Source of the DNA: Jaapia argillacea MUCL 33604
Taxonomy: Eukaryota > Basidiomycota > Agaricomycetes > Jaapiales > Jaapiaceae
Assembly (NCBI GenBank): GCA_000697665.1
Contig: KL197767.1
Location: 62,589 to 126,588 of the forward strand
Length of the DNA stretch: 64,000 nucleotides
Direction of reading: 5' to 3'
The notes beneath the pieces were generated by a model, which had not been told where the DNA came from, did not search any database, and worked only from the letters and a program-made list of their open reading frames with translations. The translations under genes and the position numbers were made by a program. Position 1 is the first letter of the stretch. Every line of letters starts with the position of its first letter. Below are positions 1 through 64,000 of the stretch, piece by piece.

Positions 1-121
1 GAAGAATACTGCGGCGGGGTTTCGAGCCTCCATTCTCCAGGTTGAGGGCTTGCTCGGAGCTGGGTTATTGAGATACCACACCATTAAGGCCCAATGTCCG
101 TATACCATTACAATGTCATGA
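1..121 (+). CDS. C-terminal end of an unidentified ORF (partial)
   Basis: A reading frame open from base 2 runs into the window and stops at 119-121 after about 39 codons. The translated tail contains the stretch LLGAGLLRYHTIKAQC and matches no family I know. A canonical AATAAA sits at 183-188, about 60 bp past the stop, as expected for a 3' end on this strand. It may be the last exon of a gene to the left. A chance open frame is equally possible. Confidence 0.2.
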   Translation, partial: KNTAAGFRASILQVEGLLGAGLLRYHTIKAQCPYTITMS

Positions 122-482
122 CTGTTTCTCCATCTCTGTCCGGACCAACTCGAGATATGTATGAGCAGTGGAATGATAATTGAATAAAATACTGTATATT
201 CGTAAAGCTCTGTGTTACCACTATGTGTTGTTTCGCCAAGGTTGAATTAACTGTCTACCAGAGGTAGCAAGAAATGTCTCATTGGGGTCTGAGTGTCAAA
301 CGTCGCACGGACATTTGGGATCAGCCGATGCTCAATTGATTTGCGCTAGGGACGTCAAAACGACCTCAATCAGTGACAAGCTGACCTCGAGTGCAAGACC
401 GTTGTCGTGCCTCTGAATCGACCTCTGGAAAACATCCCCCCGGTATGGTGGTGTACGGGATCCTTCGAAAGCTCGTCTACTA

Positions 483-830
483 ATGATCCCGTCTCAAGGT
501 TGTCACATTCCCCGTGTCTCTGACAACGAACTTGTGCACCGTATTGCTGCCTCTGTTTACAACAACCTTGTTGAGGGGATGGAAAGCTGGATCTGTCGCT
601 CTTGCAAAGTTCAGCCTCACGCTGCGAGAGTAGAATGCAAGGGAAGAGCAGTTGAAGTTATTAGTTTGCTGTCAGACGAAGAAGATGACACGACCACTGC
701 AATTTCTTCACCGACTCACGCCACCACTTCCAAGGGGAGAGCGGTTGAGGTTATCAGTTTGTTGTCCGACGAAGAAGATTCCGAGACCACAATGATATCT
801 TCATCTTCCAACCCTAGTACTTCGAAGTAG
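483..830 (+). CDS. Small protein with two tandem SUMO-interacting-like motifs
   Basis: This is a 115-residue ORF whose ATG directly follows in-frame stops. The N-terminal half has a short WICRSC segment. The C-terminal half is two 31-residue repeats (93 bp each), both starting KGRAVEVISLLSDEED and then running into Ser/Thr-rich sequence. V-I-S-L-L followed by S-D-E-E-D fits a SUMO-interacting motif: a short hydrophobic core flanked by acidic and phosphorylatable residues. Over the 16-residue core the two copies (about 639-686 and 732-779) differ at six bases, all synonymous, while the tails differ in amino acids. That suggests selection on the core. An upstream exon may exist, because the frame closes just before the ATG. 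SUMO binding is inferred. A Ulp1-like gene lies 5 kb away on the other strand. Confidence 0.45.
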   Translation: MIPSQGCHIPRVSDNELVHRIAASVYNNLVEGMESWICRSCKVQPHAARVECKGRAVEVISLLSDEEDDTTTAISSPTHATTSKGRAVEVISLLSDEEDSETTMISSSSNPSTSK

Positions 831-1255
831 ATGGCATATTGGTGCCAGAAGGACCTGTCATTCATCCCATTTAGTCGAAATATCTGCGGGTTCTGGTGGT
901 TGCTCCTCCCCACAACGTCTCAAACCGTGTGACTTCACAAAGGCTATCGGATGGAGTTCACTCGTCGCTCTTGCTTCTCCTAGACTACACCGTGCAAATC
1001 GTTTTCAAGTCGGAGTGGCACCGTTATTTCCGACCTCATCGCACAATGTCTAATCATTGGATAACTTTGGGCTGCGGGCTGGATTTGGAGCGCCGAGAAA
1101 GTTTGGTTATGTGACTGTTGAGGGCACCGAGAGCGCTTTGGCGAGAAGTGAGCACATTTTCTACTTCTCTGTTCAGGATGAGATGGACTCGGGGTTACAT
1201 TTCTATTATATAGGACTCTTTTTCACCTGCTATCGATATTACAGGTATGAATGTA
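831..1255. other. Interval with no recognisable gene
   Basis: Only short overlapping open frames on both strands. None shows a family motif or a convincing splice structure. Confidence 0.4.
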
Positions 1256-1523
1256 CTAAGTGGTGCGACTTGGGAAGGTGCGAAGTTGGGGATCGGAGAG
1301 GCAAAGCGAAACTATCGAGAAAGGTTCGTCTTGCGCTATCGGGATACCTTTTTTTGTGCGAAGGAAACACTCTTCCCGTAGAACGAATCGCCTTCGCTGT
1401 CCTTTCCCCGCTACTACCTTCCAAGCCAACGACAAAGCGTCGCCTCTTCTGAGGGTCCAAGGAAAACAATGGATCTTATCACCCCAGAAACCATTCAATC
1501 GAACCAACGCACCGGCTAGAAAC

Positions 1524-2138
1524 TCACATCCAGCGGCAGGCTTTTTCGGCCAACGCGTATGCGGCCTGATCACCCTTACCACCCTTTTCGACTCGCGGTT
1601 TGTAGCGGAAGGGAAAGGATGGGTGGAAGGAGAGGGAGAGGATGGCCAAGAGGAGGGATCCGATGCTGAGGGCCAGGTACAGGACGGTCGATCCGACTAG
1701 GTGGTGTTCGGAACATCTGAAGGGTACGTTCTTGAGTACTGGTCGGCTTTCGATGGGTTGTAGTGGTATAGATTGGGGGAATGGTGTGCCGGAGGAGGGT
1801 GGGGGTGGGGGCGGTGGTAGCCAGGGCGAGAGTGGGGCCATTGAGGGTATTGACGAAGATGGTTCCGAAGACGGTCGAACTTAACTTGACTACGCTGTCG
1901 TTTCCCTTCTACATCCAACATCGCCGTCCGTTTATGCGACGACTACACCGCCTGCCGAATATCCACTGGATACAATACTTTCGCCTGACAAGAGAAATGA
2001 TACCATCTCATGAAGATTTGGTTTGTGGGAAGGAGAAGACGGGAGGCGGGGACTCACAGGCCATGGGGTTAGGTTATAAGATATGTTTGTTCCTCGAGAG
2101 GAGGAAGGTATGTCGTCCTCTTGTTCGCCACCTCTCAT
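1524..2138 (-). CDS. Possible membrane-protein exons, unidentified
   Basis: On the minus strand a 105-residue frame (1841 to 1524) contains a proline run followed by one strongly hydrophobic segment (VLYLALSIGSLLLAILSL) and then a basic stretch, as in a single-pass membrane protein. Upstream, ATGGCCT is followed by a GTGAGT-like donor near 2060 and a TTGTCAG acceptor near 1990, so a short first exon is conceivable. No complete reading frame could be assembled with confidence and no family is recognised. The overlapping plus-strand frames look like shadows of its proline and glycine codons. Confidence 0.2.
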
Positions 2139-2569
2139 ATCAAACTTCCATATTCTCGCTCTGGCTGGTCTATCAACTCACTTTATCTTCGCAGATTTCT
2201 CGCTACTCAGACAGCTCGACCTCTTTCGATTTGGAGGAATGCTTATTCGATTTCTCTCGCCAAGTTGATCATTCTGATTCCCATTGTCCGATCAACCTGG
2301 AGCCATTGTCTGCAACTCTTACACGAACGATTCCACAGACCAAGAAACCGTCCGACTCGAGCCTTCCACACTTCTTCCCACTCACTTCTCTGTCGTGCCC
2401 TCCTTCAACAAGAATCCCTCCAAATTTCTTTCGGATCACGCATCCGCGAGGGTTGCATCAGTCTTCACCGCGCTTCCCGGATTGACATAGAGGATGACGT
2501 GAGGGGGAGGTGGGAGGGGAAGCTGGAGTTGACGATGGGAGGAGAGTTGAGAGGAGGGACGGAGTGATT

Positions 2570-4005
2570 CTCGCTGGCGAATGAAAGAGATGAACAGTCT
2601 TGGTGTTTTGGGTTAGGTTCCTCGCGTCGTCAATCAAGACGTTGATGGCGTCGACGACGATATTCATACTTTGACCGTTGGCGAAACGTTCGAAAAGGGT
2701 TCGCAATTCCTTCATCGCTTGCTTGAGTGAAGGGTCGGATATGAGTTGGGCGTGGCTGCCTTGAACATGGCTGGCAACAGTCTTCGTGTGCCTCGAGTAC
2801 TCCTCGAGGTAGGAGAAGGGCCATTGGATGGACTCCTGGTAATTGTACTTCTGGGACTCGAAGATGACCTGAAGTCAAAGAAGAAGTCAGACGCCAACGA
2901 AGCTAACATAAAAGAGAATAAAATGAATGAGTCTCACCTTCTCACCGCGGTAGATGAACTGGTCGCGACGCTCGTCAGGGAAACACTCCTCAGTTCAGAA
3001 CTTGCGGCCTCGTTTGTAATGGTCATTCGCCCGATCCTTATGCTCTTGAGGTACACGGTTCAACATGTCGTCCTACACAGACGAACGTGAGACCGGTCCA
3101 AGTGGGTGCGCAACGGAAAGGCCCACCCTCGTACCCTTCATCTTACTCGTGATTCCTGACTTCTGCGCGTGGGCTTCCTCTTGGTTATCAGGGAGATTGT
3201 CCGTTCCTATCGATGGAGATTAGTAACAAGATCCAAACTAAGATGATACGGACTTACTCTTGAGCCTGGTCGATACCACGATTGAATTGATCTTGGCCCA
3301 GATCTCTGGCGGCCATGGTCCTATCCCGATCCTGAGAATATCTTAGTCACCCCTCATCTCCTGGCCGTTTGCGTTAACCCTCGTCCAGCTCTAATGGCTT
3401 CCCTCGGATGCTGCTGGACACCCCATCCCTACCAGGTCGTGGATCGGGGATGCGAGCCTTGAGGATTGGAGTCTCGTTCGCGTCAGCGACTCGTCCGCCC
3501 TCCGTAATGAATTGGTTGTCGGGTGCGGTTTAGTCGACATTGCGGAGAGCTTCTTCGTCGGGAGCAAGGGCGAGCAGATCGCGACAGATAAGGGGAAAGT
3601 CGGAGAATAGCTTACAAACCTCAGAGTTGGTGAGGATGAGAGGGGAGGGTACGGAGGTGCGTGACGGCTATTTACGCATACAGTCAATGAAACGTACGCA
3701 TAAGTAAAATCCAAGTACATACCTTCTTGCCCATCATTAGTCACCTTCTCCCTATCGACTGGTAACACCTCGCTGGGTTCCTTCTTGGCCTTCGAAGCGT
3801 CGATACGTTGTGCATGCCAGACGAAGTTCTGGAAAGGTTCGTCGGCATTCTTTCCCTTGAACATCAGACGCGCGGTTTCGATGATGTCGCGTGTATCCTG
3901 GATGAGCTTCTTGCCGTCTGGGGAGAGCTTGTCGAGGTTGACTGGCGACTTATCTTCGACGTAGCGAAGAGTACGTTCGATCTGAGCATTGTCGGGCATA
4001 CGTGA
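2570..4005 (-). pseudogene. HAM1-like fungal protein, truncated and interrupted
   Basis: The minus strand encodes long stretches of the fungal HAM1-like family (the hyphal-anastomosis/LEA-like proteins, not the ITPase also called HAM1). They run in order: RTLRYVEDKSPV and LIQDTRDIIETARLMFKG (from about 3998), LTNSEVCKLFSDFPLICRDL (3667 downward), DNQFITEGGRVADANETP, RVPQEHKDRANDHYKRGRKF, YLEEYSRH, and ELRTLFERFANGQSMNIVV ending in DAINVLIDDAR near 2620. Introns with GTATGT or GTGGGC donors and TAG or CAG acceptors separate the blocks, for example 3668-3722. Two in-frame stops interrupt conserved blocks, at about 3530-3532 and 2995-2997. The N-terminus is cut at about 4000 by transposase-like sequence, and the large C-terminal HAM1 domain is missing. 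This is a dead gene fragment. Family assignment is from memory of conserved blocks. Confidence 0.65.
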
Positions 4006-5664
4006 AATTCGGTAGTAGCATGCGTGCCAAGCCAATGAAATGTTCGATGAGTTCCGTACCAAGGAGCCAAGGGCAAAATGGTTGGTCAGGATAATATCGG
4101 GCATATGCAAAGATGAGCAAGAGCAAGCTGTCGCAGAGACGATTGAAGATATTGAAGCTTGCCGGGGAGATGAATGAGCGTGTGGTCGAATACAGGTCTG
4201 GATACACGAACGAGAGTTTCTTGATATGGGTCCACCAGATATGAAGGAAATGAAATCTAGCCATGTTTCAGATCGTTATCGTAAAGGTGCTAAAAGAGAA
4301 GCTCACCTTTGCGAGGATGGCTCTCGTCTGGGTAGCCCAAGCTTTCTTCTTCTTGACTAGGGCGATAATCTGGTCAATATCTTCAGTCTTGTCAACCTCA
4401 CAGTCTTGCAGCGACAGGATGGATCCCAGGATATGGCCACCGAAATCATTCGAGTAAGAAAGCCGTTTGCGAACCCTAGTACAGTCGCCGCCGTATGCGA
4501 TGGGTCCAGGGTAACCAAGGGAGTCAGCTAGCCGTTTCACCCGCGCCACGTTCTCGAGATCAAGAAAGGATTTTGAAGACAGTCTTCGGAATTTGCTACG
4601 AGGCGACTGAGCATGCCCAATGTTAATATCAAAGAAGTCAATAGGTTGGAAATTCATACCGTAGGTGACGAGGGGATGGACCTCCAATAGCTCCGGTGAT
4701 AATGGCATATTGTTGCGCGGAGTTTGCGCCGTACGATCGCAAGAGGGTCATAAAATTGAGATAATTGGCAGGATAGCGAATGCCGTGCTTCAGTTTCTTG
4801 TTAGAAGCCGTGCTTCGGTTAACTTGCTCTGCCAGAACTTGACAGATTTCGGTGATCGATTTACTGTCTGTGAGCTTTCCACTCTTCGCATGATGGTAAA
4901 GGTGGAGGAGACATCCGATAGAGTCATTTCGTTCCAGAGATTGAAGAACCGCAAAGAGAAGGGGATCAGCCAGTTTCGCTTGGAGAGCTCGACCCTCAAC
5001 GTCGCGGAAAGTGTGGGACGAGAACTTCTCACGTTTGACGTGAATCTATTGCTGCTTGTCTTGTGAGGGCTCCGCCTCCTTGATTTTCTACTGCATTGGA
5101 TCAGCACTATCAAAGCCCCATAATCGTTGGCAGCTTACCCTGCGAACCACGGTCTTGAATGATTCGTCATCTTTGAGCGCTTGACACTGGCAGCATACAC
5201 CTGACTTTTCGATTGTTGTCCCCTCGCACCTCGTTGATCGTACCCATCCTTCCGTTCGATTTCACCTCCCAGCGAGCCCATCCCTTCAAATTCTTGTCAA
5301 ACCTTCTCCGCTCGCCATCCGTCCATTGCGACTCGTTCACCTTCGTATTGCCATCTGTTGGAACCTCCACTTTCACGACGACGTCCATCGTTTCGTCACC
5401 CTCTATCGCATCCTCGTCGGTTTCGTTGGAGCCAACATCTCCACCCCCAGGCAGATTGGTCAGACCTTTTAGTGGTTGAAATGGTTTATACGGAAAGATT
5501 TGTCGCATAAGTCGGGCTCGGAGCGTCGGTGACACCCCTCCCAAGGTACGTGTATGAGTGCGGAGTATATACTCTGTGTACATCCGGTCAGTGAGGTGCT
5601 GACAGGCCATTCGCATCTCCACGACAGGTGGTATGATTTTGTTTGGAGTATGCAGTACATCCAC
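3995..5664 (-). pseudogene. Transposase-like body of the composite element
   Basis: Reading down the minus strand: MYTEYILRTHTRTLGGVSPT and LRARLMRQIFPYKPF (5560-5470), an acidic spacer, WTDGERRRFDKNLKGWARWE (5330-5270), then after a one-base frame change CEGTT...CCQCQALKDDESFK (5225-5150). Next come LLHLYHHAKSGKLTDSKSI and GIRYPANYLNFMTLLRSYGA (4920-4740), an intron with a GTATGA donor near 4660, VARVKRLADSLGYPGPIAYG and LSYSNDFGGHILGSIL (4550-4400). Finally WWTHIKKLSFVYPDLYST and FCPWLLGTELIEHFIGLARM (4240-4020). One in-frame stop lies near 5050, a second frame change near 4570, and a jump near 4270 shows that about 150-200 residues present in relatives are absent. Relatedness to P-element/THAP9-like enzymes is a guess from the final E-containing block. 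Confidence 0.5.
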
Positions 5665-5998
5665 GGGTTTGAATATCTGGGAAACGGACAGATTCTAGGT
5701 ATGAAATCGAGAACTTGGGTAAGTCCGGTCAGTCAGAATAATTTACAATCATTACTCACGGCTTTGACAACTTTAGTCTGGTACGTAACTCCAAGAGATG
5801 GCGGGGATGGACTTGTTGTAGCGGGACTGGTTGGAGGCTGGGACGGGCCCGGAGAATCCAACTTTTGGATAAAATAGGCTGAGATTGTTCGGTTTCCTGG
5901 TATCTGTGGCTCTGGAGTCAGGATAGGAAAACATACACGAGGTGAGACATTACTTCGGTGAATCGTTTCTCGCTTTTGACCACTATTCTCTTCCTCTC

Positions 5999-6512
5999 GA
6001 CTCAAGTGATCGGGGACACCGCTCTCGATGACGTAGCCAGTTTGTGCTATCGTATTCACGGTCCTCCCTCAAATCATACCAATCATCACACCCCTGACAT
6101 CGAATGCGTTGGGCTTCCACAGCCTTCACCCACGGATCATTCTCAAGCTCTGCCCTTCGCAGCGCAAGAGTTTTGCGTTTCTTTCGAGGGCCTGTGGCTG
6201 CCTTGGATCGCTTCAACGTAGCTGATTCATTGTCGGTGAGGTAGCCCTCCGTATCGTTGCTACCATCACGACATTTGGCGGGTTCTGGAGCAGTAGTCGT
6301 CGCAGAGTTTTCGGTGGTGCCATCCTGCAAGCTATCCGGGCTGTGTTCGCTATGAATTAGAGTGAGCCCTTGCATGTCTCAACTAACCTTCGTGTACACT
6401 CACTCAACCACTGTAGCATTGGGCGTGATGAACTCGATTTCATCTGAGTCGTCATCAAGTCCGGTGGCTTCCATATCATCGTCTGTAGGTGAACGGCCCC
6501 TCCTTATGACCC
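5999..6512 (-). pseudogene. Acidic/basic linker and Cys-His knuckle downstream of Ulp1 domain
   Basis: The exon beginning at 6512 encodes an acidic run (MEATGLDDDSDEIEFITP). Intron 6350-6403 then joins to a Ser/Thr-rich stretch, a basic GPRKKRKTLALRR segment and the knuckle WVKAVEAQRIRCQGC ... NWLRHRERC (C-x2-C-x~20-H-x3-C spacing, positions about 6090-6010). Short knuckles of this kind are common in mushroom Ulp1- and transposase-associated proteins and probably bind DNA. Splice phases match those of the protease exon upstream, so both belonged to one transcript. The following module is at 5664-5130. Confidence 0.55.
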
Positions 6513-7059
6513 TATTATTGACGTGACGGTGATGAGTATAATATCAAGTAGTTCAATACCTTCACATACGTTTCCTTCAGAAGTGCTTGCAAAGCACCTG
6601 CTCGGATATCCTCTTTAAACGCATCCTTAACATACAGGTCATGGTCGACGTTGTCGGCAAAGGCTTTGAGGGCCATTATTGTGAACAATCCATACGACCA
6701 TCCATCAAGTTGCCGATCAAGCTCGCTGGGAGAGCATACGGCGCGCTTCCAGTTTTCCGTTCCCCACTTAATTTTCGGACATTCTATAAATTCAAGGATC
6801 TTGTCAACAATCCGAAGCAGCATCTTCAATCCATTCATGTGAGTACTTTCGTCGAGTCTACCATTGTCAGTCAACTCACAGGTTCAGCCCAGTAGCTCGA
6901 TCCGAGCTCCAGTACACTATCGCAAATCCCAAGCTCTCTTGAACCGAAGTCAAGCCAGCCCAATACCCAGTGTGCTGGAGATCCCGAACACAGGGGAATT
7001 GCCCACCGAGGTCGACTTCGCGCCTCTTGCTTCCGGCAGTTTGGACACTGAGAGGTCAT
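6512..7059 (-). pseudogene. Ulp1-like (C48) SUMO-protease domain
   Basis: The block AHWVLGWLDFGSRELGICDS (about 6985-6925) fits the His-containing strand and following Asp region of Ulp1 peptidases. After an intron at 6824-6879 the frame continues MLLRIVDKILEFIECPKIKW and reaches QLDGWSYGLFTIMALKAFAD near 6700-6650. In Ulp1 proteases that last block reads Q..GWSCG, so the catalytic Cys is replaced by Tyr here. A second intron at 6513-6569 leads into an acidic linker. Ulp1 enzymes process or remove SUMO, and many mushroom mobile elements carry such domains. With the nucleophile gone and no clear N-terminal half between 7060 and 7450, the domain is probably inactive and its gene incomplete. Confidence 0.6.
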
Positions 7060-7060
7060 G

Positions 7061-7855
7061 AATTAGTACGGAGGCCCTAACCCCAGGTCTGGAAGTAAGT
7101 TCGATGGTGATTGGTTGCAACACAACACCCGAGTCGTGTAGAGCACAGGAGGGGATTCCTTACACAGGGAAAGACCCGTGAGTCGTGACGCTGGTTCTCG
7201 ACGCACCTCCTTGGGGACCTACAGATGTTCCCTCTGCCTTGTGGAGTGACAATGCGATTACTATGGCGGGATGTATATTTCATCAAAAAATAATGCATGA
7301 CTTTGCTATCAGGTTGGGGGTTTGGGCTATGACCGAACTTGAGCGTCGTGGTTGCATCGCTTCTTGAAGCAGTTCGACTATAGTTTTGTGGTTTTCGAAT
7401 TCTCAACGGTGGACAGACGTCATGATTGTACTTGCTCATGAGCAGGAGCTGGCCTCCACTTCAGAGGCTCAAGACAGGTGGAGCCAACGGACCTTAGGAC
7501 AGGATGCCGAACCCATTGGGGGGACCACCACTGCTGCGAGGCGAGAGGGGTTGCTGATCGAGCGGCGAGCCGAAAACAGGTGTCGAACGAGTACCTTGGT
7601 GGCAGCTGCCGCCACTATCTTCGCGGCGAGACGAAGTGATCATGATTGATACAACCTACAGGGTGATCCACGTTGATTTCCACGTACACAGAGTCTACTG
7701 TCCACCCCGAGTCCACCGGATATGCTGTGGCTTGTGTGGACTTGGCACAGAACTCCGACTCTCCGCTGCTTCACCCCCTTTAAAACATCGCTCACACACT
7801 CCAAAACCTTTCTCGTTCTCCACTCTGACCGCTACAAAGAAATCTGGATCAGACA
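7061..7855. other. Interval upstream of two divergent genes, no clear gene
   Basis: No convincing N-terminal Ulp1 exon is visible on the minus strand, although it would be expected here. A TTTAAA at about 7780 lies some 75 bp before the F-box-like start codon and may be a weak core promoter for that gene. Confidence 0.3.
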
Positions 7856-9814
7856 ATGATTTGCACACGAGTTCTGTCGATCCTGGAGGTGCAGCGTATC
7901 GTCCTCGCCTGGTTGCGCGACTGCTGTGATGAGTCTGATCGCCCCAAGTCCAACTTACTTTCGGCTGCCCGGTCTACCCGCCTCTTCCGCGATGCTGCAA
8001 TAGAGCTTATATGGCAGGACTTGCATTCCTTGGACCCCCTCTGGAGACTGATCCCTGAATCGGAGCAGTCTGACGATGGGATTTGGGCAAGTCTTATTCA
8101 ACTGGTTCATCTTTGCAGTGATCTGATGGAAACACATTTCACATTTCAGACGCAGGACTCGGAGGACATGAACAAGGAAGACCGTTGTTACGAACGTTTC
8201 CGCTTTTACGCCGCTCAAGTGCAAGGGATAAAGGTATTATGCAATGAAGCCGAGCTAACCCGGCTTTACAGCTGCGACAAGTTTGTGCTTCCCGGGCTTA
8301 AGTCCCTGGTTTGGAATTGGTACACAGAGGTGTGGGTTGATGAGAGTCGGTGGGCTGAGTGGATTCCCAGGGCATCTGATCGGGAACCTGTCACGGTCGC
8401 CCTATCCAGGTTTCTGTCGATGACGCTAGAGTGGCTAGAGATTAACGGGAGGGTACCGACGATACTCTACGTGGCGTTGACGGAGCTCATCGAATCTCTA
8501 CCCGCTACGTGCCCATCGCTCAAGGGTTTCCAACTCACAGGATCCGAGTTTCCCCTTTCTACAATCATGAAACCGCTTTCAAGTCTACGGGGTTTGGAGT
8601 CGATGCGGTTTTCTGATCCTCCATGCCTGGATGGGTTGGATGTGCCAGCGCAAGTTCCTTTCCGGTCGCTACAGTCACTGCGTCTGGACTCTCTCTCCTT
8701 GAACGGCGCCCCCAGGTTCCTTGACAGTCTCTCAACCAGAGGGACTTTGAGGGGTTTATCGGTTAAAATCCGTTCCAAACCTAATGGAGCCACCATCCCA
8801 ACCCAACTCGCCAGTGTGGCCAGGTTGTCCAGCCTTACGAGGCTAGTTTTATACCTTGACCTTGGCTGGGATAGTACTCTCACTGGTAGTGAGCTGTTAG
8901 CACCCCTGCTCGCTCTCAGATCTATCAAAGAGTTGAGAGTCATTGGCCGGGGTCCGAGTACTCTTCTGTCCAACGCTACGGATGTGGCCGATATGCGACG
9001 GTCTTGGCCATGGCTGAGAAGCCTAATCCTTGGCCACCCTTCACTTTCCTTCCACCTACGCGTCGTCCATGGATTTTCTTCGTTTGCAAATCTTGCCGAG
9101 CTGCGACTCAAAATGTATCATCACAACTGCGACTTCAAAGTTGATCCGGAATGGGAGTTGACTTCAGGGTTGGTGATCTTCGACTGCGACATTATAGAGT
9201 CGCCGTGGATTCTGGGCGATTACACATACCCAAAGATGGCGCGTTATCTCCACGCCATCTTCCCAAAAATGCAACCCATGGTTCACTGGCACACTCCTTC
9301 CTACGGCTGGAAACGCCATATTCCTGGTGTTCCTGGCGACGCAGAGTTGCAGTTTGCTATTTATGAGGAAATCTTCTCAAAGCCTTTTCCTCGCAAGCCG
9401 CAACACTGGTGGGGCGCAGATGACTCGGGAAGCAGGGGGAAAGACCGGGGGAAAGATGGGGGAGAAGACGGAGGGGAAGGTGGGGGAGAAGATGGAGGGG
9501 AAGGCGGGGGAGAAGACGGAGGGGAAGGCTGGGGAGAAGACAGAGGGGAAGGCTGGGGAAAACACCGAGGGGAAGGTGGGGGAGAAGACAGACGGGAAGG
9601 CGGGGGAGAAGACGGAGAAGAAGGTTGGGGGGAAGACTGGGGAGAATGTCGTGGTGTTGAAGAGGTTCCCAAATATGAGGACCCTGATCCGGAGAGCTTT
9701 AGGGAGGGCGACAATTTTCCTCGTTGGTATGTGTCCGTGTGTCCCCATTGTTGCTATTGTTGCTGACTCCCCTGTTTGTTTCTCAGTCCTTTTGATTGGT
9801 ATTTGGACTATTAG
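7856..9814 (+). CDS. F-box/LRR-like protein with an internal Gly-Glu repeat
   Basis: The N-terminus (LEVQRIVLAWLRDC ... AARSTRLFRDAAIELIWQDL, residues 10-60) has the shape of a degenerate mushroom F-box, the module that binds Skp1 in SCF ubiquitin ligases. It is followed by leucine-rich-repeat-like units (LESMRFSD, LQSLRLDSLSL, LRGLSVKIR, SLTRLVLYLDL, IKELRVIG) to about residue 450. Residues about 523-600 are a GGEDGGEG-type repeat from a minisatellite. I end the gene through a terminal intron (9727-9786, donor GTATGTG, branch-like CTGAC, acceptor CAG) giving the ending CPFDWYLDY; without splicing the frame ends in CPHCCYCC. A paralogue at 49.4-51.1 kb keeps the same intron but lacks the repeat. 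Its target is unknown. Confidence 0.7.
9425..9650 (+). repeat. GA-rich minisatellite inside the F-box-like gene
   Basis: Roughly nine tandem units of about 24 bp, of the form GGGGAAGGTGGGGGAGAAGA with variants. The unit length is a multiple of three, so the host frame (Gly/Glu/Asp-rich) stays open; a second frame (Lys/Glu/Gly-rich) is open through the array as well. Runs of G on one strand could form G-quadruplexes. The paralogue at 49.4 kb has no array, so it arose after duplication or was lost there. Confidence 0.8.
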
Positions 9815-10312
9815 TAACGGGATCGCGCTGTGTATCTATCTGTTGATCGGTATTTTGATCTTTGATCATGCTGTGAAGACAGAGTTATAATTGTTGATTG
9901 ATTGAATGCTCTGTAGACCGGTGTAAGGCGGTTGTATTGCTCCGTTACAGTCATCACGCGCTTCTCGAGACACTTCGCCTTCCTGCTCACCCAACGCCTC
10001 GCTCACTCACTGCGTCGCTTTGCGACAACTTGGAATCGAAAGAACTGCTTCTTAGCTAGAGATAGAGCAAACATTGGAAAGAATATATGTGCTTGAACAA
10101 CTCGAATAATCAATCTTTGATTGCGACTACGTTTGAGACGCTTCACAACCAACTAAGACCTGGCCACAACACAGACACTACCCCACATTTAGGCACCAAA
10201 CAAATTTGCTTTCCTTAGCTACATACTGTGGATAACTTGAGGGTGTTTCGAGCCCAGTTCATGGAGATTGAGACAGAGTTGAGGCAAAACTTGATGTGCA
10301 AGAGCCGCGCAT
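9815..10312. other. Intergenic interval
   Basis: 3' flank of the F-box-like gene and upstream flank of the transposase fossil. No gene or terminal repeat was recognised. Confidence 0.4.
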
Positions 10313-12412
10313 ATGGCGCCGCGTGACATGGCCACTCTCCCTCATTTTGCGGCATGTTTGGCTATGCAATATATTCAAGATTTAGTCTACCATATTGCCG
10401 TGAAGTTCCCTGTTTCTCTCTCCCAACTCCCCTCACCAGAAACATTCTCTACCCACTGTACTCCGATCAGCCTACCCATCAATCACTATGCCGGGAAGAG
10501 CAAAATCCGAGGAAAAGAAAGCTCAAATCCAGAGGGAAGAGCATGCCTGTCTCATGGCGAAGCGATGGCGTTTTACCAGGAGGAAAGAGATAGACCCGAA
10601 ACAGAGAAGAGGCGAGGTCTTCGCTTGGTTTGCCAGGAGTTCGAGAAAGAGCACCTAAAGGAAACAGGAGAGGCAATCAAGCTAAGTCATGCTACGCTCG
10701 CACGACTGGTAAAAGGAGGTGTTGCACTTGCTAGATTCAATGAATCAAAGTCTTGGCTGTTGAAGGAAGAGGTCGAGCAGGTGATCGAGTGTGCGAGGGC
10801 CGTTGCTGATCGAGGATTTCCGTCGAGTCACCGCCGCTTGAAGGAGCATGTGGATGAGATCTGTCGTGCACGTTTGGGGTCAAATTTTCCCAAACAAGGT
10901 GTGGCGAGAGGATGGACTCAACGATTTGTGACAAAACATTCGGACCGCCTCACGATGTACAAGCCTCGGCCACTCGACAAGTCTAGGGCTCGAGGAGTAA
11001 ACCCAACGGCAAATGCTGCTTGGTTCACATTACTTGCGGAGACCCTTGAGAAGGGTGATGACGGGAAGCCAATCGCGCAAGAGTGTTGTTGGGCTGCAGA
11101 CGAGAGCGGATTCCAATCTGGGCTGGGCGAGACGCAAGAAAAGGTGATTGGAGGAAAGGGGAAGAAGAGTCAGTATCAACAACATGAGGGTGATCGAGAG
11201 AACATTACAGCGATTGTGACGATTGGGGCAGATGGTTCGTCGCTACCCCCTGCAGTGATTTTTAAGGGACAGGCATACCAGTCATCTTGGAAACAGGATA
11301 ATCCCGCCAATGCATCGTGAGTAATTTGACCCACAAAAGCCACTTGCGTCTGACATCACACAGCCTGGGTTGGATGGACGGCGAAATTGGGGTGCTCTAC
11401 ATCGAGCAGTTCGATAAACAGACTCGCGCGAAGGCACAGGGCCGGGCTGGAGTCCTGCTGGTCGATGGCCACAACACCACTATACACGCAGCTTCCTCGA
11501 GTACACACGGACACATAACATCTATATCCTCTGCTACCCCGCACACAGCACACATATCTACCAGGGACTCGATGTTGTGGTCTTCAGTGTCTTGAAGCGC
11601 TGCTGGAGGAACGGGACAAGTGGGAACGACTTCGAGGGGAGAAGATCACCAAAAAGAATTTTCTTATTGTCTACGGGCTTGTTCATGTTCGAGCGATGAA
11701 GCCTGACCTGATACAGAAGGCATTTCAGGCCACAGGAGTTTGGCCTTTCGACCCCACAGTCGTGACAGCAGAGAAAATGGCCCCAAGCCTCGAGACGTCG
11801 TGTGAGGGCCATCTTCCATTTCAACCTTCGACACCTGTCCAAATCGTGACCAACTTGTTCCGGAAGGTGAGGGTTGAGCCAGAGGAGTCAGAAGAATCAT
11901 TGGGGGAGTCAGACAAGAGGTTGCGGGAGGTGTTGGAGGTGTTGAGGTCAAATGAGCATGGCATGACCGAAGGTGAGCTCGGACCTCAACCCTCAACTAC
12001 AACAGATGAAACATCAACTTCCATATCAATAGAACATACTCCAGTCAAGCATGCACGTACTGCAATGGCATCCACGAGGGCAGCATTCCTGTTCACCTCA
12101 TCTCCCATGAAATGGGCATCGGAATTGCCTCCCCCTCCCGTCCTAAACATATCCCCACTAAAAAGTAGCAGCCGACACCATGATCGCTTCTTTCACTCCT
12201 TCCGGCGATTTTCCAACACTCGACGCTCCAACACTCATGCTCCCACTTCCGTTGACGAGGGTTGGATAAAGGATGCGAGAGACGAGTTCATGCCAGGTGG
12301 TGACGGAGACGTAGAAGGGCTCGACGACGTCGAGGGAGGCGGGATGCCATGGGTTGAAAACATCGTCGATGATGGGTCGACTTGCATTTTGGGTGTTGAT
12401 GATTTGTCTTGA
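10313..12412 (+). pseudogene. Pogo/CENP-B-type DDE transposase, decayed
   Basis: A start-like MPGRAKSEEKKAQIQREE at 10488 lies in a different frame from the body, so there is a frame change near 10545. The body has an HTH CENP-B-type region (IKLSHATLARLVKGG ... SSHRRLKEHVDEICRARLG ... RGWTQRFVTKHSDRL). The catalytic domain shows AADESGF (first Asp, about 11095), LLVDGHN (second Asp, about 11460) and, in another frame, HIYQGLDVVVFSVLKRCW (third Asp, about 11565). The end IQKAFQATGVWPFDP is typical of the family. An intron at 11317-11363 is in phase. At least three frame changes disrupt it. The C-terminal 200 residues are Ser/Thr- and acid-rich. No terminal inverted repeats were found by eye. 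This is a plain DNA transposon remnant. Confidence 0.75.
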
Positions 12413-13849
12413 GGAGGAGGCGATGTATGAGGACGGTAGGTGATGGGCGTGGACTTGTGTGTGGAGTGGTCAGTGAGGTTGGAGACTGGGAGAGAGAGCA
12501 GAAAAAGCGAACAAATAGTGAATCAGAAAAATCATATGTAGAGTCGAGTGTTTGACTTACCTGGGACCCATGTACTCGCTCTCTAACCTCCTCTGAAACT
12601 CCAGTACTTCCTTAGTTTGAACCCGCTCCGTGCTATAGGAGAGCGAGATGGACGATAGGTCATGAACAGCGAGGGTTCGTTCTGCGTGAATGAACGCAAG
12701 CTAAGGGAAGTGAACACTTCACTTGGCTTGACGTGTGGTTGCGAGCGGTCCCTGGCGGTGTTTAGCCACTTGCGAGCCTGGCGGTGGGTCGTTCGAATGA
12801 GGGAAGTGGGAGGTAAGGGGATTGGGCCGAATCGAGTTTGCGTGGTGGGCGAGATGCACCCGGTGACGCAATAGCATTATTTAAAATCGGTATGTTGATG
12901 TAGAATCGATTAGAGCCAACCCAGGCCGCGGTTGAAGCTGCACTTGAAGAGTTGTTCTGAGGGAGTGGGAGTGGAATAGTTGGTCGGTTGATTGGTCGTT
13001 GGGTGAGTTCGGCTGCTCGGTTCGAGAACGCGAGCGGTTGGGCTCTATCCTGACAGCTGGGGAAGGTGAGGGAGGTCGGTTGGGTAGATGGATGAGCTGT
13101 GAAGACCTCAATAGCGATCAGGGAGAAATACACAGCAAATTGATTTGTTCACTCACCAGTGCACCCAAGGCCAGTTCTCTAACTTCTCTAATTCTGACAC
13201 GCGTCGTTCTGTAGGAGACTCATGTCGCAAATCGGGGTCCATTTGAGCGAAGGCCGCCGCGGCGAGCAGACAGCGGTCTCAAGCTACAGTGGGGCTCAGG
13301 GTTTCTCAGACTTAAGGTCCAGTGAGGAATGAGGAGACGACTCGGCCAGCTTTGGTATCGTTGAATACAGAAGGGAAACTAGTGGTGATCCATCAACTGC
13401 GGAGTGCAACCAGGGTGGTGGTGTAGCGGATAGACTAAGCCTTGCTTAGTAATATACGCTCAGAACGAAATCGGTCTCAGATCCCTAAGAAGAACCAGAA
13501 TAAATCTCGTATTCGAGGGGAAAGGAGAGTACAAAATCACCACCTCTACTCTAGCTACGGGGGTCTCTTATAGGTACAGCTAGAGGGGCGCGTAAGCTAA
13601 TCGACAAGAGCCACTCCGAATATGCAACTCATGTAGAGATAATTACTTACCGAATGGCGAGGAAGGGGTTGTTGCACATTTTTCTCACCCTCCTGACAGA
13701 ATTACCCACCGTACGGTAAGTACTGACGCTACAGGGAAACTTGAAATGGGGATCTGTAGCCAGGATAGATTACTTCAGTGTTGCCTAAGCTTGAGGAGTA
13801 GAGAGCAATGCGTTCAAACGGTAGGGGCAGAGACGGTAGAGTGGCCGAG
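12413..13849. other. Interval with no recognisable gene
   Basis: Only short frames on both strands, with no conserved motifs. A tRNA-like shape was looked for around 13.4 kb and not found. Confidence 0.4.
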
Positions 13850-15110
13850 TTCCTGTCAGTACTTGCATTCACACGCCACCTGGTTCGGCACGAACCATGC
13901 GAGCGCCTCGTTTTCTCCTCCGCCTTCAAAGATACGGGGAGTCAAAGCTCCCCGTATCCTCCTCCCCGTTCGTCACCGTCTCAACGTATGCTCCAATCTT
14001 TAGATCCTGCCTCAGGACCGCTCACGCTCTCCCATCGATAGCTCATCTGATAATATGGCGAAACTGAAAAGCCATGGATATGACGATCTGGCACTCAAAT
14101 TTGGCAGAGGCGATGGATATCTGTTATGACATCGACAATTCATCTCCAGGAAGCCCTTGGCATTCATGGTTGAAGACATCAAAACACAGGTTTTCAACTT
14201 CCGGGACGCGTTCGGGTTTTCACCTCCTGCCGAACTCTACGCCTCTTTATCGCCGTATCACCTCCTTCCTTCTAGACTTCAATATAAACTGGAACTTCGT
14301 ATATATCTCGGGGTTGTGATCACCTCGGCTGTCACGGATATCTTTATTCAGCCTCTTCTTGTGGACACCTTTCTTCTCATCGCACCTAAACATTCTTGAT
14401 AAGACTGCATCCATCGCCATCTCACGACGTCATACAACGACCGATATCTTATGAGGTCCGATCATTTGTGGCGAATCATACTTCAAAGGGTGGGAACTTG
14501 TAGGTTTCCGCCATTACATACCAGTCAGGAAATCATACGGATCACTGGTACAACGTCGCCCTCCGCTATGTAGGGCTCTGGCTAAGCTCCCACCCCGCAA
14601 TGTAGATGACCTGAAGCGCGTGATCATCCAGCCTCTCCTCGCTACAGGAAGTCCGGAACACCTAAGCTTTCGAGCTAACTCATGTTGTCAGTTGCGAACA
14701 CAGTGTTGAACAAAAAATGTTGCACCCTTGCCTTTCAGTGTGGTTTGCTATATAATGTCGCTGGGTCTGATGCTCTGGGTCACAGTGCATGGTCGCTACA
14801 CCCAGTGACGATCTCACGGATGAGGCAAGTCATCACCTCCTTCAATAAGATCTAGGCTATGCTGACATGGTATAGCGTGTCAGATATGGTCGTTGCTTTA
14901 TCAGACCGTCTGCAGCCCTCGCAAGTTCGGGGTCAAAGCTCGAGGCGCCTGCACAAACACACATTGCAAGATGTTCTGACCGTGAACAAGTGTCCGAGGG
15001 CTCGTCTCGCAATACCTGCCATGGAGGGACTTCAATTTCAATTTCCACGGAGGAAACTCCACGATTGTTTACAGAACACCCTGTTATCCAAGCTGCCCTT
15101 AGTGGCTCAT
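13850..15110 (+). repeat. Long decayed dispersed repeat, copy A
   Basis: This segment closely matches 62810-64000 in the same orientation, beginning at CAGTACTTGCATTCACACGC. Both copies preserve a conceptual stretch with AFGFSP, YLGVVITSAVTDI and related residues, but frames are broken by several stops, so both look like remnants of one protein-coding family. Some residues recall Agaricomycete F-box-like proteins, without certainty. Substitutions and small indels are spread evenly, which suggests old copies. The left boundary near 13850 is where similarity starts; the right boundary is approximate. Confidence 0.65.
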
Positions 15111-15484
15111 TAGGTTCGCCAAGGAAATCCGAACTTCGTTGGAACTTAGCATGTGTGACGGTGGTGGAAGGAGTCTTGAAGGAGATCGACCATCACGCAC
15201 TCCAGGCGCGTTCAGATTGCGAATGCGGAACGTTATACAGCAATAACAGTCGCCTCAGCTTGATTACACAAGGAGGGCTAAATTAACCGAACCAAGAAGT
15301 CACGGAAGCAATACTTTTCATGACAACTCGACAACAGACTTCTGGACACACGTGCATCGTGACCTGGGTCGAAATTACCAGCGTTGAATGCCATTATCCA
15401 AGCTTAGCCCAGTCAAGTGGCTCTCTTTCCTCGCCCCGTTCTCTCCAAGACTCTCATTCTACACCTCACCAACCTCATAACCTA

Positions 15485-16338
15485 ATGGAAGTCGTGCCCT
15501 ACACACCTCTTAAATTTCCTCCTCCACCAACTCCCCCACCCCCTCCCGTATCTGGCCCGCCTGAAGCTCGTTCCCCACCCCCCATCGTCGGTACGAATGC
15601 TGAGAAAGACGAAGACTTTGCGAGCGACGCAGGGGGTATTGGCGTTGATGATCACGTTGGGGAAACGACCGTTAAGGATGATGGTGAGGACAGCGACGCC
15701 TCCGAAGTCCAGGAGGGCAAGGTCTACAAGGGCAACCAGGTTTAACTGTCCCCATTTCTAAGGCTGTGCTCCAGTGTCTCACATCTCGCATCTCAGGCTT
15801 GCACTCACTGCCGCCAGTACGGAGCGCCATGCATCTTATACCCTCCGAAGCCTCGTTGTGACAGATGCACGAACAAGGGTTTGACGTGCTTTGGCTTGGG
15901 AGGGAGCGATAGCAAAAGAAAAAGGCCTCAGTCCCCTCAAAGGCACGTTTCAGGGGTCGAAGAAAACCCCGCAAAGCGCGCTAAAGGAGGTGTGTGTTGC
16001 TTCCACCTGTCTTCAACTGAGTGGCCCAACCCCAACAACAACCAGGTAGTGAAAAACGTCCAAAGGTCCCCTCCTCATCTCTCTCCACTGCCAGAGTTGT
16101 CACTCCACAACCTCACAAGACATCCCGCCCGACCCTTCCAATCCCGTACTCCCAGCCCCACCTGTCAGGCGATGAACAGGATCACGCCAATATTGCGGCC
16201 CAACTTAGTGAATGCCTCTCGCTCCTCCGGGGCGCCCAGAGGTTGCTAGATCAGATCAATGAGACTTTTTCCAAAGTCGAGACTCGAATCGACGCGGCTG
16301 AAGCCAAAATCAAGGATATCCTCGAGGGAGGTACTTGA
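15485..16338 (+). CDS. Cys-cluster protein with C-terminal coiled coil
   Basis: Three exons join in phase: 15485-15739, 15797-15989 and 16046-16338 (introns of 57 and 56 nt). The 246-residue product starts with a proline-rich region, then an acidic stretch (VKDDGEDSDASEVQEG). A CTHCRQYGAPC ... CDRCTNKGLTC cluster (exon 2) follows: two CxxCx6C halves as in Zn(II)2Cys6-like fungal DNA-binding modules. A basic SKRKRPQ segment and a helical tail follow (LSECLSLLRGAQRLLDQINE, then SKVETRIDAAEAKIKDIL), likely a coiled coil. It lacks the large middle domain of classical zinc-cluster regulators. An in-frame ATG at 15320 would add 55 residues. The gene at 51.5 kb has the same architecture. It sits 0.5 kb upstream of the sirtuin on the same strand. 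Confidence 0.6.
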
Positions 16339-16834
16339 ATCGTTACCGTCGACGATGTTGATGTGGAAGAGAACTCCTCATCAGAGGCAGAGGCTTAGAA
16401 AGGAAAGATCAAGGCTAAGGGTAAGTGCAAGGATAAGCGTGAGGGTGGCGCCTTGTGCTCATAAGACATATATTCCATCGCCGGTTTAGTATTGTTCGCG
16501 AGGAACTCCACAGTACGGACTTGTACTGCCGGGCCCATTATTCTGTTCCCGTTCATTCGTCGATATGTCTTGAGTAATCTCTTCGATGCCTCTGTGCCCA
16601 TTCCAGGATAGTGGGGCAAACTTAGCCTCGGAGTACTTAATGAAAATTTGCACCCAAAGGACGCGACGCGGGGTGTTGAAACGGACAACAGACCATGTGA
16701 TCTGTGCGCGACGCGATTAGGGGCTTTGAAGTCGAATGAAGCCATCGGCGTTGCCACAGCGACTCTTACTCTCCAGCGACCGCCGACTCGATCATCTTCA
16801 TTCCTCTCGCATATATTTTTGGTCCTCTATTGCA

Positions 16835-18413
16835 ATGACCATAACTTTGGACCTCGAGCCCCTTACAAGTCAACGTACTTTGAGCGACATTTCGCTCGCT
16901 ATCGCCAAAAGCAAAAGGATTGTCGTCGTGACTGGCGCCGGGATATCTTGCTCTTGTGGCATACCAGTAGGTCTCCACGTCATCATTAACCCCCTCTCAC
17001 AACCGTGTAGGATTTTCGTTCCCCCGATGGGTTGTACAACCTTGTGAAGGAACGGTACCCCAATGTCGTCCTCAAGGGACGAGACCTATTCGACGCCTCG
17101 CTCTTCCGCGACCCGACATCCGCCTCTGTGTTCTACACTTTCATCTCCCAACTCAAACGATCAATAGACAGCGCTACCCCCTCAGCCACCCACGCCTTCC
17201 TCAAAACCCTCGACGTGAAGGGTAACCTCCTGCGGTCGTATACTCAGAATATTGATGGATTGGAAGAGAGGTCGGGACTACTTGGAAGCTCCAGTAATGG
17301 TGCCAAGGCTGTTGGAGGGAAGGGAAAGGGGAAGATTAGGGTAAAGGAAGTTAGGAACGTACAATTGCATGGTGATATTCACCGTGTGAGGTGTACGTTC
17401 TGTTCGGCGGAGTTGACTTGTACGAAGGAACACATGGAGGTTTTCGAACAAGGACAAGCTCCAGACTGTCCAGAATGTTCCGCCCGTTGTAATTTTCATC
17501 CCTCACCCTTCTATTACATGATATTGGTGTCTAATTCACTCTTCTTTATAGCCCAAGCCCGTCTAGTGCGTTTGGCCCGACCATTGAGAGTTGGAACCCT
17601 ACGCCCTGCCATTGTGTTGTATGACGAACCTCACCCACTAGGCGACGAGATCGGTACAATCCAAACAACCGACCTCAATCGCAAACCCGACCTCCTCATC
17701 ATTATGGGAACATCACTCAAAGTCCACGGTTTCAAGAAACTCGTCAAAGAGTTTGCGAAAGCCGTTCACTCCCACCCCTCGTCCTCTTCCTCACCATCCG
17801 CTACATCAAGGAAGAAAAGTGTCGCAAGTGGCGGCACCAGCAGTAGTGATTTGGCAGGGAAAGTCATTTTTGTGAACAAGACTGCTCCCAGTGGGAGTGA
17901 GTGGGAGGGGATTATAGACTATCATGTGATGGGAGGGAGTGATGAGTGGGTGACGAGGGTGTTGGACGATTGGAAGAAGATGAGGCCTGCTGATTGGGAG
18001 ATTCAGACGACCTTGTTTGGGTCTGGAGAGCAAGGGGCAAACGCGTTCAAAGTTGTCAAGGAAGTTGCTGGGCCGACTAAACCCAAGAGTGAGTCTATCC
18101 ACTCTATCTATAGGATGGGAGTGCGAGAATTGATTTCGTTGGGCTTGGTATAATAGGTATTACGAAGAAGAGGCCAGAGGACGTCGAGAATGTACCTCCC
18201 ACTTCCGACGTTTTTCTCGAACCAGTTAGATCCCCGCCTACGTCCCCCTTATCCCCAAGTAAACGCCGCCAAGCTTCGTCACACTATTGCGAAGGCGAAG
18301 ATAGTCCTTCCAAGAAACATTTATCAGGCGTGCAACATAACAAGGAGTTTGAGGAGAGAGGGATGCCGTTTGCTGATTCCACGAACCACGCTGGCGTTGG
18401 TGTGGTACTTTGA
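16835..18413 (+). CDS. NAD-dependent protein deacetylase, sirtuin of the HST3/HST4 type
   Basis: Four exons join in phase: 16835-16966, 17011-17488, 17552-18088 and 18157-18413 (introns 44, 63 and 68 nt). Sirtuins use NAD+ to remove acyl groups from lysines; HST3/4 members act in the nucleus on histone H3 K56. Motifs in order: VVVTGAGISCSCGIPDFRS (NAD pocket), TQNIDGLEE, VQLHGDIHRVRC (catalytic His), zinc ligands CTFC and CPEC, LRPAIVLYDEPHPLGDE, and IIMGTSLKVHGFKKLV (second NAD contact). WKKMRPADWEIQTTLFG near the end is typical of the HST3/4 branch. The last exon adds a tail with basic KKRP and SKRRQ, a possible nuclear signal; without the third intron the frame ends at 18153. All key residues are present, so it is probably functional. 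Confidence 0.88.
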
Positions 18414-18529
18414 TACAGCCATATGAAACATCAAACACTGTAACGCACAATATGGGTCCTTAATCTCTCTCGACGAAGACAAACTTGGCTGGATGGAACT
18501 AAAGAGGGTTTCTGAATATGGATCCGGTT

Positions 18530-19277
18530 CTACAATAGAGCTGCAGGAGGACTCACCTCTTTCACAGAGTCTGGGTCACGGTTCAGGTTCAGAAGCTCCT
18601 GCAGAGCGTCATTCAACGGAAGCCGGTGGTTCTCCAACAATCCGACAACCTGACCACAGTTTGAGCTTTCCATCTCATTGTCCATGTTTTGAGTGTAGAA
18701 CAAGAGGAGCCCAGGGGCTCTTTGGCCTACTTGCATGGCAGCCTCGCAGGCATTCTCAAACAAGACGAGCTGCTCCTTGGGAATCTGTTTGATGTCCTTC
18801 AGAACCACATTGGCCAACCCTGCAACAATGAGGCGTTGGGTTCGGTGACGGGGTTCGGGGTCGTACATCAAATGTATAAAGATGGCATTGGTCAGAGTTT
18901 TGTTTCCAACCTCATGATGCAGGACGGCGGTGAACTGAAGTGACGGTAAGATAATGGATCTAAAAAGGGTGAAACGAAACAAACTTACCAAATCCTGGAA
19001 CTTTCTGATGAATGCTTCGACCGCCAACTCCATAGCAGTCATTGGCGTGTCAGTCTTGATGCAGACTTCCTTGTGGAAAGGCCTGTCAACACGTTGACAG
19101 TGTTTGCTCTGTGAAGTTAGCATCTCAATATTATATCATCGTAAAGGTAGCGCCTCAACATACACAGTATAGGAGCCTGCACTGACAGGCCTTGAATTTT
19201 GTGGGCCCAACATCGGAGGCGCCACAACCTTCACACTTTCGGGAACCAAGGGGTGCGGACGAAGAAGGTTTGGACAT
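18530..19277 (-). CDS. MYND-type zinc-finger protein
   Basis: Three exons in phase on the minus strand: 19277-19164, 19108-18989 and 18934-18530 (introns 55 and 54 nt), about 212 residues. The N-terminus builds a MYND finger across the first splice: KCEGCGASDVG, CQCRLLYC|SKHCQRVDRPFHKEVC, giving the seven Cys and one His expected. MYND fingers mediate protein contacts, often with proline-rich partners. The remainder (FQDLFTAVLHHEVGNKTLTN, FIHLMYDPEPRHRTQRL, NVVLKDIKQIPKEQL) is helical and unassigned. GTGAGT 27 bp before the stop could be a further donor, so the last residues are uncertain. It converges on the sirtuin, whose stop is only about 115 bp away. Confidence 0.75.
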
Positions 19278-19733
19278 TGTTATAGGTCGATACTTTCAGT
19301 GTCGGGCGCTAGACCCAGGGCGATGCTCACGACAGAAATTTGGGAGTCAAAGATGAACGAGTGAGATACACTGACGGTCAAAATGTAAAACGCACTTTTA
19401 TTCCCGCGCGCCACGTTCAACTCGAGGAGCACTCAACTTTCTCAATTTAGATCTTATTTCTTGCTCGACAGACGCCTCAACTCCACCAAAGTCTCCCATG
19501 GCCAATCCTCCTCAATAGAGCTTTCCCCAAATCGTCATGAACTCCTCCAACACATAGAGTCCCATGCACATACGAACGGAAATTACCGTACCTGCCGTGA
19601 AAGGAGATTTCATGTTTCGGACATCATCATTCATGAGCAAGAGGCCTCGCCACTCGCCCTCGGCCTTCAATCCCAGTTGTGAATAAAATTCATTGATAGC
19701 TCGACTAGGTGTGATATAAGGGAGGATATACTA

Positions 19734-20505
19734 GTGGGATATGAGATTGTAAAAATAGGAGGGGAGACAAACGAGACGGGGAGATGGAAGATGTGGGAGG
19801 TAAGGACCGTATTCGGACGAGGGAGGGAGCGAGGGAGGATGGTAGGAGAAGCGGAAGAGTGGCTTGATCACAACATCAAAACCCTGCCACGAGCAGCACA
19901 ACACACAGCTCCACCCACCTCGGGTCTGTACTTTCCCCAAGACCCTCTCCCACCCAACCTCGCCCACGAAATATTCCACCAATGTCTCTCCACATTCTTC
20001 CCACCCAGTTCAGCCTCTAACCAAGTAATGCTCTTTACCCGCGCCAACTCCCCCTCCCCTTCCATACCATCTTTCTCGACTTCCCTCCTCGGTGTAATCT
20101 CCGAGATGCTCAGGCCTGTCGTCCCTCCCGACGTGTACAAACTCTTATTTGTTCCTCATGGGGAGGGAGAAGGGAGGGAGAGAGCGAGACAGATTATTGT
20201 GAATTTGTATGAGATTGGGGTAGCCTACATGTCGATTTGTTGGATCGGTATGGAGATGTGATTGTGGGAGTTAGTTTTGTGAGTGAATGTGTTATGCGTT
20301 TGAGGAAGTTCGCGGGTCCCAAGGGGAAGGAATGGAAGGGGGAGAGCATGAGGGGAATGAGAAGGTAGAGGATTGGGATGGTGGTCAGATGAAAGGAGAA
20401 TGGCTGGAGAGGATGCGGAGGGTTAGTGTGACGTTTCTGCGGTTGTTTCCAGGAGCAGACGTCGTCGGGAAGATGGCAGACGAAAGCTTGGATGGCGATT
20501 CATGA
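19734..20505 (+). pseudogene. AlkB-like 2OG-Fe(II) dioxygenase, frame-broken
   Basis: The first frame gives APPTSGLYFPQDPLPPNLAH, ASNQVMLFTRAN, VVPPDVYKLLF and RARQIIVNLYEIG, matching the N-terminal half of fungal ALKBH8/AlkB-like proteins. One base out of frame follows HVDLLDRYGDVIVGVSFVSE (about 20228-20290) with the Fe-binding H-x-D pair. In a third frame the end RRVSVTFLRLFPGADVVG (about 20418-20475) resembles the RxS..R..PGADVVG end of relatives. The middle segment with the distal Fe-binding His and the 2OG-binding Arg is not recognisable. Such enzymes oxidatively demethylate or hydroxylate nucleic acids or proteins. Two frame changes and a missing core mark a recently dead gene, or possibly sequence errors. 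Confidence 0.6.
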
Positions 20506-20668
20506 CTTTGACCGGAGACGGGAACTGCCGTGAGGGGCCTGTATATGTCGTGCTGCTGAGGGAGATGGAGAGATAAGTACAACGACGACGATCAATCTGT
20601 AAGGGTTGTCTGATAACTAAAGAGACAAATCATGGGCGAGAGCCGCCAAATGTATGGGAATAGTGGCT

Positions 20669-21104
20669 TACCAAGTATGACTTTCGTTTGGGTGAGGTTG
20701 CCGGGTCTGGAAGTGAGTGCGCCAGGCAGCAAATGATACAACGGTCAAGAAGAAGGCCAAGGTCGAGAAGGCGAATTTGGGTTTGCGAGGTGCGGAGGAT
20801 GTTTTTGATTGTCCTGGATATGAAAATGCACGCACGGCGTAAAACACAATGGTCGAGGAGAAGATGGTAAAAATCAAGCAAATGAGATTGGAGGTGGGAG
20901 GACGAGTTTGACTAGTCTGGACGTGATTACGCTTGGGCGGCAGAAGAAATCATGGGGAAAAGATCATTATAGTTCAGAAGGTGAGACTAGGTGAGACCTG
21001 GAGGTGCGGAGGATGGTGTTGAAAGCAAGGGAAGGAGATTGGGCTGATCTGAAGTTTGCAGTGAGAGCTTCACGACAGGAGGCGGAAAGGCGAGATATCA
21101 TCAT
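20669..21104 (-). CDS. Small two-TM protein with presequence-like N-terminus
   Basis: On the minus strand exon 21104-20998 encodes MMISRLSASCREALTANFRS and a further Ser/Ala/Arg-rich run almost free of acids, like a mitochondrial presequence. An intron 20912-20997 (donor GTCTCA, weak) leads to an exon with two hydrophobic segments, NLICLIFTIFSSTIVFYAV and FAFSTLAFFLTVVSFAAW, separated by a basic loop. The stop TAA at 20669-20671 overlaps a GTAAGC donor, so another exon may follow. No family recognised. A mitochondrial membrane location is inferred from composition only. Confidence 0.3.
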
Positions 21105-21234
21105 ATGAGAGATACTAAGTAGGTAGCATAGATAGGTGGAGGAGGTGGGGAAGCGAGCTAAAAATCAAAACGATTGAATTCAGCGAAAGATACAAAAGAA
21201 AAACGAATTTGAACTTACGATGAGGTCGCCAGCT

Positions 21235-21498
21235 TCATCCCCGAGCTGTCTGGCCAAAAAACCCTTCGCTAGCTCCAGCTTCAGTGCTATAAGTATCTAT
21301 CTGAGAATCACTGAGAGCCTTGCGGAGGGCCAATCGGAGTTTCAATTCAGTTGCGCTGACGTTCCACTGCGAGGACTTGCATTTTCCTCTGCTTCGACGA
21401 CCACTTTCCAGGAGTTCAACTCCTGGTAGTGTCCAACTTCCCTTCGCAGCGGAGAACGCCGGGATGCACCCAATCAGTGTTTTGACCTTATTGTGCAA
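21235..21498 (-). other. Unassigned minus-strand exon-like frames
   Basis: Two overlapping minus-strand frames are open here. One contains LELAKGFLARQLGDEAGDLI and ends at a good GTAAGT donor at about 21221. They may be exons of the gene to their left or an unrelated fragment. No family recognised. Confidence 0.2.
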
Positions 21499-21689
21499 TT
21501 CTGAAGCCGTAACAATTCCCTTCCCAACAATCTGTTAGGTTTGCACCCTCTGCTTCGCTTTCGACCTCCATTGCTTCAAACTCTCTCCTCTGTGGTACAT
21601 CCTTTACAAACACCTAATCATAATGATCTGTGCCAACAGGATATGGGCAATGCCCAGCAGTGTTAAGATTCCCCGGCTCGCTGTTGTCA

Positions 21690-22487
21690 CTGACGAGCAC
21701 TAGGTCAGACACCTGATAAGACAACGAGGCAACGAGGGTTTCGTTTTGGCACCGGCAAGTTTAGTCCCGTGGTTTGCAAGTTGGAGGGTGTGGTGTTGGA
21801 GGAGGTTAAGAAGTCCGGGCCAGCGTGGTGGACACCCTCTGAGACGGTGCTTGGTGAGTATTTGTCGATTTTCCTGACTCTTTGAAAATGCTCACGACTT
21901 CCAAGCCTTTATGTTTATTGCAACCATTGACCTGGGTCCATTAGCGGCCTTGGTGAAGACGAAGTAAGGGTTCAAGCAATACCTTCAGCCCGAGCTGCAA
22001 TTCGACGGATGTCGCCTGTGTTCTCCGATCTCAGCTACTGCCACCTGCACGTAACATGTGTTGGCTATTGCACTACAGCGACGTGGCGGTTCCTGTCTCG
22101 GTATCCTGTTTCTTCCGGACTTAACTAATTTTCCACACAATTTCCGACTGCCTGTATGCTCAGCACCGTATCGACTTCTCCTTTGTTGATAATTTCGTCT
22201 ACAAGATTGGCCAGGATCAACACCTTCTCACCCAGGTAAGCAATGCCACTCGTTCCCGACTGCTCTTCGTCAACTAACTCACTATATGCGCCCACTAGAA
22301 TATCCGAACCATCGGCTCCCTACTATCGGAGCACGTCGCCAACTATTGGCCAGTATCGCCCTGTCTCGTTGCTCGATTCCCCAGGCCATTCAACCGAGAT
22401 TCCAAGATACTGCAGGATTTCGTGTTGGGTATAAGGCGAATCACGGGGAGCAGTCTATCAGCCGGAGGTGCAGCATACAGCATATAG
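21690..22487 (+). CDS. Unidentified multi-exon gene or gene fragment
   Basis: Several plus-strand blocks end at good splice sites. FGTGKFSPVVCKLEGVVLEE up to a GTGAGT donor near 21852. AFMFIATIDLGPLAALVKT to a GTAAGG donor near 21965. Then, after an acceptor CAG near 22165, HRIDFSFVDNFVYKIGQDQH to a GTAAGC donor at 22236. Last, an exon 22299-22487 with IRTIGSLLSEHVANYWPVSP and a stop. The intron 22236-22298 is 63 nt and in phase. The 5' end is not defined and the exon near 22.0 kb is ambiguous. I recognise no family. Confidence 0.35.
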
Positions 22488-25127
22488 GATACCCAGTTGG
22501 ATATACGTATCTACGAGCTAGAAGAATACACATCATGCCCTCTCATTCATCTGAGGTCTTCGAACTCTCCGCTTGGCCGGGAATGGGTGGATTTGAGAGG
22601 GGCAAGAAAGGCACGAGGAGAATTGTGATTGTATTGCACGGAGAATCGCTCGAGAATTGTTGGAAGAAACATACATTTCCTCAAAGGGCATGGCGGTGAG
22701 GATTTTGAGAGGATTTCTTGGTTTTCTGACCATTCTCTGGGAATCTCCTAAGCTAATATTTTATCATTTTGCACTCTGCTTCCATCGTCACCCCCTCCAC
22801 CACACCTAACTCACCCTTCTCTCACGACCCACCATATCCAACTGTCCAACTCCTCCTGTGGAGTGGGTGTCATTTAGCATCGCTTCGAGCTTCACTGATC
22901 ATAAACATTTCCGGTGCCTCACCGTACCTCGTCCGTCCTAAGAACTCTGGCTCTTACGCGTCGCTCTTGATAGTGGTGTTCGGGATCCGCCAGTTTCATT
23001 TGTCACTTCTGATCCTGCGGATGTTACTTTGACCTCAGCCTCCACTCTACCCACTGACTCGCGAATCATCGAATCTTGAGAACACTCACACTCGCCTGAC
23101 CATAGTGGTCTTTTCAGTCTTCCACATCCCAATGCACCGGCACCGGTCGTTCAGGTTGCCCCTTTTCATATGCTCAGCGTTAATGACTCATAAGTTTCGG
23201 AGAAATGAGAAAGACGCGAACTCGATCCTACTTCTCGCAACTTGTATGATTGGCTAACCTGCTCACATTGTTGCACGCCGTACGTCCCTTCTCAATGGGT
23301 ACATGGGTTGCCTTGGCCCCGCTGTTTTCGTTCCATCTGCTCGTCGGTGAGTAAGCCATCCTGTAACCCTCGTGTGCCGCTGACTCCGCTTCTTATTACA
23401 GTATATCCTTTTGGGTTTGCCGGTAGGCCTCGTTTCCGTATGTCTCCACCTAGGACTTCGTACCGTACACTTCGTATCTTACATACTTTGGCAGTATGAT
23501 ATGGTATGAACCCCTCTCGCTATGTCCTGCATGGTATGAACGAACTCAAGAGCTTAGAGAAACAAGGGAAAGAAGCTGCCAATGTCTGCTAATCCGACTC
23601 CGATAGTTAGAAAATTAGTGCTAATTTGCTTCAGCCTAGCGATCTATCATTGAACTTATATAATCACCCGTATCCTTACACAGGATACCGGCTTGTTGAT
23701 ATTTGGGCACTGGCTTGAAGGGGAATACTCGGCATCCTCCCTATTTATCAGTCCTGTTCACCCTTGTGTTATTGTTCTGCCTCGCGAATATTTGATATCC
23801 TCCTGGCATTCATCGATTGAAATTTGTTGCTTATCTTGCGTGGACATTGACAACCTCAAAAGCTGGAGAGTGCGAGTGGTGATTCGTCGCCTCTCCACAT
23901 CCACTTTTTCTCAATCCTCCTCAATCATCTTCCGTGGTCCTTTGGCCTTTAATTATTTGTGGTTTCCATGATCACCCCCTGGCATCGAGGAACCAGCTTT
24001 CGACCAAGATCGCTTCGCTTGCTCTTCTTTGTGCCTCCAACCTCACGATTATCAGGCTCTGCAAATGTCTCTCCCAATTCACGAGTCTGGCTTTCCTTGA
24101 TGGCGCCGCCTCCTTCGGATCTCGAACATGTCGGTTCCTTACGCACTGTACTCTGCAGTTTCGACGGTCCGACTCCCAGATGTCTTTTTGCAGCGCGTTT
24201 GGTCGAGATTGACCCCTCCCCTCGCGCTATCCCCCCATTGCCTACTGCGGATTTTGGCTTCAGCTGGCCAAATGTTGTACCCTTTCGTATCAGGTCCCAA
24301 ACCTCCCAGCCATAGTCTTTGTGTGCAATTCTCTACGAGTCACCTTCCTTGCACCTCGATTGCTAACGCAGCTGATCTGATCGGGTCGATCCGCCTCGCC
24401 TTCCAATGACCTCCGTTCTCAAGGCTCAAGCTGTCCGGTGTACCATCAACACAAATATTGTAGGTGTGTGACCCTCGGCTCACAGATGCGCTCCTAACCC
24501 GGTAGCCTCGGTTTGCTTTGCTTGGCGGTGCTCATTGGGATTTCGTGGAAGGGTTTTTTTTCTTGTCCAGTTTATTGTCCATCGGGTCACTTCGTGGAAG
24601 GGTGTATCCTGGGTCCTCGTGGTGAGGTGGTTGTTGCTCCCAAGCTGTGTATCCACCTGTCTGGTTCAGGCTGAAGTCTTGTGATCAATCTGATATCATC
24701 CGGCTACGTTCCTGTCACTGCTGGGTTACATTTTCCATACTTTGTTTTATGTGCCATGCCGTGGTCTTTGAGAATCGGCATCATCTCAATTTAAATAATT
24801 TTGTGTTGTTCAGCTGGGTCAATTGTGCTAGCTATATCTGTGAACAAGTCGGAAGGAATGTTCATGAGTGGAAGGCTCGTGCCGCAGCAAAGCGCGGCAG
24901 CTCTTGTTTCTACTAATCCGGCCCACGAGGTAGCTTGTTGCCGTCTAGGGGCCTATGGTCCAATTGCGCGGATCTACTGTATGTATTGAGTCACGACAGG
25001 GCGGGTGCTACCGAAGGTCCAGCATACCGCTGCAGTACAGATGTAAAAAGAAAGGCATATCCGGGAAGATAATATTCGTGCATGAAGGCGAGAGTCAATA
25101 ATGTCGAATCACACAAGAGAAAGGGAA
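22488..25127. other. Long interval with no recognisable gene
   Basis: Many short frames on both strands. A few splice-like pairs occur (for example donor near 23343, acceptor near 23400), but there are no conserved motifs and no reverse transcriptase or transposase signatures. It could hold decayed sequence or small species-specific genes. Confidence 0.4.
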
Positions 25128-25372
25128 GGTGCGCGAAATAATCCTACAGTTGATAAGTTAACGAGACCGACGATGATGAGGGCCGAGGATCATGAGCTTA
25201 AGCTCGAACCTACGAACCTAGTAGAGTAGGGGGTGAGAAAGGAAGAGGAAGAGGCGAGGAACCCCTTTCTCGATGTTCTCCCGCTCTACTGGGGCCTGAT
25301 CGGAGGGCATTCAACTTTCGTGCGTTCGCGGGAGCACATCGTGGCGCATTTATCAGGTTACGGCACTCATTC
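25128..25372 (+). repeat. Dispersed repeat R1, copy A
   Basis: Matches 35745-35958 in the same orientation, from GGTGCGCGA to ACGGCA..CAT. Shared blocks include GAGGAACCCCTTTCTCGA and CACTTTCGTGCG-like sequence. It is non-coding and of the size of a solo LTR or MITE. No TG..CA ends or target-site duplication were established. Confidence 0.6.
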
Positions 25373-27299
25373 TTGTTGTAACAAACGGTGCATTGTTTCG
25401 TGTGTTTAGCTAGAGTATAACGAACTCATTGTAAACGCGTAAGGTACATTTACGAGGTACAAAGATTGTATACTACAAGTATGATCCTTCGGGTGGGGTA
25501 TTTGTTAACGTATCATAAGCGTCCGTCCTCCTTCCGTAAAAAGAGGTCGCAGGTAACGTTCTGCCAAGGAGACTAATTTGTTGCAGAAGAAATTTCTCGA
25601 TGACTACATTCGCCATGTGTACCAAATGTATCGTTAATATCGATAGAAAATCAGACCAACGGAGTCTTGTGATTTACGAACTGGAATATGGTTGACCATG
25701 ATGTCTACTCTCGCGTGCAGTAATATTCGCTCGAGGGTGAGTCGTTGACAACCATTGAAAGTCGTGGTATAGGCCCATCCCAATGGCAATTGACCGTTCA
25801 GCTGGACCTTGGGGAGGTTTATGATTCTTGGTATGCCGTGAATCTCCTCGTCGTTGATGATCTTGGGTTAGGAAGCTTCTTTACTGACACATTTCGCTGC
25901 AGAGAGCAAGTAGCACCTGTCTTGAGGTAAATTCGGCGTGAGCGAATGTCAACTACTCCGAGTCAATCGTGAACTGGGGAGTACAGACGAACCCACGGAT
26001 AAGGATGATAGGCGATGTACCTACGAAACCATACGCAGATATTGTATTGGACGTGAACCGTTGACGCATCAGCATACAGTTGGCGATACTGTCGTCTCGG
26101 CGGCAATTGTCGTCTGTTCACTGTCCCGCTGGAAAGCTTGCACAAAATGATTACAGGAAGAGACCACATGATATGCAAGGCGTTCTGTATGTATATGCAT
26201 GGAGTGCGGATCAGTGGCACAGCAAAGTCCGAGTCGATGAAACGGAGGAGCGACCCGGAAAGGGGGAATGACATCAATGGCGCATGGCGGCTATGTGCAC
26301 GACCACGGCCCAGGTATGGTGGTGGACGGTCGCGCGTCTGACCATGATGGTGCATATATTGCTGAGAAATTTCCCCATCCGGTTATGACTCCCGAGGCGG
26401 CGTCCCGTAGCCTCGAGTCCCCAATCTGATAGACACAGTACAGAACCACATATAGGATTCCCCAGATGTTTTCCATAGATGCAGCAAATGAATTATGATT
26501 CGAAAGGGGGCTTGGGCGTCATACATTGGAATTCCATCTTCACACCGCTGTACACCATCAAGCAATCAGGATTCTCGTACGTCTCTAGATCTGTGGTAAG
26601 CGGCAGAGAATGCCAACCATGCACCCATCGTGGGTGGAAAGTTAATGCAGCTCAGAGATAGAGCTCCAAGGAGGTCGTTGATAGTTAAGGTAATAAGCCA
26701 TACTCAGTGACAGGTCAAGGATGCATGTATATTTATTATCGCGTCTTGGTCACCAACCCACTTCCACTCGAAGTTGTGGTTTCTAACCAAACGGCCTCCA
26801 AGTCAGGCGCGATAATACCAAAGTGCAGTTAACAAGACAACCAAAGCCAGACCAGGAGCCGCTCCGAGGCTCCGCGACCTCGCTGAATCCACATCTTCAG
26901 AGTTCATACTTGGAGAAATCCCTATCTTGAGTATCGCTGCAGCGACATACGGCGACATCAAACTTGTGTGAACGCAAACATGTGTGAAGCGAGGACTTGC
27001 TCTGTTCACAAGATCCCACTTGCTAGGAAGGGGCCGACCAAATTTACTTCACCCTGTCAAAAACTTTATCATTTGTTGAAATTCTTCCGCTTGCAGCTGA
27101 CTAGTTCCTGCGATACGTCCCAACTTGCAAGACTCCGAGTCGCGGCAACAGCCTTCTATCGACACGTGGAAAGGCGACCACGTGAGGATTAAGTTCCAAA
27201 TGTCATGAACGAATCAGGTTAGTCCAGTGCTTTGATTGCGAACCACTTGTTAGCTGCTTGTTACACAACTTTCGTTTAACCTCATCATAACTAGTTGTC
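25373..27299. other. Interval with no recognisable gene
   Basis: Short frames only. No family motifs, repeats or RNA genes recognised. Confidence 0.4.
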
Positions 27300-27839
27300 C
27301 CTCTCTGTAACCTTCGGATACTGCAACTCTCCCAAGCTCTCGTCTTCTCCCACCCACTTCGCTGCCTTCATTCAAATAGCTTGACTGTACATCCTATCGC
27401 CGCCGTCGTCATCCACGCTTGTCAGCTCACAGCTTTTCTCAGCCCGATAACAAACCTCGCTCGACCCCTTGGCTGCAGCAACCGAAGCTCATCCGTCCAG
27501 GTTACCGATCCACCTTGCGCTGATCGTGTGCCTCTTGCCTTCATGTATGTTGCGTCTCCGTCAATATGTCACCCATATCCTAACATCCTGTATTGTCAAT
27601 GCCAAGATCGACTCTCTTTCCTCCCGCTCTGAACGATCGCGATTTTCTCTACGACTGCGTCACAGTACACAATCTCCCTGCCTCCTCTAGGACACCGTCT
27701 AAACATTCCTACCAGATTTGATTCGAGTTCCGCCCTTGCCTCTTTCAATTTAGTTCGACTCCTCGCTCCAAGTTAGGTTTCTGTGTCACCGACCCTCTTC
27801 AACTTCGTTCACGTTAGCCAATTCCAGTTCCAACAAACT
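27300..27839 (+). promoter_or_regulatory. CT-rich leader upstream of the orphan gene
   Basis: The plus strand is markedly pyrimidine-rich from about 27300 up to the ATG at 27840. Fungal promoters often carry CT-rich blocks near transcription starts. No TATA box was obvious. The end CCAACAAACTATG gives a fair fungal start context, with A at -3. Confidence 0.35.
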
Positions 27840-30537
27840 ATGTCTCATCCACTTCGCTGGTGCTCTGTCGACTTGCATGGTCGAGTTTTTATGTCTCCAA
27901 ACACAACACAGTCCGCGCCAGAAGTTGATTTAAACCTCTTCCCCACCCATGATTGGGGATTCCGTGCATTGGCCGATGCGCAAATCTCATCCAATATCTT
28001 CCCGATGCTGCCTTTCTTGTTTAAGCAACCCCTCCGCCACGGCCCATTGTTCGCTAGGCTCAACTATCGCTACGACGAGATCCCCATCATCTTCGAAGAC
28101 GGCGGTTGGTGTCTGGAGCCATTGATTCGGGACTCATGGTGGGTCCTCGAAACTATGTTACGGCGTCTCGTGGAGGTAGCTGCAGGAGCTTCGGGAAGGC
28201 GGACCTTCCCACTGGAATCATCGCGCCCTAATTATCCTTCGGAGGGAGGCTATGGGCAGCACTTCCCGAGGCAGATTGAAGCGCGCAACGCTTGTGCTGC
28301 TTGCATCCATAGCTTCGATCTCTTGATTGCCAATGCATCCATGTATCTGGCCTCTTGCAGCGAAGACTCTTGCACCTGGAGGGAGGAGATGACAAATTTT
28401 GATGCCAACTATGCTGATCTGTTGTGCTCATCACCCATCAATCGATGGGAACCTGGCACTCGGGTCGGTGTGGTGGTTAATTTGCAGGATTGCAAGTGGC
28501 TACGTAATCTGCCCACGCTCTACCATAGGAACATCCCCATCTGGTGCTGGTGGGGTCATGTTAACAATCTCATCGCACCGCGTGAAACTTCAGACTTTCT
28601 ATCCCCCCCCCCTTCCCAAGTCGAGTTGGATCAGGCGATCCAACGTTTAACTCTCCCAACTCCCGCGCCCCTCCGTCGTTCCATTCATGATCCTCTCCCT
28701 GGAGAGACTTTTTCCGATTTCTTTGCAAGGCGCAGAACTCGCTCTGAGGAGCATATGGCGGCAGCCGGTGGGGAAAGTACCCGCGCAAGGATGACCAATA
28801 GTTTGTCGTTTCCGGAGCCTGGGAAGTCAGGACCCAGGGTCTTCCAGTGGGAAAACGACGATGAAGGGTTCCTCGTCAGGGTGCCCGTTTCATGGAAGGC
28901 AGTTCCTGACATATGGTGTCGCGCCAGGACGACTCACCTCGTCTATGATCCCTACATGAATGAGTGGGATATATGTGCTCCCTTAGATCCAACCCCTTCT
29001 CCCCGTGACACTTCAAGCCGAGACCGAACACCATCTCCTCCTCCTACCCCTTCAGACGTTGCTCAGACCTCACCAGCTTATCGGTCACCGCACTGGCCAC
29101 ACCCACCACCCCCTTCTGCACCACGTGGTTTGGATCCCGAAATCATGGGATGTCACTTTACAAAGCGGCCAGAGAAACGACTGATTGCAGCTGACTTCGC
29201 TCATATGGGCAGCCGTCTTGTTGCGTCGTCACCAGACTCCGTCTCGTCCACGCCTCATTTCGATTCCATCGTGACCAGCCTTTATCAGCGATTTGGTTTT
29301 GATATCCAGGCAACCGCACCAAACCCACCTGCTTTGGCCACCTCTGATTCTTCCAATGCGCCCCACACTTCCAGCGAAGCCCAGGGGCGCAGCTGGAAAT
29401 CCATTGAGCGAATATTTGGCCATGAAGTGAGGGACTTCGTGATTCCAAATCTCGACGCCCCCCCAGCCAGCTCGATCCAGGCTATTTCCAGTTTCCTCGA
29501 CCATCTGCTTCACGTCACCGACACCATCACTCCCTATTCCCAATCTGACTTAAGCGTAGACGCACTGGACCCATTTGATGTTGAAATGGGAGGACTCACC
29601 AGCTCCCGCATTGAGCCTGTGGATCGAGTTCGTTTCCCTTCCCGATCAGCCAGAAAGGCAGGACATACCGACTCCATCCACCCGAATGCCATATTCGTGT
29701 TCACTTGGCCTATGGATGATGGGGAACCTGTTGAGCCTTGGGTTCTCATTTTTGAGAACCCTGTCGCTGTCATCCAGCCCCTCCGTGCTCTCGGAACCCT
29801 CGCTTCTCCTCGCGATATCGCCCTTTGGCTGGTCCAGAGAGGGATACCTTTTCGAACTGGTCTGCCTGTCCCCCCTGACAGAGGAATACCTCCGTCATAC
29901 TCACACTCCCTTGTTCTCGGTCTCGGTTGGCGACCCGGCCATTATATCCCCACCGTCGCCAACGACTACGCCACATATGAGCTGGCGAGGGACGAATTTC
30001 TCTCTCGACAACCCCATGCTCGAGCTGCCCTGCTGAAAGGCGGTATCGTCTGGAGGCTCTCTCTTCATGCACTGGACTTTGATCATGTGCTCGACGGTCC
30101 TTCTCGCAGAGTATTTTCACTTGGCAGCGGTTACCGCAACCCCAGCACTGACCAATCGTGGTGGGATGATGATATCACAGAAGGGGAGATGATGTTGATC
30201 TGTGGGGTATACTTTGTTGGAACCTGTAAGCCATCTATCTTTCCCAACCCATCAACCGCCACTCATAAAGTATTCAGCATGGAATCAAGAATCGCAGATG
30301 TCTTGGTGGCCCAAACAGATTACCTGGGAGGCTGGCTACTTCAACACTGGGTTTTGGAGCCCTGCGGCCGAGAGCTGGTTCCAAAAGCGATTGAAGGAGA
30401 TTAGGAACGGTGTCGCTAAGGTCAAGAGTGCCGGGGAGTGGGGAGTGGCCTTGTCGGCCTGCAAGCAGACCCCCAAGGTTCGTCACAGAAATGAATTGAT
30501 ACACTGGGACTATGTCAATCGCATCGCTCCCGCATGA
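27840..30537 (+). CDS. Large orphan protein, Agaricomycete-type family of unknown function
   Basis: Two exons, 27840-30225 and 30278-30537 (intron 52 nt, GTAAGC..TTCAG), give about 881 residues. I chose the ATG at 27840 because the frame upstream lacks another ATG. Layout: a Trp-rich N-terminal domain (MSHPLRWCSVDLHGRVF ... residues 1-290), a Ser/Pro linker (about 385-440, with SPPPTPSD and PHPPPPSAPRG), a middle region, and a C-terminal domain with DRGIPPSYSHSLVLGLGWRP. The end is SWWPKQITWEAGYFNTGFWS, then WFQKRLKEIRNG. Long proteins with similar WW.KP..W..G...G.W....E.WF..RL ends are common in mushroom genomes as I recall, with no known function. No signal peptide or membrane segment. The intact 2.4-kb frame argues for function. 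Confidence 0.75.
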
Positions 30538-31397
30538 TCCGCCTTTACCGCTGGCTCTCTCAGGCTTTGTCCCCCCATCTGCTGTACATTTTTGCCACGT
30601 CTTCCGGCTGTTGTGATTCCGTATCGTCGCATTGTGCTACTCTTCGTCCCCCCGTGCTTGTGCACTGTATCACTACTATAGTATGTCAATATCTTTCCCA
30701 TCTCTTTCGCGATTTCGAAGTTCGAATCCTGATGGTCGCACAGCTGAAAGACATCAGGAAGTAATTCTATTTGGAAACCCCGTTCATGGACATGAGCCCG
30801 AGTTCATCCACCAATCGAGTCATCGCAGAGAACAATGACGTTTCTAAGTCTCAGCGAGTGCAGGGTTGGCCGGAGTGGCGACAATCGCCAAACGGACTCA
30901 TAACACGAGAGGTTCCGCTATCGCCGACCCTACTGTAACGCAAGGCCCCTATCGACTCGGATGCCCATATCCTCGTGCTGGAATCGAACGTCTTAGTCCT
31001 CGTTTCTTTGAGTTTGTTCTTTCTCTGAGTCTTTGGCACTATGTTTACATGCCCGTTTTTTCCGTTGACCTAGCAGTCCAATCTGCTCAACGGCGGGAGA
31101 CTTAAGCCGTCACGACTCACAATTCACCGAAACGACCGTTCCACCTTGGTGTGCACCAGCGTCATGGCGCTGTCGTCAGTACTGCGTGTCTATCCCCTGG
31201 TCGTTTTCTTGGTGCATTTGACCACACCGCTGATGACGAATTCACGTTATTACACGCACTCTCGTATCAGGGTTGCGTTCCGTGATTTTGGCCCAATCCT
31301 TACAGCTCCGAGCTTTCAGATGGTCGACAACAAGGGGCGTGCAGTCGACGCAGCCTCTCAGCTCTTTCGACACCTTTCCGCAGGTGTTGGCTGACGG
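30538..31397. other. Interval with no recognisable gene
   Basis: 3' flank of the orphan gene and short frames. Near 30721 there is a GTTCGAATCC that looks like a tRNA T-loop, but no acceptor stem or anticodon arm fits. Confidence 0.4.
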
Positions 31398-32320
31398 ATG
31401 ACGAAGTTGCGAGGCCCAGGGACCCTCCCATCCCGTCGTCACTGGATTTCAAAATTCATCATTTTCCCTCATCATTTTCCCTTTGGGAGTTTTCGTGCTT
31501 ACTGGGGGAGGCGTGAGCGAGGTCCTGACATCACCAACGAAAGGAGAGAAGATCGCGGCGTTGACGGTGCAGCTGCGGCACGTGATGCTGAGATGAATGG
31601 GCTACGAGATGGTAGTCACCCGGCAGACAGGGACCGAGAGAAACAGGTGATTGAGAGTTCTCCATATGACCACATCAAACATATCACGGATTACACCCAA
31701 GTGACATCAGCATGCGCTCGCGCAATGGATACGCTGGAATTGGTTGAAGCGATTTTCCTCCAGAGCTTTGACATGGATTGGGACTCCAGCGAGGTTGACC
31801 CAACCCAGCCATGGTTCCAGGTCACGGTAAGGCCTCGTGTGCAGTAGTTGCGGTTAGTGCATCTAAAGTGTGGTGTTGCTCTCCGACCTTTCCCATTCCT
31901 GCGCCGTTGCATGGGTGCTACGAGCTCGAAAAGAAATGCGGGAGGTGTTGCGAATGGATCCACCCAACCATCGTTGCGAGAGCTTTCCACGACTCCGTCT
32001 CCATCAACCGGAGAAGCTTCACGTGGGAGACGGGCTAGACATATTGGCACGACGCTCCCGCCTCCTGAATTCCATGGACAATCAATTCGCTCAAGATGGA
32101 AGGATGGACCGTCTGAGGACACGGGATGGGTTCAGTATGTTGATGTCATGAGTCATTTGCCAACCATTACTGCGCTAACCATCAGACGACTGTTGGTTCA
32201 CGACTTGCCAGCAGCCAGCCAAACGATTTCGCCAGAGACTGGCACGGATGAAGAAAGTATGCCTTACTGCGTACCTGCATTGCGTCACAGCAGAATAGGG
32301 TGCAATACAGAAGAATGAAC
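31398..32320 (+). CDS. Possible small multi-exon gene, unidentified
   Basis: A plus-strand frame ending near 31828 encodes VIESSPYDHIKHITDYTQVT and DTLELVEAIFLQSFDMDWDS, then meets a GTAAGG donor. A second donor/branch/acceptor set (GTATGT at about 32137, CTAAC, CAG at about 32186) precedes a block with CWFTTCQQPAKRFRQRL. The exons between could not be fixed. No family recognised. Confidence 0.25.
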
Positions 32321-33159
32321 CTTGCGTTGCGAAAGGCAATGTCCTGCTGTTGTTTTGATCGACGATTACATTTTTTGGGCACAAGTAGATATACGACCTG
32401 CATGTACAATCTGACATATGGCTCGGCCACTACGGATAATAAAAAGGATTCACAAACAAAGGCAATGTCCTATGCTGATGTGTGATAAGCTAGGCTTGCG
32501 CCCTTCCACTATAAAGAAAAGGAGTGGAATTCGTTGGAAATTCTAGAAACAAGACTCGATCGTTTTACGACTACCAAATGTCCAGCGCCTCACCATCCCT
32601 CAACATCCGGCCCAGTAACCACCCACCATCATCAGGGCCGTGGCCGACCCATCGCACCAGGTATTGTACTCATCAACTCTAACCCAGTTCGTCCAGAATG
32701 CAGTCGATAATGCGCTCGTCTTCTCCGTTACTGGTGACAATTGGTCCAGGACGTAGTATTTCACGATTGAGGACCATGAATCGTTCCACGATGGGGCACC
32801 AGCTGAGATGTATGTAATGTTGGGAAATTGTTTGCGGAGGTGGTGAGGTGAACACCGACGATTCAGGATGTGCATCCACAATTTTGTAGGGACCGTCGAA
32901 AAGGGGCATGAATTTTGCAACACGGATGGGAGTAGTAAGACCTGGCGACAGGTATGGAGAGCCAGCAAGATGCCATGAAAGGTGGAAAAGATAAGCCGAG
33001 CGAGGAGCATGATAAGATTGTGTCGCAGAGGGGACTCATACGTCCACGATATAAATGCAAAATCTGGATATTGAGGATGGGGTAGGGGTGAAGGACGACA
33101 AAGACAGATTGCGGCGCTTTGGCGAGGCATAGTAGGCAGCCAATTAGCAATTTGGGAAT
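32321..33159. other. Interval with no supported gene
   Basis: A long minus-strand frame (33325-32600) is open but shows no motif or compositional sign of a real protein. Confidence 0.3.
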
Positions 33160-33705
33160 GTATCCATCGGACCCATGCCTTGGCGAGGCAAGGCAAGCGG
33201 ACATATAAAAGGTACAGGGTGTAGATTCCTAGGAATGTGTGCACGGGACCCCCGGGCCTTTGCTTGCAGGATCCAGCGGCCGGGTATATGTTATATATGG
33301 GCGATGCGGGGGCCTGAGTGCACATGCGACCCGGGCCTTGGTGAGGTGAGATCGGCGGACATACAAGGGTGCGAGGAGAGATGGATGAGCGAGCAGGAGG
33401 CCCGCCGCTTTCCCCCTGAAAACCAGTACCCAGCTATCAGGCACGCGGAGGTGGGGTGAGAGGATGCGTGCCGGGGAGAGAGATGTTTTGGCGAAGGGGT
33501 ATGCGCAAACAGACCACAGGGACAGGCGATGGATGGGGTAGGGTCTGTGCGCAGGGGACCCACGCTTTCGCGACGGAAACCTGGCAACCAGACTTTCCCA
33601 TAGGACTTGGGGTGGAAGGGGGATGCGATGGAAGGGGCAGGATCTGTGCACAGGAGACCCACGCTTTCGCGACGGAAACCCAGCAACCAGACTTTCCCAA
33701 ATGAC
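33160..33705 (+). repeat. Degenerate tandem repeats
   Basis: Two adjacent units of about 95 bp share CCCACGCTTTCGCGACGGAA and an ending CAACCAGACTTTCCCA (about 33545-33600 and 33640-33700). Upstream, the pair near 33170 and 33330 shares CCTTGG.GAGG..AG....GCGGACATA. The whole segment looks like an old, diverged tandem array and keeps minus-strand frames open without obvious protein sense. Confidence 0.55.
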
Positions 33706-34180
33706 TAGGTGTAGAAGTGGAGGACAAGCCGACAGGCGAAAGTTGAAACGATGTCCCACGTCAACAACAAATGCAAACAACAAACCAACTTCGTCTCCGC
33801 ATCATACAACACCACGTTGCTTCGGATTCTGTGGTCTGATGGCTCATTCTTTATATCGTGTATGACCTTGTACCTCGTTTCGTTGCGGCCTGTTGTTCTA
33901 TTCCCATCCGAGTCACTGTTTTTTTATCTCTTTTCTTGTTTTCCTGTCACTATTTTTTGGGAGCTCTTCCGCTTTGGGCAACCCCGATTCCTTCTTGCTT
34001 CTTTTGATGAATGACGCACTGTTCCCTCTCCAACGGGAGTTGGAAAATTCCGACAGTTACGCCTATATCTCTAGATCAACTCAATTTCTTCACAATATTT
34101 TTACATGGTCTGATAGAGGCATTGTATGGCTCGTCGAAAATTATCTTACTTAAGGGATATCAGGGGTGCAGGTGGTGTCG

Positions 34181-34940
34181 GAGTACGGTCGCCTTGAGCC
34201 GCCAGGATTGATTTGGCATGTACCTAGCGTCAAACTCAACAAGGTGTTGTCAGGACCTCTGAAACCTCGGGTCTAACCAAACCTCCCCACGACATCTGGA
34301 TAATGACGATTCGCCAATGGCTCGGGCATTGCCGCCGAGGCTGTTGAGCCGTCGTCCTCGCTGTTGGCAACGACGACGACGCCTTATGCGCCGTATATCC
34401 ACGACTTTCGAGCGAATTTTCGTATTTTCTTGCCCTCTATGTAGCTGTTATAGTATTGTACATTATTATAGAACATTCAAACGGTTTTGTAGGGTTGTTT
34501 AAGCGATATGGGCACAATGTGAAGGCACGCGAAATATCCAGATTTGGGAACTGACAATGGACATCACCAGGGTTCGCGTGGTTCGCCGACGTTCAACTTC
34601 CTCCGTCACGAACGACGTTGACCAGAATCGTTTGAATGTTCTATAATAATATACCACACTATACCAGCTACATGGAGAGCAAGAAACTACAAAAATCCGC
34701 TTAAAAATCGGGGATATACAGCACATGAGGTGTCGTCACCGTTGCCAACAGTGAGGACGAAGGTTCAACGTTGAGAGCAGCGTCGGCGGCAATGCCGGAG
34801 CCATTGTTCGATTCTAATTTAGGTATCGTGGGAGGGTTAGGTTAGACCTGAGGTTTCAGAGGTCCTGACAGCAACTTACTAAGTTTGATGCCAGGTACAT
34901 GCCAAATCAGTCCTGGCGGCTCAAGGCAACCGTAGTCGGA
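34181..34940. repeat. Long imperfect inverted repeat (foldback)
   Basis: Arms of about 305 bp (34181-34485) and 313 bp (34628-34940) are reverse complements with moderate divergence, around a spacer of about 142 bp. Matching landmarks include GAACATTCAAACG (left) with CGTTTGAATGTTC (right), and CTTGAGCCGCCAGGA with TCCTGGCGGCTCAAG. A transcript through it would fold into a long hairpin. It may be a foldback/MITE-like element or two copies of one element inserted head to head. Confidence 0.75.
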
Positions 34941-35744
34941 GAGATACCGCTGAAGAGCATCGAAATTGTGGCGTTTCCACAGGTAATGGAAAACATCGTC
35001 ACGAAGCGTCACGACGAAATTTGGGCTCCGCTGCCAGAAGCCGAGACAGGCAGCAATGTGATTGCAGGAATGTCGAATGAATCAGATTCATTGCTGCTAA
35101 GTCCAAGTGCTTTAAAGAGCACGTAGCATTGCATGTTTCTTTTCTAAGTGCACTTAACGAACGCTCTAAAGTCAATCAAAGAGGCTTTAAAGTCTAAGCT
35201 GCGTGCCATGTGCGCTAACATAAATCACCAAAACCGGTAACAGGTGGGCGGGCCGTTCCTTGAGACCAACCGAGTTCTCAACACGTTGCCTCTCAGCCTC
35301 TAATCTCATCCTGGCACCCCAGTTCTATCACTGACTTCATCAGGATGTTGACTTGCGACGGAGGATGGCCTTATCTTACCCAATTGTCGTGGTGGGAAGC
35401 AGATTCCCGGGCCCATAAAGGACCAACTTGAGGTACTTACTATTGAAGAGTGCAAGTTTTGACGAGATACTTTGAACTCTCAATGACTGCGTGATACCTA
35501 CTCCACAGCCTGAGGGAGATAGTTCTACAGAATAGATTATTGTATTACTGTCTTGTTTGGGCTTCTGATCGACCGATGTGCGCCGTTTGCGCGAACTGAG
35601 TGATCCCGAGAATGGGCAAACGGCCCACACCGCAGCTACAACGCTCGCCGAGGGGCCTATTGCACATTGCAGAGCAGAACGCGTGTATCGGAGCGCTACA
35701 GGGTGGGTTTTACACTAGAAGTACAAACTGAAGAAATAAGGGCG

Positions 35745-35958
35745 GGTGCGCGAGATACTGCCTGCTACATCAGTCAGTTGAGAAGAGGTCGAGCTTCGAC
35801 TGACCTAGCAGAGCAGGAGGTGAGATGGAGAGAAGAGGTGAGGAACCCCTTTCTCGACTCCCGCTCAACTAGGAACCCGATCGGCGGTTTTCCACTTTCG
35901 TGCGCGCTGCGCTCGCTGGAACACACCGTGGCGCGTGTGTCAGGATACGGCAGTCATC
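35745..35958 (+). repeat. Dispersed repeat R1, copy B
   Basis: Second copy of the 25128-25372 repeat, clearly alignable but with several indels. Shared blocks include GAGGAACCCCTTTCTCGA and GGATACGGCA.TCAT-like ends. Non-coding. Confidence 0.6.
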
Positions 35959-36870
35959 CGATCTTGTCGCCTGTGGTCAAGTGTTGGATGATGCGAGTGA
36001 TTCGAATCTGAACGGACGCACTTCGATTAAACTTGTATAAACACTTCGTTTAAACCTGACGACGGTGGTTTCGCAGATGGGAAATACGTGGGAAATTTCG
36101 AAATTACCTTATCAGCCACCTTATATGGCAAATTTGTAATACGACGGCACTATCCGATGACGCCACCCACGTAGCTCAGTCCTTCAAAGTCTCTTCACTG
36201 CCACTTACCTTTTCGCTAAGCGCCAAACTTTTCACTGTAAAGCGTACTTAACATAGCTTAGCATTACCGGCGGCGGAATGATCTGTTGTCGGAGTTACAA
36301 TTTTCGCTGACCAACGTCACGCTGTGGCACCGAGAAAGCTGCACAACGAGAAAGCAGGCCTCCCGAGCGCAAAGGAGGATACCAATTGATAAAGTGAAAT
36401 TGGAGGCCTATTTCCATATGCTAGAAAGGTTTATAAACCCGGAATGAAGGGATTTGGAACGAGGGATCTGGAGAGATCTTGTATTTCCGTCACTTACACC
36501 AGCCCATTTTCAGCCCTTTCGACGATAGTTACACCCGAAGAAATGGCTACATCATGTATATAAAAAATCAGACTTCACGATCCTTTTAGAACAGTTACTA
36601 GCTACCCAGAGCCAAGGCCGATAAGCATTGCGACGAAATCTGAGGGCGCCAGAGGCCGATTTCCAACTCTCCCCCCATTTCCAAATCCCGTTGGTCGTTG
36701 GCCGATAGTACTGTTCGAACCACTGGCCCATTGCCTCTAAAACTTGGATTAGCTCGAAGTAAGATGTACTGTATGCCACTACGAGGAGATCCAACAAGTT
36801 AAGCTTGTGCATGGCACAAAATGCAATTGACCGAGTAGCCAGACTGGTCGAGTAGGCCGCAAGGCACACA
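35959..36870. other. Interval with no recognisable gene
   Basis: AT-richer sequence with short frames on both strands. Nothing recognised. Confidence 0.35.
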
Positions 36871-37100
36871 GTGTCAAGGCAGTAGAATATAGGAGTCGTG
36901 GCCTGAGTGCGGGACAGACATAAAGCCCAATCATTCATGCAAGGATCCAATCACAGACTTGGGCAAAGTCAACGACGTCAGGAACGGCAATAATGATGTG
37001 GGCGACAGTGTCAAGGCAGCGAAATACATGAGCGAAACTGACGGGTCATGGCCAGACTGTGACATGGACATACAGCCCAATCACGCACGGAAGGATCCAG
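36871..37100 (+). repeat. Direct repeat pair
   Basis: 36871-36951 and 37008-37100 share GTGTCAAGGCAG and CAGCCCAATCA-like blocks and both end in AAGGATCCA. The units are about 80-93 bp and diverged. They lie at the start of a plus-strand open region upstream of the copia fossil, and whether they belong to it is unclear. Confidence 0.5.
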
Positions 37101-37649
37101 TATGTCTGGACGAATTGGAGAGGGAGGCAGCGTTCCGAGAAACACTATTCCAATCAACCACTAAATACCAAGGGTCCAAGGCTGAGGATGACAAAGCCCT
37201 GTCTGTCCAGCCGTGGAAGGGTAGAGGGAGTGGTGGTGGAGTGAGAAGGCCAAGCCAAAAGGGGCCCGTTGAAACTGTAAAGATAAAGGCCATTTTCGTC
37301 ATACATGCCCTAAGAGGCAATCGCCGTCATCGAAGGCCAAACCCAACGTCGATGAGAGGTCCGGGACTCCGAGCGTGGGGTCGCGAATGGTGTCGGCGAC
37401 TCCGGCTCCGGTGGCGCGTATACTGTCTTTTGAGATTTGGATGGGGATACAGTCCCTTATTTGAGGCCTGGATCGGACACCGACTCTTGAGAGTGAGGCC
37501 GGTGATGCTGAGGGTGATGGCGAGGGTGACTTATTCGATTTTGGGGATGATGACAGTGTGCCTAGGTTGGAGTCTGAATCCAACTCTGAACCCGAGGCCG
37601 ATAGTGGAACGGACGGACGATGAGGAGGGTCTTCTCGGAGGTGGGGGCG

Positions 37650-40090
37650 GGGGGGACTTTTGTGATGATGCAGGCAGTTGTGGCTGGCCTTCTGACGACG
37701 GTCTTGTGTCTGAAGACCCAACGTCGTACGTTGATGTTGGCTTGGATGTTGGAGATGCCAGCGGCACGAACACTGTAGCCGCATCAGTCAATGTGATTCA
37801 CGATGCACCGAAATGAGGCTTACTGAAGTACTCCACTCTCCCGAAGTGGGCTATACCCTGGTTACCCTGGTCTCCTTCGGTCGACTGGACGAGCTTGGAT
37901 TCTCGATGACATAAGCGGAAGGGAAGTGTACGATCCGCTCGCCTGATGGCGAGACTCTTGGCGAAGTCCCATGTCTTCGAAGGGCTGTGCCGTGACTTTC
38001 TAGTCTGTTGACCCCAGTGTTGGGTCTGCGAACGTTGCCGAAGACCATGTCAGCGTTATGGACTTCCGCCGTCGTATGGGACACATCTCACCTTTGATTG
38101 CGAAGCGCCTTGTCGAGAAGGGGTTCGTGACAAGAGTCTCGCTGCATACATCCGCCGGCGAGCCAGTGTTCTGTAAGTCGTGTATCAAGGCGAAGGCGAC
38201 GCGGGAGCCTGTCCCCAAGGGCCGTCAGGGACCAGTCTCGGAGTGTTTGTGATGAGGTACATACCGACGTGTGGGGCCCTTCGAAGATCGAAACCTTCGG
38301 CGGTCGACACTACTTCATTGCTTTCACCCACGACAACACCCGTTGTTCGAAAGTCTACCTCCTTCGTACCAGGGGCCAGGCTTTCGAGTCATACAAAAAG
38401 TTTGAGGCTTGGTGTGGCACGCAGCACAACACCAAGATCGAGTGCCTTCACCGAGATCGAGGTGGGGAATATCTGAGTAGAGAATTCTCGGATCAACTCG
38501 ACGCAGCTGGTACAACAAGAAAACTTACAGACACACCTGCCGAGAATGGTATTCCCGAGCGGTTGAATCGTACGGCGCTCAAGAGGGCGAGGGCAATGTT
38601 GGATGGTGGTGGATTGCCGAAGTCCTTGTGAGGAGAGGCCGTTAGCCATGCGACGTGGTTGAACAACAGCACGTTGACGAAGGTGTTAGGTGGGATGACA
38701 CCGTACGAGGCTTTAAAATGGGGAGAAGCCCCATTTGCGCGGGCTGCAAGAGTAGGATTGTCGTGTTTGGGTGCACGATGGGAAGAGAGGCTCGAAGTTG
38801 AGCCCTCGCGCTCGGAAGGCTCGCTGGGTGGGGTTTGCTGAAGAGTCGAAGGGGCGTCGGGTCTACTGGCCTGAAACGAGGACGATTTCCGTCGAGAGGA
38901 ATGTGTATTTCGAAGGTCCTGCGCATCCTGATGTTCGTTTTGAGGGGGAGCCTGACGAGGCCTTCACTGTTAGCGAAAGACACAGATGCCCGCCGATTGA
39001 CTCACCGATGTCGATAACTTGCCACCTCTCGAGCCCCAGCCAGCTCTACCTCCCACTCCTATTCAAAATCCTCCCATGCGTGAAATGCGCCCACAACGCA
39101 ACCGAAAGCCGTCGCAATATCCCCGTGGTCTTCAATCCGGCATTGGCTCGACTTCTGCTCGTCGATCCGACCCTGCGATCCCGGTGGGATTGGCTGTCCC
39201 GCACCCTGGTGTCGCAGTAAGTAGAGGCCAGGAGGGGATGATGAGTCGACGTTGGTGCGAATACGCATTAGTGGCGGAGACGGGGAGCTTGACGCGCTCG
39301 TACTTTGGCTAAAGAGAGGAGGAGGCCCGATTGGTTGCAGCGGGAGAAGGCTATCTTAGAGGAGCTGAAGACGTTGGAAGATGCCAGGGCGTGAACGTTG
39401 GAGGATCCGCCAGGGGAGTGAACGTCATGGGTTCGAAGTGGGTTTTCAAAGCCAAGAAGGACGAGGCTGGTAGCGTCGTTCGCCACGAGGTTCGTCTAGT
39501 TGCACAGGACTTCAATCAAGCACCTGGGGTTGATTATTTCGACACGTACGCACCTGTCGCCAAGCTTCCTTCAATCCGCACAGTTCCTGCCATGTCTGCT
39601 CACAACGACTACGAGTTGCATCAGGTCGACACCGAGGGAACTTATCTGAATGGTGAGCTTACCAACGCTGAGGTTCTCTTCATGCGCCGACATCCTGGCT
39701 ACCACTCTCCGAATTCCTCTGGCAAGGAAGACCCTCTAGGACTTGAAACAGGCCGGTCGCCGTTTGTACCAAAAGCTAACCTCCATCTTTGTCGACGCTC
39801 TCGGATTCACTCGTTGCACCGTCGATCTTCTACCACCAAACCTCCTCTGGTGATATCATCGTGGAGTTCGAAGAGGCAGGAAATTGTGTCGTTGGTGTCA
39901 ACGGAGGTTGAGACTCGGAGTGAGCACGAGGCTGTCCTCGAGACAACGTCCAAAAATCGAACCCGATTGGTGGATCAGTCTTTCGGGATTGGCCGAGAGA
40001 AGGAAAGTCTACGTGGGCTGTTGGCTTCTAGGCCGCTCGGCGCTGATGGGCGTTGGTCATAGCAGCAGACGCTGTGCTCGCTGTTCCAAA
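37650..40090 (+). mobile_element. Ty1/copia LTR retrotransposon fossil (pol region)
   Basis: Parts in order on the plus strand: a pre-integrase segment (MGHISPLIAKRLVEKGF), an integrase core (VHTDVWGPSKIETFGG, IECLHRDRGGEY, ENGIPERLNRTALKR), the C-terminal integrase border (RWVGFAEESKGRRVYWPETR), and the N-terminal part of reverse transcriptase (LVAQDFNQAPGVDYFDTYAP, VDTEGTYLNGEL). The later RT and RNase H are largely unrecognisable. It is broken, with around eight or more disruptions, and LTRs were not identified. An old insertion is likely. An open region at 36959-37650 may be its diverged 5' part. Confidence 0.8.
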
Positions 40091-40829
40091 CAACGAGGAC
40101 AGGTCTTATGTTGTTGAGGGTCAAATAAAACAGAGAAAAATCGAAGAAAATCATGTAGTATTTAAAAAATGGATTAGTACTTTTGGTGTAAATACAGCAA
40201 TATCCCACAATGAAATGAGATTAAGAGTGACCAGGAGGAGGGGATACACGAACTGTAAGGTCGAATATATTATTGCAACAACTGCAACTACCCAGCAAAC
40301 CGCTTGCAGATGGTATTTGAAAGGTCTTGCCAATCGTTTGGTGCGTTATAGGGCGGGTGAGTCGGAAGTGTGTTGGTGGAGGACAGTGGAGAATGTTGCG
40401 TTTGCGTGGGCACAGGCTGGTGGATGTGGGTTAGGTTGGATTTTGGTGAGGAAGAAGGGGGGATGGTGGGGAAAGGGAGGAGAGATGGGTTGGAGGGAGG
40501 ACAGGGAGGGATGGAGCGAGAGGGACAAAGCGGTATGTATGAAGAAAGTGGAACGGATGTATGGGAAGAAAGAGGGCCAAGTGAAGGAGGCAGCAACTTA
40601 CCACATATTTGGAAAGTATCGAGGCATGGGCCGGAATTGGACCTATCGACATGTTGACTTATATCCCAGGCATCTTCCCAAGTGTTCCTACTCTCTCATC
40701 AGACTCCTCCGTCAACCCAAAGAAACGAGGACGTACACGGGAACACCCCAAGCCCACATCTCGTACTACAGTCCAGGAAAGAAAGTACACTCATTAGGAT
40801 GGGAGGATCTTGAGCGGCAGCTTCATCTG
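40091..40829. other. Flank downstream of the copia fossil
   Basis: A plus-strand frame (40053-40853) is open but compositionally biased (Gly/Trp/Lys from a GGA/GGG-rich stretch at 40.4-40.55 kb). No motif supports a gene. Confidence 0.3.
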
Positions 40830-41545
40830 CCAGTTATCCCAAGTCTCGAGTGATGATTTCATAGTCGGAGCTTCTGGAAGCGTCGTTTGATGACCCTAGC
40901 TGTGGGCGGAAGATGGGCGCGAGGAGTGTTGGGGGAAGGGGGTGGCGTACCTTCATGACATTGAACCAGGTCTGGGCTCGAGCCAAGCCTTCCTCTCGTT
41001 TTGAGACGTCTTCGCAACCTTCAAACTGGGAGAACCTATAGAAAAACACGTCAGAAACCCACTCGAACTCAAGGAAGATTCGAATCCGACGTACAGATGC
41101 GAATCCTTAACCTCCGACCCCGACTCCTCACGCATCCGCCGAATGCTCCCAGCAACCACCCCTTCCCGTTCCCCAACGTGTGCCAACGCAGCCAACGTCC
41201 GTCTCCAACACCAACATATTCAAAATCATACCAGTTCCGGTTCCGTTGTAACGATGTAGGCTTGACATCAAACCCATCCTACTCGGATGTAACTTGAAGC
41301 CCCACCAGGGCATACACCAAATTCACAGCATTCTCGTCTTGAATCCCAAGTAAGCGGCAATGAAAAAGAAAATCAGAGGCGAAGAGGATGAGAGTATATA
41401 GGGAGAAAAAAACCTCGCATAAAGCATCTGCATCACCCCTCCCGGCATTATCCATCTTGCAGGGTGATTGACGTCAGAGAGAAATTTTCGTCTGAGTTTC
41501 CTTTCCAGGGGATGCAGTCGAAAAGAACGAGGTAGGATAGACAAA
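40830..41545 (-). CDS. Unidentified minus-strand gene or fragment
   Basis: A minus-strand exon with ALAHVGEREGVVAGSIRRMR ends at a GTACGT donor near 41093. It joins in phase across a 55-nt intron to FSQFEGCEDVSKREEGLARA, QTWFNVMK, followed by a GTACGC donor near 40954. Upstream the frame around HPSRMGLMSSLHRYNGTGTG reads on, but in a different phase, so either another intron or a frame change lies near 41195. Helical composition; no family recognised. Confidence 0.3.
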
Positions 41546-43347
41546 GTGTCGTGACTGGAAGAGCTTCCGTAGTCGAGCGGGATAGAATACAGAATGTTTG
41601 TAGCTGTTGTTGAGCGCTCGAACCGCCTCGAGTGGACGTTTTTGATCGAGCAGAACGTTGGCGATCCCTCTGGTGCACTGGAACTCTGTCGCAGGCCGTC
41701 AGCTCTCTAGGGCTGTCAGTGCGCCAGAGATTTGTGAGAATGCTGATGCGGCCGCCGACCATGATGTGGACAGCCCCAATCGGAGCGGCTCGCCAATGTG
41801 AAGCTCGCCTTCGTGGTTGCACGAGAGTGGGCTTATTAGTTGAGGCAAGGGGGATGATTTGACGAATCGAGCAGAACTGATACGTATTGCATATTGTGTA
41901 ACATACGGGCCGCTGAGCATCTCGCACGTTAACATTGATTCATTATCATCATCATGCTATATGCTACGAAGGGGCTCATGATTTTAGAATGCAAAAAAAG
42001 TCTCAAAATACAATTATTATCAAAAGAGGGACACGGCAAACGACACACGACTTTGGGCACTATGCGAAACGGTTTCGCCTGAGGACTAGACAATACGCTA
42101 CAAAGTGGTGTTTTCAGTAGCCTCCACGGAATCGGTTGGCCATGACACTCACCTGCAGCGTCCTGGATGCAGATTCCAAACGGCGATACGCATAAAACCC
42201 TCTAATAGGCTGTTTCCGTCTCACCACAAAATTGATCTTCTCTGTATCGAAAGTATTGAGCAAGTCTCAAGGTCCAAGGGCATGTCCACTCACTGTCAAT
42301 GGCCTCAGCATGGATGAAGCCGGTCCAGTCTGCCACAACCAACTCTCTTTTTTTCAAGACACGGTGTCGTCCCCTAAGCGCAATTCATGACAACTTTATT
42401 CTCAAATGAAGATGAGGAGCTTACAGTTCCTCTGACACATGCCCGGCGGTCAGAAGCCATTTCACCTGTACAATACAATCCTACGTTCATATCAGTCCAG
42501 ACACTAGCGATATCAACGGCACGTGCTTACATCTTCAACCGGACGCACGCGGATATCCACAATTTCCCCATACCAGGGGTCGGTGCGGAAGACGTCGTGA
42601 AGGATGGAAATACTGTTGCAGACCCATTCCGCGGATTGCTTGTGAAGAAGGACGCACAAATTAACTCACGAATCTCCAATATTGAAAGTCTTCAGGTCGC
42701 CATCTATTCACCCGCCTCAGCTTTCAAAACGCAGAGAGTCAACGCCAAGGGCATACTAAGGCACGAAGTTGTCTGTTTCCATGACTGGAAGCCGTTGATT
42801 TGGATGTTAGCGATTGCAGTCATATGGGCCCGGGGAAGTGAGGATGTTGCGGTCAGGTAGGTTGAGTGGAAGTTTGAGTTAAGAAAAGAGAACGCGAGTC
42901 CGCTTTTGTACGGCGGTAACACGAGCACCACAGCCGCGTTCTAGCGCTGTTGCGTCTGTTTGGGTTCCACAAACAAGTTTGTTTGTCTCTGTCAAGCCCA
43001 TGAACCGACCAGTGGGACTCCCATGACCATCTGAAAGTCTTTTCTAGCGCGATGAGCAGTCTCGCCGACATGCATGACATTCGTCGGCCAGGACAATTCC
43101 TCTGGCCGTTGATATCCCATTTGACGTCCCTCGATGATATTTTTCCGTCCCTCTGCATCAGCTTGTCCACCCTATGACCTTTGAATACTGTGGTAGCTCC
43201 CCTGATTTGGACATTTGTCCATACTAGAAGATGAGACGGAGACCTTGTGTATTTAAGGCGCAGTTGGCATCTCATATATATTAGTTGGTCCGTTCATATA
43301 CAAGCCCCTTGTACTTCCTACCAAACATGTCGACTCCTCAATCACCC
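41546..43347. other. Interval with no supported gene
   Basis: A 157-residue plus-strand frame (42387-42860) and a minus-strand frame (43275-42853) are open. Neither has recognisable motifs or clear splice structure. Confidence 0.3.
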
Positions 43348-44842
43348 TTACTGTACAGTGCTGGGTACCGGTTCCAAAACTTCAAAGCGGGTAGGAGATT
43401 GGTCGGGAACCCATCCCCATCCGAGATCGGAGGAAGGGGCGGTCGCTCCAAACACCATGAAGTCTCCCTGGCTGTCCAAAGAGTTATGGCAGCCCCCCAG
43501 GACCCAGTCCAAAGACCACTGGTCTGTGATGATGGTCTCAGTGAAGTGGTTGAAGTCGAAATTTCCATTGTCAGACCACCAAGAGATCTTGATCATCGGC
43601 AACATCAGGAGACGATGAATTTTGACCATGTGGTCTGGCGATGACCGAAGCCGTACTCCCATCATCTCCAGGTGTAAAGTCAGGATTGGGGCGTGAGGAT
43701 CGCGATTGCTCATAACCGGGATGAGTTTGTCCAGAATAATTCCTGGGTTGGGGCGATCCGGGACCGATACTGCGAGATCGCGAACACAAGGTAGTGCTCC
43801 TGGCAAAGCCAGAGCAGCAAATATAATCTCCGGGTTCCTGCAATGTACGAGATGGACCTGCTGGAGACAAGGGTGTCTGGCATAGCCCATGGCCAAACGA
43901 CGACGACGCTCTTCCTCAAAGTTGACGGCGTCAGAACCATCGTCATGTCGGAAATGGAAACATTCGAGTCGAAGCTCGACGAGGCGAGGCATGGCCGCCA
44001 GAAGACTGAACGTCTCGTTGGACGTCTTCAAGGGCAGTGGCTGTATTTGGCCAGGCCAACCCAGGGAATGTGCCTCTCCCTTCAGGTGGAGGACGGTTAA
44101 GAAGCGGTACAGCGGTGGGGGGCGAGAACGAGGACATGAAATCATGGCAGAAAACCGATGATCCAGTCGGATCCGTTTGGCATTAGAAAGTCCACCCCAG
44201 AACAGTTCTGAGTTCGGTTCCATCTGCTGGTCCCAAGGATTGCAGACATGGACAGAGGTCCTATGTATGAGTGACTGAGTTAGCGGCGACGTAGACGATA
44301 AAATTTACAATGAAACACACTCGAGAATGACCGACTCCACGGTGCGAGCAGGGGAAGTACCAAAAAAACCTAGGATCCCTTCCACAATGCAGGTGCAACA
44401 CCTGAGATGTATTGAGAAGCTTCCCCCTAGTCTCATCGATTTCTGTATATCGCGACACAATTCTTCAACCGGACCCCATTTCGGGCGGGGGCAGTGTGGT
44501 TGGAAATGATCCGCTGTGAAGGCGTTGGTGATCAGCAAGGGAAGCTTGTTGCCAGATCCTCGCCAGGAAACGATGCTTCTAGAGAGCCCGGGCTTGTCAA
44601 TGAATACGGTCGTTTTGGCGGCCGGAGAAGATTCCAACACATCTTTAGCGAGTTGCGAGACGCATCGGAAGTTCGTGATTGCATCAGAGAGTGCTCCCAC
44701 ACTGGAAAGAGACCCTAGATGGAAGGATAGGATGTTGCGAGCCACATCCATGTTGGCCAGGAGAGCAGGGATGGTGTGCTAGGTACAAGGTTAACTGAGA
44801 TGAGAAATGGGTCTGAACGAATGTACATACTGGATTATCCAT
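43348..44842 (-). CDS. F-box-like/LRR-like protein
   Basis: Three exons in phase on the minus strand: 44842-44831 (only 12 nt, ATG plus three codons), 44778-44309 and 44260-43348, with introns of 52 and 48 nt, about 464 residues. The N-terminus HTIPALLANMDVARNILSFH and the next 40 residues look like a degenerate F-box fold, which in SCF ligases binds Skp1. Later leucine-rich stretches (YRFLTVLHLKGEAHSLG, MPRLVELRLECFHF, LPCVRDLAVSV, APILTLHLEMMGVRLR) resemble LRR units. No stops or frame changes were seen, so it may be functional. It is only distantly like the F-box-like pair at 7.9 and 49.4 kb. The tiny first exon is inferred from splice phase and the ATG. Confidence 0.65.
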
Positions 44843-46169
44843 ATGTGCTGGTTCGGATAGGTGGGCTGCAAGACAGGGGTTATTGGCACGGCGATTCGAG
44901 GAAGGGCGGTGGATGGATGCAACAGAGGTTGGACAAATGACCGATGTTTGAGAAGTGCGGGTTCTATGGGATCAGTGGATATCCCACGTTGTGGACCCTG
45001 TCTCAAACTGTGGCCCGGGCGCGTTGCAACGTATCGGACAATACAAGCCTCAGTGGCTCAAGCCAAGGTGGAAACTAATCTTTGTCTCGACTGATTTGAG
45101 GCATGTCTCCTCGACCAAACGACAGGATGTCAAACGAATCGAACAAGCTGAGGGCTGAACCACTGCTGCAAAGGGTATCAACAACCATCCCCTGCACAAT
45201 CACAGGTAGTGCTTGAACATTATCTGGTGGCCCAAGCAACACGCCCGATGCGACTGCATCGAGGTTTACGTAACGACAGTCATGTAGCGGTGTTTTGACA
45301 GTGAAATCAGCCCAGCTCCCTTGAACATTCCTAGGCCACTATTAGATTTTTATTGCTTGAGTCTCTCCGTGTTTTTCACCCCTGTATCTACTAGCCTAGA
45401 GGGTGGAAAGAATTCATCTCTCACCACCTTACAACCCCATAGATTCTTTTCTTCACCTTCAGCTTCATACGTCAATGAGGCAAACCGTGATTTGACGGTG
45501 TACCAAGATGAAGTATCGAAGTTTAAGCCATCGCTTCAGGAGCCTGACACGGTCCCAAACGCCAAAACAGCCGAAAGTGACGGGGGGAAGATTAGCGTGC
45601 CTACATGTATTCTGCAAGGCTATCTCAGCCTGTTAAGCGTTGTGAACACCTATGAAAACGACTTACGGGTGTGAAAATGAGGTGATGGTAGTGCGCTTTC
45701 CGCCGAAACTGGAAGATTGTGAGGAAAGGAGGCTCAAATCGTCCGAACAGGTTTTCCGAGTGTTTCGTTGAGCATTGGGGTCGCGAACACTTCGTCACAG
45801 CGAAGAGACGTGACGTGGCTAACTCGGCCTTGGGCGGGTGGGTGAGCAGGGACCTAGGACGCTCAGTTCGACTGGCTCGGTGTAGGAGTCGAAGCCAAGG
45901 AGGGAAAGGGTGTTTTGGTAGCCAGAAGATGAGGAGAAACATGGGAAGCTTCCAGGAGCTTTCACTCTCAGAAGTATGGGCGCTGGAAGGACCTGAGAAA
46001 CGCAGGACTGCTTGGGAGAGCTAGGTATTGTGACTCACTTTCGTATTGTTTTTGCGATTTCACGGTCCATACGACTTCCTTACGGCGGCTTTTGGACTTT
46101 CCCACAGTTTATCGGTGTTTGAATTGCTTTGTTTCCTGTTCCCTTATCGTTCCTCCGTCTATCTTCTAG

Positions 46170-46240
46170 GGTCTGACATGGGTTAACATGGGTATGGGTT
46201 AACCTGCGGTGGGTACCCGCAGGTCATCCGTGGGCCAGAG
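46170..46240. repeat. Palindrome-rich patch 1
   Basis: Repeated ATGGGTTAAC and GGGTACCC words plus a hairpin ACCTGCGG..CCGCAGGT. It shares its word content with 47330-47460. Confidence 0.5.
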
Positions 46241-47329
46241 TATGTAGTAGGTCGAAATCCTATTATACGAAGTCTGGGGTACGTGATTCTAGTCATTAAC
46301 TTAACTTCAATTACATCTGCCCGTTCTTTCATCTTCCCCTTCCCAGCAGCCTTGCTTCTCCCATTCCCTGAGATGCGCTTGTCGATAATCTTGGCGACGG
46401 CGTGGAGATCGGGGAGCAAGGGAGAACGAGTCCGAAAAAACTGGGGAAGGCATGGGCAACTAAGGTGATGTCAGCACGCAATAAGCATCAAAAGCGAAAG
46501 CGGGTGACTCACTGGACAGAAAAACGGACAGCACGAGATACAGGTAGGCTGCGAGGGGAGTCAGGGCAATGGAGGAAGCTCCGTGACTATCTGGATCCAC
46601 AATCACACAGAAACGTTAAATAACTCATGCGAGGCGACAAAAATCAGAACCGGAAGCAGCTATAAGACCGAGGTGAGGAAGAACTCGTTCGATGGGCAAT
46701 TGCATGGGTGGTTGTAGCTCCAAGGAGCCCTCGGGTCGACACATTACGTTCTAGAAATGCAGCGGAGGTCTGAATATAGGCTTCGGAAAATCACTGATAA
46801 TACATACTTGACGGATTCCCAGTCTTGCAGTGCACGAGAGGGGAATACCCTGTAAACCGTCTCAATTGAATTCGTAAACACTAAAGAGCAGTTTGAAGAA
46901 ACTCACCATGCGTCAAGCACGAGTAGCTTGATGTTTCGAGCACCTCCAGCATTGAGGGGTATATACTCTGCCCTTCGAGTCGGCACCTTCCTCCCTTAAA
47001 TCGAAGAGGAGATCACAGATATTGGAAATGCATTGACAGGCTATCTGAAGGTAAAAAACTATTGAAGTTCAAATTGTCCATATTTGAAGGGATCCGAGAG
47101 TGAGAAGCAACTGTCGCCAACGAGCTGGGTATTATACCGAGACAAATTTGATAGTTGGCAGGGTCGGAGGAGCAGGCGAGAAGACAAATCATCTGGTAGC
47201 AAGATGGTGCAATTTCTACAAGTAATCCATGCTCAAAGGGACACTCACGTCGTTGGCGAACGACTGGCAGGACGAGGTCAAGGGGAGAACGGGCGGAGTG
47301 TGAAAATTGACCAATCAGCAGCGGGTGCA

Positions 47330-47460
47330 CCCACCAGTACCCGCACCAAAAGACCTCGGACCCCGTACCGACCCGGGTAAACCACCCCGGGTACCCGTAG
47401 CCCACGTGGGTTAACCCATATGGGTAGGGTACGGCTCGGGCTATGGGTCCACCCGGGTAT
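47330..47460. repeat. Palindrome-rich patch 2
   Basis: Dense ACCCGGGTA, GGGTACCCG and GTGGGTTAACCC words, several of them perfect palindromes. The same words occur 1.1 kb away at 46170-46240. Confidence 0.5.
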
Positions 47461-47824
47461 GCAATATCTATCTTGGAATTCCCTCTCGTTGAGTCCCTGA
47501 GGAGCAATGTTTCCCGCACGGCGGTGGAGTTCGTCGATGGCAAGCACCTCCACGGAATTCGCACCATTCGCAGTGGCCTCACGTTTGACTAGTTTACAGT
47601 AGGCCCTTCCTCTTCACGCGCATGATTTGCCCCCTTAACCTCCACCACCGTCATGAATCGTATGCATACCTCCCAACTGATAGGAGAGTAATCAAGATTG
47701 GGAGCCAACAAGACATCTGAGAGCATCGTCTTCGGCGAACTATCGTCTCCGGTACGTCGATCAACATATCTCCAACCAGCATGAGCATTGAAATGCTGCT
47801 ACCAGATTTACAGCATTTATGACC

Positions 47825-48830
47825 TTAGGCACGATGGATCGAAAGGTGACGGGCTCGTCGCGATACGATACATATGTGTTGAGTGGCTCCTGAATCGTAA
47901 AGCCCAAGCTGCTCAACTGGCTTTTCCACTACTTCTGACGAAGTAACGCCAGCGCCGATCTCCTTCGAATAGTCGTGCTCTTTGGCAGTACCCTCCCCCT
48001 CGTCATCACTATCCTCCATTTCTGCAACGATGGCATCTCATCATCATCAACATCAACATCTTCTTCCACTGAGCGGCCCTGCCGTGAGGGTGCTGGTCGA
48101 GGGGACATCGCCGTCGGAATCAGAATCAGAGTCGGTGTCATGCGGGATGGAAGCCGTGGGACAGGAAACAGGCTCCGGCGGTGGGAGTTCCCCGAAGTCG
48201 TCGCACCCATCTGCAGGTAAAGCCATCCAAGCGCCGACCTCCCCGATAATCGCTGACCCATTTGCAGATTCACCTGGCTTCGGCTTTCCGCACTATATCC
48301 AGCACTGCCACCACCCTCGTTCTTCGGGCTCGGGCGATGGCCGAGTCCGTCAGCCGCCCGCGCGCCACCCTTCGACTGTTTGCTCTTCGAGGAGTGAAAC
48401 CGCTGATTTTCGAACTTTTGGAGGATGATGTTCATGAGGGCTTCAGTCATAACGGTCTTCGGAGCATCGGGGGTTGAGATCAAGGTTATCGTGCTGAGCA
48501 GCGCGTTGGCGTAGTCACTGTAGAACTGCGTGATTGAATTGTGCATAATGGTACGATATTGCTTCTCATCCAACACCTTCCCTGCATTAGCCAACTTCTC
48601 CTGGAATTGCCGAAGCTCGTTGAGGTGGACTCGAACATCACCCTCCTCGCCAGACTTCAGGTTCTTCACCCTCAACTCCTTGTCCGCCATCACCATCTCC
48701 GTCTTCTCGTCACCTCTGCCGATCACATCTCGGCGACGGAAACTTTATTCTGCTCCGTCGTGGTTGACGCCCATGGCATCGGTCCATCAAACAGTTGCCG
48801 TTGGTCTGGCAACACCTTCCGAAGTATCTG
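47825..48830 (-). mobile_element. Ty1/copia fragment (gag and protease start)
   Basis: Minus strand: gag-like blocks (VRVHLNELRQFQEKLANAG, ALLSTITLISTPDAPKT) and further on LYDSGATQHI, the copia protease active-site signature. It covers a different part of the element from the fossil at 37.6-40.1 kb. It is broken, with several disruptions, and no LTRs were seen. Family membership is clear; age is probably old. Confidence 0.65.
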
Positions 48831-49381
48831 GTGAGTTCCTTTTTCTGCGAGGGCTATATGAGCACATTCACCGACCCATGAAGTGCTTCCAGAAGAAACA
48901 AGGAGAGAGGCCCACGACACAGACACATAGTCATCTTTGTCTTGCATCGACTTATTCAATCTTCCCCGACCCGACTGTCACGGTCAACATATATATTCGT
49001 TTCGGTGGCAATCATGGGGTGGAACGTAGTAGTAACACAAAATATCCATCTATAGAGATTTATCAATATCTACAGTGCATGATCAATGAAATGGCGCAGA
49101 GGAAACGCCGAGAAACAAAATCCGGGGGATTCAACAGCAGTGGCAGCTGCAGCTCCCCGACACTTACCAATGACCAAAAATGTCGCTTTCGCTTTACCTG
49201 TAATTGTCCTCGTCTGGGTCCTCATATTCAAGAACCTCTTCCGCCTCGACCTCACCGAACATAATGGGCGTACCATGTCCGGAAGTAGTGTTGTCACGGA
49301 GGTTCAACTCGTATTCAATTTCGAAGTGATAGCGACTATCAACTACAAAACATTGTCAATCAATAGCAATAAAAAATCTGT

Positions 49382-51147
49382 TTACATGGCGTGGTCAAAA
49401 TCGTCAAGGCAACTGGCATAGCTGAGAAAAAAACCAGGGGGGGTCAGCAACAACAGCAACAGTGGTTATATATGGACACATACTCATTAGTATAAATGTC
49501 GCGCTCCCTATAGCTCCCCACATCAGGGTGCTCATAATCAGGTTTAACACGGACATCATATACACTCCTCCACACCCCCCGGGCCGCCCATTGCTCCCAG
49601 CTTTCTCCGAAGATTTCGTCATAAAGGGCACATTGTAAATTGAAGTCGAAACGAAGAGGGGATCCCCAGGCCTGGTATGTGGAGAGCAGAGGTTGAACAA
49701 AGGGGAAAATGTAGCGGATGTATCGTGCTGCTTTTCCATACTCTCGTGTACTCCACTGCTGGCCATACCACCAACGGTTGTCAGTGCGGTCTAACCGGAC
49801 CAAGTCGAAAATCACCAAATGCGAGGTGGATTTCCATTCTGGATCCATGCAGAAGTTGGCGTCCCAGTTGGGAGAGCATATTCCCAATCGCAGCTCCCGG
49901 AGATTCGCAAATGCAGCAAATGCGCGGATGTCATGCAGGTCGAAGGCAAGTGAAGGGTGGAGAACGATTAGGCTCCTGAGCCATGGCCAAGACTGTGCCA
50001 TTTTCCCGATCTCCGTTGGCAGGAAATGCGCATGCCCGCGAGGATATTCATCTGGAGTAAGGACTCTCAACTCTGTGAGAGAGTTGAGAGCGAACAGGGG
50101 TTCCAAAAGGTTGCTACCACCTGCAACGCGACCCAGGAATATCCAAAGTCTCGTAAGGTTCGACAACCTGGCCAAACAGGCGATTTGGGTTGGGATGCTC
50201 GCTCCCACAGGTCTTGAACGGATGGCAACCGTTAAGCTTCGTAATCTTCCTGCGATTGTGTCAAAGAACTGGGTGGGATCCTTGGTGAGAGCGTCCAGGC
50301 GGAGTGAACGAAGCGACCGGAAACCACCTTGCACTGCATCCAACCCATCCTGGTACAGAGGATCGGAAGACAACCAAATGGATTGTAACTCTGGCAGACT
50401 CCGTGCAAGCGGTTCGATCATAGTAGAAAGACCGTAAAACTTCCAGGAGCTTGTAAGTTTGACCGCCTTGAGAAATGGGCACTTCGCGCGTAGAGACTCG
50501 AAGAGCCCCGCCAACGCCACGGGGAGTGTCATCGGCACAATCCCCTCGATGTCTAGCCGCTCTAGGCTATTCGCCAGGAAGCTGGGTAGGACAGCTGCAA
50601 AATGATCCCCATCGATATCAGGTGCCCTCCGGGTCCGTTCCACCATCATGTCAATCCCCAACGGTACCTGCCAAACCCAAACCAGGGACCTAAGGTTGGG
50701 TAGTCGAAATGCGCTGCATTGGTGAAGCACGGACAGCCTAGTTCCATTGTATCAAATCGTTATCCTCTTCACTCGAGCGGCGTAGAGATCGAAACGTTGG
50801 CAACTGGGTATTCTTTGTGTGGCCTCCCTCCACTTCTGCAATGTGAAATGTGTTTCTTTCAGAACAATGCAAGGATGAAGTGGATGGATATGACTTGCCC
50901 AATGGAGATTTCCTCGCTCATCACAAGACCACTCCAATTCAGGGATCAGTTTCAAGAGAGGGTCCACAGAATCCAGCTCGCCCCATATCATACCCAACGC
51001 AACACTATGCCAGAGCCGGCTAGAGCAGACAACTGAGACCAGGTCGGCCATCCAGCGCCGGTCGGTCCAGTGCCGGTCAACGTCGCGCAAAGATTTGAGG
51101 ATCCAAGACTGCAACTCCGGGACTTCCAGAACCTTTTTGCAACTCAT
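49382..51147 (-). pseudogene. F-box/LRR-like paralogue with a premature stop
   Basis: Inverted paralogue of the gene at 7856-9814. The F-box part (MSCKKVLEVPELQSWILKSL ... HSVALGMIWGELDSVDPLL) and LRR-like part (LQSIWLSSDPLYQDGLD, FRSLRLDAL, LSNLTRLWIFLGRV, LTELRVLTPDEY) are in one frame, interrupted by a single TGA at 50752-50754. Aligning the two copies without gaps puts Leu of the 7.9-kb copy at this stop. The terminal intron (49422-49483) is conserved in position and sequence; spliced, the product ends ASCLDDFDHAM. It lacks the minisatellite. An ATG at 50730 would still give a 440-residue LRR-only protein. It is either a young pseudogene or an N-terminally shortened gene. Confidence 0.65.
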
Positions 51148-51471
51148 TGTGGCCGTATTGCAGTACGAGCAAAGGTCTTCGTACAGCAGCGGCGGTCAGG
51201 GCGCTAAATCAACGTCAACGAGAAAGTTTTGGAGGAATGGCTGTATGACAGGCGTCACGGTTTAAGAAAGGTGAAGAACCGGAGAGTATTTGTCGAGACC
51301 ACACAAGCCACGACACTTCTGGTGGGCTGGTGGCTGCCACGGCAATCCAAATTCGGAAGTCAGCCTCGGCGGCAACGCCCAGCGGGTGCACAGCATTGGG
51401 AAACTATCGAAGCAGAGAGCCTTGCAATAAATCTTGACCGACCTGCACCTCAACTTTAATTATCTAGTCCA

Positions 51472-53783
51472 ATGGCAACATCCTTGAACAACCCAGCACA
51501 CAAAAAGGACCCTCAGAAGCTGGCCATAGCTGCAGAGGGGTTTGAGATGGCCGTCGCGCCCTTGCAGGAGAAGGTCTATGTCTTTGCTGCCTTTCTGGGG
51601 GAATTGAGGTCGGCACTACCCCTCAATGGCGTGGATGAAGTGAACAGTCGCTGCATGCCTGAGTTCAGGGCGGTCATGGTACGTTCCATCCCAATTTGGT
51701 ATTTCAAACGACTCTAATTCTCGCTGCCAGTCAAGCTATTACAGCGACTTGAAGTGCTTGGACAAAATCAGGAAAACATTCAATCGAAGCGTGGACCTTG
51801 CTGAGCCCAACATAATCAGACAACTCAATGACATTATCGAGCGGCTCAATGCCTCAGGGACCCCTTTTGCTGCGGCCGAGCTCTATGAACTTGATCCCGA
51901 CCAGTCAAGCGTCCCGGAATCCAACCCAGGTTCCGCATTTGAGAAAGTCAATCGATTTTGGCTTCTCGACCCGATTCCTGGTGAGTTCTCTCTCTTTTTG
52001 CGTCGTCTTTGTCTGATAAACCTGACTCAGCTTCCCAACCAAGCTCAGGTTATACGCGACCTGGAGCTGTAGCCATTGTGCCTGGTAAGTTGGCGTCTAG
52101 CCATACCGTTAGCGATATTTCACACTCGCGTCATCGTATAATACAGCCATCGATACACCTCAGGCCTCATTCTCCACCCAGGATCCTGGTCCCCAACCCA
52201 TTCAACAGCGCACACACAGCATCTCCCATACCGATCCTACACCAACTGACGCTGAGCGGTTTCGGCTCGTGGCCGGATATGTGGCTGAGCGGGAGGGAGA
52301 GGCTGAAGCCAGTGGGGGCACCAATGATGATCAAACCCGATTCGAGAAGTTCGGGGATCCTTTGCAAGAAGGTGGGAAGGAACGGGAGGAAGAGGCAGGG
52401 CATCCCATGGATATCGGGAGCGAGGCGCAAGCTGCAGAAGACGATGTCGAAATGGAAGCGGCTGATGGCGACGTGGAAGTAGGCTCACCCACCCACGGAG
52501 TTGACGTTCTTGATACGACTTTCACCATCCTCCCCAGCAGACGCGGGAAAAGACAGCCAATCTCTTCGCCAGGTGGAAAGAATGTCAAACGCTCAAAATC
52601 CCACGATGGGACTGCTGCAAACATTGCCCCCATCAACCTTGAAGGCTCTGACGATGATGAAAGTACACCATCCGACTTGGGTGCCTTTGAGGTTTTGTCT
52701 GGCTTCATGGGTTACGAGCCCAAGTGGACGGAATCGCTTGCCCAGGTGAGTTGGTTTACGTTTGCCATAGGTTGTTGTTGACGGCGGCATCAGCGGTATT
52801 CTAACCCCTGTCAAAACTGCACCAATGTGGGCGCCATATGTGCCCTATACACCGACAGGTCAAAGCTCGAGCCAGAGGACCCCACGAAGTCTAAGACTTG
52901 CCTCTTCTGCCGCTTACGCAAGAAGAAATGCCGTCCGTCTCGCTCCGGACTCCCTACCGAGCATAATATCCACTTCAACGCCAATGCCAAGCCGGTTCTG
53001 TGTTTAAGGACTAAACACGGTGCGCCATGCAGAAAGCGTAAGGCTACGCCCGTCAAGGCTCGCAGGCCCAAGCTAATACCCTACGTCTTGATAACTACGG
53101 TGCCGCATCCTGCCAAGGGGTCATTGTCAACACCTGGACAGCTGGTACCATCCAGCCGATCTGGTGCCAAGGCTCAGAATGCGAGCAGCTCTCCGAGGAA
53201 CGCACTGCCGAAGTCGATACCTGACGTTCTGGAGGGAGCAGGTGAGGAAGACGACGTCACTACCGGGGACTCTGAACCGAAAGGCAAAACAAAGGGTATG
53301 GTTCTCGCTCTCCTCCCGTTCTGCCGCTTAGCTCACTCACACTTCTCCGCAGTGAATGACTCTATGGACTCGAAGGTGATTGCATCCCTGTGAGTTGCTA
53401 ACCATTCTTCACCTGCTCTCCAACTCTGCTAACCACCTTTGCACGTTTCTCTCACATAATGCCTGTGCTCAAAGCCTGTTACAAATTTGAACGTACGTTG
53501 ATCCTGCTACTCAGGCGGTTTCTCCGGGCATGGTTGGCAGCGGGTACCCCTCGTAAGTTCATCCGTTTCATTGCTGCCTTCTCCTCCATTCAACCTCCAC
53601 AAGGCCTACTTCGAGGAGCTGAAGCGCGAAGTCTACGAGCTCAAGAATGAGTTATTGGGACTTAAAAAGGTTACACAGATGCCTCCCGCAACCAACTCCA
53701 CTAATCAAGAACTCTGTGAGAAAAACACTGAGCTCTCAGCTCGCATCGAGGTCCTCGAGAAGAAAATGGCCGAGTCCACTTGA
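51472..53783 (+). CDS. Cys-cluster protein with coiled-coil tail, second copy of the architecture
   Basis: Five exons join in phase: 51472-51678, 51731-51980, 52031-52084, 52147-52745 and 52794-53295 (introns 48-62 nt). At least one more follows, starting at 53353. The N-terminal helical region is followed by Pro/Gln- and acid-rich linkers, a basic SRRGKRQP stretch and an acidic patch (EGSDDDESTPSD). A CQNCTNVGAIC ... CLFCRLRKKKC double CxxCx6C cluster then straddles the 52746-52793 splice, and a further CLRTKHGAPCRKRK follows. A terminal block LKREVYELKNELLGLKK ... LSARIEVLEKKM is a clear coiled coil ending at 53783. The exons between 53353 and 53620 are ambiguous in phase, so the link to the tail is uncertain or broken. 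Probably a DNA-binding, self-associating regulator; the role is unknown. Compare 15.5 kb. Confidence 0.6.
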
Positions 53784-55384
53784 GCCTGAGGGAGGTGTTG
53801 TTATAATTCCGAGTCAACTTGAGCATGGTGTAAAGTATGAGGTAATTGCATGATCCGTGTCCCCATTGCCGTCCCTCAACCCGCATGCCTTTACTTCTGG
53901 CGTTTTTTTCTACATGCCGACTCGTCATTACCTGCATCCGCCTTCATGTATTATCCGATAACCTTGTGATTTATGTACCCTCTATAATGTTGTGGTGTGC
54001 GTGCTTCGAGGTGCACGGCCCAAGATACCTACTAGCCTCAACCCCTTCCTCGACATCCGCGCACCGCGTAACCCTCGCCCGTTCAAGGATTCTATTTGAC
54101 ATGTCTCTCCAACCTCAACCATATGAGCGTTGTGCGGTGCGCTCAATTACAGCTTCACTCGCCAGTGCGTTTCAATTACTCCCGCCAAGGGACTGTTTGC
54201 AGTTATACTTGAAGTCGTCCCGGTCGTAACACAAGGCTGACGCAACGGGTTCCAGAGGAGAGCGCATGTCGCATTTTCTGCCTGGGGCTTACACTCCTGG
54301 CAGAGGCGGCCAGCGAGACCAAGGAGGACTCATAAACCCGGACGGCTCGTGGTTGAGCGTCAAATCACATGACTTCAGTTCAGCTGACTGTTCCAAGTTG
54401 AACGATTTCATCGACGTTGATTGGTCGATCAATAACAGAAAGCTTGTTATGGCGCTTTTCATGAATATCCGGAATCTGCTCGACATTTGCCCCTTTTGAC
54501 GTGCATCCATTCGCTTGAAAGCACCCCGTCCCCTCTGATATCCTTCGCGATCTTAGCCCCCTCCTTCCTCGAAGTGCTTTCAATACAGCGAAGTTGTGGA
54601 TGATCAGAGGAGTCTAATTTACAGGCTCATGGCAAGTCCGACAAACCGATTCCGATTTTTTTTATACCGATGTCCTGATTTTCGACTTTCAGTTCTTGTC
54701 AGAACCTCCACCTACACCTAACGATAGCGCCAACCTAACGTGTGGTTAAAGACCACCTTGGTCGCCTGGAGGACTCGTAGGGAAACCCGGCGAAGCAACT
54801 GCTCCATTCATCTCAATTCATCGAAACCCCACTCCTCCCCCCTTTCACCCAAGACTGTCACAATCACCATCATTGCGATCGCCATTGCTTTTATTTTCCT
54901 TTCCATGACCACACACACAACCCATACGAACCGACTCTCAGGGAGGCTTTGATTTCGTTCGAACTCTCGACTGTGCGCCCAGTCATCCCATTCCGCCCCT
55001 CCTCGGCTCAAGCTTGTTCGCTCTCGTCCAAACGAAAACCGTTCATCATAGGGATGTAGCGAAGGGCAAAGAGGGCTAGGGAACAAGGATAAGGGCCACA
55101 GGTAGGTAAATTCTAAATATTCCGTTGACTAAATCGCTTATTTCGCTTTCAGGTCTTTCTGCGAGCCCCGTCCCCATCTTCCATCAGCCCTCCCTACTGT
55201 CAGGACTCCGAATAAACACCTCCTTTTGCGCTCCGAGGAGCCCAACCCCTCCAACACCCAGCCAATGTACCCTCCACCCACTTTTCCCCTTCGAAATCAA
55301 CTGTCGCTGGCTTCGCAGGTGGCTAAGCACCGCCGGCGACATTTATAAAATCATCAGATAAGCGAAACGAAGCGTTTACTTCGT
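53784..55384. other. Interval with no recognisable gene
   Basis: Short frames only. One plus-strand frame (54740-54952) has a hydrophobic segment, and the overlapping minus frame does too, so neither is convincing. Confidence 0.35.
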
Positions 55385-56660
55385 TTTCCATGGGTCCATT
55401 CACTCCGACCTACCAGTTCCCTTCAAGTAATGAAACACGCGTCTGACGGCCTCCCAATGAACCTGTCCAGGATCCATTGGGAACCTAAAATTTGTGGTGA
55501 CAGCGAAGAATATGTCTGGCTGAGCAGCGAGAGCATGTGAGGGAACCGCCTCGCAATAGGGGATATCTCGAATCAGAGCATTCACGCGTGGACGAAAGGG
55601 GTTGTGACGACGAGAGGTGGATATTGGTTACCATCGGGGTTAGGATGGTTTGAGGTCTTCGAAGGAGTAGTGACGAAGGATTGAATCGACGCAGGAGCGC
55701 TGACAGATTTGAGTGGTAAGTATCTCGCATTCTTGCTGTACCTCGATACTTAACAACCAACGCAACTCACCTAGGTCCGTGACCTCAACAAACTTCGCCA
55801 AATTCTTCTTGAAGTCAACAACTAGAGCAAGATTCAAAGCCACGAGAGTGCAGTCATCGATATGAACCGCGACAATTATGCTGCCATCCTTGTCTCGTCG
55901 ACAGAAGACAGCTTCTTCTCCCTGAACGCGAGTGAAGCCCAACTTGTCCACGAAGATCCAAGTATGCTTCTGGTACCCGCGGCGACCAGATTGCTTCAAG
56001 TCCTAAACAGTCTTCCAGAGACAAAGGGCCTTGCCAGAGGAGTTCGGAGCGTGGTAGCCAGGGGGATGACGCGTGTACAGAATTTCGAAGTCGGTAAGTT
56101 CGCTTTTTTGATAGGCTCCCTTCATGTCAACTTGATGAGGTTCGTGGTCGTTGCGCGGCTTGCCATAGGTACGTAAGTGTCGAGATAATAGTCTCCTGGG
56201 ACTTGACTGAAACCCTGGGCTAATTACTAGGCGAGGCTTGTGACGGATAACATGGCTGGCGGCATCTATCTTCCCGCGAAAGATCCAATGACGTTCATGC
56301 CTTCCGATTCATCTCCAAGGCTCCAAGTTCCCGAATCCTCAAGCATCTTCGGCTCGTCATTGATTGGATTCTCCCACTCTAACCAATCCGGCCCTCCCTT
56401 GGCCTCGGCGAGATTTTTTGGTTCCAGGGCCTCAACCTCGCCAATCTCAGCCACCAGCACATACTCAACTCCCGTCACTTCCTGCACCTCGTCCTGCGTA
56501 TCTTCGACAGTGGATGTACGACACCATGGCACCGACATTCCAACCGGCACTGCAGGATCTGATGGATGTGCTGAGGTCGTGCCCTCACCACTGGCAGACT
56601 GTAGATCTCGAAGATAGTGAGACAGCTTGCGTTCACGTTGCGAACGCGTTGCCACAGGCT
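55385..56660 (-). mobile_element. Ty1/copia fragment (reverse transcriptase region)
   Basis: Minus strand: a pre-RT segment (EYVLVAEIGEVEALEPKNL), later RT (WIFVDKLGFTRVQGEEAVFC, VAVHIDDCTLVA, VTDLGELRWLLSIEV) and a piece toward RNase H (HWEAVRRVFHYLKGT). The pre-RT border is similar to that of the 37.6-40.1 kb fossil, so both belong to one family. Broken, with about five or more disruptions; no LTRs recognised. Confidence 0.75.
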
Positions 56661-57739
56661 CAGTGGGTTGTACAGGGGCAGGAATGGGCTCGAGACGGGA
56701 ATGGTGACCTCAGAATGGGTGAGTTGAATCGTTTAATGCTGGAGAGTCGGAGTCGTTTCGCTGACTGTGAAGTCTTCTGTAGGCTCCCCTTCGAAATGAA
56801 TCGGAGCCAATCACGAGATGGGAATGGGTTGTCGTCGCGAGTCGTAGCCCAGGACCGGTATCTCCAGTCAAGGAGCCGAAATCGTCGCACTCGGGTTTTG
56901 AACAGTGTACAGCCGTGGGCGAGTTGGTGTGACTTCCGTCAATGCTTTGATGGATGCGAGGAGTCTGAGGTGAATTTGGAGGTGAATCGGGTGGAGGAAG
57001 CACGGGTAAGGCATGGTCTTCAACCTTGCTAGATGTCGAGCGATGCATGAGCGGGCGTCGTTCGTCAAGAGGCCAACCGGTCGCCCAATCCAAGCCCTTT
57101 CTGACCGCGTGAGCTCTCGGAATGGGACAGGTCTGATTGATCCGTAATGGCTGCTAAACTAAGCGCATATGTAACCCATTGGATTGATAGGCTATTTTCA
57201 AAGGACACTGTTGAGGTTCCGAGTCAGAAACTCGGTCACCCCCGCCTCTCAACGTCTCTCAAGGTTTCATACCTAGAATTGTAGCGGCGGCAAGCGCCAG
57301 TCCCCGACCTCCTGCGTGTACACTGTACAACAGCAATTCTCGAGTGAAAGCTTAGTATCAAAACCCGCTTAAAACCTGATCAAATCAGCTGTGATTCATT
57401 GAGATACACGAACTCAGTGAAGCTACAGTAATCAAGTTGTAATCTATAATACAATCCACAGTTGTGACAGACAAAGTAACGGTCACAAACCACGCGAGAC
57501 AAACCACGCGAGTGACCGTCCAGCTCTGTGATCATTTTCCTCAGTCCTGTGTCGTCTTAGCATCAAAATTTTGCTCCCAAATGTCTCTTTGCTACCATGT
57601 CCAAGATTTACGTGCGGTCCGGGATGCGTAGACAGCACCAGATCCCACTCTGTGGTACTCTGTGCACTCGCGTCACAAGCGAGACAAACCACGTGGTTTA
57701 TGTCTCCGTCACATTTCGCATCCCTCTCCGACTGCCCGA
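56661..57739. other. Interval with no recognisable gene
   Basis: Frames on both strands at 56.7-57.1 kb shadow each other. Beyond them only short frames occur. CACGCGAG-type words recur near 57.5 kb. Confidence 0.35.
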
Positions 57740-57990
57740 CCACTATTCATGGGTACCCCACTCTCAACCATCCGACGACTGAACTGCGGAAGGGAGCAGC
57801 AGTGCCAGAGGTGCTGCTGCTGAGTTTTTCAAACTTCTAAGTCATTTCAAAAATCAATTATTGCCCTTCGTGGCGATACACGCAGCCAACCATTCAAACC
57901 ACTACCAGGGGACAAAGGCGATGAGCCTCCAATGGCATATGGACAGTCGAAGGTGGCGGCGGCGCCGTAGGTGCCGCCGCTGAGACTCTC
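57740..57990 (+). repeat. Duplicated hairpin with compensatory changes
   Basis: Two diverged tandem units, each with a hairpin followed by GCTGAG. Unit 1 (57796-57820): GCAGCAG pairs with CTGCTGC, inner TGCC with GGTG, loop AGA. Unit 2 (57956-57980): GCGGCGG pairs with CCGCCGC, inner CGCC with GGTG, loop GTA. Two A-T pairs in unit 1 are G-C in unit 2 with both sides changed, and one T-G pair is C-G. Both units continue into similar TCAA.CTT sequence. This suggests a structured RNA or a selected DNA cruciform, though a trinucleotide-repeat origin is possible. Confidence 0.5.
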
Positions 57991-58403
57991 AAGCTTTCAT
58001 TCTTTGTATTTATAATTGTGAGCTGTTGCGAGCAGGTTAGATACCCCTCCGGGACGGAGTCACGGGTAGCGGCTAGTAAACTTGAAATCCAATTCCGAGC
58101 GTGTGACATTCATGACACCAGTGCGTGACCGTTGTGACCGATCGTGTTTCTCCCTCTCGGTTTCTAGTAGTTACGGTTCGCTGCTCTGAGTGCTTCCGTC
58201 CCGAGGTCTCTATTTCGTGAGATAGATAGTTGTGAAAATTCTGAATTGCTGCTATCCGCCTCTTTGTCCAAGGCTCTTTTTGACGCTGCACTGGTTACTG
58301 TGGGTGTTGCTGTGGCTTGGGCCGTCCGCAATAGGATATTGCAACCAGGGCCACGCATTGTTATCAAGGCCACAGATCAAATTTGATTGCGATACAGTCA
58401 TCA

Positions 58404-58851
58404 ACGGGTCCTTGAGACACCACGGGTCCTTGATACACTCGATGTTTCGACCGGTTTCCAGCCTCTCTGCTAGGCAAAGTCGTTGGGAAGTGACACTATG
58501 GTGTCTAGGCTATAACTACCTCCCATCCTGATACAGGCAACCATCCCAATAAATTAGAAACTTGGGTGTCTTTCGGGTGTCCCCGTGGGTTTTGAAAAAT
58601 TGGAAAACCTTTCACCATTCCTGAGAGCGATGACCAGGGAAAACTCATGCAAATTTGGTGTCAAAACCTCGCCACTGATCGCCTGCATGGTGTGCAGCAA
58701 AGAATATGCCAATACATGTTCTCTACCGAGTGCTACAGCGCCAACACTCCTCATGAGACACGCGTCTCACTCGATGTAGTCGCTGATTACATCAACTGGT
58801 ACCAAAAATAGTAATGTGACTATACCGTGACAAGGTGTCTCAAGGACCCGT
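58404..58851. repeat. Candidate MITE with exact 18-bp inverted ends
   Basis: ACGGGTCCTTGAGACACC at 58404-58421 has its exact reverse complement at 58834-58851, enclosing 448 bp. A partial direct copy follows at 58422-58438, and another inverted copy GGTGTCAAGGACCCGT lies at 59019-59034. No gene inside and no clear target-site duplication. Confidence 0.5.
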
Positions 58852-59051
58852 ATCGGCTCAAAATGGCCCTCCTCCGAGTTTTGTCTCGCATTCAACGAGT
58901 AGCTAACAGGGGATCGTCAAAACTCCCATACAGCACCTTGAGACTCTATAAGACAATACTAGATAGTCAAAATTTCCAGAAGGCCTTGGTGGAGGCTGCT
59001 AAATATGATATGAATTTTGGTGTCAAGGACCCGTAGATGACTGTACTCTTC

Positions 59052-59057
59052 TATAAA
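59052..59057 (+). promoter_or_regulatory. TATA box upstream of the FunK1 gene
   Basis: TATAAA about 48 bp before the ATG at 59106, followed by a pyrimidine-rich leader ending in CAACCATGG, a good start context. Confidence 0.5.
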
Positions 59058-59105
59058 GGCGAGCCGTTCAACAATCCACCTCCATCTCTTTAACCCCCAG
59101 CAACC

Positions 59106-61734
59106 ATGGCTGACCCTTCCTCCACCAGGGATCGCAAATCAACTCGCAAGACAACTCGCATCAAATCACCCAACCCCAACCCCCCACTCGACCCTCTACA
59201 ACTTCCCCTGTACTATCGCTCAGACTCTAGTTCGAGCGAGCCCCCCCACGAGGGTCTCCCCCTCACCACCTTGGATACCGGACCCATTCGCCAGTCTATC
59301 ATCTCATACGAATCCGCGAGCAAGACCGTCAATCCCCCACCTGCAGAAATGTATAATCCCCCATCGTCGACCATGTCAGGCGGCTCCATTGCCGCAGAAA
59401 CTTCTGACAGTAAGAACGCTCAAGGTCGAGGGCGAGTCGTGGCCCCTGGCTTAATGTCTTTCTCGCCAAGTGCCGTCGAAGACACACCCTTCAAATCCAG
59501 CACTCATGTTGAGATGGGGGGTCCGCGTGCGGTCGATGAACTCAGGTTATTGCTGAAGGCCGAGTTGGCGGGTTGCTGGGTTGATGGAGGGCGGAAATTT
59601 GCGAGGGATGTTTTCATGAAGAAGGGAAAGGAGCAGCGCCAGGTGGATGCCCAGATGGCGTCGTTCTTGAAAGTTTATAAGGGATGGTCAGAGACGGAAC
59701 GCCGATGGATTGACACTCCCCAAAAACCCAGGGCAGAAAAGGTTCTGTACAAGCCAATGGTAGAGCGCATCAACGCAATCCTGGAACATTTCAATCTGAG
59801 CGGATCTCGAAGGGCAATCGACACCCACTCCACCCCGATGGAACACATCAAACACTCCTACGTGACCCTCCTCAAAACCAAACCCGACATCTGTATCATG
59901 GGAACCGGGCGAGCAATCTCTGGGTCAAACTCCCTGTCCGATCCCACATACCGTGGTTGCACCGCCTGCATCGAGGTCAAACTTGGGAAATTGTCGGAAA
60001 ACGACATCGTTCAAGTTGCCGTCTACGCCCGCGAACTCATCATCCAACAGCACAATCGTCGTTTCGCGTACGGACTTCTGCTTTCGGCGACCCACGCTTG
60101 TCTTGTCCAATACGACCGCGCGGGGTTGATGTACTCGGCCAAAATTCGCGTCCACCAGACTCCAACCACCCTCATTCGATTCATCCTCGGCCTCGCTTCT
60201 CTTGATGAGCGCGCCCTCGGCTTCGACGATAACATATATTGGGGCCCAGATGGAAATCGCCGATTGGATGTCAATATTAATGGAGTCGTTGAATCCCTTC
60301 CTGCGTTACAGGAAGCACCTCTCTTTTTCCGCATGTCCATCCGTGGGCGGGGCACGATAGCATGGAGTGTCGACTATCGCGGCAGTCGGGCCCTTGTCAA
60401 ATACGCATGGCGTGCCGTCGATCGTAAACCGGAGCTCGAGTTTCTCGAGTGTGTCAAGAAAGCTGGTCTGAAGGGTGTCGGCCAGCTAATCTTTGGAGGC
60501 GAAGCGGAGTTAATTTCAGAGAACCGGTGGGGTAAAGAGCGGCGTATGAGACATCACCATAGCCAACCGGGAACCAAACCAAAAACCGAAGTGCCCGTTT
60601 GGATCAGTGATCGTCGGTATTGCTATCTGGTGATGAAACATTGGGGACGTTGCCTCGATCACTTCACAACCAAGTTGGAGTTGCTGACTGCATTTCGGGA
60701 CGCAATCGCAGGTATGATTGCCTTCTCCCTCACCTCGGGCAGAATCTCACACGAATCGTACTAGGCCATCGTGCTTTACTCGAGATTGGTATTCTCCATC
60801 GCGATGTCAGTCTCCGCAACATCCTCCTTGGAGACCCTAACGATGTCGGCAACCGTGGAATTCTCATCGACCTTGACCTCGCTCTTGAGGTCGGGAGAGC
60901 ATCCAGCAATGCGGCGACTGATTTCAGAACTGTAAGCATAACCTCCCTTTTGCATCTTGTTTATCACTGCTCATTCTTCCTCCGTAGGGTACTCGCGCCT
61001 TCCAATCTCTGAGAATTTTGTCTGGCGGCGGTCACCACAACTATTTTGATGACCTCGAATCATTCTTCTACGTCCTATGTTGGATATATTTCTGCTATGA
61101 AGGACCCCACTCCAAAGTTAAGATTCCGCATCGGACTATCGTGAACTGGGAGGCGGATGGAGAGCAAGCGGAAGAAGCCAAATCAAAATTCATTCAGGTC
61201 GGACTCACGTTCGAACCCCCTGAGTGGTGGGGTATGACGATTCGAAGCCTAATCATCTCCTTACACGCCATCTTCTGGGGGAGACACCAAGCGCGAATTC
61301 AGGAGCAAGCCGCTTTGCGGAACGCGGCGGTGGCACGGCAGGACCCCCACCGGAAACGTGATGTCCCCGCCGCGGCAGTTGTCGCGCCGCCGTCCCCCGA
61401 TCCTTCGCCATCCACACCTCAGCCGAAGATGGGGGAGTTCCGTCAACTTCCTCCTGAAGTGGCGGCAGACTATGACAATATTCTTCGTCATATTGACGAC
61501 GCCATCGAAGGGGTACTGGAGGAGTCTGGCCTCGCCCCAGCTCCTGCTCTCACTCAACCCAATCCTTCAAACCCCTCTGGGTATCAGAATAATCCACAGT
61601 CTCCAACACTCGGGACCGATGTATCGCTCAGCCAAAGTCCGAAGCGGAGGCAAGCCGAACTCCAAGACGAGGGTGTTGATGACAACGACAGACCGTCGAC
61701 TCCGACCTCGAAACATAAGAGGATCAAACAATAA
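59106..61734 (+). CDS. FunK1-type fungal protein kinase
   Basis: Three exons in phase: 59106-60711, 60765-60931 and 60988-61734 (introns 53 and 56 nt), about 839 residues. FunK1 kinases are a large basidiomycete expansion, distantly related to aminoglycoside phosphotransferase-like and protein kinases. The N-terminus is disordered. The middle holds the conserved TKPDICIMGTGRAI ... YRGCTACIEVKLGKLSENDI region and AVYARELIIQQHNRRFAYGL. The catalytic core is built across splices: ILHRDVSLRNILLG (catalytic loop), GILIDLDLALEV (metal-binding), then GTRAFQSLRIL and HNYFDDLESFFYVLCWI. All key residues are present. The tail is Pro/Ser-rich with a basic end (TPTSKHKRIKQ). Substrates are unknown. It has its own TATA box. 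Confidence 0.88.
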
Positions 61735-62809
61735 TTTTCCATGCTTTTCTCCAAGTTCCTCACAAATGTTCCTCACGTTGTTTATTCCGTCATGCATTGC
61801 TATCGTTATTAAATCTCATCGCTTATCTGTTCAACTTGGATTCTCTCACATCGCATCACGACACAATCATCATACCTTCTGCATCATCCTACATCTTTAT
61901 GGCCCCGTCACTGTTGTTATCGTAGTTTTTGAATGTAGTATTTGACTACATTGACTCTTGGGCTGACATCGACTGTTGCCTTCCTTGCAACTCGTAGCGT
62001 CGCGAGAGTCCCAGATACGTCTCATTCGTAGATTAGAGGGGTACAAGAAAGACATAAGAACGATAGCATATACACATGTCCTCCGACCAAGCGGAGGACG
62101 AGATCCAGAAATCTATGGAGACAAAATCGAACGAATGCCCAACTACAATCATACAATCACAATCACAAGTACAAGAATGACTATAGCAAATAAGATTTAT
62201 GAGAAAGAAGACACGAGGAGCCGCATGAGAAAATACAAAACACTGTCCGTCAATATCACCGTCGTGAGGTGAGGTGAGCTATACCTTGAAAAAGTTGTTC
62301 TTCCTGTAGATGGAGGCGCAAGTTTGGTTTGTGGGTCAAACAAGCGTCCCATCTACCTCAGCACCGGAATCCCAAGTCGACCACACACGATCCCACTCAA
62401 ACGACTTCAAACCCTCCAAAATCCAAAAACGCTTCCTCAATACTCATCTTCCTAACGACGAGAGCTTCGACGATCAATCGAGGCTCGTCAGGGTCTACAT
62501 CATTACCCTCGCTAGTCGAGTGAATTCAAGTTTTGAGTGAAGTCGAATAGAGCAGAAACACGTGATGGGAACAACACACCGGAAACGGAATTCAGCAACT
62601 GTACAGTTCGATTCCCACGTCCAAACCGTTTGGGACATCGTTTGTCTCACCATTCCCGCTCTTCATGGTTCCGAATTGGCCATTTTTATACTATGCCAGT
62701 ACGTTCTGATCCTCGCATGCCGTCTCTTCCAAGCACAAAAAAGTGAAGCGGTGCAGATTGAGAGTGTCATTAGGAAAATACCCTAGAATGCCTTGAAGCG
62801 ATCGAGTGC
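61735..62809. other. Interval with no recognisable gene
   Basis: 3' flank of the kinase and short frames. Nothing recognised. Confidence 0.4.
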
Positions 62810-64000
62810 TCCTGTTACAGTACTTGCATTCACACGCCACCCGGTTCGCCACGAAGATGTGCGCTGCGTTTTTACTGACGCCTTCAACGATATGGGGAGC
62901 CAAAGCTCTCCGTATCCTCCTCCCCGTTCGTCACCGTCTCAACGTACCCTCCAGTCTTTAGATCCAGCCTCAGGATCCCTCACGCTCTCCCATCGATAGC
63001 TCATCGGATAATACGGCGAAACTGAAAAGCCATTGAATATGGCGAGCTGGCACTCAAATTTGGTAGAGACGATGTATCTCTTATGACGTCGACGATTGGT
63101 GGCCAGGAAGCCCTTGATGGCTAAGACATCGCAACGCAGGGTTTTCAACTTCGGAGAGGCGTTCGGGTTTTCACCTTTTGTCGGACTCTACACCTCTTTA
63201 TCGCCGAATCGCCTCCTTCCTTGTAAACTTCTATATAAAGTGGAACCTCGTGTATATCTCGGGGTTGTCATTACCTCGGCTGTCACTGATATCTATTCGC
63301 CCCTCTCGTGTGGACGCCTTTCTTCTCATCGCACCTCAACATTCTTGACAAGCTTGGATCCATTGCCATCTCACGACGTGATACAACGGCGGATGATGGT
63401 TCAAAGGGTGGGAACTTGAGGTTTCCGCCATTACATACCATTCAGGAAATCATATCGATCGCTTGTACAACGTCGCCCTCCCCCACGCAGGGCTCTGGCT
63501 AAGCTCCCATTCCACAATGCAGATAGCCTGAAGCGCGTGGCCATCCAGCGCTTCCTTGCTACAGGAAGTCCGGAACGCCTTAGCTTTCGAGCCAACTTTT
63601 GCTCTCAGTTGCGAACACAGTGTTGAACAAAACAAGAATGTCACGCCCTCGGCTTTGTGTGGTTTGTCATATAATGTCGCTGGGTCTGAAGCTCTGATCC
63701 AAAGTGTATGGTCACCACACAGTGATGATGAGGCAAGTCATCACCTCCTTCATTATCATCTGGGCGCTGACATGGTATAGCGTGTCAGATATGGTTGTTG
63801 TATCATCAGACCATTTGCTGAAGCCCTCGCAAGTTCGGGGTGAAGGCTCGAGACGCATGCACAACCGCCCATTGCAAGACGTCCTGACCGTGAACAAGCC
63901 TTCGAGGGCTCGTCTTGCAATACATGCATGGAGGGACTCCAATTTCATTTTCCATGGGAGAAACTCCACGATCGTTTGACAGAAGACCCCGTTACCCAAG
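62810..64000 (+). repeat. Long decayed dispersed repeat, copy B (runs off the window)
   Basis: Same orientation as 13850-15110 and alignable over its whole length, starting at ACAGTACTTGCATTCACACG and continuing past the window end. It carries the same broken coding blocks (AFGFSP, YLGVVITSAVTDI) with its own stops and indels. Confidence 0.65.

Follow-up and report, generated by a model that had tools for sequence, protein, structure and literature searches.

Near one end of the window, a 64,000-nucleotide stretch of contig KL197767.1 from Jaapia argillacea MUCL 33604, lies a decayed, dead fragment of a DNA transposon, occupying window positions 3996-7049 on the minus strand. Its limits were set by blastn against two relatives in the same assembly: homology to the C13 element falls into three blocks (82%, 73%, and 69% identity), and homology to the C21 copy into two (81% and 68%). 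The fragment has neither terminus. There is no terminal repeat in the window, and a search of the window for two known transposon termini, tolerating up to three mismatches, found neither. At its lower end the homology stops at 3996, where it abuts a HAM1-like host domain. The preliminary description had placed a unit at 3995-7060 with its parts in order on one strand; the order is borne out and the extent closely so, and the same order recurs in the C13, C6, and C1 relatives.

Read along the minus strand, the fragment begins inside a Ulp1-like domain, of which just the second half is retained. A first piece (6881-7047) carries the His motif HWVLGWLDF (6946-6972) and the Asp motif DSVLELG (6901-6921), and a second (6570-6828) carries the Gln and the catalytic-Cys motif. 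Joined, the two align with the C13 domain over 122 amino acids at 78% identity. The second piece reads WSYG (6689-6700) in place of the WSCG of C13, such that the catalytic Cys has become Tyr, and the frames of the window copy gave no match to the Pfam Ulp1/C48 family (PF02902). Between the pieces lies an intron-like stretch (6829-6880, placed by eye), which preserves its donor and lacks the exon-border AG that C13 has; other AGs are present inside it, so splicing there could still occur. Two further introns, both with GT-AG borders, occupy 6512-6569 and 6350-6403, the same sites as in C13 (L030 6141-6201 and 5979-6032, respectively), and enclose an acidic linker exon (6404-6511). Thus, two of the three introns proposed earlier stand in full, and the first is intron-like but without the acceptor at the exon border. 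Next comes a zinc knuckle of the form CxxC...HxxxC (6016-6099; C2HC, BED-like by eye), which is kept in C13 (L030 5639-5722). Directly past the knuckle, the frame of the window copy shifts. The earlier reading of one spliced unit is thus borne out in part.

The remainder of the fragment, also on the minus strand, is the large body noted earlier, present but with its middle deleted. Its N-terminal part (5181-5694) includes a second Cys-rich stretch (5181-5240) in a different frame. There follow a conserved exon (KFSSHTFRDVEG ... IGGPSPRHLR, 4659-5045), 79% identical to C13 and 72% to C21, and an exon with the first-Asp motif YGGDCTRVRK (4307-4620, its upper border approximate; motif at 4466-4495). 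At 4251-4301, a mere 51 nts replace 757 nts of C13 (L030 2991-3747, partly intron). As a result of this deletion of the catalytic middle, the second catalytic Asp, the DPxH motif, and part of the insertion domain are gone, and the catalytic triad and signature string discussed below are incomplete in the window copy. The last piece (3996-4250), 82% identical to C13, bears the Glu motif GTELIEHFIG (4031-4060) and ends at LLPNFTYA. Altogether, the window copy lacks both ends and half of the protease, and its core is short by about 700 bp.

The terminal repeats and target-site duplications that the preliminary description proposed to look for are found in the relatives. The C13 element is 6,286 bp long, with 33-bp terminal inverted repeats at 94% identity and a perfect 8-bp target duplication outside them. 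The C6 element, from a diverged family, spans 8,387 bp with the same layout of Ulp1-like domain, knuckle, and body; its inverted arms match at 92% over 39 nts, 33 of which lie inside the duplication. An 8-bp duplication flanks all five two-ended elements (C13, C6, C18, C3, and C4), perfect in four and 7/8 in the other. The relatives also include deleted derivatives and MITE-like copies. A weak match was recorded at C18:338281 (E 0.03). A search for relatives in virus, phage, and prokaryote contig collections returned none, as expected for such collections. Conceivably, the unit could be a host gene that arose by domestication, not a transposon fossil, given its low copy number and the old divergence implied by 66-82% identity among three copies over two aligned blocks. 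This reading is highly improbable, as the window copy has suffered a deletion, a frameshift, and the loss of its Cys and its ends, while its relatives bear terminal repeats and duplications and have spawned deleted and MITE-like forms. None of the five body-bearing copies appears intact.

How protease and core are joined in an intact element must be read from these damaged copies. In C6, the Ulp1-like domain and the knuckle share one 1,059-amino-acid frame whose end, by eye, resembles the N-terminus of the body; the C6 core follows in later frames interrupted by stops. A single open frame from protease to catalytic core was seen in no copy examined. Nevertheless, nothing in the relatives suggests a protease gene distinct from a body gene, the outcome that would have counted against the original proposal, and a transcript spanning both is predicted from the sequence. 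The earlier suggestion of a mobile element carrying a SUMO protease consequently finds its backing in the relatives, through their repeats, duplications, shared order, and the C6 frame, but not in the window copy, which is dead.

The catalytic residues of the protease, His, Asp, Gln, and Cys, are all kept in C13, C6, and C1, a set broken in the window copy by the Cys-to-Tyr change. Against PF02902, for which the cut-off is 20.7 bits, C6 scores 23.6 bits in a six-frame search and 19.7 by hmmscan, while C13 (17.1-19.0 bits) and C1 (16.4 bits) fall below it. In a PDB search with the C13 protease, an unrelated protein ranked first (E 0.1) and the Ulp1-like SUMO protease 6dg4 second; its alignment places the four C13 residues in register but is weak (E 0.64). 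The Ulp1 domains of the C13 and C6 families are barely alike (24 amino acids, E 1.1), and the C6 domain has nearer relatives on C5 and C10 than in C13, which suggests either exchange or fast change. The same divergence lends some weight to the doubtful but not negligible idea that the protease was picked up as a passenger and plays no part in transposition. Its identical position in both families, together with the retention of all four catalytic residues in C13, C6, and C1, argues in the opposite direction.

The preliminary description knew of no named superfamily for this combination. That is probably wrong, since membership of the P superfamily is indicated by the signature residues of the core and by the length of the target duplication (8 bp). 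For this superfamily a structure has been solved and the mechanism is GTP-dependent (PMC7776569), and there is a published signature string whose motif takes two forms, written [C/D](2)H. In an ungapped scan against Drosophila P transposase (6p5a), the D(2)H and EHFFG motifs were the top two matches and fell on one shared diagonal; in control shuffles, the top score alone was equalled in 11 of 300 and the second in 1 of 300. By hhalign, conserved Asp, Asp, and Glu residues face D303, D444, and E531 of P, while the first Asp (D230 of P) was matched only by eye. The D-to-E distance is 189 residues in C13 and 179 in C6, versus 192 in the P comparison; this length and the residue facing D444 are the features seen that bear on a predicted RNase H fold with a GTP-binding insertion domain. 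The DDE triad and signature string are present in C13, C21, C6, and C1, the last departing from P in having HN instead of RN and in lacking the R that closes the Glu block. The residues D, D, D(2)H, the D444-like residue, and E come in the order known from the P superfamily (Drosophila P, THAP9, and the rust elements P-1_MLP and P-1_PSt), and at similar spacing.

Alternatively, the core could come from hAT or KDZ, other superfamilies with 8-bp duplications, or from one without a name, its likeness to P reflecting convergence on a common DDE signature. hAT elements usually give 8-bp duplications (PMC12730594), so the duplication by itself is compatible with hAT. Moreover, Pfam scans of the C13, C6, C1, and window frames found no P-type family matching the core, and the whole-domain hhalign score to P is marginal (26.2, equalled in 3 of 400 shuffles, with a best local block of 22 columns). 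This alternative is nonetheless quite unlikely. DxxHxxKxxRN and EHFFG fit P, spacing included, and took the first two places among ungapped pairings, D(2)H is among the two forms that the P motif takes, and the residue facing D444 is conserved. Fungal KDZ elements are at times linked to Ulp1 in mushrooms, with different core motifs; KDZ as the default answer was provisionally rejected, as its core motifs were not seen while those of P fit. A PDB search with the core profile gave no match and one with the C13 frame only weak, unrelated ones, which counts against the P assignment; PCNA matches in the Pfam and PDB searches of frames (E 0.05-0.4) were set aside as chance; and PF21787 had no match in this genome, a result that says nothing because its control gave no match anywhere. 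Pfam detected no THAP domain in the frames scanned. THAP is stated to be absent from fungi (PMC7776569), and an N-terminal THAP is therefore not defining for a fungal P member.

The fragment is thus quite probably the dead remains of a P-related cut-and-paste transposon whose intact form would encode one spliced Ulp1-knuckle-core protein. Such a protein would comprise, in order, an N-terminal Ulp1-like cysteine protease, an acidic/basic linker, a C2HC knuckle, a DDE core with a P-type insertion domain, and a C-terminal domain. The terminal repeats are close in length to those of P (33 vs. 31 bp; PMC7776569), and the 8-bp duplication is shared with the P elements known from rust fungi. It would differ from P in its N-terminal Ulp1 and knuckle, its extra C-terminal domain, its AGG(C/A)CCC termini, and an overall similarity that is barely detectable. 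Ulp1 in other transposons has, like P elements in rusts, already been published. In Ginger1, 8 of the 16 families of Table 1 have a transposase with a Ulp1 domain, but there Ulp1 is C-terminal, the core is Gypsy-integrase-like, and the families listed are animal (PMC2836005). Mutator-like elements encoding ULP1 are cited there too, with a Mutator transposase (PMC2836005). CryptonS and CryptonF, with oomycete examples, carry a C48 peptidase, but use a tyrosine recombinase, and some CryptonS have the peptidase on an extra protein (PMC3212892). A literature search found no report of a P-type transposase combined with Ulp1, and the accounts of rust P elements consulted do not say whether these carry Ulp1. 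If correct, the assignment would add another independent transposon-protease case, P-type and in the same chain, making a direct test of the protease in cis feasible, and, given a mushroom-type host, would extend the range of P-like elements among Basidiomycota past the rust fungi.

The occurrence of SUMO/ubiquitin-type proteases in unrelated transposons (Ginger1, Mutator, and Crypton) led to the proposal that deconjugation aids transposition (PMC2836005). In an intact Jaapia element, a single transcript would join protease and core; the core would cut at AGGCCCC/AGGACCC termini and insert with an 8-bp stagger; the knuckle or other extra domains might bind DNA or chromatin; and the protease might take the transposase itself, or else proteins located at donor or target sites, as its substrate, removing SUMO or a SUMO-like protein. 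Action against host silencing is a putative role only. A bolder version, in which an undescribed fungal P lineage keeps a working SUMO protease in its transposase chain, bringing a deSUMOylase to donor and target and evading SUMO-dependent host silencing or repair control, with the module swapped among unrelated superfamilies in one genome, is unlikely. With its Cys-to-Tyr change and truncation, the window copy itself can perform none of these steps and cannot act against silencing.

RIP-like decay of the window copy was considered and rejected, there being no clear excess of CpG changes. Copy-specific C-to-T/G-to-A changes in the window copy fall at 6 of 62 CpG and 31 of 394 other C/G sites. 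C13 has 8 of 70 at CpG and 37 of 397 at the other sites, and C21 has 16 of 84 against 56 of 424, with a mild CpG excess possible in C21.

Conserved sequence shows that the minus-strand unit is genuine and no accident of open frames, since the three copies compared share 66-82% nucleotide identity over two aligned blocks. Three blocks of homology, together spanning 3996-7049, align it with a relative on contig C13 of this assembly; this is close to the 3995-7060 proposed in the preliminary description, and the Ulp1-like domain, knuckle-bearing linker and large body follow one another in the order given there. Of the three introns put forward, those at 6512-6569 and 6350-6403 have GT-AG borders at positions equal to those of C13, while the first (6829-6880) lacks the border AG present in C13.

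The relatives of this copy are a transposon. The C13 element measures 6,286 bp between 33-bp inverted repeats that are 94% complementary and is bordered on both sides by CTGGTACC; the element on C6, of a diverged family, measures 8,387 bp, its termini being AGGACCCTGG and its target duplication GATGCAAA. The flanking direct repeat was 8 bp in all five two-ended elements examined, perfect in four and matching at 7 of 8 positions on C3, while the other repeat lengths tried (4-12) gave at most four matching bases. C18, C3 and C4 hold derivatives, short or deleted, that have the C13 type of termini (2,100, 577 and 576 bp, respectively). The C18 derivative retains the C-terminal domain common to C13 and C21, an open stretch of 176 aa (SFVIIQNPCRMYIGEVLDLYKKG...; L061, the C18 locus, 2382-2912, minus strand) that matched no Pfam family. 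Single-ended terminus matches, inspected at their ends alone, occur on C17, C34, C35 and at C6:667039, and the second terminus type was also matched on C1, C34, C8 and C74, the last bearing two that face each other. Protein searches of the genome placed the body at no fewer than five sites (the window, C13, C21, C6 and C1), a lower bound because the search scores only the best candidates; a Ulp1-like domain lies upstream in the same orientation in four of the five, and homology in C21 ends short of it. No body-bearing copy appears intact as assembled. In C13 the Ulp1 exon is interrupted by an in-frame TGA past the catalytic Cys, and the body by another; stops are also present where C21, C6 and C1 match, some of them perhaps intronic.

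Four cores (C13, C21, C6 and C1) share invariant DGA, DPxHxxKT, DAxxN and EHxFG motifs, at a between-family identity of 33-34%. According to PMC8230255, the defining features of the P superfamily are D230, D303, E531 and, at D339, a [C/D](2)H motif; GTP is contacted by D444 of P transposase. The P transposase reference sequence agreed at every letter with PDB 6p5a, the Drosophila P transposase structure, over the stretch shown. An ungapped scan with 12-residue segments, restricted to columns free of gaps and taking the score of whichever subfamily fitted worse, ranked two pairings highest: DPQHARKTCRNQ with DTPHLIKLVRNH at P 339, then ELIEHFFGLARM with DIVEHFFGSMRS at P 528. They fall on one diagonal, and their scores were reached by 11 and 1 of 300 shuffles, respectively. 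In the six-frame translation of the window, 127,996 residues in all, neither motif pattern occurs. With hhalign, conserved Asp, Asp and Glu residues fell opposite D303, D444 and E531 (score 26.2, reached by 3 of 400 shuffles; best local block 22 columns), and the first Asp was paired by eye, DxTK with DEMK. Pfam assigned the core to no transposase family, and a PDB profile search with it returned no match, the C13 frame giving unrelated weak matches only. Taken together, these results lead us to class the element as P-like, a placement that is well though not conclusively supported.

Against a Peptidase_C48 cut-off of 20.7 bits, the protease domain of C6 scored 23.6 in a six-frame search and 19.7 on a whole-frame scan, C13 17.1-19.0 and C1 16.4, and the scan of the window gave no match. 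His, Asp, Gln and Cys of C13 align with the Ulp1-like SUMO protease 6dg4, weakly (E 0.64) and second to an unrelated match (E 0.1); the single match of the C6 protease is SENP3, also weak (E 0.27). Between the two families the protease domains are scarcely similar (24 aa, E 1.1), while that of C6 is 28% identical to one on C10 and 42% to one on C5 (L006, C5:401232), which may reflect either exchange of the module or its rapid evolution. Core searches of the genome found no match on C5. At two further loci, L004 (C10:436969) and L005 (C6:1385456), a Ulp1 domain (31-32 bits) precedes a same-strand frame that is transposase-like by eye and has a zinc-finger-like stretch, without Pfam match; these are possibly a different Ulp1-carrying transposon type.

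C6 gives the clearest case of fusion: a single 1,059-aa frame at 2905-6084 contains both the protease (residues 245-418) and the knuckle (5398-5466), and its end is similar by eye to the beginning of the body. Because the catalytic core of C6 lies in later frames, from 6120, protease and core would be joined in one chain only by splicing. The knuckle reads CxxC...HxxxC in C13 and the window and is a variant in C6. Similar C2HC knuckles are arrayed in separate frames on C12 (952-954k; 35-38% identity) and C4 (495-497k; 30-38%, some matches weak), so that the element has this module in common with further genes of the genome. The termini, the target duplication, the order of the parts and the signature residues were observed directly. 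Beyond them, protease and core would be carried by one spliced chain; the core would act by DDE chemistry, staggered by 8 bp, DNA or chromatin would be bound by the knuckle or the C-terminal domain, and SUMO would be removed by the protease. Bao and colleagues suggest that such proteases may target repair or other host factors in transposition (PMC2836005); action on silencing is an idea of the preliminary description.

Ulp1 proteases are known from Ginger1 and Mutator (PMC2836005) and from Cryptons (PMC3212892). PMC3164196 reports P elements with 8-bp duplications from Melampsora and non-intact ones from Puccinia, elements at that time "previously unknown in any Dikarya". Among the titles and abstract openings of the matches listed, a coverage outside which subscription papers and Repbase reports fall, no report joins P transposase and Ulp1.

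The window copy itself, judged from its sequence, is dead. Neither known element terminus occurs in the window with up to three mismatches allowed, the first half of the protease is absent, and the catalytic Cys has become Tyr (WSYG, 6689-6700; WSCG at 6321-6332 of L030, the C13 locus). The frame shifts immediately past the knuckle, and 757 nt of the catalytic middle are replaced by 51 nt. No clear RIP-like CpG excess was seen, changes affecting 6 of 62 CpG and 31 of 394 other sites. At 3996 the fragment directly adjoins a HAM1-like N-terminal domain (PF19343, E 7e-32; 3391-4010, minus strand), as if the element fragment had interrupted or replaced the start of a HAM1-like gene.

Elsewhere in the window, Pogo/Tc5-like transposase frames lie at 10295-12412 (plus strand): frame 10295-11320 scored 16.8 bits for HTH_Tnp_Tc5 and 13.8 for DDE_1, both below cut-offs, and 11519-12412 matched no Pfam family. 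Nor did a 645-aa frame at 7829-9766 (plus strand), whose tail (9386-9670) is a G/E-rich 12/24-nt repeat. Positions 28-455 are a recent repeat or duplicate, 428 bp that are 99.8% identical to the reverse strand of C12 at ~955452-955879.
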